Below, piece after piece: positions 1 through 64,000 of a stretch of DNA of 64,000 nucleotides. The notes beneath the pieces were generated by a model. It saw only the letters and a program-made list of their open reading frames with translations. It was not told the DNA's origin and searched no databases. This DNA is from Ephemerocybe angulata (taxonomy: Eukaryota; Basidiomycota; Agaricomycetes; Agaricales; Psathyrellaceae), in the NCBI GenBank assembly GCA_013368325.1, contig JAACJK010000121.1, positions 62,001-126,000 of the forward strand, written 5' to 3'. A program made the position numbers and the translations under genes. Each line of letters starts with the position of its first letter. Position 1 is the stretch's first letter.

Positions 1-40
1 GTCATCTCTAACGACCAGGCTATCTCACCCAGCGGACACG

Positions 41-2430
41 ATGGCAATACCGCCCGAGGTCCTGTACAAGGACATCCCGGAGCTATTTGAGGTGAGCCCC
101 ATCTGCGCTGGTCCTGGCCATGCCCTGATGACGTTCACAGATCGACCTCGGAGAGGCCTTGACGGCGCGGACGGAGGCTCTGTGTACGTGGCCTGCGCGA
201 TCGCACTTGTAACTTGGGTGACTGACGGTTGTACAGCGACGTTTAGAGAGCTCGGGCCGCCGGATCTGTGCCATGTTGTGAAGAGCACCGGGCGGACTGG
301 GCAGCGCGATGTACGTACGCACAGCAGTGGATGGACGTACCTCTGACATGGCCCTTGCAGCTAGGATCCTATCACTACGTGTCGGGCGTGGATGCCTCGT
401 CTTCAGCGTCGTTGGCGGCCTACATCAACTCCCTCACTTACGCCATCGAGGAGAATTCGGCGTGGTTCTCGAGCACGGCCAAGTGGAAAGTGAGGAATGG
501 GTGCTACTGGTGCGTTCTGCTTCGATAACACGTCACATCGTCTCCTCACCCCGTAAACAGCTGCTTCAACGCCTTCTCGCGCGTCGACATGCGAGTCGAC
601 GTCAAGATTCCCGGAGGAGTCAACGCGTACGTCATTGACCTACGAGGCGAACGGTACGCACTCTCTCCAAAGTCCCTACACGCCGTTAAGCGCCCACCTC
701 CACAGACACGAAGCGACGCCCGAAATCTGGCAAGAGACCTACGTCTCCGCCCTCCTGCGCGCCATCCTCTACTCGGACGACCCCACCTACACCCTCGAGG
801 CCTATCGCAAGCTCGACCCCATCACGAACGCAGAGGGCGAGCTGCGATTCCTCCAGGCCGCCGAGGCACTGTTCTCGAAAGGCTGGCAGGTCGGGTCGGA
901 CCCCGAGATCCAGGTCGCGACCGTCGTGTCCAACCACTTGACTGCCGGCATTATGAAGTACTTTGGGGACAGCGGGCGCTATCAACAGGCTGCGAACATG
1001 TTCGAAAAGATCATGGTGCACGAGCCTGAAGTTTCCTCGCTTCTTGCGCGCAGCTACATCGGAATGAGTGAGTCATTCAATTATCTATAATGGCAGGAAT
1101 TGACGACGTACAGACGAGGAAGTGAAAGCCGTGCAGATCATCGCCAACGCCATGAAGGAGACCCCGCAATCCTACACGCTCCTCCACGCCCAGTGCGACT
1201 TCCTCCGCACAAAAGGCAAGTACGAATGGGCCGTCAAGCTCGCCCGGCAAGCCGTCAACTGTGCCCCAAGCGAATTCGTAACTTGGGAAAAACTCACCGA
1301 TCTCTACATCGACCTGGGCCAATATGATTCAGTAAGTCCACCCCCTTCCATCCGTCCCTCGCTAACCGTTCTGGCAGGCATTGCTGACCCTCAACTCCTG
1401 CCCGATGTTCACCTTCAACGGCCGGGACGCCCACCGCACGCTCCCCGTCGCCAAAATCCACCTCCCCTTCACCCGCGCCATCGGCGAGATCCTGCCCGAG
1501 CGCACCAAGACCGAAGACGACGAAGCCGACCCCGCGCTCCAACGCCTCCCCGCGCCGGGGCTGCGCGGAACATGGGCGCGCGCGTACAGTTTGCTCACAC
1601 GGCTGGTGGCGCAGATCGGGTGGGACGAGCTGTTGAAGACGCGGAGCAGTGTGTTTGTGATGGAGGAGGAGTATCGGATGCAGAAGGCGCAGGGGGATAT
1701 TAAGCAGGTTGGGGGGAATGGGCATGCGGCGAGTGGGAGTAGGGGGATTATACATGAGGATGGGACGGTTGTGCAGGATGATAAGGCGAGTACGCGCGGG
1801 ATCATCGCGCCGCCTAGTCCTGAGCCGACCGAGGTGCCCACGATTAAGGTCTCGAGCGACAGCGTCGACCTGCGTGGTGCTGATCCGAAGGGCAAGGCGC
1901 GGGCGAAGGTCGAGGACGACGAGGCAGAGGAGGGCGATATTGTCGCGACGCCCTCGCACTTGCGCAACGGCGTCAGTGCGCTGGTGGAGAAGCCCGTGCA
2001 GGCGGCGGGGGAGGACAAGCAGGACTCGAGCGACATCACGGCGGTCGCGCAGGCGGAGCCCTTCTCGTTCAGCAACAAGCGGCTGTGCGAGCGGTGGCTC
2101 GACAACCTCTTCATGGTGCTCTACGAGGACCTGCGCGTGTGGACGATCTTCCGCGCGGAGGTGGCGCATTTCAAGACGCAGCATGTGGCGTACCGCAAGA
2201 CGGGGATGGAGTGGGAGATTTTGGGCGACCTTGGGGTGAGGCTGCATCATAAGGAGGAGGCGAAGGAGGCGTATCAGCGGTGTTTGGATGGGACGAGGTA
2301 CTCGGTGAAGCCGTGGGCGAGGCTGATGGAGATGTATGCGGAGGAGGGGGATATTACGAGGGCGATTAGGGTTGCTGCGGTGTATAATATCAATGAATAT
2401 ACCGATTTTCTGGATCCAAGTTGGTGGTGA
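41..2430 (+). CDS. ChAPs-family exomer adaptor, copy 1 (3'-truncated form, 680 aa)
   Basis: Probable exomer cargo adaptor of the Chs5p-Arf1p-binding (ChAPs; Chs6/Bud7/Bch1) family, which in yeast acts at the trans-Golgi to export chitin synthase Chs3 and other cargo. Seen: eight exons, 41-91, 141-183, 237-310, 361-509, 561-653, 706-1067, 1114-1331 and 1378-2430, all phase-consistent, giving 680 codons. Recognisable family blocks are RELGPPDLCHVVK, SYHYVSGVDASSSASLAAYI, the TPR-like stretch around LLARSYIGMNEEVKAVQII, and KLCERWLDNLF-like SNKRLCERWLDNLFMVL. The intron at 1332-1377 is absent from the other three copies. The C-terminus ends NEYTDFLDPSWW and lacks the last ~55 residues found in copy 4. 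Only 40 bp of upstream sequence is in the window. Family call is confident; function of this shortened copy is unknown. Confidence 0.85.
1332..1377 (+). other. Copy-specific 46-bp intron
   Basis: The sequence starts GTAAGT, has a GCTAACC branch-like site and ends GGCAG. It lies between codons Ser and Ala of the conserved QYDSALLTL block. Copies 2, 3 and 4 read straight through this position (11096, 20503 and 31566 approximately) with no intron. Confidence 0.85.
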
Positions 2431-5400
2431 GGATGCTTAATGCTTCTCATGCTAGATTGAGACTCACTATCCTACGCAGATTCCTCCTTTGAGTGTTGAT
2501 CTATTGATGAGGTGCTCCCATTGCTGATCGATGCTTGCTCACTGTGATGCGCTTGGCTGCGCTCGTCGGGAATGCCCTTTTATAGCTGGAAAGTTTCCTT
2601 TTGGGGTAAAAAAGACGAAAAAAGAGCTAACTTAAACACTCTATCTAATACATTCAGGCTTTTCAGAACGGTCTACCCATACATTGCCCATGAATACAAG
2701 TCCTGTTGAAGAACACGCAGAGCACGGGCATAGTATAGCTCGGGGTCACAGCTCACCCTTCGCTGGGGGAGATTGGAAATGGGGGATGGCTTATATATGT
2801 CGTCTCGGCGCACGGACCTTTGACGTGGCATGGAGCAACCGGGCATTCCGGCTGCCATAGGTGTGTCCTCTTCGCTTCCCTTGCACCTGGAGGCAATAAT
2901 CAGTCCAGGTGGCACTGCATTGATTATTGACTCCAGGCAGCCGGCAAGACTACTAACACTGTTATTGCTGTCCTTGGTGTGCCGTGTATTGCATTTTCTC
3001 CTGTCTTTCTCATTTTACCAGAATGCTAACATGTCTTACCTTTAGGTTGTGTATATTGGAGGGACTTGGCTACAGGAGGGGAGAAAGTCTAGTTATGTAG
3101 ACCCCTCTGTATGTACGTACAACTTGATTCTTTGACCATGCTGTGTATCTATAGTTAGAATAGCACGGAAATCAATTGCTTGGATTGTTCTCCCATGTAC
3201 ACACAAACCGCCCTGAATTGGCTTGGCTCAGGTCTGGAACGACCTGCTCGGCTCTCGTTCATTTGCCGCAAGAACCGCATCCGAGTCCCGAGTCGTTTCA
3301 GCTTTGGAAAAACATTCTCCTTGTCTACTCGATCATCCATGTCCTTCCCCACTTCATTCCCTCCCCGCCACCGCACTCATTGCACAGAATTGAATCATCC
3401 ACCCTTTATTATCGTTGAAGCTTTCTCGAGCTCGTGCAACTTCATGGCTCCAAGTCGACTCACGTCGACCCCACGACTCGGAGCTTGCTTAGCGGATGAA
3501 GATATGTTGCCACTTCTCCCCGTTCAGGCAACGTTCAGGTCTGTTGGTCACTGTTCCATTGTTTTTGTCATTCTAAGATGCTGTGAGACAACTCATGCGG
3601 ACGGAGCTCGGTGACTGCCAGCGGGACATCCATGTGACAACACGTAGGACAAGGTTCGTCAATGCCGAGTTGTTCTACCTCAAATGCGTTAACCCTCTGA
3701 CTAGCGGCTTGCCCGACACCATGACACAATGGTCCTTCCCTGCAGAGAGGTTTCTATCGGACAGGTTTCTATTGTAAGTTCATCGTGTTGCGTGCATCAG
3801 CCTCCCCTGACTTTTGGTCAAGTCCACCCACTGCCGCAAAATGTTGACTTCAACGTGACCTCGCCCCACCTGAAGCTGCCGACCAACGGGCCAAGCGCGC
3901 TCCGCTCACCGGAAAGATTTATGTTGCAGAACGGCCACCACGGTCCAACAATGACCTTCAACCCTGCCCGATGTATGACCTACCAGAACGGTGACTTCGG
4001 CCCCTCAAAATGGCGATCACATCTACGCCGGGAGCGTTAAAGTCGACGACACCGGGCTGCCCCTCTCGCGGGAAGAATTTCTGTTGCGGAACGACACCAT
4101 TCGCCGCTGGGCATCCACGCCGGTCTCCTCGACGCCCACGCATCCCTGCCGCTCGCTTCGCTCGCGGGAGCCATTTCTGTCGTCTTCGTGCCACCGACAC
4201 TGTCACACCTCAGATTTGGCAAGTCAATTGCATCCTATCAATTCGGTGACATTGCTGATCATGTCGATATTCTGACAGGCTCGCGAAGAATACACTCGCT
4301 CTGCTCGCAGGCCCGCGCCACGTCCCGAGCATCTAGCCGTCCCACTCCAGGCCCGTCGCCTTCCCCTCTCTCTTGCAGACTCGTCCTCATCATTCCATGC
4401 ACAAGCCGGTCGCGGGAAATCGATCCATACATACATTGTCGATCGACGCGCCAGGACCACCAACTTTGGCACCGTCAAGGCATTCCTTTCGTCATCCCCG
4501 GTAAGTCAGATCTAATCAGCTCATCGTCTCATATACTAATTCCAGCGTGTAGGCACGTTCACTAAACCTCCATGGTTTACTCGGCTGCTGCCGCCAGGCG
4601 CAGCACTTCGCTCACGCCTGACGTCGCTCGGCCCCGCTAGGACTCGCGGTGCCAAGGACACCAACAGTAAGTTTTCACGGTGCTGCGATTTTCCCTGGCA
4701 CACTCTAAGCGACTTTCAGATCCTTTTCCGAACACCAAGCGCATGAATTTGGTAAGATAGTGGCACCCTTCCCATCGCAGATCACGAATTGGTGCGCACT
4801 CGTTCTCGGCGCCCATTACAACACGGTATGTCATCCATGACTGATTGGAAACTCTAATTAATAGATAGTGACAACGTCCGCTTGGGATTGGCTTCGGGAG
4901 ATCGGCGGGAGCAAACCAGGTCCGAAGTCCGTAATTTTAGACTGAGTTTTCCGTAGACTGGCTCTCTAATCTCCTGCGTCTAGATATGGATGCGCCCAAG
5001 GCCTGTTTTCCGGACGAACACGCTGCGAGGGGCAACCGCGCGCACTCCAAGCCCACTCCGGTACCTACGGAACGTCAACTCGCTAAGTAAAGCCGTTCGT
5101 TCGCGCTCACACAACAATCATGATGCCGGATTGCGAGCAACGGATTACGAGCGATGGAGGGCTTAAATTTAGTTGATAATTGCCGATAGTATGGCATAAG
5201 TACGTACAGTAGGTTTCAGCGGTGAGTACCGAGCAAGGGATGACGGAAAGGGCGAGCGGAGTGCGCCCGCTGCCGTGAGCTTCGCAGGCCTTGCCGTCGC
5301 AACCGCCCTTACCACCCACCTTTCACGGTTGCCTCATGGCCCATCCGTCCCTCTCGCTTTCCACGATCAGGTTGGGTTATTTTTTGTAAGGGCTCCAAGG

Positions 5401-6971
5401 CCCATGTACGTTACCCCCATTCCATGCGTCCCTGCGCTAACGCGTGCGGGTACGCCGGAATGTGCTCGGAATTGTATAAATCACACTTTCTTGCATATCA
5501 CACTTCTGCAGACACCTCCGCACGGTTAGGCTAGGTAAACTCAACGTTACGGTACGTAGGGAAATAAAGTTTTCTGTGAGGAAGCCCATTTTACGGCCGG
5601 GCCGATCCAATGACGCAGATCGCATGCGCGTGTCGACGGGCGCTTATTTCGGCGCCAACGAAACGGGGCGTGTTGCGCACAATATACGGCGAGTTAAACA
5701 CGCCAGATTGCACTGAAAATCCTTTTGGTGTATACTAGGCTTACCCACGAGCTCTCCACTACCCCGCATGAGGCGAAATTCCTCTCACACAGCCGGAATC
5801 TGGGGCCAAGGTCTCGTCCTCACAGTGTTCGTTGCAACGCCGCAATTACACGACTTCCAGGATTCTAGACTAGCTTGAGCTGAAGTATCATACGTACTGA
5901 TGCTATCGTAATGCTGTCATTGGTCCCGAGTCTAAGCTGGGAAGAGTGTTCAATGGAGAGCGGGACATGGAAACCGGGTTCCGGGAGAGGAACATCGCGA
6001 ATGCACGATTGCGCTTTGAGCGTAATTCCATCCTCGCATGAATATATAGAGACTCGTGAATACCTAGAATACACGTATATATACCCCTATCTGACGCATG
6101 GATGTGGTTGAGAGTTCAAGTGGAAGGAAACACTCACGAATTGGATCTCGATGGATTCCTGCAATGCTCCTCCTCCTGGCTGCACGCACTCGAACAACGG
6201 CACTTGCACCAATCCAACATACTAGCTGGTGACATATCTGTCAAATATAGCCGAGAAAACCGTCAGGGTGAATGTTCATATAGCGCCTCGGGTATCCAAG
6301 TCGAAAATTTCCTTGACATCGAGTTTGTGGCCTGGAATACGACGGCGAGGAGATAGGCCCGAAATACGCATCGTAGAATGAATCTGAAGTATTGTTAGAT
6401 AGCCTTACCTCATATACGTACGTATTTACACCAATTAACGTCCTCCGATTGCGCCAAGTCGCTCTCGATGAGTTTGAGCGAGCGTACAGATGCGTATGCG
6501 CACAGACGCGTATATCGCACAACACAGCACCATTGACGACTCAGCGTGCACAGGTGACCTCCAATACCCTACCCCCTATACTACCCTATGCTGAGAACCA
6601 ACCTCCCACCCTATCCCATAGCCTTATCTTTACCAAATGCTCGATGAAACAAGTGCTCGGTCCCCTCCTCCTCCTCACCCCATTCGACACAAATGAGCCC
6701 ATTCAAAGTACCACATCCCGCGTTTTCCCTGTCTTGGCACGCTCGGCAACGTGCCATCACTTGACAACAGACAGCTGATATGACCGCTAGGCTGGTTCCT
6801 GAGGGAAAATTGAGCGAAGAGCGAATCGGCGCAGAGGGTTACGCATGTAAAGCGGGCGCTGGGCCGCCTTGGACTCTTCGCATTCGCGGTTCCGTGCATC
6901 CGGCAGGCTGAGACCCGAGATACCTGACGTGTTTTGCGTGCCGAGGCCCGCCGATTAAGGGTGCTCAGCCG

Positions 6972-8860
6972 TATAAAGGTGAAGGGAACTCGGAGGGTTG
7001 AGATCATCATTCCCCAGCGATGATTCCCTTTCCCTCCTATTCAAGTTCCTAGTCCCACTTCGCTCTTCATTACTGCTTTAGAGTTTCCTTCTACCACGAC
7101 AACGAGCTCATCGTAAGTCTTCACCTCTTTTTGTTAGTCCTTGTGTTGAATGACTTTCCGCTCAGAGTAGAAAGCGTCTGACCGTTGGTGGTCTCTGAGT
7201 TGTAGTCGTTCAACACGACGCGTTCAAGGCAATTTTGGATTTCTATTGGTTAGGCGCTGCATTGATATCTTTTCCGTGTTCTTAGAAATCGTCTGACCTC
7301 AATCGTAGACGGTTGAAATGCCAATCAGTTTTTGGTGAGCACTCTAATGTTTCTTTGACTTCCCTCCCAATTCTTGACCTTATCTTTGCGGTTCGTAGCC
7401 ATCTCGATCGCACCAACTTCGAGCTTGAAACGCCAGTAAGTGTATTCATTTTCTACAGCCACGGTGATATAGCTTACATTACATTAATTCATAGGTCTGT
7501 CCAGTGCTGGAGCCGTCGTCGCTGACCGTGACTTCGAGGCTGGTCCTCTTGCCGGTTGATTTATCAAGAACCTCTTCATTCGTCCGTCGGCTTGGTTTAG
7601 AGCAGGATCAAGAGTTGAAGCTGCCCGAAAGTAAGTCTATTCATCTTCAACTGTACTACTACGACATGAGAAACTGACGACACTATCCCCAAGACCTCCC
7701 TCGTCGTCGTAGTCGAACGCCCGTTCGCCTGTTTTACATCCCAGACAGAAGGTGAGTCTATTCCCGGCTACGATAATACATCCTATGACTGACTACCCCT
7801 TCTCCTATATCCTCCCGTCGCCGTGTGCCGCGCAGGCCGACTCTCGAACAGTAAGTCATTCTACTTAGCAGGTATCCACATTCACTTACCGTATGTTCAA
7901 CCCATCAAGCCCTCGCTCGCAAGACCACGCACGGCGAGCCTGCCGCGTTACACGTCGACGTCAGCTTGAACGAATGCCGCGAAATCTAGGGAACACGGTG
8001 AGTACGTTTCGGCACACTAGTGGAGCGCGAGAAGGCTCACCGAACTGTGCCAGGCGCGGTCAGTCTCAGTCCCCCCGGCGAACCACCCTCGAATCGGTAC
8101 CGTCGTCGTAAGCGTCGTCTTCGCCGTTTCGTGGTTATCATTAACCTCGTCCGTCGCGTCTGGACGATGTTCTACAGTGAGCTTATCATTTTACTATGCC
8201 GGGCTTGACTCACCTTTCATCGCTAGACTCCACCCCACCACGGATACCGTCGTCGTCGCCGTCGTCGCTCGTAAGTACTATGCCTACGATTGTCCTGGTA
8301 AGTTTATCAGTTCCCTTGCATCGCAATAGAGAAGCTGACTCACGTTTACCCATTCGTCTCTGCTCCAGATGTCACCGCCCTCAACTTCGTCCGTCGTGCA
8401 GCGTCGGTGGCGCAGTAACCAGTTCGCCCATCGGCGCGCAGGGTGCCGCGTTCTCGAGGGTCGGGCCCGGCACAAGGCTCAGCAAACTCTTGATTATTCG
8501 CACCCTCTGCGCCGCGGTCGGCTCGTTGCGATGCTCGTTCGCCTTGAACTCAGCAGTATCCCCCGACGTGCGCATCCATATCCGGTCGTTCGCGCAGCCC
8601 CATCCTACGCAGGCAGACTCGCGTTTCCCGTTTCCTCCGGTTCTGGCTGGCTCGGCTCGGCTCGTGGTCGCAGTTGTGCGAGGTGCTGGTGCTGCGAGTG
8701 TTGTGAGGCGCGGCGCGGGGGCGAGTGAACTGTCGCCGAGTATCGATGTACTCGTGCGTGTGTTTGCTGGAAGTCGGGTTTATTTGCGAGCGGGCGGCCA
8801 AGGGTGGATGTGAAGGGCTGGGATGGAACGTGAGTTCGGAGTCATCGGAGAAGCTGCCTG
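6972..8860 (+). other. TATA-led run of intron-like modules, spacer 1 (possible spliced non-coding or decayed gene)
   Basis: A TATAAA sits at 6972-6977. From about 7100 on, GTAAGT/GTGAGT sites recur every 90-190 bp, each followed within 50-90 bp by a CTGAC/CTAAC-like motif and an AG, separated by exon-like pieces of roughly 15-150 bp. The same order of modules is kept in spacers 2 and 3. No single frame stays open. In the piece around 7930-8000 this copy reads a TAG where spacers 2 and 3 read TGG. One piece (about 8085-8180) differs between copies only by multiples of three bases, which hints at past coding. I cannot decide between a spliced non-coding RNA and a dead gene. Confidence 0.4.
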
Positions 8861-9564
8861 AGAACTCACCGCCTGATAGCGCTGTCTGTCGGGCCAGAGA
8901 CGCGGGTTTCGTTCGGTTCTGGGTGTCCAGGTGCTCGCGGTTCCGCGAGGTGTCGCTCGTGTGTGAAATGCGCCGAAAAGCATCGGGCGATGGGTGTCTT
9001 GATCGAAGGCGAGTGAATGGTCGCGAGACGGCCGATGGTCTTGTGTTTGGGCGTGCGTCCGTGTGCGGGTAATTGGGATTTACGAGTGGGCGTGAGGCGG
9101 TTGAAGGGTGGACCTTCTAGTAGTAGCAGACGTGAGTTCGTGTTCATCAGGGGAGAGCCGTCTGAGCACTCACCGTGTAAGCTGCCGCTAACCTGTCTTT
9201 GCGCCAGGACTGACTTGGAAGCCTGGCATCGGCCGCTCTGGCACTGCCCGAACGATGGAGATGAGAGATTGGCCCGTGTCGAAGTAAAAGTTGGCAGGCA
9301 TGGCGATGCCGGTCGACCGCCGATTTGGGATCTAACAAGGTGGAGGTTGGGTGGTGTTCGTAGATGTCGGATAGGTAGATTAGAATCGCGTACCTCGTTG
9401 TGTAGTGTGGCGGCGCGACGGAAATGAGCAACGGAAGGGGAACGGGCGCTGGAGACAGGCGGGGCGAGGGATCTGGGGTGCTGGCGGTCGAGCACGAAGG
9501 GGGCCGCACAGCGAATGAGAGCTGCTGAGCCGCGCAGCCTTGCGTCGAAAGCGGGTCCAGGGAG

Positions 9565-9569
9565 CCAAT
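9565..9569 (+). promoter_or_regulatory. CCAAT box upstream of ChAPs copy 2
   Basis: CCAAT in the context GGAGCCAATCACAGCGG lies about 240 bp before the start codon. The same box at the same distance precedes copies 3 and 4, inside a block of about 300 bp that is well conserved between the copies. A CCAAT-binding (Hap/NF-Y) site is the obvious reading, but it is inferred from the motif alone. Confidence 0.5.
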
Positions 9570-9805
9570 CACAGCGGTCGGCGCATCAGGGCAGCCGCTG
9601 CGAGGCGAGCAGATGCGAGCAGAGACGGCGAGAGGGCGCAGTGGTGGACGTGGACGGGGAGGGACTGTGCAGGCGCGGTGCCAAGCAGACGCGGCGGCCT
9701 TTGCCGAAGAAGGCGCAGACAAACAGACGACAACAGCTGCATCGACGACGAGCAGCGCCTCGTCGTCCCCTCTAACGACCAGGCTATCTCACACCAGCGG
9801 ACACG

Positions 9806-12148
9806 ATGGCCATACCGCCCGAGGTCCTGTATAAGGACGTCCCAGAGCTATTCGAGGTGCGCATCCATTTGCCGTGTTACTGGCCATGCCCTGATGACGT
9901 TCACAGATCGACCTCGGAGAGGCCTTGACCGCGCGGACGGAGGCTCTGTGTACGTGGCCGCGCGATCGCACTTGCTCCTTGGGTGACTGACGGTTGTACA
10001 GCGACATTCAGAGAGCTCGGGCCGCCAGATCTGTGCCATGTTGTGAAGAGCACTGGGCGAACGGGGCAGCGCGATGTACGTACGCACAGCAGTGGATGGA
10101 CGTACCTCTGACATGGCCCTTGCAGCTAGGATCCTATCACTACGTGTCGGGCGTGGATGCGTCGTCGTCCGCATCGTTGGCGGCCTATATTAACTCCCTC
10201 ACGTACGCCATCGAGGAGAATTCGGCGTGGTTCTCGAGCACGGCCAAGTGGAAAGTCAGGAATGGGTGCTACTGGTACGTCCAAGCTGTTCAACACGTCA
10301 CACCATCGCCTCATCCCGTAACAGCTGCTTCAACGCCTTCTCGCGCGTCGACATGCGAGTGGACGTCAAGATTCCTGGAGGCGTCAACGCGTACGTCATC
10401 GACCTACGCGGCGAACGGTGCGTACTTCCCTCCTCAGTCCCCATACGCCGTTAAGCGCCCACCTCCGCAGACACGAAGCGACACCCGAAATCTGGCAAGA
10501 AACCTACGTCTCCGCCCTCCTGCGCGCCATCCTCTACTCGGACGACCCCACCTACACCCTCGAAGCCTACCGCAAGCTCGATCCCATCACGAACGCAGAG
10601 GGCGAGCTGCGCTTCCTCCAGGCCGCCGAGGCCCTGTTCTCGAAAGGCTGGCAAGTCGGCTCGGACCCCGAGATCCAGGTCGCGACCGTCGTGTCCAACC
10701 ACTTGACCGCCGGGATTATGAAGTACTTTGGGGACAGCGGGCGCTACCAACAGGCTGCGAACATGTTCGAAAAGATCATGGTGCACGAGCCCGAAGTATC
10801 CTCGCTTCTCGCGCGCAGTTACATCGGAATGAGTGAGTCGTTCGAATATTTATAGGACAGGAATTGACGACGTACAGACGAGGAAGTGAAGGCCGTACAG
10901 ATCATCGCCAACGCGATGAAGGGGACGCCGCAATCCTACACGCTCCTGCACGCACAGTGCGACTTCCTCCGCACCAAAGGCAAGTACGAGTGGGCCGTCA
11001 AGCTCGCGCGTCAAGCCGTGAACTGCGCCCCGAGCGAATTCGTAACCTGGGAAAAGCTCACCGACCTCTACATCGACCTGGGGCAATACGATTCGGCCCT
11101 CCTCACCCTCAACTCCTGCCCCATGTTCACCTTCAACGGCCGAGACGCCCACCGCACGCTCCCCGTCGCCAAAATCCACCTCCCCTTCACCCGCGCCATC
11201 GGCGAGATCCTGCCCGAGCGCACCAAGACCGAAGACGACGAGGCCGACCCCGCGCTGCAGCGCCTCCCCGCCCCAGGGCTAAGGGGCACATGGGCCAGAG
11301 CGTACAGCCTCCTTACGCGGCTAGTGGCGCAGATCGGGTGGGACGAGCTGTTGAAGACGCGGAGCAGCGTGTTTGTTATGGAGGAGGAGTATCGGATGCA
11401 GAAGGCGCAGGGGGATATTAAGCAGGTTGGGGGGAATGGACATGCGGCGAGTGGGAGTAGGGGGGTGATTCATGAGGACGGGACGGTTGTGCAGGATGAT
11501 AAGGCGAGTACGCGCGGGATCATTGCGCCGCCCAGTCCTGAGCCGGCCGAGGTGCCTACGATTAAGATCTCGAGCGACAGCGTCGACCTGCGTGGTGCTG
11601 ATCCTAAGGGCAAGGCGCGGGCGAAGGTCGAGGACGACGAGGCAGAGGAGGGCGATATTGTCGCGACGCCCTCGCACTTGCGCAACGGCGTCAGTGCGCT
11701 GGTGGAGAAGCCCGTGCAGGCGGCGGGGGAGGACAAGCAGGACTCGAGCGACATCACGGCGGTCGCGCAGGCGGAGCCCTTCTCGTTCAGCAACAAGCGG
11801 CTGTGCGAGCGGTGGCTCGACAACCTCTTCATGGTGCTCTACGAGGACCTGCGCGTGTGGACGATCTTCCGCGCGGAGGTCGCGCATTTCAAGACGCAGC
11901 ATGTGGCGTACCGCAAGACGGGGATGGAGTGGGAGATTTTGGGGGACCTTGGGGTGAGGTTGCATCATAAGGAGGAGGCGAAGGAGGCGTATCAGCGGTG
12001 TTTGGATGGGACGAGGTACTCGGTGAAGCCGTGGGCGAGGCTGATGGAGATGTATGCGGAGGAGGGGGATGCGATTAGGGTTCCTGTGTATCAGACGGTG
12101 TATAATATCAATGAATATACCGATTTTCTGGCTCCAAGTTCACGGTGA
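9806..12148 (+). CDS. ChAPs-family exomer adaptor, copy 2 (3'-truncated form, 680 aa)
   Basis: Second tandem copy. Exons 9806-9856, 9907-9949, 10002-10075, 10126-10274, 10325-10417, 10471-10832 and 10878-12148 join in phase to 680 codons. It matches copies 1, 3 and 4 closely along its length, including the acidic, low-complexity segment around KARAKVEDDEAEEGD. The position of the extra intron of copy 1 is continuous here. Near the end it has its own small change (EEGDAIRVPVYQTVYN) and then shares the NEYTDFLAPS tail of the truncated copies. Whether it still works as an exomer subunit is not known; the reading frame is open throughout. Confidence 0.85.
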
Positions 12149-13559
12149 GGATGCTTTATGCTTCTCATTGTAGATTGAGACTGACGTGTTGCTAGTATCC
12201 TACGCCGGCTGCTCCTGTGAGTGTTGATCTATTGATGAGGTGCTCCCATTGCTGATCGATGCTTGCTCACTGTGATGCGCCTGGCTGCGCTCGTCGGGAA
12301 TGCCCTTTTATAGCTTGAAAGTTGCCTTTTGGAGCTAAAAAGTCGAAAAAACAGCTAACTTATTTTCCCTATCTACTACATTCAGGCTTTTCAGACGTGT
12401 CTACCCATACACTGACCGTGAATACAAGTCCTGTTGAAGAACATGCAGAGCACGGGCATAGTATAGCTCGGGGTCACAGCTCACCCTTCGCTGGGGCAGC
12501 TGGTGGATTTTGGCCAGCTTATATACGTCCTCAGCGCGCACGGACCTTTGACGTGGCATGGAGCAACCGGGCATTCCGGCTTCCACAGGTGCGTCCTCTT
12601 CGCTTCCGAGTCCCTTGCGTCTGGAGTCAATAATCAGTCCAGGTGCCGCTGGATTGATTATTTCCTCCGGGCAGTGGGCAAGGATACTTGCTAACACTTC
12701 TATTGCTGCCCTCGGTGTGGTGTACTGTGCTTGACTCCTCCCTTCTCCCTTTACCAACATGCTAACATATCTTACCTTTAGGTCATCTGTATTGAAGGGA
12801 CTTGGCTGGAGGAGGGGAGAAAGAGTAGTTATGTAGACCCCTGTATGTACGTACAACGGTTCCCAGCCCCGGATTAATGAAATCTCAAGTTATTCTCGGC
12901 GCGTTGCCCGAATCTCGATGAGCCGAGTTGGCGAATTCATGCTCCGATTAGTCTTGGATAACGGTTTACCCTCGATTCATTGTGACTTCTCCCACAACAC
13001 GTGTCGTGGCCTGCGGCTGCGACGGGCACTTCTCCATTTCCATCCTACCTCCAACATCGCGTCCGCAACTCCAGAACATGCCTCAGCAATGACCACCAAG
13101 GTTTGCACATTCGCCTCCACGCTCGTTCTATGGTACGTCTTCCTTCGCTCGACGTGCAGTTGCTGACGGTCCAGGCAGAAGCCAGTTGTTCTGCGGACAC
13201 TCGTAGCACAACTCGGTCTTCCCGCACGGCACCCCATATTCAATATTCTCTCTAAACGGTAATGTATATCCTTGGAATGCTTAGCTCCGAGCGGATCCGA
13301 TTCAGTGCTGAATATGGAACCTACAGCTCACCACCCACTCAGAGAAGACTTCCCTCGCCGCAATCGTTCTTCCGCACGCTTCGAACCTCGACCCTGCACG
13401 TCCCGTTTCGGCCAACACCAATCCAGCTCGATTCCCAGACGAGCCACGTCCCTCGACGACGAACAGCAACTTGAATTCATCACGATTCCCGGACGTCTGA
13501 AAATCGATTTTTCAGGCCTTGGCAAGCTCGGCATCGACGGGCCACTGCGGCAGGGCGCT

Positions 13560-14160
13560 TCTTGAAGCAGCCAAGGCAAAGCGGAAGGTATGTCCATGGC
13601 TCCTCTCTTTTACAGCACGTATTCTGATCTACTGAGCGTGCAGCCCTCGCAACCCCGTTCCCCTGACGCTCGAAAATCGAATTTTCGAATCTCAAGCTCG
13701 TCGTAGACTGCGGGACGCTCCCTGGGGGCCACCGAAGGTACGTACACATATTTTCTCTTTCACTGCACGCATCTTGATCCACTGAGCTGTAGCCCTCACA
13801 ACACCGTTTCCTGGGACGCTCGAAAATCCAATTTCCGAATCTCGAGCTCACCGAGCCCTTTCCAGCCAACGCCAATCAACCCCCGATTCCCGGAAGCTCG
13901 AAAATCGCATTTCTAATCTCAAGGCTCGGCATGACTGCGGGACGATTCCTGAAGCAGCCGAAGGTACGTCCACACCACTTCTCTTTGAGTCTACATATTC
14001 TGAGGCACAGAGGGTGTTTATAGACATCTCGACGCCGTTTCCCGGACCTCCAAAAATCGAATTTTCGCACCTCTCGTCAAATCTGCGTCGGTGAGCATTC
14101 CGAGCCCTGAGTTACGTCGCTCCTATCACTGATTCTGTGTTTAGAGACGCCGGAATTGGG
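13560..14160 (+). repeat. Tandem ~110-150 bp modules around CGCTCGAAAATCG
   Basis: A short exon-like piece containing CCCGGA(C/A)GCTCGAAAATCG, TTTCCGAATCTCAAGCTC-like text and GCAGCCGAAG, followed by an intron-like piece beginning GTACGT and ending in CTTTCACTGCACGCAT...TGTAG, is repeated about four times with drift. A matching series lies at about 22860-23420 in spacer 3. The pieces do not share one open frame. Origin unknown. Confidence 0.5.
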
Positions 14161-16347
14161 CCAGAAGCCCATGCGATCCTGGATAGGTAAGCAGGCGTTC
14201 GCCGACTTCTCTAAACGCGAGTTCCAGGGCTCACGCAACATCCCTTTTTAGCTCCAGCCGCCTCTGCCAACAATTAATCTCGTCAACGCCGTGCAGGTTC
14301 GCCCTTCCCATTTCTCACCCCAGAGTCCCGTCACCTGAACCTCATCAACATTCCAGGCCACACACAACTCGTCTCGCCGTCGCCCATACATCAGAACACA
14401 TCGCTTCCGCGCCGCAGTGGCGCCCCTCGCTCTCGGAGCCGGCTGCTCAGCGAGTGTATCACCAAACGGTATGCCATAACCCATTTCGCTTTGCCTCCTT
14501 CCGGACTCATTGTAAACTCTAATTAGCCACGCAACGAGAACTTGACGCGAACGTGAGTAGAGCAAATCACCTTTTTCTCATTCCGTACTGATCACATCTC
14601 TATTAGTAGTTGACGATGTTCGCTTGTTTACACGGCTCCGCGCGGGACTGACGCTATGCATTCTGCGTCTAGATTCCACGCTGACCGCCCTCCGGCTTCC
14701 AAGATACGGTACCAGTGTTCCTGAACCCTGAGAGGCGGAGCTATGTGCTCTGATTACTTACGGTATGTTAGCTATTTGCGTTCAAGTTAATGATCTCTGC
14801 CCTCATAACTTTCTCGTTAGTTTTCACAGAAATTCCGAATGTCGAGCGATGAAGGGGTTAATTTTTTATACTCGTTGTCAATAGCATAGCGCACGTACGT
14901 ACAGTCGGCATTCGCACTAAGTGGCGAGCAAGGAATGGGGATGAAAGGGCGAGCGGAGCGCTCCCGCTGCCGTGAGTTTCGCAGGCCTGGAGCATGCTTG
15001 CCGTCACAAGCGCCCTCGCTACCCAGCCCCCACGCTTGCCTCACGGCCCATCCGTCCCTCTCGCTTCCCACAATTAGGTTGAGCGAGCCGCGGAAGGGCT
15101 CGAGGCCCATGTACGTTACCCCATTCCATGCGTCCCCGCGCTGACGCGCGTGGGCACCCCGGAACGCTGTTCCTTTGTTTAGAATGAATGAATGATACTT
15201 TCTTGAATATCCTAGCTATACAAACACCTCCGCATGGCTAGGCCATGTATATTAGGCGCTACGGTACGTACGCAGGTGAATCTTTTTGTTAGGAAGCCTA
15301 TTTCGCGGCCAGGCCGATCGAATGGCGCAGATTGGATGCGCGCGTCGACGGGCGCTTATTTTGGCGCCAACGAAATGGGGCGTGTTGCGCACATCCACAG
15401 TGAGTCAGACACGCCATATTGCACTGAAAGCCTCTCTGGGGTGTACTTGGCTTACCCTCGAGCTCTCCACTACCTCGCATGAGGCGAAGGTTTTGACACA
15501 CAGCCGGGATCTGCGGCCAAGGTCTCGTCCTCACACTATTCGTTGCAACGCCGCCATTACACCAGTTCCAGAGTTCTAGATTAGTTTACGTTGGAGAGAT
15601 ACGTACTAATGCTACCGGGACGCCCACTGCCATCGCTTCCGAGTCTAGGCTGGGAAGGGAGTTCAATGGAGAGCTGGCATTGGAAACCGGGTTCCGGGAG
15701 AGGAACTAGAGAATGGACGATTGCGCACATGTACAGACAGGATTTAGACATAGAGCTCGTAAAAGCTTACCTGAGGGAGCTGTAAATACATTATATGTCA
15801 TGTTGAGTAACTCAGTATGTGTTCCGACGAAGGGCGAAGTGTTTAGTTAAGATTACCTGCTTTATCACGAAAGCAAAAGAGAGCGGCTCATACCTTAAGT
15901 TTAGAGACACTGCGGGTCTCTGGAGTACTAACGAGGACCACTATACACATAGGGGTACCCCTCTCAAGCTCTCGTAGCACCCTCCCCACTCAAAGTTCCT
16001 CACAATCTCGATTTCCCACTGACCTTCTCCTCCTGATCCCCTTTCACCCCAAAAACACTCCCAACACCTCGTCCCTGCACGGATCCCGGTCGCCAAGGCT
16101 CGCGTAACCCCCATCAGACACCCGAAATGCGCGCCCGCTGTCTCCCTCTTCCGAACAGCGAAATTTTTACGGATGTTCAATGAGATTGGGGGCACGGCGG
16201 AGGCGGATTACTGGATAGCGCGTTTTGCGCGCATTTCCGAATGCCGGGTGACTTTGCGTGTCGAATTAGGGTTTATTGGGTGGAGTGCGGAGGTCTTGGT
16301 GGGTAGATGGGGATCTTGGCGCTGTGCGAGATCTCGGGGGTGTGGGG

Positions 16348-18320
16348 TATAAGAGGTGGAGGACGCACCGGTGAGTTTCCCATCATCCCCTCCTCAACGG
16401 GATTCCTCCTTCCCTCTATCAGTTTCCTCTGAATCACAACTACTCGTTCCCATTGCAGTGCTTGCTTGACTGGATTCCCCCTCGTCTGTTGAGATGATGT
16501 TGACGTCGTTCTTGGTGAGTTTTTCATACCTCGTCGCCGTCGTCGATCGCTCATGCTCGTTGCATGCTCGCCTCTCTCAGGCTTCAGCTGTCAGTCGCGA
16601 TATTTCTTTTCCGCGCTCTTGAGAACCGTCTGACCTCAAGTCTTCACCCAACTCGTAGACAGTTCTAGCTTCTGTTAAGTACTTCTTTGCTTTATCTATT
16701 CCCTCCTTCCAATTTATTGACACCTCTCCCTTTCTCAGTCACCTCACCCGCGATCGCTTCTTTGCTTTATCTATTCCCTCCTTCCAATTTATTGACACCT
16801 CTCCCTTTCTCAGTCACCTCACCCGCGATCGCTCCTTCGCTATCCAATTACACCGCAGGTAAGGGTATTCTAGGAGATCTTCACTCTGTTCTGTCGCAGT
16901 CGTTCACGACGGGTTCAAGGTAAGTTCTCACTTCCATTTATCGGGCGTTGCATCAATACCTTTTACTTGTTTTTAGAAAACCGTTCGAGGTGCACGAAGC
17001 TGTAATTATAGCAGCATGTCAATCGGTTTTTGGTGAGCACCCCAGTGATTCTTTGACTCTCCTTTCCACCACTGACCTTCTCTTTCCGTTTCGTAGTCAT
17101 ACCACCTCGCGATCACACAAACACATTGGGGCTCAACTGAAAGTAAGTGTATTCATTTCTCCTGCGATAAAGCGTACATTTCATTGACTACCATAGTATT
17201 CACAGGTTTGTCGGCAAAGACTTCGCGGTTGACTTATCGAGAACTTCCCGGCTCTCAGTCGCCGGTGTACATTCAAGCAAAGGTAAGTCTATTCACGGCT
17301 ACGCTAATACATCACTCTAACTACCCCTTCTCCTATATCCTCCTATCGCCGTGTGCCGCGCAGGCCGACTCTCGAATGGTCCGCACGACGAGCCTGCCGC
17401 GCTACACGTCGACGTCAGCTTGAACGAATGCCGCGAAATCTGGGGAACACGGTGAGTACGTTTCGGCACACTAGTGGAGTGCGAGAAGGCTCACCGAACC
17501 GTGCCAGACGTGGTCAGTCTCAGTCCCCCAACAAACCACCCTCGAATCGGTTCGTCGTAATCGTCGTCTTCGCTTTCGTGGTTATGATTATCCTTGTCCG
17601 TCCCGTCTGGACGACACTCTACGGTGAGCTTACCATTTCACAAGACATCTATGCCAGGCTTGACTCACCTTTCATCGCTAGTCTTCGCCACAGCACGGGT
17701 GCCGTCGTCGTCGCCGTCGTCGCTCGTAAGTACTATGCCTACGATTGTGCCGGTAAGTTTATCAGTTCCATTACATCGCAATAGACTAGCCGACTCACGT
17801 TTAACCATTCGTCCCTGCTCCAGACGACACCGCCCTCAACGTCGTCCGTCGTGCAGCGTCGGTGGCGCAGTACCCAGTTCGCCCATCGGCGCGCAGGTCG
17901 CGTTCTCGAGCGTCGGGCCCGGCACAAGGCTAAGCAAACAAACTCTTGATTCGCACCGCGTCGGCTCGTTCCGATGTTCGAACTTCGCCTTGAGCTCGGC
18001 AGTACCCCCCGACGTGCGCATCCATATCCGTTCGTTCGCGCAGGCCCATCCTACGCACGCAGACTCGCGTTCCCACCATCCGGTTCTGGCTGGCTCGGCT
18101 TGTGTTCGCGGTTGCGCGAGGTGCTGGTGCTGCTCGTGTTGTGAGGTGCGGCGCGGGGCGAGTGAACTGTGCCGACTGCCGATGCACTCGTGCGTGTGTT
18201 TGCTGGATGTCGGGTTTATTTGCGAGCGTGCGGCCAAGGGTGGATGCGAAGCTTGGATGAAGGTGAGTGCGCAGTCATTGGAGAAGCCGAATGAGAACTC
18301 ACTAGGTTGATAGCACTGTC
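16348..18320 (+). other. TATA-led run of intron-like modules, spacer 2
   Basis: Counterpart of the modules in spacers 1 and 3, here starting below a TATAAG at 16348-16353. The first modules (about 16380-16860) differ from the other spacers. From about 16922 the order and wording agree with them. The piece at about 17400-17455 reads without the stop seen in spacer 1. Possible spliced non-coding transcript or decayed gene. Confidence 0.4.
16683..16832 (+). repeat. Perfect 2 x 75-bp tandem duplication
   Basis: The 75-bp text beginning TTCTTTGCTTTATCTATTCC and ending CACCCGCGATCGC occurs twice head to tail with no difference that I can see, which implies a recent event. It is found only in spacer 2. 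It duplicates a piece ending in an intron-like polypyrimidine tract. Confidence 0.9.
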
Positions 18321-18972
18321 TGTCTGTCGTCCCAGAGACGCGCGTTTCGTTCGCTTCTGGCTGTCCCGGTGCTCGCAGGTGCGCGAGGTGCCGCTCGTGT
18401 GTGAAACGCGCCGAACGGGGCGATGGGTGACGAGAGACGGCCGATGCACTTGTGGGCGTGCGTGTGTGTGCGGGCAATTGGGATTTACGGGTGGGTGTGA
18501 GGTGATTGAAGGGTGGATCTTCTAGCAAACGTGAGTGAGTGGGTTCATCGAGGGAGAGCCGTCTGAGCACTCACTGTGTGAGCCTGTCCTCGCGCCAAGA
18601 TTCGCCGTCCAGACTTGGGCGTCGGGCACTGGCACTGCCCGACCGATGTACATGTGCGATTGGCTTCATCTCGCGGCCCTGCGTGTGTCGAAGTAAAACT
18701 CTGCACGCATGGCGATGCCGGTCGACCGCCGATTTGGGATCTAACAAGCTGGAGGTCAGATGGCGCTCGTAGAAGTCGGATATGTAGATTAGAATCGCGT
18801 ACCTGGTTGTGTAGCGTGGCAGAGCGACGGAAATGAGCAAGGGAAGGGGAGACGGGCGCTGGAGACAGGCGAGACGAAGGATCTGGGGTGCTGGCGGTCG
18901 AGCAAGAGGGGCCGCGCAGGGAACGGGAGCTTCTGAGCCGCGCAGCCTTGCGTCGAAAACGGGTCCAGGGAG

Positions 18973-18977
18973 CCAAT
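18973..18977 (+). promoter_or_regulatory. CCAAT box upstream of ChAPs copy 3
   Basis: Same AGCCAATCACAGCGG context and about 240 bp before the start codon, as in copies 2 and 4. Confidence 0.5.
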
Positions 18978-19214
18978 CACAGCGGTCGGCGCATCGGGGC
19001 AGCAGCTGCCAGGCGTGCAGATGCGAGCAGGGCGAGAGGGCAGTGCTGGACGTGGAGGGGGAGGGACTGTGCAGGCGCGGTGGTGCCAAACAGACGCCGC
19101 GGCCTTTGCGTAAGAAGGCGCAGACAAACAGACATCAACAGCTGCATCGACGACCGTCGAAGGCAGCGCTCGTCGTCCCCTCTAACGACCAGGCTATCTC
19201 ACCCAGCGGACACG

Positions 19215-21566
19215 ATGGCCATACCGCCCGAGGTCCTGTACAAGGATATCCCAGAGCTATTCGAGGTGAGCCCCGTCTGCGTTGGTCCTGGCCATGCCCT
19301 GATGACGTTCACAGATCGACCTCGGAGAGGCGTTGACGGCGCGGACGGAGGCTCTGTGTACGTGGCCGCGCGATCGCACTTGCGACTTGGGTGACTGACG
19401 GTTGTGCAGCGACATTCAGAGAGCTCGGGCCGCCGGATCTGTGCCATGTTGTGAAGAGCACCGGGCGGACGGGGCAGCGCGATGTACGTACGCACAGCAG
19501 TGGATGGACGTACCTCTGACATGGCCCTTGCAGCTAGGATCCTATCACTACGTGTCGGGCGTGGATGCCTCGTCTTCCGCATCGCTGGCGGCCTATATCA
19601 ACTCCCTCACGTACGCCATCGAGGAGAACTCGGCGTGGTTCTCGAGCACGGCCAAGTGGAAAGTCAGGAATGGTTGTTACTGGTGCGTTCTGCCTCGATC
19701 ACACGTCACATCGTCGCCTCATCCCGTACCCAGCTGCTTCAACGCCTTCTCGCGCGTCGACATGCGAGTGGACGTCAAGATTCCCGGAGGAGTCAACGCG
19801 TACGTCATTGACCTACGCGGCGAACGGTAAGTCTCTCTTCAACTGTCCCCATGCGTCGTTAAGCGCCCACCTCCACAGACACGAAGCCACGCCCGAAATC
19901 TGGCAAGAAACCTACGTCTCCGCCCTCCTGCGCGCCATCCTCTACTCGGACGACCCCACCTACACCCTCGAGGCCTACCGCAAGCTCGACCCCATCACCA
20001 ACGCGGAAGGCGAGCTGCGCTTCCTCCAGGCCGCCGAAGCCCTGTTCTCGAAAGGCTGGCAAGTCGGGTCGGACCCCGAGATCCAGGTCGCGACCGTTGT
20101 TTCGAACCACTTGACCGCCGGCATTATGAAGTACTTTGGGGACAGCGGGCGGTTTCAACAGGCTGCGAACATGTTCGAAAAGATCATGGTGCACGAGCCT
20201 GAAGTATCCTCGCTTCTCGCGCGCAGTTACATCGGAATGAGTGAGTCGTTCAACTGATTATGAGAGCAGGAACTGACGACGTACAGATGAGGAAGTGAAG
20301 GCCGTCCAGATCATCGCCAATGCGATGAAAGAGACTCCGCAATCCTACACGCTCCTCCACGCGCAGTGCGACTTCCTCCGTACAAAAGGCAAATACGAGT
20401 GGGCCGTCAAGCTCGCCCGCCAAGCCGTAAACTGTGCCCCAAGCGAATTCGTGACTTGGGAAAAACTCACCGATCTCTACATCGACCTGGGGCAATACGA
20501 TTCGGCCCTCCTCACCCTCAACTCGTGCCCCATGTTCACCTTCAACGGCCGAGACGCCCACCGCACGCTCCCCGTCGCCAAAATCCACCTTCCCTTTACC
20601 CGCGCGATCGGCGAGATCCTGCCCGAGCGCACCAAGACCGAAGACGACGAAGCCGACCCTGCACTCCAACGCCTCCCCGCCCCAGGGCTAAGGGGCACCT
20701 GGGCCCGCGCGTACAGCCTGCTCACGCGGCTGGTGGCGCAGATTGGGTGGGACGAGCTGTTGAAGACGCGGAGCAGCGTGTTTGTGATGGAGGAGGAGTA
20801 TCGGATGCAGAAGGCGCAGGGGGATATTAAGCAGGTTGGGGGGAATGGACATGCGGCGAGTGGGAGTAGGGGTGTTATTCATGAGGATGGGACGGTTGTG
20901 CAGGATGATAAGGCGAGTACGCGCGGGATCATTGCGCCGCCAAGCCCTGAGCCGAGCGAGGTGCCTACGATTAAGGTCTCGAGCCACAGCGTCGACCTGC
21001 GTGGTGCTGATCCGAAGGGCAAGGCGCGGGCGAAGGTCGAGGACGAGGACGCGGAGGAGGGCGATATCGTCGCGACGCCCTCGCACTTGCGCAACGGTGT
21101 CAGTGCGCTGGTGGAGAAGCCCGTGCAGGCGGCGGGGGAGGACAAGCAGGACTCGAGCGACATCACGGCGGTCGCGCAGGCGGAGCCCTTCTCGTTCAGC
21201 AACAAGCGGCTGTGCGAGCGGTGGCTCGACAACCTCTTCATGGTGCTCTACGAGGACCTGCGGGTGTGGACGATCTTCCGCGCGGAGGTGGCGCATTTCA
21301 AGACGCAGCATGTGGCGTACCGCAAGACGGGGATGGAGTGGGAGATTTTGGGGGACCTTGGGGTGAGGCTGCATCATAAGGAGGAGGCGAAGGAGGCGTA
21401 TCAGCGGTGTTTGGATGGGACGAGGTACTCGGTGAAGCCGTGGGCGAGGCTGATGGAGATGTATGCGGAGGAGGGGGATATTACGAGGGCGATTAGGGTG
21501 GCTGCGTATCAGACGGTGTATAATATCAATGAATATACCGATTTTCTGGCTCCAAGTTGGCGGTGA
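19215..21566 (+). CDS. ChAPs-family exomer adaptor, copy 3 (3'-truncated form, 683 aa)
   Basis: Third tandem copy. Exons 19215-19265, 19315-19357, 19410-19483, 19534-19682, 19734-19826, 19879-20240 and 20287-21566 join in phase to 683 codons. All family blocks seen in the other copies are present. It ends AYQTVYNINEYTDFLAPSWR. The DNA after the stop still contains a remnant of the last-exon start (TATCCTACGC at about 21614) that then diverges from copy 4. This shows that the truncated form arose from a copy-4-like gene by loss of the terminal exon, and that copies 1-3 inherited one event. Confidence 0.85.
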
Positions 21567-24500
21567 GGATGCTTAATGCTTCTCATGCTAGATTGAGACT
21601 GACGTGATGCTAGTATCCTACGCCGGCTGCTCCTGTGAGTGTTGATCTATTGATGAGGTGCTCCCATTGCTGATCGATGCTTGCTCACTGTGATGCGCTC
21701 GTCGGGAATATCCTTTTAAAGGTAAAGAATTGCTATTTGGGGTAAAAAATGCGAAAAAAGCGCTAACTTAAACACTCTGTCTAATACATTCAGGCTTTTC
21801 AGACGTGTCTACCCATACTATGCCCATGAGTACATGTCCTGTTGAAGAACACGCAGAGCACGGGCATAGTATAGCTCGGGGTCACAGCTCACCCTTCGCT
21901 GGGGGAGATGACGGGTGGGGGATGGCTTATATATGTCCTCAGCGCGCACGGACCATTGACGTGGCAGGGAGCAACCGGGCATTCCGGCTGCCTCACGGTG
22001 CGTCCTCTTCGCCTCCGAGCCCCTTGCGCCTGGAGTCAATAATCAGTCCAGGTGGCGCTGGATTGATTATTGCTCCGGGTAGCCGGCTAGACTACTAACA
22101 CTTCTATCGCTGTTTGGTGTGGTGTATTGCATTCCCTCTCTTTCTCCCTTTACCAGAATGCTAACATTTCTTACCTTTAGATCATGTGGGTTGAAACTTG
22201 AAGGGAATTGGTTGGAGGAAGGGAGAAAGACTGTTTACATAGACCCCTGTATATACGTACAACGGGGCCCAGCCCCGCTTAATAGAATCCATGCTAAGTG
22301 TATCACCCGAATTTCGATGAGCCGATCTGGTGAATTCATGCTCCGCTTTTCCTTGGGTCACCGTTTACCCCCGTTTCATTCTAACTTCTCCCACAATGCG
22401 TGTGTCGTGGTCTGCGGCTGCGATGGGCACCCCTCCATTTTCCTTTCACCGCACCTTATGACTCGCTGGTACCGGCGTACTCGCTCGGTTCTGGTATGTC
22501 TTCTTCGTTCTCTATTTCACTTTTTCCGCACCTCACGACTCGCTGGAAGCTTATTGCACGATTTACACACGCCGCTGAGACGCCCGTTCAATGGTACGAC
22601 TTCGTTTGTTAGACCCACAGCCGCTGACGAGCCTGCCTTACAGACAGCGAGTCATTTGCAGGACGCACATAGCTCAAAATTCCTCCAAGTCCATCGTCCG
22701 CCAGCACGCCAGTCGACTCGAATATCCGCCCGCTTCCATTGTCCTGGCTTCCTTACGGTAAGGCTCCGAGCCGACTCTACGCAAGGCTAAATATCTTATC
22801 CACAGGTCACCGCCGTTGTGTACAGCCTGAACCCTGCACATCCCTTTTCGGCCAATACCAATCCAGCTCGATCCCCGGACGCTCGAAAATCATGTTTTCG
22901 AACTTTCAAGCTGGCCACGTCCCTTACCGGCAAACACCAATCTACAGCGATTCCCGGAAGCTCAAAAATCACATTTCCGAATCCCAAGCTCGTCATAGTA
23001 GATTGAAGGACGCTCCCTGAGGCCGCCGAAGGTACGTACACATATTTTCTCTTTCACTGCACGCATTCTGACACCCTGAGCGTGTAGCACTCGCAACCCC
23101 GTTTCCAACCCGTTTCCCGGACGCTCAAATATCAAAATTCTTGATCTCAAGGTCGCCACCTCCCTTCTGAGTCAACCTTTGCCAGCCGATATCAATCTAC
23201 CCCGATGCCCAGACACTCGAAAATCGCATTTCCGAATCTCAAGCCTCGGCATAGACTGCGGACGCTTCTTGAAGCAGCCGAAGGTACGTCCACACCACTT
23301 CTCTTTGAGTCTACATATTCTGAGGCTCGGAGGGCGTTTATAGACGTCTCGACGCCGTTTCCCGGACCCCAAAAATCAAAATTTCGCGCCTCTCGTTGAA
23401 TTTGCGTCGGTGAGCATTCCAAGCCCTGAGTTACGTCGCTCATAGCTCTGATTCTGCATCTCAAGCAGCCCAGAAGCCCGTGCGATACCGCAAACCGCAT
23501 AGGTAAGCCAGCCAGTCTCGTATTCGCCGAGAATCGCTGTCATACTCTAATTTCGGCCCCCTCCAACAGAAATATCCGATGCCGTCAGCGGCGAGTGCCT
23601 GTCGCTATGCAAGTACGCTCTCCCCATTTCTCGCTCCAAACCCCCATCATCTCAACATCATTAGGATGTCGCCCCGAACACAGCTCGCCTCGCCGTTGCC
23701 CACGCGTCACAAGCCATTGATTCTGCACCGGCTCGCGCTCATTCTGCAGCCATTACCACACGGTAAGTCATTCATCTACTTTCGGAGTCCGGACTGATTA
23801 GAAACTCTAATTAGACTACGAGAACTCGGCATAAACGTGAGTACATAGAGAAAATCACATCCTTCCCATTTGGTACTAATCACATCTTAATTAGTGACGA
23901 CGTTCGCACAGGACATTGACGTGGGGAGATCGACGCGTCGGTGCACCAGGTCAGTCCGAAATGTTTTACGCAGCTCCGCGGACTGACTCCAGTGTGAATT
24001 CTGTGCTAGGTATTCACGCGTTCAATACCTCTTTCCCTGGCAAAAACGCTACGATGTGCGCACTCCGGTGCCTATGGTACGACAGTCGCTATAGTAAAAC
24101 CGTTCATTCGCACTCACAATTCTCTCGCTAGCCTCATACAGCAACGCCGGATTACGAGCGATGGAAGGAATAAATTTACTTCGTACTTCGTACTTGCCGG
24201 TAGTATGGCACGAGTACGTACATTAGACTATCGCCTGAACTAAAGGTCACAAAACAGCGATGAAGGGGCGAGCGGAGTGCTCCCGCTGCCGTGAGCTTCG
24301 CAGCCTGTGGTGCACTTGCCGTCACAACCGCCATCGCCGCCTAGCCCTCCGAGCCCATCCGTCCCTCTCGCTTTCCACAATTAGGTTGAGCGAGGTGCGT
24401 AAGAGACTAAGGCTTATGTACGTTACCCCCGTTACATTCGTCCGCGCGCTGGCGCGCGCGGGTACGCCGGAACGCTGTTCCCCTTCTCGGCATGAATAAA

Positions 24501-26331
24501 TCAAACTTACTTGAATATCACACTTACGCAGACACCTCTGCACGGTTAGGCCAGGTACACTCAATATTACGGTACATAGGGAAATGAAATGCCTTATGAG
24601 AAGCCCGTTTCACGGCCAGGCCGATCGAATGACGCAGATCGGATGCGCGCGTCCACGGGCGCTTATTTCGGCGCCAACGAAACGGGGCGTGTTGCGTACA
24701 TCCACAGCGAGTTAGAGACAACTCAGTGCACTGAAAGCATTTCTGGGACATACCTGGCGTACCCTCGAGCCCCCAGCTAGCCCACATGAGGCGAAATTCC
24801 TGACACACAGTCGGGATCTGGGGCCGAGGTCTCGTCCACACACTGTTCGTTGCAACGCCGCCATTACACCAGTTCCATAGTTCTAGATTAGTTTACGTTA
24901 AAGAGGTGCGTACTAATGCTACCGGGACGCCCACTTCCATCGGTTCCGAGTCCAGAAAGGGAGTTTAATTGAGAGCAGGCTTGAAGGGAAACCGGGTTCC
25001 GGGGGAGGAACATGGCGCGAATGAACGATTGCGCACATACATCTCCGACATCCCGCTGCTGCATTCACACCAAACTACTAATTCCAACACCCGCAGAGCA
25101 TCTGGGGCATAGTGATATCGGCTTACCTATTGATAGATTTGTTGAGTTGGTGACCGGGATCCGAGAATTCAAACCCCCAGTTGGCGCCGAGAGCAGGGTC
25201 AATTCGCGATGTCGCACACATGTTACCTTATCTCTAGAGAACTATTTGAAACAATTACATGTGGGATATGGGACGTGGCGTGATAACGAGGCCAAAGGTA
25301 GCCGCGCTGATGCAAAGCGAAAGAATGGCATGGCCAAGACACAGAACTCGCGAAATAAGCGCCCAAACGCGAAACGAGCGAAACGACACAGCACATCTTA
25401 TACTTAGACTCATGAATACCTATAACGCACGTATATATACCCCTATCTGACGCACGGATGTGGTTGAGGTTCAAGTTGACGGGAACGCTCACAAATTGGA
25501 TCTCGATCCATTCTTGCAATGCTCCTCCTCCTAGCTACACGCGCACTCGCACAACGGCACTTGCACCAATCCAACATATGATTTGGTAACATATCTGTCA
25601 GATATAGCCGAAGAAAACCGTCAGGGTGAATGTTCATATAGCGCCTCGGGTATCCAAGTCGAAAATTTCGTTGACATCGAGTTTGCAGTGGATTGGAATA
25701 CGACGGCGAGGAGATAGACCCGAAATCCGCATCGTAGAATGAATCTAAGGTATTGTTGGATAGCCTTACCTCATATACGTACGTATTTACACCAATTAAC
25801 GTCCTCCGATTGCGCCAAGTCGCTCTCGATGAGTTTGAGCGAGCGTGCAGATGCGTATGCGCACAGACGCGTCTATCGCACAACACAGCACCATTGACGA
25901 CTCAGCGTGCACAGGTAACCTCCAATACCCTACCCCTATGCTACCCCTCGGTGAGAACCAACCTCCCACCCTATCCCATAGCCTTATCTTTACCAAATGC
26001 TCGATGAAACAAGTGCTCGGTCCCCTGCTCCTCCTCACCCCATTCAACACAAATGAGCCCATTCAAAGTACCACATCCCGCGTTTTCCCTGTCTTGGCAC
26101 GCTCGGCAAAGTGCCATCACCTGACAACGGACAGCTGATATGACTGCTAGGCTGGTTCCTGAGGGAAGATTGAGCGAAGAGCGAATCGGCGCAGAGGGAT
26201 ACGCACGTAAAGCGGGTGCTGGGGCGCCTTGGACTCTTCGCATTCGCGGTTCCGTGCATCCGACTGGCTGTGACCCAGAATACCTGACGTGTTCTGTGTG
26301 CCGAGGCCCGCCGATTAAGGGTGTTCAGATG

Positions 26332-28370
26332 TATAAAGGTGAAGGGGACTCGGAGGGTTGGGATCATCATTCCCAGCGATGATTCCCCTTCCCTCCCATT
26401 CCTAGTCCCACTTCGGTCCTCCCTTGCCTTCATTACTGCTTTAAATTCTTCTCGAGACCACGATAATGAGCTCATGGTAAGTCTTCACCTCTTTTTGTCA
26501 GGTCTTGTATTGACTGTCTTTTCCAGAGTTGAAAGCGTCTGCACAGATTCATGGCTTCGTCATGGTTGTACTAACGTTGGTGGTGGCAGGTGAGCACTCA
26601 TTTGATTCATTATTAACTCCCCATTCATATTTACTGACATCTTCTTTCCACTTAGTATTTTACTGATACCTTCACTGCTCGGTCTATCTGAATCCGCCTG
26701 CGGTCTCCGAATTGTAGTCCTTCACGACGCGTTCACGGTAAGTTTCTCGCTTCTATTCGTCGGGCTTTCATTGGTATCTTGTCCCTGCTTCTAGAACTTG
26801 AAAGCGTCTGACCTCAATCGTAGACGGTTGAAATGCCAATCAGTTTTTGGTGAGTACTCTAATGTTTCTTTGACTCTCCTTCCAATTCCTGACCTTATCT
26901 TCGCGGTTCGTAGTCATCTCGATCACACCAACGTCGAGGCTGAAACGCCAGTAAGTGTATTCATTTTCTATAGCCACGGTGATATAGCTTACATTGCATT
27001 GATTCATAGGTCTGTCCAGTGCTGGAGCCGTCGCCGCTGACCGTGACTTCGAGGCTGGTCCTCTTGCCGGTTGATTTATCGAGAACCTCTTCATTCGTCC
27101 GTCGGCTTGGTTTAGAGCAGGATCAAGAGTTGAAGCTGCCCGAAAGTAAGTCTATTCATCTTCAACTGTACTACTACGACATGAGAAGCTGACTACACTA
27201 TCCCCAAGACCACCCTCGTCGTCGTAGTCGAACGCCCGTTCGCCGTTTTACATTCCAGACAAAAGGTAAGTCTATTCCCGGCTGCGCTAATACATCGCAA
27301 CTATTACTAACTACCCTTCTCCTATATCCTCCTATCGCCGTGTGCCGCGCAGGCCAACTCTCGAATGGCCAGTCATTCTAGCAGGTATCCACATTCACTT
27401 ACCGTATGTTCAATCCACCAAGCCCTCCTCGCAAGACCACGCACGGCGAGCCTGCCGCGCTACACGTCAACGTCAGCTTGAACGAATGCCACGAAATCTG
27501 GGGAACACGGTGAGTACGTTTCGGCACACTAGTGGAGTGCGAGAAGGCTCACCGAACTGTGCCAGGCGCGGTCAGTCTCAGTCCCCCCGGCGAACCACCC
27601 TCGAATCGGTACCGTCGTCTTCGCCATTTCGTGGTTATCATTAGCCTTATCCGTCGCGTCTGGACGACATTCAACGTGAGCTTATCATTTTACAAGATAA
27701 CTATGCCGGGCTTGACTCACCTTTCATCGCCAGACTTCACCCCACCGCGTCGTCGCTGGTACTATGGCTACGATTGTGCCGGTAAGTTTATCAGTTCCGT
27801 TTCATCGCAATAGAGAGCTGACTCACCTTTAACCATTCGTCTCTGCTCCAGACGTCAGTCACCGCCCTCAACGTCGTCCGTCGTGCAGCGTCGGTGGCGC
27901 AGTAACCAGTTCGCCCATCGGCGCGCAGGGGGCTCGCGTTCGCGAGTGTCGGGCCCGGCACAAGGCTAAGCAAACAAACTCTTGATTCGCACCGCGTCGG
28001 CTCGTTGCGATGTTCGCTTCGCCTTGAGCTCGGCAGTACCCCCCGACGTGCGCATCCATATCCGTTCGTTCGCGCAGCGCCATCCTACGCAGGCAGACTC
28101 GCGGTTCCTCCATCCGGTTCTGGCTGGCTCGGCTCGGCTTGTGTTCGCAGTTGCGCGAGGTGCTGGTGCCGCTCGTGTTGAGGCGCGGGGCGGGGCGAGT
28201 GGACTGTCGCCGACTGCCGATGGACTCGTGCGTGTGTTTGCCGGGAGTCGGATTTATTTGCGAGCGGGCGGCCACGGGGGTGGATGTGAAGCGCTTGGAT
28301 GGAACGTGAGTTTGCAGTCATTGGAGAAGCCGAATGAGAACTCACTAGGTTGATAGCACTGTCTGTCTGT
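26332..28370 (+). other. TATA-led run of intron-like modules, spacer 3
   Basis: TATAAA at 26332-26337 is followed by canonical intron-like segments at 26477-26526, 26590-26655, 26738-26794, 26850-26913, 26951-27009, 27146-27208 and 27266-27352, and more beyond. Each starts GTAAGT or GTGAG(C/T), most contain CTGAC or CTAAC close to the 3' end, and all end in AG. The first ATG after the TATA box (26466) meets a stop after three codons once the first intron is removed. That argues against a normal protein gene starting there. Confidence 0.45.
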
Positions 28371-29050
28371 CGTCCCAGAGACGCGGCGCGTTTCGTTCGG
28401 TTCTGGCTGGCCCGGTGCGCGAGGTGCCGCTCGTGTGTGAAACGCGCCGAACGATGGAGCTCCGGGCGATGGGTGTCTTGATTGAGGGCGAGGGAATGGT
28501 CGCGGGACGGCCGATGGACTTGTGTATGGGCGTGCGTGCGTGTGCGGGCAATTGGGATTTACGGGTGGGCGCGAGACGATTGAATGGTGGACCTTCTAGC
28601 AAAGGGGAGTGAGTGTGTTCATCAGGGGAGAGCCGTCTGAGCACTCACCGTGTGAGCTGGTGCTAACCTATCCACGCGCCAGAAGCCGCCGTCCAGACTT
28701 GGAAGCCTGGCGTCGGGCGCTCTGGCACTGCCCGACCGATGGAGATGTGCGATTGCGCGGCCCTACGTGTGTCGAAGCAAAACTTTGGCGATGGCGGTCG
28801 ACCGCCGATTTGGGATCTAACTAGCTGGAGGTCAGGCGGTGCTCGTAGATCTCGGATATGTAGAGCAGAATCGCGTACCTTGTTGTGTAGCGTGGCGGCA
28901 GGGGCGGCAATGAGCAAGAGAAGGGGGGACGGGCGCTGGAGACAGGCGAGACGAGGGATCTGGGGTGCTGGCGGTCGAGCACGAAGGGGCCGCGCAGCGA
29001 ATGAGAGCTGCTGAGCCGCGCAGCCTTGCGTCGAAAACGGGTCCAGGGAG

Positions 29051-29055
29051 CCAAT
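29051..29055 (+). promoter_or_regulatory. CCAAT box upstream of ChAPs copy 4
   Basis: GGAGCCAATCACAGCGG about 238 bp before the start codon, as in copies 2 and 3. Confidence 0.5.
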
Positions 29056-29290
29056 CACAGCGGTCGGCGCATCTGGGCAGCCGCTGCGAGGCGTGCAGAG
29101 AGGGCGAGAGAGGGCGAGAGGGCAGTGGTGGACGTGCAGGGGGAGGGACTGTGCAGGCGAGTGGTGCCAAACAGACGCCGCGGCTTTGCCGAAGAAGGCG
29201 CAGACAAACAGACGACAACAGTCGCATCGACGACGAGCAGCGCCTCGTCGTCCCCTCTAACGACCAGGCTATCTCACACCAGCGGACACG

Positions 29291-32200
29291 ATGGCAATAC
29301 CGCCAGAGGTCCTGTACAAGGACATCCCAGAGCTATTCGAGGTGAGCCCCATCTGCACTGGTACCGGCCATGCCCTGATGACGTTCATAGATCGACCTCG
29401 GAGAGGCGTTGACGGCGCGGACGGAGGCTCTGTGTACGTGGCCGCGCGATCGCACTTGCACCTTGGGTGACTGACGGTTGTGCAGCGACATTCAGAGAGC
29501 TCGGGCCGCCGGATCTGTGCCATGTTGTGAAGAGCACCGGGCGGACGGGGCAGCGCGATGTACGCACAGCAGTGGATTGCGGGATGGGTGTACCTCTGAC
29601 ATGGCGCAGCTAGGATCCTATCACTACGTGTCGGGCGTCGATGCGTCGTCTTCAGCGTCGTTGGCGGCCTACATCAACTCCCTCACGTACGCCATCGAGG
29701 AGAACTCAGCGTGGTTCTCGAGCACGGCAAAGTGGAAGGTTAGGAATGGGTGCTACTGGTACGTTCGAGCTCGTATAACACGTCGCATCGCCACCTCATC
29801 CCGTACCCAGCTGCTTCAACGCCTTCTCGCGCGTCGACATGCGAGTGGACGTCAAGATTCCTGGAGGAGTCAACGCGTACGTCATTGACCTACGAGGCGA
29901 AAGGTACGCATCGTCTCTTCAATCTGCGAGGACCGACTGGCATGGAAGTTCGCGAACCTGAGGTTCGAGGTTCGAGGTCCGTGGTTCGAGGTCCGCAAAT
30001 TTAAGTGTTGTTTCGTTGTGCGAGGGCCGTCGTTATGCTTTGCTCCTCGCAGCGATGGTTGCTTGGTTTACAATGGGGGGGTCAAACATTGCAGTTCTGT
30101 GCCAGTTCTGTTTGTGCAGAACGGGGTTGAAGGAAGAGAGAACGGTTCTGAAAGCGGATCCGAGAACTGATACGCGGTTTTGGTTCTCGAATGTGCTGGT
30201 TCTGCAGAGAGCCCAGTTCTGGTTTTGATGGCGGTTCTCACCTCCAGAACTGTTTCAAGAACTGAGCTAATGCCTGGAAGCTCTTTGGCGTATAGCTGTA
30301 TGAGGCGTGTGGTCTCGGCGCAGCCAGGTCGAAGGAGCTTTGCCCTCTCTTCCTTGTGGTACCAGGGCATGTCCGAGGCCTTGAGCTTCCGTTTTGGTTC
30401 ATCATCACTCCACCCGTCTTCGCTCTCCCGTCTCCTTCGTCTCCGTCGAAGTTGGTGATATCTCGCTTGCGTTTCCTTCCTCCTCCGCCTCGTCGGTCAT
30501 TGGTAACCGGGGATCCGACGTCCGAATTCGATGGAACAGAGGACCTAGTGTCAGATCCGGAGGGTCCGACTGATAATTCGTGCGCTTCATCGTCTCGTTT
30601 GACTGTGTTGTCAAGCTCATCGAGTTGGGCAACGTAGTTGTTATAGCCTTGCTCTTTCTGTGCATCTTGGTGAGGGTCAGACACTCTGAGAGAGACGTCG
30701 GGAAGCCCTAAGATGGATGTTATTGGATGGAAAGACGTGGGCACCCTGAAGCACTTTTATTCTGGTATACTATGGTCATTCTGACAAGGAGCATTGTTGT
30801 GGAACACAGAGCTGCTACGGACGCTCTCTGGTGAGTTCAAACTTTGCGGACCTCGAACCTCGAACCTCGAACCTCGGACCTGCGTGCCAGTCGGTCCGGT
30901 ATTCTGTAATCCGCATACACCATTATTAAGCGCCCACCACAGACACGAAGCGACGCCCGAAATCTGGCAAGAAACCTACGTCTCCGCCCTCCTGCGCGCC
31001 ATCCTCTACTCGGACGATCCCACCTACACCCTCGAGGCCTACCGCAAGCTCGATCCCATCACGAACGCAGAGGGCGAGCTGCGCTTCCTCCAGGCCGCCG
31101 AGGCGCTGTTCTCGAAAGGCTGGCAAGTCGGGTCGGACCCCGAGATCCAAGTTGCGACGGTCGTGTCCAACCACTTGACCGCCGGCATTATGAAGTACTT
31201 TGGGGACAGCGGGCGCTATCAACAGGCCGCGAACATGTTCGAAAAGATCATGGTGCACGAGCCTGAAGTGTCGTCGCTTCTCGCGCGCAGCTACATCGGA
31301 ATGAGTGAGTCGTTCAACTGAATATGAGGACGGGAATTGACGACGTACAGACGAGGAAGTGAAAGCCGTCCAGATCATCGCCAACGCCATGAAGGAGACC
31401 CCGCAATCCTACACGCTCCTCCACGCACAGTGCGACTTCCTCCGTACAAAAGGCAAGTACGAATGGGCCGTCAAGCTCGCGCGTCAAGCCGTCAACTGTG
31501 CCCCAAGCGAATTCGTGACCTGGGAAAAACTGACCGATCTCTACATCGACCTGGGGCAATACGATTCGGCCCTCCTCACCCTCAACTCGTGCCCCATGTT
31601 CACCTTCAACGGCCGAGACGCCCACCGCACGCTCCCCGTCGCCAAAATCCACCTCCCCTTCACCCGCGCCATCGGCGAGATCCTGCCCGAGCGCACCAAG
31701 ACCGAAGACGACGAAGCCGACCCCGCGCTGCAGCGCCTCCCCGCCCCAGGACTGCGAGGTACCTGGGCCCGCGCGTACAGCCTGCTCACGCGGCTGGTGG
31801 CGCAGATCGGGTGGGACGAGCTGTTGAAGACGCGGAGCAGTGTGTTTGTGATGGAGGAGGAGTATCGGATGCAGAAGGCGCAGGGGGATATTAAGCAGGT
31901 TGGGGGGAATGGGCATGCGGCGAGTGGGAGTAGGGGGGTGATTCATGAGGATGGGACGGTTGTGCAGGACGATAAGGCGTCTACGCGCGGGATCATTGCG
32001 CCTCCCACTCCCGAGCTGACCGAGGCGGTGCCCACGATTAAGATCTCGAGCCACAGCGTCGACTTGAGTGCGGATCCGAAGGGCAAGGCGCGGGCGAAGG
32101 TCGAGGAGGCGGAGGAGGAGGAGGGCGATATCGTCGCGACGCCCTCGCACTTGCGCAACGGTGTCAGTGCGCTGGTGGAGAAGCCCGTGCAGGCGGCGGG

Positions 32201-32834
32201 CGAGGACAAGCAGGACTCGAGCGACATCACGGCCGTCGCGCAGGCGGAGCCCTTCTCCTTCAGCAACAAGCGGCTGTGCGAGCGGTGGCTCGACAACCTC
32301 TTCATGGTGCTCTACGAGGACCTGCGCGTGTGGACGATCTTCCGCGCGGAGGTCGCGCATTTCAAGACGCAGCATGTGGCGTACCGCAAGACGGGGATGG
32401 AGTGGGAGATTTTGGGGGACTTGGGCGTAAGGCTGCATCATAAGGAGGAGGCGAAGGAGGCGTATCAGAGGTGTTTGGATGGGACGAGGTACTCGGTGAA
32501 GCCGTGGGCGAGGCTGATGGAGATGTATGCGGAGGAGGGGGATATTACGAGGACGATGCAGACGGCGATTAGGGTGGCTGCGTATCAGTATGCTGAGTAT
32601 ACTGAGATGACGGTGAGGGTGTTTTATATCATTCCATCCTGAGCTGACGCTGACACTTGTCGCTAGTATCCTACGCAGATTGCTCGTGCGTTCTTTAAGC
32701 TGGGCCAGATTCATGGATTCGCCAAGATCTCGTTCACCCTGCTCAGCATGGGGCTTCCCGAGCCGATCCTGAAGATCATGGAGAGTTATCTGCACTATGG
32801 GACGGTGTTCAAGGTGGAGGGATACGATTTCTGA
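29291..32834 (+). CDS. ChAPs-family exomer adaptor, copy 4 (full length, 733 aa)
   Basis: Only copy with a complete 3' end. Exons 29291-29341, 29391-29433, 29486-29559, 29610-29758, 29811-29903, 30943-31304, 31351-32612 and 32667-32834 join in phase to 733 codons, close to the ~720-750 aa of yeast Chs6, Bud7 and Bch1. The last exon gives YPTQIARAFFKLGQIHGFAK and ends GTVFKVEGYDF, which copies 1-3 lack. Intron 5 is 1039 bp instead of about 52 bp because a 968-bp TIR element sits in it. The role inferred from the family is cargo selection with Chs5 and Arf1 at the trans-Golgi, for example in chitin synthase delivery. This is the best candidate for the functional, ancestral gene of the array. 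Confidence 0.88.
29930..30897. mobile_element. 968-bp TIR element inside intron 5 of ChAPs copy 4
   Basis: Both ends read GGACCGACTGGCA in inverted orientation, followed by inverted runs of GAGGTTC/GAGGTCCG ending in GTCCGCAAA. The matching introns of copies 1-3 are about 52 bp and lack it. Next to the left end (30085-30270) GTTCTG/CAGAAC occurs about eleven times in both orientations, like subterminal transposase-binding repeats. An open frame of 168 codons on the minus strand (30744-30238) is rich in Ser/Asp with a GRKRKRD basic stretch and matches no family I recognise. I see no clear target-site duplication. Probably a non-autonomous DNA transposon; superfamily unassigned. Confidence 0.7.
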
Positions 32835-33093
32835 TACGCTCATAATAGACTTTTTTCTTCTCTGTTCCCCGAATGTAGGCCGCGTTCGTTCGTATGTCCT
32901 TCCCCTCGATACCATTAGCGTAACTGTTACCTATGCCTTCTATTTATTTTGTCTAATTGACAGTTCCACTCTGTTCATTGGATGGATTTGATTAGGCATG
33001 ATGCGTGAATGAGGTATAGTTATGAATCCTGGGTAGTATGTATCGTAAAATCGTCATAATCATCCGTCATGAATCGCAGCAGCCTCCAACTTC
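32835..33093. other. Intergenic, convergent gene ends
   Basis: Space between the end of ChAPs copy 4 (+) and the end of the BTB gene (-). Only AT-rich 3' flanking sequence is visible. Confidence 0.5.
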
Positions 33094-34263
33094 CTACTGA
33101 TTTTGAATCTCCTCCAGCACCTCCCAAGCGGGAAGGTCAAAGAACGACGGCAAGCGCTTCCACACATCCCTCCTCCCCGCCAGATGCACACCCTGACAAT
33201 ACACCTCACAGTCCTTACACACATTAAGCTGCGGCCATCTTACAAACGCCCTCAACGGGTTAGGCGACTTCCCCGCCTCGAGCAAATGCCACTCCGCATG
33301 CGGGCCTCGGGTGTGCGCACACGTCAGGGTTGTGCACGTCGAGCTGCGTTGGAAGACGAGAAGGAAGGAGTGGGAGACGCTCATCTCGGCCCAGCGGAGG
33401 CGTTCGCGGCCCACCATGCAGAGGCACTTTTCTTTCCAGCCTAGATCGCCTTCGCGTTCTTTCATGAGGCGTTTCATGCTCATGCGCGCGACGCAGTAAT
33501 ACGCGTAAGGTAGGATTGTGGGTACGTTGGTCTCTTTTGCGAGAGTGACGGCGCGCATGACAGTGTCGCTTTTGTAGCGTTCGTGCAGGGAGGGGGTTGT
33601 GCTTTTTGTGCAGTAGGAGGCGAAGGTGGAGGGGAACTTGGAGGTGAGGAGGGTGATGCAGCGGGTGCGGAGGGGTTTGAGGATGTATTTTGTGGAGAGG
33701 CGGAGGATGCCCGCGATGGAGGTGAGGAGGGTGTCGACGTCTGTCGTTGGGGGGATGGAGTCGAAGTACCTATAGCAATAAATTTTGGTCAGTCAGTCGG
33801 GTTTGCTTTGATATGCTATGTGGTTTGTAGGAGTGGGAGGGGGCACGTACGAGGGATCGTACACGGCATGCAGGAGGTCTTCAAAATCCTTCTCGTTATC
33901 GTGTAACACGACGATATGGCAGCCCTCGAGCATCATCTCTCCCGCCGGCTGCGGGACCTCGAACAGGCCCGCGAAGATCTCGCTGTGGTTTGCGAGGATC
34001 GTTTGGTGGACGCGGAAAAGGGTGTTCTCGACGTGCAGGATGACGGACCCGTCGTGGAACCAGAAGCGTTCGTGGCGAGTTGGGTTGGCGCTTATGGTTC
34101 CCTCGGGACCTGGGGCCGGTGCTGAGGACGTGGCGAGGGCAGATGCCTCGTGTTTCGATGTCGAGGGCTTTTGCTTCCGACTTGAGGCGCCACTCATATC
34201 CTCTGCGTCGGAGGAGGAGTGCTCGAACGACGTGTCCAGTGAAGCGGGTATAGCCTTCGTCAT
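33094..34263 (-). CDS. BTB/POZ domain protein
   Basis: Two exons on the minus strand, 34263-33851 and 33769-33094, joined across an 81-bp intron whose removal gives DPSYFDSIPP in frame. Residues about 70-190 form a BTB/POZ fold: FHDGSVILHVENTLFRVHQT, then ILANHSEIFAGLFEVPQP and, after the splice, the helical LLTSIAGILRLSTKYIL region. This is the common Agaricomycete arrangement of one BTB domain followed by a helical C-terminal half. Such proteins may serve as Cul3 adaptors or transcription cofactors, but nothing here shows which. The N-terminal 60 residues are Ser/Ala/Pro-rich and probably disordered. The C-terminal half contains several Cys/His residues (CTTLTCAHTRG, CKDCEVYCQGVH) that could bind metal. 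Confidence 0.8.
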
Positions 34264-34607
34264 AGTCGCAAGCTAGGAGCAGAAGACCAAGAGAGGTGTA
34301 GTAATAGGGAAGAAGTGGCAGGAGCAAAGTAGAGAAAGCCTAATACGGACCCACTATATATTATTCAGGCGGTCCTGGACCAAGCCCATATGACAATGTC
34401 GAGTTACTTTCATTGGACGCGTAGGGTGGCACTGCCCGTCGGCGAGCATCGACTCCATCCATCGTCCATTTGCACAAAGCATTTTACCTCCGGTATGAAC
34501 TTGGAGGGAAAGAACAAGGACAATGGGCGATTATGGGTCTGAACGTGGTGATGGTGCGCAGCCTAGGGTCGGATTCTCATGTCTTCCGTGGGGTAGAGGA
34601 TGTGGGA

Positions 34608-34625
34608 GATAAGATAAGATAAGAT
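34608..34625 (+). promoter_or_regulatory. Triple GATAAG cluster
   Basis: GATAAGATAAGATAAGAT lies about 100 bp before the start codon of the F-box-like gene at 34723. The same cluster stands at 38739-38756 before its paralogue. HGATAR is the known site of fungal GATA factors (nitrogen, iron or light control). Actual use is inferred. Confidence 0.5.
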
Positions 34626-34722
34626 GCAACTTTGAGCGCCAGCCATCGCCAAAGCTTTACATCCTGACTAGTGACTACCACAGTGCTTATTCTCCCTAGA
34701 CCTCCTCTAACGCGCCGCGATT

Positions 34723-36589
34723 ATGGGACTTCCTGAAATACCCCTCGAAGTCGTCTATGCCATCATCGAGGCATCCAGAGATGACCTGCAAACCCTCCTC
34801 CAGTTCTCACTCGTGTCAAAGCAATGTCTCGAAGAGTCGCGGAGATACGCGTTCCACCCAAGGGTGGCCTGGTCTTTAAATTTCTGACCGGACGTTACTT
34901 AGTTAGTCCAGCCGCCAGGCTGGAAAAAATTTGTTGGACCCCCCCTTTGAAACCCTAAAATTGGGGTATTTTAGGCCATTTTGGGCTTCCATAGTGTCCT
35001 TTGACCATTTATATAGTTATACAGATGTAATACAGATATGTTATGCCCCTTCTTCAGCGAAAATATTGGTTATTATGTATCAGATATCACTTCTGCTGAG
35101 CTCTAGTTGAATCTGCAAGTGCCCGAATTGAGCGGGATTGGCCGGCAGATCATGCGGGTGGCAGAATTATGTAATAGAATTGCCTTTTTTGGTGGTCTTG
35201 GCGCTTACGTAGTTAGTTAGTCCAGCCTAGCCAGGCCTTACCAGATTTTCTGACCCTAGGTCTCTTTGATAAAGACCAGACCACCCTTGGTTCCACCGGG
35301 TCCACCTAGGTCTAAGTTCAACCTGGCCCCCGACTGTGACAGGCCCTGAACCCATACCCGTGGACGCTCGCCCTGCAAGGTTATCCCTGGCGACATCTCG
35401 GATCGAGGAATTCTACGCCTTATTACTCGCTAACACGACGCTGGGCACGTACGTCCGCCACCTCGACGTCGGCCTCCCACCTCGGGACCGCCGTCATGCT
35501 GCTTCCGAGTCTCAAGGAAGCGACACTGGCGGCGTCCTCGCACACGATCTCCCTGCGATACTCGACCTCCTCCCCAGTCTCACTTCTCTCGGCGTCACGA
35601 ACCATTTGCGAGCGAAGGTATGCCGCTGGACCGCCCTGCCTCCTCAGCTGCAGGAAGCGATTGCGCGGTGCTGCACAAGGCAGAGTATCAGAAAGCTTGG
35701 GTTCGCTGAGTTCTACGACTTTCCTTACACCCTCTTCATGGCTCCGCCAAACTTGGAGGAGTTATATCTCAGCTACGTCTTCGAGCCCGAGGCCAAGGTG
35801 CAGCCGGTGGTGGTGCGACGGCCCCAGCACTTGAAGACGGTCTCTATGGTTGACTATGGGTCGCCGGTTGTTGAGGATCTGTTGCAGGAAGATCCGGAAG
35901 CGTTTAGTGAAGTCGTGACGATTATTTGGAACATTCAAAATCAGGTGGACGTCGATGTTCTTGGCCGTCTTTTCCAGCTATGTGTGACGTCGTTGCAAGA
36001 AGTGAATTTAGAATTTGGGGTTATGCTTCCCTGGGGTTCGTCTCTATTTACCACTTAAATTTAAGAGCCCTTTTCACGAGTATCCTCAGGAGATGCAACG
36101 AATTTCGACGCTCTGAAGCTCATGCCTCCAATCAAGAGGCTCTGCCTCAGCTCCCACATCCACCTCCCCAACATTGAGGACTCCGAAGGGGAACACTTTC
36201 CCTTCGGCCTGAGCTACGATCTGCGCTTATTCCAATCCCTCCTGCAAACCCAGCACCAACTCGACGTCCTCGAAGTTAAAGTGGGACTGTCCACGTACAA
36301 CAACTTCAGTATGACGCACAACCTTCCGAGCAGGATACTGCACAAGCGGAAGGCGTGGAAGGCGTTTGACGAGTATTTGGCATCGCCGTTGAGTAGCGAC
36401 CTTCCAGCGCCGATCGGGATCCATGTCAATGTGACTTGGTGTGCTTCGGAGTCTCATGAGCCGTGGAGCGGCAAGGAGCGCGTCTTCCGGGGAGCACTGC
36501 AGCGGGAGATGCGTGTCCGCTTAAAACGAAGTTCAATGCTTAACTCTCCTAGAGGGGAGACGAAAGGAAAAGAAAAGAAACACGAATAA
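34723..36589 (+). pseudogene. F-box-like protein, family 2, copy A (interrupted by a MITE)
   Basis: Starts MGLPEIPLEVVYAIIEASRD, an F-box-like opening, and continues SLVSKQCLEESRRYAFH, at which point a 433-bp MITE (34858-35290) enters the exon. The coding text resumes after it with RVHLGLSSTWPP-type sequence, LRR-like EELYLSYVFEP and a second exon (about 36090-36589). The inserted length plus the 6-bp target duplication is not a multiple of three and contains stops, so the frame is lost unless the insert is spliced out. The 3' end (after about 36530) also differs from copy B because AG-rich sequence replaces the shared tail. A recent duplicate lies at 38861. Members of this kind are often SCF substrate adaptors, but that is only inferred. 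Confidence 0.7.
34858..35290. mobile_element. 433-bp MITE with 6-bp target duplication
   Basis: Terminal inverted repeats of 21 bp (CCAAGGGTGG(C/T)CTGGTCTTTA, one mismatch). It is flanked by TTCCAC at 34852-34857 and 35291-35296. The paralogue at about 38990-39000 has a single TTCCAC with no insert, so the empty site is visible. Inside, TTAGTTAGTCCAGCC occurs near both ends in direct orientation. No coding capacity. Superfamily not assigned. Confidence 0.85.
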
Positions 36590-37215
36590 AACGATGCAAG
36601 AAAGGAAAAGGAAGAGATGAGAAAACAGACCGAGAGACGTGGGAACGAGGGCGCGTGAGATGGGGGGCAAGCGAGATTGATTGCAGGTCAAGTGGTTCTC
36701 GGCTGGCCCCTCTCGCGCCCGGCGGGATGGCAAAGCGGCGACGAGATGCGCTATGCCAGGACCGGGGGGCGAGCGGGACCGAGACCAAGCTAACTACGGA
36801 TAGACTGAGTAAGTATAGTAGTAGAGGCGAATAGGCATAATGAGAGACAGTATGTAAGTAGTGGCGAAGATTTATGAAAAAGAAAATTGTGAGATGGACT
36901 GGAAGGAGACGAAGGGACGGTGGGAGGGGGAAAAAACGGTCGACGAACGCGCGAAGTTGTGCTGCGAGCACAGATGAGAAACGTGAGTAAGGTAATAGAA
37001 AAAGGTACTGTAGTAACTATACCTGCGAGCACAGATGAGAAACGTAAAGAAGGGAGAAACGAAAGAGACGAAGAATATATGTAAGTGCGAGACAAAGAGA
37101 TCTGAGAGAAAGGAAACTAATGAAAGAACATGCGGCGCGACGCGACGCGCCGCGATAAGATAAGATGGGGGAATCGCCTACATTGACCCCGCGCACGTCG
37201 TGCACGGATCACTAG
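36540..37215. other. AG-rich insertion in copy A of the F-box duplication
   Basis: Compared with copy B, the shared text stops at about 36533 and resumes near 37213 (GAGGCGGGGAGGGTCACTTTAAA). The intervening ~670 bp is strongly purine-rich on the plus strand. It contains a 22-bp direct repeat (CTGCGAGCACAGATGAGAAACG at about 36962 and 37022) and a short GATAAGATAAGAT at 37154-37166. No gene is visible. It may be a non-coding insertion; I could not define its ends or inverted repeats. Confidence 0.5.
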
Positions 37216-37381
37216 AGGCGGGGAGGGTCACTTTAAACTATACCTGGTACACGTAAGTGTCGGATTCTTATGTCTTCCGTGGGGCGGATATGATCGTCTG
37301 GACACTCTCGGTCGTCGCGTTCGCGTATCCGGTGGCAAGGATTAAATGTTAATGCAGCATCGATAAACTGAGTCCATTCGC
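37216..37381. other. Duplicated 3' flank of the family-2 gene
   Basis: Text such as TATACCTGGTACAC and GTGTC-GGATTCTTATGTCTTCCGTGGGG matches the sequence after copy B (39955-40015). A version of GTCTTCCGTGGGG also lies before copy A at about 34580. Confidence 0.5.
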
Positions 37382-38671
37382 TTACGATAGTACACCAGAG
37401 GTAGATTCGTAAGGTATTTCTACTAATTCAAATGTCGCCTCCGGACCAATGTTCAATGCATCTCGAATCCAAGCCCATACCCTCTCAATGTCCTGCGGAC
37501 ACTGCACTTCTACTCCCAGTTTCTCGAGGCTGCCCCAACTTGAAGTCTTGATCATTTCCCCGATTCTACGGAGGCTGATGTACAGTGTATTCTCCTTGAA
37601 GGTGTCCAGGTCTGGGAGCTCCGCTGGTTTGAAGCTAATACACAGGACGAGGGTTTCAATTCTATTCATTATGTCTGGGGGAATCGTGGAGATGAATGTT
37701 GATATCCAAGGGAGAGGGTGGCCAAATTCCTCGGAAGGATTGATGAAGGTTTCATCCACATATAGTTCAATGCTTCTGAGGGAAGTGCAGCTGGAGAGGT
37801 CCACAGGAGAGTCGTCTGGACTAGCTAATGAAAACTGATTCAGACCAGACTGTAGGTTTTGACGTGGAGACACCTACTGATGAAAACGCTTGGCCTGAAA
37901 ACGAATGTCCTTAGACTGCTCCGGCATCGGTCGAGGATCATAGTTGCGAGTAGATGGTCCGACCTGGGACCCATGAAGGTTTGTATTTGTTGGAGCTTAT
38001 CCAAAGCTTATCCAACCTTATCTTGTTTACGTGGTTCAGCAGGTATTCCACACCCTTGTCGAAGTTATGTTCGCCGTAAAGGCGCATCCCGGTCAGGTAA
38101 ATCTCCTGCCCCACTCCGTCTCGAGCTTTGGGTGTTATATCAGGCCAAGGCACATGTTCAGTTCTCTGAGGTTTGGGCCGCAAACATTCAAAAGTGTCAT
38201 GGGGGCATTATGGATCGTTAGGTCCTCGAGGGAAGTAGACCGGCATAGTTGGATCAGGGAGGATTGAGTATCGGGCGGTAGCCCTTCCCATGGGGTTGGT
38301 TGAGCGCTGCGGGTGAGCCTGAACGAGATGATCTGGCTGGTCTCGAGCCTGCTCAAAGCCTCCGGAAGCGCAGTGTCGATGGGCAGCCATTCGGGATGAA
38401 AGTAGTCCGAGATCGTGAGTCGTTTGACGTATTTAGTGAGTCTTGGTGAATTCTCGAGAAGATTTAGGAGCCTTTCCCCTGGGAGCGTTTGTACTTGGCT
38501 GGGTGATACCTTGGTCGAAAGGGTAATATGGTTGAGTAGATGAGTTTGGCAAGGTTGGAGGAACAAAGACGAGGTTAAGCAAAGGGCCTTTAACGAGCCC
38601 AAATCTTTCCCTTCATTGATATAGTCGGGGATGATCGTCAGGATATCCAGAGGAAGTCGGAGTTCCATCAT
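37382..38671 (-). pseudogene. F-box-like/LRR-like protein, family 1 (probable frameshift)
   Basis: Opens MMELRLPLDILTIIPDYINE, then CLTSSLFLQPCQTHLLNHIT and LLNLLENSPRLTKYVKRLTI, the same layout as the family-1 proteins at 45082 and 57744. The first frame ends after GPNLRELNMCLGLI (38135), but the adjacent frame continues the family text (PWPDITPKARDGVGQEIYLT). I found no splice pair that joins them in phase, so a one-base frameshift near 38140-38200 is likely. A C-terminal exon (37873-37382) has LPWISTFISTIPPDIMNRIE and RRIGEMI, homologous to the other members. Divergently arranged with the family-2 gene at 38861. Either a young pseudogene or a sequence error. Confidence 0.6.
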
Positions 38672-38738
38672 GGTGGTGGTTGAGGGTCATTGACAAGGGG
38701 CTCCAGCACTCACCGTTTCGTGGGAACAACATGTGGGA

Positions 38739-38756
38739 GATAAGATAAGATAAGAT
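38739..38756 (+). promoter_or_regulatory. Triple GATAAG cluster in a shared divergent promoter
   Basis: GATAAGATAAGATAAGAT between the start of the minus-strand family-1 gene (38671) and the plus-strand family-2 gene (38861). Copied together with the gene relative to 34608. Confidence 0.5.
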
Positions 38757-38860
38757 GCAACTTTGAGCGCCAGCCATGCGCTGTGCGCCAAGGCTTTACA
38801 TCCTGACTAGTGACTACCACAGTACTTATTCTCCTAGACCTCCTCTAACGCGCCGCGATT

Positions 38861-39985
38861 ATGGGACTTTCTGAAATACCCCTCGAAGTCGTCTATGCCA
38901 TCATCGAGGCATCCAGAGATGACCTGCAAACGCTCCTCCAGTTCTCACTCGTGTCAAAGCAATGTCTCGAAGAGTCGCGGAGATACGCGTTCCACCGGGT
39001 CCACCTAGGTCTAAGTTCAACCTGGCCCCCGACTGTGACAGGCCCTGAACCCGTACCCGTGGACGCTCGCCCTGCAAGGTTATCCCTGGCGACATCTCGG
39101 ATCGAGGAATTCTACGCCTTCGTCACGGCTCCGCCGAACTTGGAGGAGTTGCATCTCAGCTACGTCTTCGAGCCCAAGGCCGAGATGCATTTGAGGAGCC
39201 AACCGGTGGTGGTGCAACGGCCCCTGCGCTTGAAGACGGTCTCTATGGTTGAGAATGGGTCGCCGGTTTTTGGGGAGCTGTTGCAGGAAGATCCGGAGGC
39301 GTTTAGTGAAGTCGTGACGATTAATTGGAACATTCAATCACAGATGGACGTCGATGTTCTTGGCCGTATTTTCCAGTTATGTGGGGCGTCGTTGCAAGAG
39401 GTGAAGTTAGAATTGGGGGTTCTGCTTCCCTGGGGTTCGTCTCTATTTACCACTTAAATTTAAGAGCCCTTTTCACGAGTATCCTCAGGAGATGCAACGA
39501 ATTTCGACGCTCTGGAGCTCATGCCTCCAATCAAGAGGCTCTGCCTCAGCTCCCACATCCACCTCCCCAACATTGAGGGCTCCGAAGGGGAACACATTCC
39601 CTTCGGCCTGAGCTACGATCTGCACTTATTCCAATCCCTCCTGCAAACCCAGCACCAACTCGACGTCCTCGAAGTCAAAGTGGGACTGTCCACGTCCAAC
39701 AACTTCCGTATGACGCACAACCTTCCGAGCAGGATACTGCACAAGCGGAAGGCGTGGAAGGCGTTTGACGAGTATTTGGCATCGCCGCTGAGTAGCGACC
39801 TTCCAGCGCCGATCGGGATCCATGTCAATGTGACTTGGCCCTGGCCCGAGTATCTTCTGTCTCACAAGCCTTGGAGCGGCAAGGAGCAAGCCTTCCGGGA
39901 GCCGCTGCAGCGGGAGATGCGTGCCTGCTTAAAACGGAGTCTGGAGGCGGGGAGGGTCACTTTAAAGTATACCTGGTACACTTAA
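38861..39985 (+). CDS. F-box-like protein, family 2, copy B (356 aa, internal deletion)
   Basis: Duplicate of the gene at 34723 without its MITE. Exons 38861-39434 and 39489-39985 join in phase to 356 codons. It begins MGLSEIPLEVVYAIIEASRD. Relative to copy A it lacks about 105 residues (315 bp, in frame) between EEFYA and APPNLEEL, which removes part of the LRR-like region. It also has a small in-frame insertion (MHLRS). The second exon carries LCLSSHIHLPNIEGSEGEH and FQSLLQTQHQLDVLEVKVGL. Function unknown; F-box-like adaptors are common and fast-evolving in Agaricomycetes. Confidence 0.65.
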
Positions 39986-40491
39986 GTGTCGAAATCTCGT
40001 GTCTTCCGTGGGTTGGATATGATCGCTAGGGATGGGAGATGATAGGATATAATGAGCCCCTGTCGATTTCAGTAGGCCACCTGTCTTCCTTAGACCTTGC
40101 TTGGCCATCACGACCGTTTCATTTTACTTCCCTCTGAACTTTTAAGGTGGGAGTGTAGCTTCGTTATAGAGGAAAAGGGTTAGGGGTATGTGAGCACGCC
40201 GCGGGCCATCCACCAACAATCGGGCGACTTTGGGGGAAATTTGAAGATGTCATGATCATGCGCGAGACAAACAGGTTTGAAAAGTCAGCAGCACTGGCCA
40301 ATAGTTTCTTTTACTAGTTGGACAGGCGAAGTTCTCCAGTCGCCTCGGCAAGGTACCGCAAGTGAGGTTATACTGAAGAGTGAGAACCGAGGCCCTTTCC
40401 TACTCTAGAAGGTTGGCTCAAGCAATCCGAAGGAGGGGGCCAACTCGATGTATGGCACCATGAGAGTGGGTATATAAATATTTATGGTACA
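39986..40491. other. Intergenic, no gene seen
   Basis: About 500 bp between two convergent genes. It starts with the duplicated flank (CTTCCGTGGG, about 40000). The rest shows nothing recognisable. Confidence 0.5.
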
Positions 40492-42852
40492 CTAATCCGA
40501 ATCCGAGTCTTGCGCCAGGCGTGCCATTTCCTCCCTCATGCGCGCCATGTCCGCGCCTTTTTCAGCCTGTTTTTCCGCTTTGAAGTCGAAGATACCCCAG
40601 GTGCGAGGTTTGACTTTGATGGCGCCCACAAATCTTGTGAACGAAAGACGCCCGCCATAGGTCGAGTCATCATATCCTTCAACACCCCCCACCTTGTCCC
40701 CCGTTCCATCGTGCTTTGCGTTGCTCAAAAGTGCGCGCAGTGGCTTGATCCATTCCTCCAAAACGCCCTTCCATTCCTCCTTCACATGGTCGACGACGTC
40801 GTTGTCTTCCATCAACTGTCTCTTTGATGCCACAATATCCTCTTTGGTCCCAAGCCACTTGGCGACTTGCTCGTGAGGAACTTCATCTTTTGTCCTGGCC
40901 TCCATATTGTAGTGGAATGCGGCCCACACGAGGATGTAGAAGAATGACTCTAGGTCGTGACGGAAATAGTGAACTTTTGCTGCTCCGTAAAGGAGATCAA
41001 ATGCCATGAAAGCGGGGGTTCCAATATGGTGGTCGGTGACGGCGACCCCATTTACAGTAGCGTCGACAAATTCGGCCATGTCCCAGTCGTTGAGAATGCC
41101 GTTGACGGTTCCATCGGGACACTGAAGGACCATCAGATTGTTCTCGCTGAGGTCGCGGTGTAAGACCTCCCCAATCTTGAAGGCAAGGTAGTGGACTGAA
41201 CTTTTTATTCAGTAACAGCAACGGTTGAAAAACATAGCGGACCACTCACACTCGAGACAATCAAGCCAGGCTTTCTTGAAGTTTTCAATGGATCCCGCCT
41301 CCCAGAGTTTGTTGTAGTAAGGCGAAGCCAACCCGCGGAGAACCCGTCCTCCATGATTTCTGTCGGAGAGATTCTTCCAGGGGAGATTAAGCTCGTCAGG
41401 GGTAAACGTCACAGAGAAGAAGAGGCCTGGGAGGTAGGCGAAGGACTTCTTGGGAAGGGCGCTCTTGAGGTGGGCAAGTATCTCGTTCTCGGGAGGGAAC
41501 CGCTCCAACGGCCAGCTGAGTTTTAGGACAGACGGTGCATCAGAGAAAGATCCACTCGAAAGTCGGCGCACGACTCTGTAGACTGCAGTTCCACGACCAA
41601 AGAGGGCGTCAGGTCGTCGAATGACTCCCGTTACTTTGAAGCAGGTCATAGGCGGGATGGTATTTTCCGATTCTTCGGGTGTTGACGCCGGTTTGTCGTA
41701 CTCGAAGTAAGATCCGATGACACTATCTACGGGACCCATTCGTCCTGCATTGGGCTTTGGGGCTGCCTCAGAAGCCCGCGCCTGGAGACGGGGGTCGAAG
41801 CCAGCGTGCAGTCGATCGCACTTGTTCATCGCGTAGAGGACCAGGGCGAGTTTGGCGGGATCGCTATCAAAACAGAAGCTTGACGCGCAGACAACATCGT
41901 TCAGGCCGATCACCCAGGGAGTGACGTTCCATTGATCAACGAGCAGACCAGAGACGTGGAAGCGGCTCGTCGCAGCCAAGCATTCCACGGCGTTCAAGGC
42001 CACTTGGGCGTATCGATTTCTGACGATCTTGTCGAGGCGCGCTCTCTTCTTCACTGGCGGCTCCAGCTCAGAATCCGAATCCCAATCTTCATCAACATCT
42101 CCAATGCCCGCCTCCTCGATAGTCCGTTTCTTGCCGGTTCTTGTAGTCACTATTCCTTCACACGACGCGGGGACGAGGCGGCGAGGCAGGTACTTGCACC
42201 GTCGAGGCTCGGCAGTTTGATTGTCTCTCTGTAGGTAAAGGGAAGATGCCTTGAAATGTTTGAAGAAGCTCGGGCCCGTCGGTTTCTTGTTGTGCTTCAT
42301 CTCCACTAGGTGCTTCACGACCGCCCAGTCTGGGTGTTCGTTTGTGGGGATGGGCGTCCACAAATGCACCAGGTTAGACACGTGTTCGTATGACTCGGTC
42401 TCAGTGGGGCTTATATCCTCTTGACTCCAGATAACGTCCTTTGGAGTATCAACAGGTTCCTGGAGATTCCGTAGCACGTCGCTAAGGAGTTTCTCGGTCA
42501 GTGCTTTGTAGGGTCCGTGAAGAGCCACTTGGCTGTTGGCTTTCTCGTATCTATCGAGGTCGGCAGACTCCAAGGTAAGGTCCATCTCGAGAATTCGTTG
42601 GCCAATAGTCGCATCGAGACCCCAGATATTGTTGGCGAAGGTCAGCAGGTCGAGGTCCGTGTGCTGGTGCAGGCCGAACTCTTGGGTCAGAGTGTCAGCG
42701 AACGTTCTGACCATTACGGTTCGGCGGTAGTGTAAACAGAACGGGTGAGCGTGCAAGTGAGTTTCGTAGTGGTGGTAGTTGTCAGAGAGATCTGACGCGT
42801 CAGAGCTTGGGATCCGATCTGGGGACAATGGGAGGTGATGGCATCTGATCAA
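40492..42852 (-). CDS. FunK1-type fungal protein kinase
   Basis: Two exons, 42852-41250 and 41195-40492, joined over a 54-bp intron that gives CLEFHYLAFKIGEVLHRDLS in frame. The long N-terminal part carries a nuclear-like VKKRAR stretch in an acidic context (DEDWDSDSELEPP). The kinase part has VLKLSWP in the lysine position, the catalytic HRDLSENN loop and NDWDMA in place of DFG, followed by GTPAFMAFDLL. These are the marks of the FunK1 family expanded in Agaricomycetes. The start at 42852 is the longest choice; the Met at 42714 (MVRTFADTLTQEFGL) is an equally likely start. Substrates are unknown. It lies between the two F-box-like gene pairs. Confidence 0.82.
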
Positions 42853-42936
42853 TGAGTCATCCCCCTACACAGCCGCGATGTCCTCGTCCCCAGGTCTCCA
42901 TCGCTGGCACCATCCGAGCCACGACAAGATGCGATA

Positions 42937-43280
42937 CAGCTCAATTATTCTGCTTGCTTGCTCGCCGGTGGGGGAACATAAAAAAAGAAATGCCGTATTG
43001 GGCTGAGATTCCCCAATGCGGTCGAGCCCGAATCGCACACGCCCGGGCGATGACAAGCTTCAGCGGCGAGCTGCCTTCGAGTACGAGTCAAGATTCTCTT
43101 CGCATTCTCTCATTTTTCTTGTACCCTTACCCCAGTTCTCACTGTGTCAGAATGAGAACCCATGCAGAGGTTGCAGCTGCAGGGGCAGGAACGGGGCGCG
43201 CGCGATTCGAGCTCGACTGCGTTGGGAAATCTTCGACCGCATTGGGGACCGGCGGGCAAGCAAGCAGAATAATTGAGCTG
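42937..43280. mobile_element. 344-bp MITE with TA target duplication
   Basis: 33-bp terminal inverted repeats beginning CAGCTCAATTATTCTGCTTG match with a single difference. Each end is bordered by TA (42935-42936 and 43281-43282), as expected for a Tc1/mariner-type target. Farther inside, CCCCAATGCGGTCGA is also repeated in inverted orientation. No coding capacity. Confidence 0.8.
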
Positions 43281-43282
43281 TA

Positions 43283-43740
43283 CTATTAGTAGTGAGGCTC
43301 TCGGACAATTGACACAGATTTACCGCAGAAGCGATTGACTAGATGATGGGCTCCGGTGCCTATCAGCTCTTTGCCCGTGCCATCTAACTCTCTGTCAACT
43401 CAAGAAGCTAGTCAACTTGGTCATTGGGCTCAGATTAAGCGTCAGGGAGGTCTACTATAGTGAGCAAGCATACCACAAGCCAGCGTCGTAGGTGGGCCCG
43501 GGCTCTAGTCTCGCTTAAACGTCACCAGAGCTAAGTCACATATCCTGTTCTCCCTCGCCGCGCATTTCGATATGAGTCTTGCGCTTTCCTCTGCAGTGGG
43601 TGTTCTCTGAGAGAACCGTTAAGGAGAAATAAGAAGACGGTACAAGAACTTTCACGGGCGTACGTCGCGACGCTAAGTAACAGGCTCTGGACAAACGAGG
43701 TAAATTCTCGAGGACGATCTAAGAGGCGTTGAATTGCACA
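43283..43740. other. Intergenic, no gene seen
   Basis: About 450 bp between the MITE and the 3' end of the family-1 gene. Nothing recognisable. Confidence 0.5.
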
Positions 43741-43745
43741 CTGGG

Positions 43746-45082
43746 TCAATAGGCTATCACGAACTTGAATGTCGAATCCGATCTGATACTCATTGCATCC
43801 CGAACCCATGTCCGTATCCTCTCGGCGTCGTTCGGAACAATCGAAAATTGAAGTTCAACCCGAAGCTTCTCCAAACTCCTCCACTTCTTATTGTTCCCGC
43901 TTGTCGAGTCGGTGACAAGCTCCCCAATCCTACGTAGGCGGTGATATGTTTCGGTTTCACTGTCACTCGCCAGGTCTGGCGCTATTGGATGTACCCAGCG
44001 TAGACACAGGGAGAGTTCCCTGATTTCATTAGTACTTCTATCCGCCGGAAGTTTGGATATAAAACAGGCTGCCCAGGTGGCAGGGTGCCGCAAACCGTGG
44101 CTTGGAAGTTGGGCCAGTCTGAATTCGTTCAGTCATCAGAAATTCGATGTGCGTGAGTGATGTTAGGCTGGATAGGTGCGAGAGGGAAGGGATCCTTGCA
44201 GGGTCTACAGTATATTCGACCCAGTCAGTCAACGTAAACGCCTATGAAATAACGCGGCACACACCAATCTCATCTGGGCTAGGGGTCTCGAACGTGATCT
44301 TTGCAAGTGAGGTCCCACAGAGTTCAAGTATACGTGGGAGCTATGCGTGTAACATCCTCTCCCTTCACGTATATCTGCTTCACTCTGTCGAGTTCTATTC
44401 TGTTCTCTGTGTCCGTCAGGTAAGGGAAGTATCTTGCGAAGTCGGTGTATTGGCTTGTTTCCCCGAGGTGGAGATGAGCGAGGAGGATCTTCGCTTTTGA
44501 ATTCCTTTGAGTCCTGGGTATAGCGACAGCAGACATGGTGGACAAGTCGGCATCTTGTACCGAGAGTCGCTTTAAGCTAGGCCCACAAAGGCCAATGAGC
44601 GGAATAGGCGCCTGCTGAAGCGACAGTTCCATGAGAGACGTGGACGGGCATATCTCGATTATTGAGGCTTGAGTTGCAGGTAAGACGCGTTGCCAGGGGT
44701 ACCGCGAATTTCCCCCGTAGAGGCAGAGAGAGAAAGAGGTGATTCTTTTGATATCGAGTTTGTTTAAGGCTTCCGGAAGGGCGCGGTCAGTCGAAAGCCA
44801 GCTCTCCCGGTTGAAAAGTGGTGGGGCTTCGCATATGTTGACGCTTTTGACGTATTTCACAATGTGAGGAGACCGTTCCAGGAGCTCCAAGAGCCTTTGC
44901 CCTGTCGTAGGGGACGACTTATTTGTTCCTGAGAGCAATATGTTCTTGAAGAGGATTGACTGGCAAGGACAGAGGAATATGGATGAGGCCAAACAGAGAT
45001 TTCTTAAAGAAATTTGGTCGTTCCCTGCATCGATGAAGCTCGGAATGATGGTCAAGACGTCCTGGGGTAGTTGGGACTCCAT
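43746..45082 (-). pseudogene. F-box-like/LRR-like protein, family 1, second member (probable frameshift)
   Basis: First exon (45082-44334) opens MESQLPQDVLTIIPSFIDAG and continues LCLASSIFLCPCQSILFKNI, RLLELLERSPHIVKYVKSVN, as in the members at 38671 and 57744. Splicing through two short introns gives PDEI then DPARIPSLSHLSSLTSLTHI. That frame stops, while the next frame continues the family C-terminus (ATWAACFISKLPADRS, RRIGELV, WRSLEKLRVELQF) to a stop at 43746. A one-base shift around 44070-44120 seems needed. Start codons of this gene and the plus-strand gene at 45290 are 207 bp apart, head to head. Confidence 0.6.
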
Positions 45083-45289
45083 AGTGGTGGTCAGACGGTG
45101 GTGGATGCATGTAGAACACCAACAACGTTAACGGTAACGCGTAACGGTGCCAGGGCCTGGCAGATGGCACATGCTGGCACATTCGTGGGAATATGCAACC
45201 AAGTTAAGTATCCGATCCAACTTGGATTTGCTCTGGCCTCCTTCTTCCTCTCCTGCTATCACATTCCATTTCGCCAGTACTTCGTCGAA

Positions 45290-46657
45290 ATGGAGCCCGA
45301 AATACCTATAGAGCTCGTATACCTTTTCATTGAAGCGTCGAGAGACTCCTTGGCAACACTCCTCCAGTGGTCTTTGGTTTCGAAACAATGCCTATCGGAA
45401 GCCAGAAGATACAAGTTCGAACGAATTGAGCTCAAGAGGCAATTCAACTCAGCAGGAGAGGAGCTGGTTTCAGTGTCACACCGAATGCAAATGCTCCGCA
45501 GCGTATTGACCAACAACAAATCCTTCTGCGCTTACGTTCGGTATCTCAGCGTCGACTTCGAGCCTTTGACAGACGAAACCGCAAGTCTCTACGCCATGCA
45601 TCTGCCCGCAATCTTACTCCTCCTCCCGCTCCTCTCCTCACTCGCTATTTCCAATTCAGGACCCCATGCTACCTACAGCTGGAGTAAACTCCCTGCCCAA
45701 CTCAAAGAATCTATCCATCGATGCTTGTTGGCTTCGAGCATTACCAGGCTCCGATTTGCAAACTTCTCCAATTTCTCTTCCTATCTTGTCACTTCGAACC
45801 CCAGCCTCGAGCACCTATCCCTAGAGAATATCTGGAGACAGATAGAGGTTACATCGCGTATGCCGGGATCTATAGCGGCTTCCCAGCGATTGAAGTCGAT
45901 CTCAGTGACAGGCAAAGGCGCGTCAGCCTTGTTGGATGCCTGTATCCGCCTAAACCCACAGGGTTTCTCTACCATCGTGGCAGTGGTCTGGCCCATAGCA
46001 AACCAACGGCACATCGATGTTCTCAACCGTGCCGCGCGGTTGTGTGTCGAGTCTTTGCAAGAGGTTACCCTGGACATCGGGCTTCCTCAACCCTTTCGCA
46101 GTGCGTCTACCTTTCCTCCCTATCTCACTAACGTAGTGCATACACTTAACATTTTGCTTTCAGGGGCCGATTTCAATACCAGCAACTTACAGAACCTTCC
46201 CCAAGTTAAAAAATTAACCCTATCAACAACCATCGACCTTTTCTTTGAGGACGGTGTTGACGACGCTCCCGGATATGGGAGCCACACATCCTTATTTCGG
46301 GACATCGTCCAATCACAGCATGAGCTGGAGGTTCTTTGCATCAAAGCCCGAGTCGAAGCTTTCGAACACGCGACGCGTAGACCTATACTCATCCCGAACC
46401 CCAGTGCGTGGAAGGAAATCGATGGCCATCTATGTCTGCCTAGGTCCAGAAGTACTTTGCCTCAGACCAGTATCTACTTCACCATTTTCCGGGAGCAGGA
46501 ACTCCCAGATAACGTACATCTGTCTCCCGAGTACACGGAACAGATGTATGCTATTCGGACTCAGCTTCAGAAGGAGGCCAACGAGGTTCTATGTCGAAGT
46601 GTTGGAGCAGGGAATACTACCATCGTCATTGACATCGACTCAGGGTGTGTCCTCTAA
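45290..46657 (+). CDS. F-box-like protein, family 2, third member (434 aa)
   Basis: Exons 45290-46100 and 46164-46657, intron GTGCGT...TTTCAG, 434 codons in phase. The start MEPEIPIELVYLFIEASRDS and SLVSKQCLSEARRYKFERI align with the F-box-like N-terminus of the genes at 34723 and 38861. The body keeps the region copy B has lost (YVRYLSVDFEPL, PAILLLLPLLSSLAI, LPAQLKESIHRCL), so this is the most complete member of the family here. Likely an SCF-type adaptor by analogy; no direct evidence. Confidence 0.75.
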   Translation: MEPEIPIELVYLFIEASRDSLATLLQWSLVSKQCLSEARRYKFERIELKRQFNSAGEELVSVSHRMQMLRSVLTNNKSFCAYVRYLSVDFEPLTDETASLYAMHLPAILLLLPLLSSLAISNSGPHATYSWSKLPAQLKESIHRCLLASSITRLRFANFSNFSSYLVTSNPSLEHLSLENIWRQIEVTSRMPGSIAASQRLKSISVTGKGASALLDACIRLNPQGFSTIVAVVWPIANQRHIDVLNRAARLCVESLQEVTLDIGLPQPFRSASTFPPYLTNVVHTLNILLSGADFNTSNLQNLPQVKKLTLSTTIDLFFEDGVDDAPGYGSHTSLFRDIVQSQHELEVLCIKARVEAFEHATRRPILIPNPSAWKEIDGHLCLPRSRSTLPQTSIYFTIFREQELPDNVHLSPEYTEQMYAIRTQLQKEANEVLCRSVGAGNTTIVIDIDSGCVL

Positions 46658-47110
46658 TGAATCTCCGGACAGACTACGTAGTACCGACATATTCAGGTTG
46701 TTCCAAGCTCGTGCCTCTCTTTCTATCTTCATTTACAAATAACTTATCATTGTGCTCATCCAACGCGCTATCCCTATGTAAAGAGTAGGACAAGAAATAG
46801 GAATGGGTGCCCAAATCGAGCGGATCACCGGGAGAGCCTCCAGAACATATCCTCCTTGACACCTTGCTAAGTGAATGACTCTTCATAAATGGAGCACATC
46901 GCACAAATATCATGAATATAATGAATACGATACAACCCACTCGCCGTGGATCCAACCTGCACGTCGCATGCCCTCTCCATAATGTTTCGCGGACCCACAC
47001 CTCGCAAGAATATGGAGCCTCAACTACAGCTTCCTCTAAAGATTATCATCATGGACATCATGGAGATTTTGAACTGGGAAACTCGGGTGTTGGCCGCGTG
47101 AATGGGTCAG
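46658..47110. other. Intergenic, no gene seen
   Basis: No conserved coding frame, repeat or RNA gene is visible in this stretch. Confidence 0.4.
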
Positions 47111-47425
47111 CTAGACGGGAGTATTGCGGGAGTATAATTGAGACTCAAAGATGAGAAATAAGGGGCAAGGGGTGACGCACAAGTCCGAAGCGACCGCTGT
47201 GAACACCACCGCCAGCGCCCCCTGCATAGTTTCGGCTTCGACCCCTGGGCTCGATTTGATACCCATCGAGGATTTAATCCATTCACCGACCCTCTTGACA
47301 CGTTCAGCTCGGTATACTTCGTTCTTGACTTCCTCCTGGACCTCTTCGTACCAGGCGTCATCATCCACGTTGTCAAGGATACCGATCAAATACCAGATGT
47401 TCTTGATCCTAACCTCCACTTCCAA
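47111..47425 (-). CDS. Small hypothetical protein (104 aa)
   Basis: An open frame starting MEVEVRIKNIWYLIGILDNV, with a charged helical middle (EEVQEEVKNEVYRAERVKRV) and a hydrophobic stretch, GALAVVFTAVASDLCV, that could be a membrane segment. It ends just outside the transposon. No family recognised; it may be the last exon of a longer or decayed gene. Confidence 0.3.
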   Translation of the reverse strand: MEVEVRIKNIWYLIGILDNVDDDAWYEEVQEEVKNEVYRAERVKRVGEWIKSSMGIKSSPGVEAETMQGALAVVFTAVASDLCVTPCPLFLIFESQLYSRNTPV

Positions 47426-47466
47426 CGTCTCTAAGCCTCCCCATTAGTGTTGGTAATGAAGTCAAG

Positions 47467-47477
47467 GTGCTTCACGG
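47467..47477 (+). repeat. 11-bp direct repeat at left end of MULE (probable target duplication)
   Basis: GTGCTTCACGG; the same 11 bases occur at 55823-55833. Mutator-like elements make 8-11 bp duplications. Part of this string overlaps the outermost bases of the inverted repeat, so the exact border is uncertain by a few bases. Confidence 0.65.
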
Positions 47478-47503
47478 ACGATTCTATTTGGAAACCCCGT
47501 CTG
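47473..47503 (+). repeat. Left terminal inverted repeat of the MULE
   Basis: Starts CACGGACGATTCTATTTGG and ends GAAACCCCGTCTG; pairs with 55795-55825. Confidence 0.75.
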
Positions 47504-47961
47504 TTGGCCGTAGACCGGGGTTTCACGAGGAACCCTCGCCAAATTGGAGGAAAGCCCGAGGTTCCACCCGGTCCTCAATCCTGCCGGGATACGGACCCAT
47601 ACGGTGGATGGAGCCCGCGCACCGAGATCATGATGGTGTCGATCGGCCACCACCGTTGACAGGTGGGCGCTTCTGGGACGTTAGGGCGCCAAATACAAGT
47701 CATGGCGGCATAGTCTACAAAACTGGTGCATCTATAGCAGTCTAATAAATATAATTCTGTCTGTAGGGCGTGTGTCGAAGGGCTTGGCCTGGTTCCGGAA
47801 TCCAAGCCCCTGTATGAGTTATGAAACGGCGGGACCACTTTAAGCGAGGCGGATGCAGTGTGCGGGATGGGCTGCCTCAGGGGGCGCACTGTTACAATCT
47901 CATTTGCAAATTGTGCCACGGCCGACGGCTCCGACTCCTAAAAATTTCATGAACAAGACGA

Positions 47962-47968
47962 TATAAAT
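47962..47968 (+). promoter_or_regulatory. TATA box of the MULE protease/transposase
   Basis: TATAAAT in GACGATATAAATGG, 83 bp before the ATG at 48045, inside the element. Confidence 0.5.
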
Positions 47969-48044
47969 GGTCAGATATTTTGTGAATGCACGTCGAGGAT
48001 ATCCCCCAGTGCTACTCTCACTTCATCCAACGACACAGCCCACC

Positions 48045-49253
48045 ATGTCACAACCTGCTTTTGATGCATACGCCACCCCTCCCTCTAATGCTCTTTATTC
48101 GGCCAAGTTCTTTCGGGCTCTCACCTTCGGGGAGACTGCTGACGTCGAAGCGGAATATCCTACCCTCGCCTCAGCTGGCTCTCTCCATTCCTGGGTGTTT
48201 GATAGGATGGTCCCGGACAGTGAACTTGCATCCAAAGTTCTCCCCGGCGAAGTTATTCCCTGCCTCGCCGATCTCGTACCCATCATGGCAAAATTGGAGG
48301 GTGCATTTGGTGACGGCTTTCGGTCGCTCGTGGCTGCTTTCTGTATTGATGGAGTTGAGCGTACCGTGGTGTACCATTTCAGAAAGGTACGCAAGCATCA
48401 CATTATTCTGTGTTTATTGTAACCCAATATTGACACTTGCGACACATAGATACGGCTCTTCATAAACGTCAACAACAACCTCAAGCCGGTCCAGTTGTCG
48501 AAGGCCCTTTTTGAGCATGTTGGCGATGCCGAACTTCTCTCTCCTGCCTTGAGACAGCGTCTTCGGAACATCCCCATCCATACCCCTATCTCTGGCTTCA
48601 CGACCGCCTCCTTTTCTCTGTGGGAGCTTGGTTATCTGCGGGGTGAGGAGTGGCTCGAGGAGGACGTCGTCAATGGGCTCTGCGAGCTCATGTACTTCCG
48701 CAACATAGTGGAGTCGGTCGCTCGTGGGGTTAACGAGTCTCGTGCAGTTATTCTGCCCACCTTGCTTTACAGTGAGGCCGTCTACCTCATGGGAGACTCC
48801 ACGGCGCTGAACTCGGAGGGCCCTTCCTCCTTCCCGTTGTCCCCCAACCTCGTTGCTGTCCGAGAGCGCATTCGCGCATCCCATCCCGAGTCGGTGTATC
48901 TTCTTATCTGCAACGGAAGTCACTACTCGGTGGCGACATACCGATCAGCTGATGGAGCCCTGGAGTACCGCGACTCGCTCGGGAACGCCCCTCCAGCAAC
49001 TATATACCCAATCTTCAGCACACTCCTAGAAGGCCTCGATCTTCCTATGCCTTCCTCCCCTCGTCAAATCAAAACAATTCCTGTCCCTCTCCAGCTTTCC
49101 GCGCATGGAAGCTGCGGAGTAGCCACTGTCAACTTCATCGAGCATGATCTGGATCCCACCGTCCCGCTTTGGACTGATATGACGTCGACCTACCACCGTG
49201 ACATCTACCTCCGCAACCTGGACCCTGGTTGTCTACCACCTCTCATCCTTTGA
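48045..49253 (+). CDS. Ulp1-like cysteine protease (C48 type) of the MULE
   Basis: Exons 48045-48386 and 48450-49253 (63-bp intron), 381 aa to the first stop. The catalytic pattern of Ulp1/SENP SUMO proteases is visible in the second half: His in CNGSHYSVATY, Asp in EYRDSLGN, Gln in VPLQLSAHGSCGV and the nucleophile Cys in the same GSCGVATVNFIEHD block. The frame ends RNLDPGCLPPLIL, but the adjacent frame reads LVVYHLSSFDNQS, which fits the expected end of the domain better. That frame then splices (intron 49264-49329) in phase into the transposase exons. The exon length to 49263 (814 bp) is one base more than a multiple of three, so a one-base insertion near 49226-49234 is likely. Ulp1-type enzymes remove or process SUMO-like modifiers. 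Confidence 0.75.
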
Positions 49254-49329
49254 TAACCAATCCGTGAGTTCGACCTCATTTTCAATTCCTTTCTGTTTCT
49301 TTTCTGACATACATCATTCGGAATCACAG

Positions 49330-52300
49330 AACTCTAAGCGTTGGAGTACAAGCGCGCGTCTCGAAAGTGTTCCGAATGGCAACTGCAAGTCCGTTGTCTC
49401 TGTTGGCCCACTTGGTTACAACGACTTCAACCTTCGCTACCCTTTGGTATGTTATCTTGTCCTTCTTATTTTGCATGTTCTTAGAGTATATCCTGGTTAG
49501 AGCGAGCATCCTATCTGGAATTTTGCAAAGGCCGTCGCGACTGAGCCATATGCAGAGCTTGTACGTGCAATCTTGACGATGCTTGCTTCATAAAAACTAA
49601 CACAGCCCTCTAGCGATTCTACCCTGGAGATGGATTGCGCCTTCCATCCGTGTCGCAGCCAAGGTCATGGCTCTCTGTTCCTCCTCCGAGCCCTGCTATG
49701 AAGGTCAAGCAAGAGCATCCCATATCACAGTCGGCTCCTTCGACACCTTCTGCCGCCCGCCCCTTCGCACCAAAGCCAACGTCTGAGCCGAAGCCCAAGC
49801 ATATCGACCACGGCATACCTGCGCCGGCTCTGATCAAGTCCGAATCAAAGCCCGAGGTTATCGACCACACGCCATCCTCGATCGAGTTCAAGCCAAAGTC
49901 CGAGGCTGCAGATCTCGACACACTCGCACCGCTCGTCCCACCCAAGGCCGAATCAACGACGATCCCTCTGACGGTCAAGCACGAAGTCATCGACCTCACT
50001 CTGTCTTCCCCGGTCAAGGTGTCGAAAAAGGAGGAGTCGGATATGCTAGGTGATTTCAGGAGGTGGAACAGCCACTATAAAGTCAACATGCAGGCGGATG
50101 CCTCTACCCATACGGTCCGAGTCGTCATTGACCTCTGCACTCCCACCCCGTCGCCGTCTCCACCGCCGCCTCCACCCTCTTCAAACGTGCCCCCGACTGT
50201 CATCGACCTCTCCACGCCGTCTCCACCTGCATCTCCTCACCTGCCTTCGCCGTCTTCAAACCCACACCCACCTCAGCGGCCGGAGCCACAGCACGACATC
50301 AAACCGTTGCCTTTGATTCAAATTGGCACGGTCTTTCAGAGTCTCGAGGAAGCCCGGGCGTCAATAGAGGGTGTGCAGGAGAAGCTTGGGTTTCGATGGC
50401 GCACTGCTCAGTCCAAGACCAGCGCGGGTGGAGCGAAGAGGAAGGTCACGTACAGGTGCCGTCAGTACTACCACCACACCCCTACACATTCGCCCTATAT
50501 CGACCCCGCCGAACATCGTGAATCGAAGACCGTCAAGTGCGGCTGCAATGCCAGGGTCAACGTCAACCGCATCTCAGGCACCTCCCTCTGGAACGTCACC
50601 CTCGTCGACTTCGAGCATAACCATGAACGCGAGCTTGCAGAGGGCGGTGTTGGCCCCCCACGGCCGACGGAGGACCAGAAGCAGATGATTTCACAGCTCG
50701 TCACCGCATCCCACACCAACTTCAATCGCAAGCAGCTTGGCACCATCCTGAACACCACACTTCCCACCCGCGCCCCCTTGGAGGCTCGTCAAATATCCAA
50801 CATCATGAACGCAGCCCAACGCGAAGCCCGGCGCGAGGTTGAGGCGCTTGGCGGCGACATTTCCAGCGTCCTGGCCAGTCTCCAGGAGAAGAAGAACGCC
50901 AATCCGAACTGGTCGTTCGATGTCCTTCTTGATGAAGATCAGCGACTCTCTGCCCTGTGGTGGTGCGACCCCGTTCAGGCCGAGCTTCTTCGGCGCTTCC
51001 CCGATCTCCTCCTCAACGACAACACCTATAACCGCAATCAATACGGCTACCCCCTCAACATTGGTATTGGCATCGACAACTTCGGGCATTCTCGCAACGT
51101 TTGGTACTGCTTCCAGGAGCTTGAAGATACCGAGACCCACAACTGGGTGCTACGGAAGCATCTAGAGAACGCCGGCCGTGCACCCGAGGTGTTCTTCTCC
51201 GACCGACACCAATCCCTCATCCGCTCTGTTGTCGTGACAATGCCGACGTCTCAGCACATATTCTGCCTCCACCATCTCGAAGGAAACATCACGACCAACC
51301 TTCGACCGGTTCTCGGGCCTCAGTGGGATCCATTCAAGGCAGAATTCTGGGTTGTTTACCGCTCTCCCTCACCTTCAGCATTTGACGTGGCGTGGAACGC
51401 ACTCATGGATCGCTACCCCCGTGCACGCGAGTATATGGCGGATGTCTATGAATGTCGGAGCCAATGGGGATGGGCGTGGCTGTCGACGATGTTTACAGCA
51501 GGAATCCGCACGAACGGGAGGGTGGAGTCGGAGAATAGGGTGAACAAGGAGCTTGGGGGGCCGAAAAAGTCACTGTTGCAAGTCTTCCGTGCTCTGTGTG
51601 AGCGAACGTCGCAGCAGACTGTGCAGGAGATGGCTGAAGTGAGACAGGTGTGTGTTTCTGATATTTTCATCTCTGCCTTCGTACTCCTTATTCTAACGTT
51701 CCCGGTCATACAGACGGCGCAGCGACAGAATGACCGACAGGTCGAGGGTGTCTTTCGCCCAGTTCTTGACCTCGCCCGTGCCCACGCAGGGCCGTTCGCT
51801 CTCCAAGTCATCTACAAGCAGATGCAAGCAAGCGTGTACTACCGCACAGAGGTTGTCCAGCTCCCACATGGCGCAAAGGCATGGGTAAGTCTGGTATCAA
51901 GCCTAAGCAAAGTAAATACTTACTGGCTTTATCCTAGGCTGGAACTATGCTGCCGTCGTCTAGCGAAAGGGGCTTTGAATGGGCAGGAGGCGAAGAGACA
52001 GTAAGTCACTATTTATCTCAAGCCCGTGTTGCGTGCTTATTTTATTTCAATAGAAGATGACAAACGACTTCAAGAACGACGCTGCACATATATCTATTAA
52101 CTGGCTGCTGGATCTCATTAACAGTAGGGGCTTGGTTGCGACCCATGTTCTCAAGATAACGCATCTCGCCACACATGTTTCCCACTATCTCGTTGTGCTC
52201 TCGAAGGATAGGTACATCTGTGATTGCACCATGGGACTAAATCTAGGTATCCCGTGTCGACACTATCTTCAGGCCTGGACAACCTTCAAAGGTCTGCCGT

Positions 52301-53041
52301 TTCATATTGGCCTGGTTCGCCGAAGGTGCGTTTGGCTTTAAACTCATGGAATATTCACTTACTAACCTAATTTCAAAGGTGGTACAAAGACCCTACCCTT
52401 GATACCGAGACGACGGCTTCCGTTGCATTTAGCCATGCTGGTGCAGCTCCGGCTGACAACACGAGTACTGTGACTCTCCCCACCGTCCTCCTCGCAAACC
52501 CCCTCGAGCGCTCGTCCATTCACACAATTCCCCCGCCCTCTACTCAGACCATCAACGCGCGTGAGGTCAATCATGAAGCTCAGGCTGTGCTTCGGCCCAT
52601 GTTGGAGTCTGTGCGCACCATTGGGGACCTGGACGACGTGTTAACAGATCTTCGAGCGTTAAAGTCAGTAATGATTCTTATAATTCCACGCTCATACCAT
52701 CCTAATGAGATCATCTTAGACGCGCACGCATCGAAGCTCAGAGTGAAGGTGGAGTCAGAGATCCCCCGGTGCTCAATCCAAAGGGACGACCTCGAGTGGC
52801 GCGGATTACCGGGCGCGTAGAAGGAGGTAAACCGAGAGGCGGTGGACCCCCTCCAACGCCAGGGCGCGTTTCTCGAAACGCAGCTGCAGAGCAGCAGTCG
52901 GATGCCCCGCAGGCGCCCTTGGACGCCCAAACCCAGCAACAGCCGGCGCCAGCCACTGGTGGCACTCAACGGCGATGTGGATTGTGCCGGGAGGTTGGCC
53001 ATAATCGCAACGGGTGCCCCTTTAAAGGGAACCTTGCCTAG
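49330..53041 (+). CDS. MULE transposase with FAR1-type zinc finger, SWIM finger, AT-hook and CCHC knuckle
   Basis: Exons 49330-49446, 49501-49560, 49614-51647, 51714-51884, 51938-52000, 52054-52325, 52379-52663 and 52720-53041 all join in phase. The first Met inside is at 49635. Order of domains: Pro/Ser-rich linker with VIDL-type motifs; a WRKY-GCM1/FAR1-like finger (YRCRQYY, VKCGCNARV, EHNHE); the MULE catalytic core with LNDNTYNRNQYGYPL (Asp1), EVFFSDRHQSLI (Asp2) and GRVESENRVNKELGG (Glu); a SWIM finger (YICDCTMGLNLGIPCRHYL); an AT-hook-like KGRPRV; and a terminal zinc knuckle (CGLCREVGHNRNGCPF). All expected DDE residues are present. It binds and moves the surrounding element. It probably began as the C-terminal part of a fusion with the protease upstream. 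Confidence 0.88.
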
Positions 53042-53146
53042 GCACTGGTGACTGCATTGCATTGGAAAGTGTATGGTACTGTACGCTATATAGTCAACAA
53101 GATATCTATTTGTGTTCTGTGAATGTTCTGTGTCTCCCTAAGCCCT

Positions 53147-54875
53147 TCAAGAATCCTGAGTATCAGTTAGAGGCATCGCAACGGACTTGCCGGTGAGCTC
53201 GTCCAGTGTACTGATGAGCTCCAAAGATTTTTCCCAGCGTGCCTCCTTCTCCTTCATCTTCTCTCGCCAGAGCTTTTTGCTCTTCTTGCGCAGTGCCGCC
53301 TCCGTTCGGAAACCATTGTCGACATAACGGATGAGGCCACCGGGCACAAACTGTGTAATAGAGAGTCGAGTTTCATTCACTCCAACTGGCGTGTTGCCAT
53401 GGGTGAAGAGGGCGGACGGGATGTAGATAGTGGATCCAGCTGGAAAGCGAATGTGCACATTGAGCTCTTTAATGATAAGGTGCCCGCCCTTCTCTGCATT
53501 AAACGTCCCAAGGGCTTGAATAGCACAGAACGTATGCGGCGCATTCCCAGAGTCCTTGTGCATCTTGCACGCTACCCGAGGACCGAAGTTAAATGCCGCA
53601 CACGGATAGACGCTCGCAGCCCAGTTTTTCTTCGCCTTCAACGACGGGTTATGATCGTAAAGGGCACGAAGCTTTTTGTCGACATCCTCGTAAACACGGG
53701 GAAACCAAAGTTTGAAGGTGGCTGATACAGCAGTTAATACTATGAAGTTACGCATTGCTGAAGAAGTGCATACCGTCTGCAAATGCAGTGACCCTCGTTA
53801 TATCGTCGCCCATTTACCATCTTTCCTGGAGCTTTCGCACCACCTCCATAGTAAATCCCGACATTAAGCGCTGCACTGTTAGACGATCGGTAATGCTCGA
53901 GCTCCTCGGCTGTGAATCCAGCCTTTTCCCGTGCTTCGAGAATCACCTCTGCAGCCTTTACGATCGACTCCATGTAGCCTGGTATGTTGGAACCTCCTGC
54001 GAGGACAACCAAAATCTTCTTAGTCCGCCTCTCTACATATACCTCTGGAGTCCTAGTTATGCGTTAGAGATGCCACAAGTAGTCACTGAGGAATTCGCAC
54101 GTACTTTCCATCCCAGGGCACCTCGACCGAACCCGCCGCCTCCAAAGCCTCGAGAGAGCAGTCTTCTGCTCCCAGCTCCACACGTACGTCCTTCGCAACC
54201 TTTTGACCATGATACCCACAGGACGTTGTGGGAAGGTTGACGTATCGAATAATGGGTTCGAGGGAGGGCCCGGGCTTGTCTGGGATGTACTTCTCCTTGA
54301 CCTTTTCTCTAGGCTCAGGCCGGCCCTTTTCCTCCTTATCGTGCTTGCGCTTTGCAGCACGACGGCTATGGTTACGCTTAGCGTTCTATGAGTATTCATT
54401 TCATTAGAAACTGCTGTCAAGGGTGACGCGTGAGTTGTTTTCTACATACCTTGCCTTTACTGCTCGTTGCCTCGTGTGATTCCAGTTTAGGCGCTGGTTG
54501 AGGCGCCCGGTCCTCATCAATTTCCATTGAGAGGCCAGACTTGTTGGACCGTCCCTTCAATATCTCTACCTTGTCATCGCTCCAAGAGTCCCAGTCGCTA
54601 TTGTCTACGTCTTCTTCGTCAGTGCCTGGCGCCGAGCGCTTCCTTCCTCGGGTGTCTTCGATATGTTCGTCACAATCTAGTGCACAAGCCGCTTGATATA
54701 GTTTCGAAAAGTCGAATGAGTCGGGGGCGGTATGAACGGTGACTGGGCCGCTGGAGGTAATGCCCCTGTGGGCTGTAAGGATGCAGCAGTACGAGGGTAA
54801 CGGTGCTAAACATACCTGCGGCTGCTCGGCACAACCGTATCCTCCATTTACCCTCTGTGAGTTATAAGGTTGCAC
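53147..54875 (-). CDS. TET/JBP-family 2-oxoglutarate/Fe(II) dioxygenase inside the MULE (~523 aa)
   Basis: Exons 54875-54450, 54385-54105, 54052-53818 and 53776-53147 join in phase to 523 codons. The double-stranded beta-helix is in the last exon: AAFNFGPRVACKMHKDSGN with the metal-binding His-x-Asp, FCAIQALGTFNAEKGGHLII, the distal His in SALFTHGNTPVG, and the Arg expected to bind 2-oxoglutarate in NETRLSITQF, then GGLIRYVDNGFRTE. This is the layout of the Agaricomycete TET/JBP family, whose relatives oxidise 5-methylcytosine (TET) or thymine (JBP) in DNA. The N-terminal half has an acidic, then Lys-rich disordered stretch (NSDWDSWSDDKVE; NHSRRAAKRKHDKEEK). The start of exon 1 is uncertain; an upstream intron near 54800 is possible. 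Tail-to-tail with the transposase, 106 bp apart. Confidence 0.82.
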
Positions 54876-55794
54876 AGGTGAGCTGCGCTGGCGGAAAAAT
54901 GTGCCGTATGTACTTGCCTAATTTTTGGTGGGTGGGACGTGCGGCGTAATGGACTCGGATGCCGGGCCTACCAAGATGAACGGTCTGTGAGTTCATTGCG
55001 CCAGGGTTTGCTCATAAGGCTACTTTCAATACTCACAGATAGATGTGGGTCGGTGGGCAGCCCAGTTTTCACGGGCCCGGGTCTGCTGATGAGCTGGCAG
55101 AATAACACAGAGGTTTTGCTGAGACAACTTAAGTGGCTCGTTCTCGCAGGAATAGACGCCCTTCAATGTATAAAGCCCTCAGCAACGGCCCCTGGTGAGA
55201 GGCCCGGATGCGTTGAGCCTACACAATCTGGGGTAGTTTCGATGTTGTGGGAATGCGGGCGCGCCAGAATGACGAGTCAGCAATCGAAAAAAAAAACATT
55301 GCGCTGCAGCGGGCCCTTATGTCCGTCACCGCACCGCGAGAGCCGCGTAACGTTGCGTCTATTTGTACCATTGCACTTCAAGTTGTACGGTACGTACCTA
55401 CGAGGCGAGAGCTATGCTCAGCGGCCAAAATAAAATGTTAACTCCCGAGGGGAGCAGAGAGTAGAACCTTGGAGAGGCCACACGGTATAAATACTTGAAC
55501 ATACAGATACAATAGCAACTAGATAGGTAGCATTAGAAATAGGAATTGAAGTAAGGCATATAGCCTCTGCACTTAATTTGTGTTTAAAGGTCTTCATCTC
55601 TCCGAGCCTTTGCTGAGGGCATCGATCTTTCCGAAAAGCATTGGTGGCCACAATTGGGCCACAACTTGGTGGCCTTGTTGGTGGCGGCCAGTGTGCCTGA
55701 CCACGCCGAGTGCCATCACCACCAACTCCGGAAGAGAGGCCGTGGTCGGATCAAGGGCGGTGTGCGTGAACAGGGTTTCCATACTGGCGTCGCG
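54876..55794. other. Right non-coding part of the MULE
   Basis: No conserved coding frame. Repeated TTGGTGGCC/GGCCAC motifs occur at 55640-55690 in both orientations, and a TATAAAT at 55486. It presumably contains the upstream region of the dioxygenase gene and subterminal sequence. Confidence 0.45.
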
Positions 55795-55825
55795 CAGACG
55801 GGGTTTCTGAATAGAATAATCCGTG
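55795..55825 (-). repeat. Right terminal inverted repeat of the MULE
   Basis: On the minus strand it reads CACGGATTATTCTATTCAG and ends GAAACCCCGTCTG; pairs with 47473-47503. Confidence 0.75.
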
Positions 55826-55833
55826 CTTCACGG
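55823..55833 (+). repeat. 11-bp direct repeat at right end of MULE
   Basis: GTGCTTCACGG, identical to 47467-47477. Confidence 0.65.
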
Positions 55834-56535
55834 TGGACTTCACTTCACCTTGATGGGGGGCTGTGTTTTTTGAATCAAGGGAAAACGAAGTGTGATGGTC
55901 AGGCATCCAAATAGAGTAGCTTATTCTCATATGCTTCCCTCACCACGACGCCGATTAGCACGTTTTCTCATTAGTCGAACGCGTCTCCCGCCCATATATA
56001 ATCTTCGAGTCCTTGGCCCGCCCTCCATCCCCTTAGTGATCCCTCTGAGTAAGGCGGAAATGCTCCGCTTTCCGGGTCTTACACCCACAGACCCTGCACT
56101 GGCAGGATCCGGTCGGCAGAGACCGCTGAGCAGAGAGCACATTTAAGTCTGCGTAGCTCTGAGAGTCCCGGCACAGACCCTCCCTCGACGCGATATATCC
56201 CTTTCTTTCGCTCTGGCTCGCGTCTATGACTCTATCTCCCCAGATAGGGGATTGGATTGGTTTTCATGACCTATCTATGCCCCAGCACGCCCTCAACCTC
56301 TCGCCGTCCTTACACCAATGAGAACTCGCCGGCCGTCTCTCAGCAGCCTGCATATCTGCACGACCAGGCATACAGACCTCATATACACGTCTAATACCCT
56401 TTCTTGCCCTTCGCGATTGGTCTCACCCTCAATGCCGCCCATGCAGCCGTATGCGAAGCTGATGAGCGGCCATCGTGAGACTCTGATTGACCTTGATTCA
56501 CTTTTGATTCAGTTTCGTGAAGTGTTGACTTCACT
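55834..56535. other. Intergenic, no gene seen; GAAGT-type short repeats
   Basis: Bordered by ACTTCACTTCACC runs at both sides (55838 and 56528). No gene is recognised between them. Confidence 0.4.
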
Positions 56536-57744
56536 TCACTTCACTTCACCTTGGCTCAACACTACTCCCCATTTGTGCTCCCGACCGCTATTGTTGCTAA
56601 ACAGCCGGCCAATTCTTTGTATATCGGACGATATCCTGTTCCCTGAAACTCGTTCTCGGAGACCCTCTCTCTCCACTTCAGCGATGTCAAGCAGTAGACA
56701 GAGGGTGATGGTGCGAATCGTGTTTGTTGTGCTCGCCGGAATGGAAGAGAGGAAGGAGAGAGTCCAGGGTATGTCGCTCCAAGCGTCGTCGCTGTACTCT
56801 GATATGAGGATGGTAAGCTTCAGGGTTGCGAGCGACCTAGAGTGCGAGACATCTAGAGGGACTTGGATCCCTTCTGGATGAGCTGCAACCCAACCTCGCA
56901 GTTAGCAATTGTTCTATGGGTGGTGTTTGATATCAGTAGACCTACTTTTACTCGGCTGGAACTCAAAGGCTTCGAGAGAATCTTGGGATAATGACAGGAG
57001 CTCGGAGACCCAGGTGTTATCATCTGGCTGTAAGGCTTCGACAGACAGGCGCTTCAAAGCGTGTAGCTGAATGCCGATTGCTTTCAAGTAGACTTCATCT
57101 GGCCTGTTTGGATGACTGATATCGATGTCCTGAGATATGTGAAGCGTTTCCAGCGCGATAGTTCGCGAAGAATTTGGCGAGAACTCTATTTCGTCCTCTA
57201 TGGCTTCGATAGAGCTTAGATGCTTCAGTTTGGAACCGCATGCGCCTACTAACAAGGCGAACGGGACATGTTGGATCGAGAGCGCATCCAGGGAACTAGA
57301 TTGGCAGATCTTCACTATCGCCCCCTTCGTTTCAGCGAAGATATCCCTCCATGAACCACAGGAAAAGTTACGGTGGAAAGTAAAGGAGACGATTTGGTCG
57401 GAAAATCGTCTTCCCAGGGCCTTGGGGAGTGCGATGTCGTCCTTGAGCCAGGTACAATAAGCGACCCCGGAATTTAATTCGGTTATGGTGAGCTGCGTCG
57501 TGTATCGTGCCAGGTGAGGGGAAGCTTCCAAGAGTTCGAGAAGTCTCTTCCCTGGAGGCTTGCAGTGCGTATCCGGCGGGGGGCCTGCGAGGATTATGTG
57601 ATTGAAGATTATACGCTGGGTAGGTTGCAGAAAACACGATGATGTCAAGCTGAGAGCTTTCAGCAGCTTCTCGTCGTCCTTCGTATTGAGGAATGAGGGT
57701 ATTGAGGAGAGAAGCTCCAGAGGAAGGCGCGGGCCTGGCGACAT
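56536..57744 (-). CDS. F-box-like/LRR-like protein, family 1, third member (381 aa, short C-terminus)
   Basis: Exons 57744-56946 and 56882-56536 join over a 63-bp intron (GTAGGT start, GCTAACTG branch, TTGCAG end) to 381 codons. It opens MSPGPRLPLELLSSIPSFLN, then LSLTSSCFLQPTQRIIFNHI and RLLELLEASPHLARYTTQLT, as in the members at 38671 and 45082. The second exon carries DIPWTLSFLSSIPASTTNTI and IQRIGRLF, but it ends shortly after HKWGVV at a pentanucleotide repeat (GAAGT x4, 56520-56548), so the last ~50 residues of the family are missing. A start at 57798 would add 18 residues that the family lacks. Confidence 0.65.
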
Positions 57745-58242
57745 GATTGTAGTAATCGACTCCCAACTGGTGTCAATCACATTTCGAGGACCACACATGC
57801 AATTTAAAGGTTTGATAATGTATGGCCATGATTAGATTACGAGCTCATGCAATACATATGCGCTCGCCATTCTGGACCCAGTCGTAACATGTAAATAGTG
57901 GAAGCCATTCGACATACTTGAAAGCATCAGAAGACGAATGTCTTCGAGAAGAATCGACGGTGTTAAGGAGGGTAGTAACGCACCAATCGACGTTGGGAGC
58001 AGACCGAAGGATTCGAGCCTCGCCAAGGCGTTCCGTTCAGCCAACCGAATCTTGCTTCAAGGGTCCACAAGAAAGGCAAGTACCCAAGCGAGAATGATGT
58101 AGGAGCAAGCAGTCTGGAACGATCTCGCCAGTTGGCCGAGCACGGTTTCGAACGCCCAAGAGGGCGAAGGTGCCATGGGTATTGAAAATTGAGCAAGTGG
58201 TTCAGTGTCTTGAGGAAGTCCTGACGCACGGTGTCCCGGTGT

Positions 58243-58503
58243 CTAGTAGCTCAAGGAGGGTTTTTCCTCGAAGGCATCCTGTAGAGCGTTGAGTTGGTCC
58301 CGGAGCTGAGAATTTGAGAAAATCGCGTCGTCAACGAGGAGAGTTCGGCCTAGTTCGGCATGGATGAAGGAATCATGTATATCTCTCTCTTTCAGTGCCT
58401 TTTTCATGAGAAGCGAAGGAAAGTAAAATATCAAGATGTGCCAAGGTTCCGTGAAGGGTGGTGGTTCGAGTTGAAGAACGCCAGTGATGCTAGTGATGGC
58501 CAA
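58243..58503 (-). CDS. Short hypothetical frame (86 aa) head to head with SEH1
   Basis: Starts MAITSITGVLQLEPPPFTEP, ends FEEKPSLSY, no family recognised. The start codon lies only 45 bp from that of SEH1 on the other strand. It could be an exon of a decayed gene that also includes minus-strand text down to 57963, or chance. Confidence 0.2.
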   Translation of the reverse strand: MAITSITGVLQLEPPPFTEPWHILIFYFPSLLMKKALKERDIHDSFIHAELGRTLLVDDAIFSNSQLRDQLNALQDAFEEKPSLSY

Positions 58504-58547
58504 CGCTCGCGCGGCGCGGTTGTGATCCCCCTTTGTCGTTGACCACG

Positions 58548-60068
58548 ATGATCCAAACAGGCCTTATCCAGAACGCCCACAACGACCTCGTCACCGACGC
58601 AGTATACGACTTCTACGGGCTTCGGCTAGCGACGTGTAGTCTTGACCAGAGGTACGTGTCTGTCGCCCTTATGCTGCCCTTCACGGACAAAGCCTTATAA
58701 TCCCTTCAGGATCAAGGTCTGGCGTCTGGAAGAGAGTACTGGCACCTGGACCGTCGAGGACGACTGGAAGGCGCACGATGCACCAGTATCCAAGCTTAGC
58801 TGGGCTCACCCCGAGTTCGGCTCTGTCATCGCGTCTGCCTCGTTCGACAGGACGGTGAAGATCTGGGAACAGTCCGTTCAAACCGCACTCGACCAGCAAC
58901 AAAACGCGAACAATGCTGGAAGCGGACCATCGACGACAAGATGGGTCGAACGTGCTGTACTACCCGACGCGAGAGGCACAATTCGGTGCGTCGAGTTCGC
59001 GCCCCACCACTTTGGATTGAAGCTGGTATGTTCTGTTACACTGTGCATGCTTGAGAGACGTATCTTACGGGGAATGGTAGGCAACGATAGCCACGGACAA
59101 CGTACTCAGAATCTACGAGTGCCTCGAACAACCCACCCTTTCATCCTGGCAACTCATCGACGAAATCGACATTGTAAACGCCATACCAGGACCCTCCCCT
59201 TCCCATCTCTCTCGCGCCCAAACCGCCGCCCTTGCGACCCCCACCCAGACACACGCAACGCTCGACGGAGCCTCCGCATCTCTAGTAGCCCAAGCTCTCC
59301 AACAGAACCTCCAACAACAAAATGCATCCGGTGTATCTGGAAGCATACCTCAAAGCCGCGCGACCCTGGGGAACAGGGAGGCCGACGGCGGTTGGACGCT
59401 GTCCTGGTGCAAGGACCGTTATTGGGGCGAAATCGTAGCGGCAGGCGCAGGGAATAACGGAATCATCAAGGTTGTGCAGCTCAATTCGCGCCGGTCGCAA
59501 GTGCTGCTTACGCTGGACGCGTCGCCCGTCGGGTCAGGCGCTGCGGAGCCTCAGCAGCAACAGCCTAGTGCGGGGGGTGAAGCTGCAGGTCAGAGCGCGG
59601 GGGCGCAGCAACAACAGAATGCGAATGTGTACTCGGTGGCAAGCGTTGCGTGGGCACCGTCGTGCGGGAGGTCGTATCACTTGATCGCAACGGGTAGCAG
59701 GGATGGACATGTGCGAATCTGGAAGGTAAAGCCTCCTCCAGAGGACTCTATGGACGAGGATGGCCACGAGCATGAAGAGAAGTGGTCCGCTGCTATAGTT
59801 GGGGACTTCGATCACCACAAGTAAGTGTACTTGGGACATACTTATCCATGGGCGTCTACTCATCCATTTCCTCAGATCGGCGGTGGGACGTGTTGAGTGG
59901 AACATCACGGGGACTGTGCTTTCCTCTGCTGGAAACGACGGAAGGATCAGGCTTTGGAAGGCGGGTCTGAACAGTGTTTGGAAACCTGCTGGAAGTATTG
60001 GAGTCGAGCAGACAGCTGAAGAGCCTGCGGGACAGCCCGAGGCGAAGGATGTGGAAATGGAAACATGA
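58548..60068 (+). CDS. SEH1: Nucleoporin SEH1 (WD40 protein of the Nup84/Nup107 and SEACAT/GATOR2 complexes)
   Basis: Exons 58548-58651, 58710-59025, 59081-59820 and 59876-60068 join in phase to 450 codons. It starts with the family's typical HNDLVTDAVYDFYGLRLATC and DQRIKVW, then WKAHDAPVSKLSWAHPEFGS and ASFDRTVKIWE. Later blades read FAPHHFGLKLATIATDNVLR, IATGSRDGHVRIWKV and VLSSAGNDGRIRLWK. Seh1 is a six-bladed propeller that completes with a blade from Nup85 or Sea4/Mios, acting at nuclear pores and in TORC1 control. This version is about 100 residues longer than yeast Seh1, mainly through Gln/Ala-rich insertions (QALQQNLQQQNASG; PQQQQPSAGG...). A housekeeping gene in an otherwise accessory region. 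Confidence 0.9.
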
Positions 60069-60360
60069 ACATGGCATGATTAAACTGGTTTACATATCTA
60101 CCACGCATCCACTTGAGAAGCGGGATACCTGCAACTCTGCTACTGTTTAGTCATCATGTCATTTGAACTCTGCGCTGAGGCCCGCCCTGTGTTATGCCAC
60201 CGGACCTGTATCTGCCTTCCTTGTTTTGAGTTTCAGCTCACTGAGCTGACCATATGCTCAAGAGATTTAGATAGCTACATTTTGAGAAGCATGGGTCCAC
60301 CGAGGAGAATCAAGATGCGCGGGAATGACATGACCTTGGTTCTTAGCAGGTGCTCCTGAA
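60069..60360. other. Intergenic, no gene seen
   Basis: Short stretch after SEH1 with no recognisable gene; the right end abuts the family-1 fragment. Confidence 0.4.
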
Positions 60361-60828
60361 GTGGACATCTCGGATTGCTCGTCTCTAACCAATTTTCAAC
60401 TGCGCCTCGATGTGACTAGCCGGGACCCTCAAGGAGATCGACATGGCCTCCCTTGGGCAACATCTTTCATCAACAAGATTCCTGCATCCATAAGCGAGAA
60501 GATCGAAGTCTTTGCTATCTCTCTTTATTTCGACCTTCTTGATTTCCCAGGAATGTTGATAGGAAATGCAGGAGAACGAGAGTTCTCTCATTTGCGCGAG
60601 ATTGGGGATGTAATAACCGGCAGGAGGCATACTGCAAACCGGTGGACGGGCCTAAATAAATTCATAGTGGAAGTCCGCAATATGGACTCCGAGGTCGGCA
60701 ATACAGGGGAAATCAAAGATTGGGCACTGGGTGCATTCAATCTTCACCCCAATTCGAACCTGGAGGTCAGCGTGAAGACATTAGAATGTGAGTCGAGTCA
60801 AGTCCCCTCTATCGTAGTAAACCACTAA
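60361..60828 (+). pseudogene. C-terminal fragment of an F-box-like family-1 gene
   Basis: The frame starting MDISDCSSLTNFQLRLDVTS continues LPWATSFINKIPASISEKIE, SHLREIGDVITG and an EIKDWALGAFNLHPNSNLEV end. These match the last exon of the family-1 members (LPWISTFISTIPPDIMNRIE; RRIGEMI; WAWIRDALNIGPEATFELVE). The F-box-like N-terminus expected upstream is not there. Either a broken copy, or the last exon of a gene whose 5' part I cannot see. Confidence 0.5.
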
Positions 60829-61089
60829 TCTTGCCCAAAGTTTAGATAGTTGGTTGGGTGATATGTCGTCCGCAAACATTGTTCACTCTCTTCCAGTAAT
60901 TGCACCACTTATTGCCTTCGGGACTATGTTGAATACACAGCGTGAGGTACGCTTGTGCTTGAGTGTATGGCGGAGTACGACCGATAACTGCCCCACCCCT
61001 GGATATCCGGTTTGTCGTTCTCTCCGACGCTCTACTTATGTTTGAGCCTAGCCCCCTGCTAGAGCACAAATACCACTCAAACTTTGACC

Positions 61090-61161
61090 ATGTTCCCGGG
61101 TCCACGCCTCCCCATGGAGCTCCTCAGCTTCTTGCCCTCGTTTCTCGAACCAGAGGGCGAC
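61090..61161 (+). pseudogene. N-terminal fragment of an F-box-like family-1 gene
   Basis: MFPGPRLPMELLSFLPSFLE is nearly the same as the opening of the gene at 57744 (MSPGPRLPLELLSSIPSFLN). The similarity stops after about 24 codons at GEGDA-like text and a GTAAGT (61163). Together with the C-terminal fragment at 60361 it suggests a rearranged or dying copy, with the two ends in the wrong order. Confidence 0.5.
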
Positions 61162-61573
61162 GCGTAAGTCTTGAAAACACACTATCCAACGGCTTATCTC
61201 TTTCTCAAACCTTGCCATGCCCCCCTCTCTAACAGCGTCATACTCTCTTCACCCAGAGCGCCCATATCGGAGGGAGAAACTTCACCAGGGACAAAGCTTC
61301 TTGAAAAGATATACAAATAATTTAGCGAGCCCGAAGGGATACTAGTATAGCCATACTACTATAGTAAGTAGGTATTTTACAAGAAACAAGATGGCGACTT
61401 GCGTGGTCGACGAGAATCATAAAAGCGAAAAATGAAGCGGTAAGACGGAAACGCGGCCAGCATGGAAGTAAAGCAGAAACACGGAGTAAGAAAGTGTCTT
61501 GAATGGGATGACGAAGGAGGCGAGAGTATAAATGGTTTCTGCACCCGCTGCTAAATTCCCTGAGTGGAAGTAG
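61162..61573. other. Intergenic, no gene seen
   Basis: No gene visible between the F-box fragment and the 3' end of the WD40 gene. Confidence 0.4.
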
Positions 61574-64000
61574 TCAAGGGGCTGCCATATCCCAAACCCT
61601 AATTGTCTTGTCGTAGGACCCTGAGACAATTCGCCTTCCATCCCTCGAGAATGCTACAGCACGAACGGTATCGGTGTGCCCCGTCAGCGCGTTCTGCACT
61701 TCACCAGTCGATGGATCCCAGACCCTCAATGTTTTATCGGCCGACCCAGAGCAGATCCACGATCCAACTCGGGAGAACGAAACAGCATAAACGGGGTCTC
61801 CGTGCCCCTCCAGTACTCTCAGGACTTTTCCCGTCAATACATCCCACACCATCGCCGTCTTGTCTCCTGACCCCGACACAACCTGCAATCCATCCTTCGA
61901 CGATGCAACGGAGACGACCCAGCTTGTGTGCCCATTCAGGACAGAGAGCACCTCGCCTGTCCAAGCATCCCACACCCTCACTGACTTGTCATCCGACCCA
62001 GAGAAAATCAGTGAAGCGTCACCCGAGAAAACTGCAGAGTTAATCATCTTAGTATGCCCCCTGAGGACACGCTGAACCTCCCCAGTCGACGCATCCCATA
62101 TCCTCACCGTTTGATCCTTGGACCCCGAGACAATTCGGGATCCATCCGGCGAGAAGTCAACTGACCAAACCTGGCCACTGTGACCCTGGAGCACTCTCTT
62201 GACCTTGCCTCTTAGCGCATCCCACACCCTCACCGTGTTGTCGAACGACCCTGAGACGACATCCCTCCCATCCGGCGAGAATGCAACTGAACTAACGATT
62301 TCGTTGTGCCCCTTCAAGACAGTCCGCACCCCGCCTGTCAGCACATCCCACACCCTCACCGTCTTGTCTCCCGCACCGGAGACAATCTTCGTTCCGTCCC
62401 AGGAGAATGCAACTGATGTTATCTGTCCGGTATGCCCTGACAGGATCAATGGGGGAGGAGGCGAAGGAAGGTCCTTTGTGACAGGTGCGACGATCTCATT
62501 GATCCCTTCCTGCCATTCTCGCTGGGCAGTAGCTTCCTGGGCCTGGAGCCGCTGGAGCACGAGCGAGTGGAACTTGACCATGTCCTGAGATAGGGCTAGC
62601 GTGACCTGCGTTTCGTAGAATAACTCAATGGCTGGTGCCCAATCTCCCCCAATGCGTGCGACCATCTCAGGATCGACGGTGTAGCCACCAAGATGCCCGG
62701 TGAAAATGGTGTTGTCACCAAGCTTCCCCTCCCAGCTATCCTTTAGTCCCGCTAGCATGGCATGAAGATTAGGGGACAAAGACTCCTCGAGATTTCGGAA
62801 ATCTTCCCGCTCCGTCAAAAGCCGTTCAGACGCTGGGGATAGCCACTCATTCAACTCCTTCTCCTTCGCTTGCTGAACAGCTTTCCACTTCTTTATCTCC
62901 GCGCCTGCCTGCTCCGCTTCTTGACAACTCTTGCGATAGTAATCCTCGACCATGGACACCCAACCCTCCCTCTCCTTAAATAATTCTTGGGCCTGCTTGA
63001 GGCTCGAATCGATTCGCTCCATTATCGAAGGCATCGCTTTAACAGAGCGCTGGCCAGCGGACATTTCGAGCCCATTCAGCTCTGTGCTCAAAGATCGCTC
63101 CAGCTCAGCGAGCGAGTCTTGTCCCTGTTTAAGTCGGGTGCATTGCTCCTCTGCCGCTTTCACATCTTCGTTTTTTTCCATAAGCCTGCTCTCGGCGACT
63201 TTGATCGCAGCAGACGCAGCTTCGATTGCGTCGCGGTTGGCCGCACACTCGGCCGCAACATCTAACGCTTCCCGGTCGAGATCGGCCACCATCTCGAGCA
63301 CCTGAGCCGAGAATGTGTTGATGGTGTCCAGGAGGCGCTGCCGTCGAGTGCGCGAGGTACGGGGACGGACAGCCTCCTTCGGGCCAGGGGCGGCGTCGCC
63401 GACAGTTGTTTGTGCCTCCCTCTCCTGCAACAGGAAAGCGTATTTCGCAGCCAGCTCGTCTCGCTCCTGGGTTACCGCTGCCAACCTTTCCTCCAACGTG
63501 GGGCCCGATCCCTAGGGTTGACGAATGAGCAAGAAGCTCGATGACACTGGCTAAATGCGACCTACCGGTCCGGAGAAGAGCTTGTGTATAATGTCCTGAG
63601 GAGACGAATAGGCTTCGGTAGGTAGGCCGGAGCGGAAACGAAGGATGTCGCTTCCACTGTTCTGGCGGTCGTGTAAGTACTCTAGCAGGCTTCCACTGGC
63701 TCTTCCACTCGCATAGAGACTCTCTTCCTTGCTCTGTGCTACTTCAGCGGTGAAGGGAGGACCGTTGTGGTCCTCCATCTGGTCCCACTGCGTCGTGATG
63801 CATGCAATTTGAGCGTTTGCAAACAGGTTTTCAAACGCGCGTTGCGCATCGGGCCTGAAACGGGTAGGGTAGAAGCGCATGTGCCTTGTATTGAGAAAAA
63901 AGAGAACATGAGACACAGGCCTGGACCTTGTGGTTCCCACTGTAAGAAACTGTATGCAGAAAAATAGATGGTACTCACCCATTTGCCGCAAGGTGCTCCT
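61574..64000 (-). CDS. NTPase-coiled coil-WD40 protein (NLR-like), 5' end outside window
   Basis: Reads right to left. Upstream exons (about 63860-63566) give AFENLFANAQIACITTQWDQ and SGSLLEYLHDRQNSGSDILR, resembling the later part of a small-GTPase/AIG1-like domain; TTQWDQ sits where the G4 motif would be. A 54-bp intron (63512-63565) joins in phase to the main exon ending at 61574. That exon starts GSGPTLEERLAAVTQERDEL, a long coiled coil (about residues 1-330), and ends with seven WD40 repeats, each of the form GHT..V.SVAFS.DG..IVSGS.DKTVRVWD. Such NTPase-WD40 proteins are common in Agaricomycetes, and related WD40-STAND proteins act in non-self recognition. The role here is inferred. The P-loop would lie beyond 64000. 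Confidence 0.75.

What the first reader, a model, noticed from the sequence alone, without database searches (positions are those of the whole stretch)
47473..55825. A Mutator-like transposon that carries a TET/JBP DNA-base dioxygenase
Inverted repeats (27/31) and a shared 11-bp direct repeat enclose, as one unit, a complete MULE transposase, a Ulp1-like protease and a TET/JBP-type 2OG/Fe(II) dioxygenase with its His-x-Asp, distal His and Arg in place. Established: in Agaricomycetes, TET/JBP genes are known to have spread with another transposon group (Kyakuja-Dileera-Zisupton). Inference: here the oxygenase rides on a MULE instead, so a second, unrelated transposon may have recruited 5mC oxidation, plausibly to lift host DNA methylation from its own ends or promoter.
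Basis: partly seen in the sequence, partly recalled or inferred. Interest (0 to 1): 0.95.

Follow-up and report, generated by a model that had tools for sequence, protein, structure and literature searches.

The report
Mutator transposon carrying a TET-like gene
In a mushroom genome, a Mutator-type jumping gene has taken aboard an enzyme gene of the kind that erases DNA-methylation marks; such hitch-hiking was already known for other fungal transposons, so this adds a new carrier and a distinct enzyme type, although the enzyme gene in this one copy looks broken.

Summary
The element is real. Four short copies share both ends, each with its own 9-bp duplication (three exact, one 8/9). The host is Ephemerocybe angulata (Agaricales). 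Inside lie a Ulp1-like domain plus MULE transposase, collinear with one-gene homologs of other mushrooms, and, on the other strand, a TET/JBP-fold dioxygenase: structure aligners rank CcTET first, but the gene fails Pfam's Tet_JBP cut-off. It belongs to a subfamily (HxDxxN) with the Asn that contacts 5mC in TET2 and without CcTET's Gly/Asp pair. Relatives in this genome sit beside KDZ transposases (4 of 33 loci) and inside both copies found of a CxC6 element, so the enzyme seems to pass between transposons and a MULE picked one up. A role against methylation silencing is plausible and untested.

The parts
47467..47475 (.). left 9-bp target-site duplication GTGCTTCAC
   Evidence: exact match to 55823-55831
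47476..47503 (+). left terminal inverted repeat (28 bp, 24/28 with the right one)
   Evidence: ends shared with copies on C139, C47, C63, C13
48045..49253 (+). Ulp1-like domain (exons about 48045-48386 and 48450-49253; His, Asp and GSCG motif, recognised from recall); N-terminal part of the transposase gene in homologs; homology stops at 49220 and resumes in another frame
   Evidence: no Pfam match
49614..52004 (+). MULE transposase main ORF, 796 aa stop to stop: FAR1 domain, RNase H-like region with D, D, E (LLNDNTYNRN, FFSDRHQSL, GRVESENR)
52057..53041 (+). further transposase exons: SWIM-like (52057-52326), about 52377-52667, and C-terminal part with CCHC knuckle (ORF 52709-53041)
53147..54849 (-). 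TET/JBP-fold 2OG-Fe(II) dioxygenase gene (NCBI model P0001 = D9611_013181); catalytic exon about 53147-53722
53805..53805 (-). site of a 35-nt deletion relative to relatives; breaks the dioxygenase reading frame just upstream of an intron also present in the C86 copy
55266..55822 (.). right arm, upstream of the dioxygenase gene, matched at 94% by the C139 internal-deletion copy
55795..55822 (-). right terminal inverted repeat (28 bp)
55823..55831 (.). right 9-bp target-site duplication GTGCTTCAC

Best explanation
An autonomous-type MULE (transposase module with an N-terminal Ulp1-like domain, 28-bp TIRs, 9-bp duplications) of Ephemerocybe angulata acquired, between its transposase and right end, a gene of a transposon-travelling TET/JBP-fold subfamily (called W-type here). 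Relatives of that gene lie beside KDZ transposases and inside a CxC6 element in the same genome. When intact, the enzyme most likely oxidised 5-methylcytosine in duplex DNA and so weakened methylation silencing of the element or its neighbourhood. Shown: ends, duplications, gene content, subfamily, predicted fold, purifying selection on the catalytic exon, transposon linkage of some relatives. Inferred: capture from another transposon, 5mC as substrate, the anti-silencing role. In this copy the frame is broken, so it is probably a decaying descendant. My confidence that the structural reading is right is about 0.85; the figure below includes the function.
Against: Only one full-length copy found, so movement of the whole with the dioxygenase is not shown. 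The dioxygenase frame is broken. None of the 6 other MULE loci lies near a W-type gene (nearest 79 kb). One shared long contig but no adjacent locus tags between MULE and dioxygenase homologs of other species. CpG hardly depleted (0.92 against 1.02 for the window). Below the Pfam Tet_JBP cut-off; 8 of 10 W-type proteins give no Pfam match at E<=0.01 and 2 give Tet_JBP at 18 bits; no TET chain by sequence in PDB. In Foldseek, TET2 comes only at rank 28 (E 1e-3), behind a PKHD hydroxylase, a DNA repair dioxygenase and a viral prolyl hydroxylase, and TM-scores to CcTET are low, 0.34/0.42. UniRef calls one relative (P0002) a prolyl 4-hydroxylase. The KDZ-linked W-type genes fall in another clade than the MULE-borne one.
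Confidence: 0.6

Rival explanations
1. Passenger capture: the MULE picked up the dioxygenase gene by the gene-capture habit of MULEs; the gene gives the element nothing and is now decaying.
For: Broken frame; single full-length copy found; the pairing was seen in no other genome in the limited comparison possible; MULEs tend to acquire host gene fragments (PMC6446971, passages).
Against: A multi-exon gene with its own start and stop rather than a fragment; strong constraint on the catalytic exon; relatives sit in other transposons.
Confidence: 0.3
2. Nested insertion: a fragment of a KDZ or CxC6 element, or a host gene, landed inside an existing MULE and is not part of the mobile unit's design.
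For: Two of the three closest W-type genes of the genome lie in another element.
Against: No KDZ match among those listed (the list was cut) and no Plavaka match inside the element; DNA similarity to the CxC6 element is confined to a 438-bp coding stretch at 72%; gene tail to tail with the transposase, 105 bp apart.
Confidence: 0.08
3. Not a 5mC demethylase: a 2OG oxygenase of TET fold acting on another base (6mA, thymine) or by another chemistry (as CMD1).
For: No sequence-level match to a TET of known activity; CMD1 shows that the fold can do other chemistry (PMC12730594, section 23 read); Cys at +11 where the TETs of known activity have Asp, Thr or Ser.
Against: Asn at the TET2 Asn1387 position in 39 of 39 ungapped rows, a residue reported to stabilise 5mC and block 6mA.
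Confidence: 0.25

Closest known systems
TET-positive DNA transposons of fungi (Kojima 2025, PMC12730594)
   Same: DNA transposon enclosing a TET/JBP dioxygenase gene beside its transposase; Agaricomycetes among the hosts
   Different: Carrier is a MULE, not named among its carriers; enzyme is HxD with Asn +5 and Cys +11, unlike its AG type (Asp337 kept in Kyakuja) and PE type (HxE)
KDZ elements with CcTET-like genes in the same genome
   Same: TET gene near a transposase; 18 of 25 Tet_JBP genes over cut-off within 6 kb of a listed KDZ match
   Different: Different transposase superfamily, different TET subfamily
CcTET of Coprinopsis cinerea (PDB 8jkk, 7w5p)
   Different: 15% identity; pocket residues Gly331/Asp337 replaced by Asn and Cys
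MULEs of other Agaricomycetes with Ulp1-like plus transposase (for example Mycena sanguinolenta P0140, Leucocoprinus P0179)
   Same: Collinear module
   Different: No linked dioxygenase evident from locus tags or contig lengths; their DNA was not seen

Membership tests
Mutator-like elements (MULE) | MULE transposase domain PF10551 above cut-off | tested here: met
   55.8 bits against 27.6
Mutator-like elements (MULE) | 8-11 bp target-site duplication outside TIRs | tested here: met
   9 bp in 5 of 5 copies with both ends found, 4 exact and 1 with one mismatch; range from PMC6446971 passages
Mutator-like elements (MULE) | catalytic D, D, E | tested here: met
   present and aligned with homologs; which residues are catalytic is from recall
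TET/JBP dioxygenases | HxD, distal His and Arg of the 2OG-Fe(II) core | tested here: met
   (Arg in 38 of 39 ungapped rows, the window's included)
TET/JBP dioxygenases | Pfam Tet_JBP PF12851 above gathering score | tested here: not met
   13.6 bits for the catalytic ORF against 34.9; NCBI model P0001 no match at E<=0.01
TET/JBP dioxygenases | TET/JBP fold | tested here: met
   TET structures rank first with a clear gap by VIA; Foldseek gives CcTET, NgTet1, CMD1 first but TET2 only at rank 28; model pLDDT 73.8, 204 of 471 residues at 90 or more; the model lacks the broken stretch
TET/JBP dioxygenases | oxidation of 5mC or thymine in DNA | not testable with these tools
   no assay
Kojima AG type (CcTET-like) | Gly/Ser at CcTET 331 and Asp at 337 | tested here: not met
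   Asn and Cys in 39 of 39 ungapped rows
Kojima PE type | HxE instead of HxD | tested here: not met
   HxD in 39 of 39 ungapped rows
Kojima PU type | conserved residues of the Pucciniomycete type | not tested
   the alignment is in a figure not held here
Ulp1/C48 proteases | match to a Pfam protease family | tested here: not met
   none at E<=1 in the window ORFs or 6 homologs; only a His/Asp/GSCG motif, recognised from recall

The most novel reading that the evidence does not exclude
A further class of transposon-borne TET enzymes, marked by HxDxxN and the conventional TET2-like 5mC contact, circulates in one mushroom genome among at least two unrelated transposon superfamilies (KDZ-type and MULE) and a CxC6 element that may itself be KDZ-related. 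The MULE is the first of its superfamily found to have recruited active 5mC oxidation, so anti-methylation capacity behaves as an exchangeable module among parasites of one genome.
Probability: 0.5. Interest if true: 0.75.

Novelty: new variant of a known kind. Interest (0 to 1): 0.55.

Why it matters
It adds a transposon superfamily to those that have taken aboard a TET/JBP gene, and shows two pocket types of TET (CcTET-like Gly/Asp and TET2-like Asn with Cys), both with members tied to transposons, in one genome. That makes a direct test possible: do the two classes oxidise different bases, and do elements that carry them escape methylation better than sister elements without them?

Tried and rejected
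Linkage of MULE and dioxygenase in other species: compared contig lengths and locus tags between the 113 dioxygenase hits and 77 MULE hits by eye; one shared contig length (713731, Mycena crocata), too long to mean linkage; no adjacent tags. Both searches scored only the about 8000 candidates sharing most words. The DNA around those proteins could not be fetched, and annotated proteomes may mask transposases.

Ulp1-like part alone: no protein hit at E<=0.001 (fused homologs fall outside the length filter) and a useless single-sequence model, pLDDT 37.9.

PDB by sequence: best hit an unrelated designed binder at E 0.027; a PKHD hydroxylase at 1.7; TET shows only by fold.

dN/dS: synonymous sites saturated in the window comparisons; the script stopped with an error after 5 of 8 pairs and was not rerun.

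CpG depletion as a sign of methylation: mild only.

Tree: 3 of 45 rows were lost for lack of a core match, among them two close relatives (P0006, L047) and P0030; a second tree of 25 chosen rows with them included gave the same sister, P0003, at 98/96.

W-type loci: 37 matches counted as 33 loci, 4 second pieces merged, the window's own included. The KDZ list was cut by the tool (170 matches, the last not shown) and reduced by me to 104 places, so KDZ distances may miss some. The genome search scores only best candidates, so copy counts are lower bounds.

Not in print: searches (open-licence PMC; listings seen) gave no MULE with TET/JBP. The 2014 paper on TET/JBP and KDZ transposons that Kojima builds on is recalled, not seen.

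Full report
What the element is. The window lies on a 295,046-base contig (C179) of a 58.7-Mb genome in 232 contigs. NCBI protein D9611_013181 of Ephemerocybe angulata is on a contig of that same length and matches the dioxygenase, so the host is taken to be E. angulata (Agaricales, Psathyrellaceae). Comparing copies places the ends at 47476 and 55822, GGACGATTC to GAATAATCC, with GTGCTTCAC on both sides.

Other copies. A search of the genome with the 8353-base stretch gave one full-length match (itself) and short ones. Four short copies have both ends: C139 (658 bp, GGCTGTATG twice), C47 (428 bp, CGAAACCTT twice), C63 (487 bp, one mismatch in 9) and C13 (1158 bp, GGATTCGTG twice). C139 is an internal-deletion form, 98% identical on the left; its right part matches the last 557 bases of the element, upstream of the dioxygenase gene, at 94%. 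The transposase has one other relative in the genome, C18 at 38% identity.

MULE module. The main ORF matches PF10551 and FAR1 above cut-off. Homologs of 1259, 1308 and 1369 residues from Mycena, Leucocoprinus and Tricholomella align collinearly from about 48057, and the Leucocoprinus one as far as the zinc knuckle near 53020; all three include the Ulp1-like stretch. That stretch has no Pfam match in the window or in 6 homologs, so 'Ulp1-like' rests on a motif. The alignments stop at 49220 and resume in another frame; frameshift or intron was not resolved.

It is broken here. Relatives P0002, P0003 and the C86 copy read NGR, twelve residues, then D-I-[ST]-R; the window has one base in place of those twelve codons, a 35-nt loss that shifts the frame just before an intron position shared with the C86 copy. 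NCBI's model omits the stretch. The catalytic exon itself is open and shows constraint, pS 0.76 and pN 0.19 against the C86 copy, so the break is probably recent (inference).

Relatives and other transposons. Of 33 W-type loci (window included), 4 lie within 6 kb of a listed KDZ match, all four head to head, where 0.02 per locus is expected by chance; a fifth, C120, shares long stretches at 97-99.9% identity with the C112 locus and has KDZ at 9.8 kb. Two (C28, C86) lie inside an element of 12,356 and 10,900 bp with inverted ends (84 bp at 92%), a CxC6 domain protein and 8-bp duplications CCTCTCCC and CGAAGCGC, so there the dioxygenase evidently moved with its carrier. The remaining loci have no carrier assigned. 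For comparison, 18 of 25 Tet_JBP genes over cut-off lie within 6 kb of a listed KDZ match. In the trees the MULE-borne gene is sister to P0003, an E. angulata protein with another locus-tag prefix (100/98; 98/96); the next group holds the CxC6-element genes, though that wider fork is weak (81/34 and 82/75); the KDZ-linked genes fall outside this group. None of the 6 other MULE loci is near a W-type gene.

What is known. Kojima 2025 (PMC12730594; abstract, sections 5, 18, 23, first part of 24, and figure legends read) describes PU, AG and PE types on ten named transposon lineages, proposes escape from methylation silencing, and has no occurrence of MULE or Mutator in its main text. This finding is therefore a new carrier and probably a distinct enzyme class of a known phenomenon. 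The host genome has DNA methylase domains at 4 loci; methylation of this element was not measured.

Verdict.

Noticed in passing
L077+L045+L078 (C28:341210-353565) and L079+L046+L080 (C86:1176702-1187601): A transposon of 12.4 and 10.9 kb with inverted ends (84 bp at 92%), 8-bp duplications and a CxC6 protein carries a W-type TET-fold gene in both copies; its transposase class is not settled.
   Followed up: partly
G000, 25 loci: At least 25 Tet_JBP genes over cut-off, 18 of them within 6 kb of a listed KDZ match, 17 of those 18 at a spacing of 3.9-4.6 kb.
   Followed up: partly
C125:2290126 and C125:2087189 (L051, L052); C107:110627 and C150:76318 (L049, L053): Further W-type genes occur as dispersed near-copies with long shared flanks (97% over 2.8 kb; 80% over 3.5 kb) and no listed KDZ match nearby; their carriers are unknown.
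   Followed up: no
L078 about 143-1189 and L079 about 4519-5832: Diverged tandem repeats, shifted by multiples of about 50 bases in self-comparison, lie inside the CxC6 element beside its CxC6 gene.
   Followed up: no
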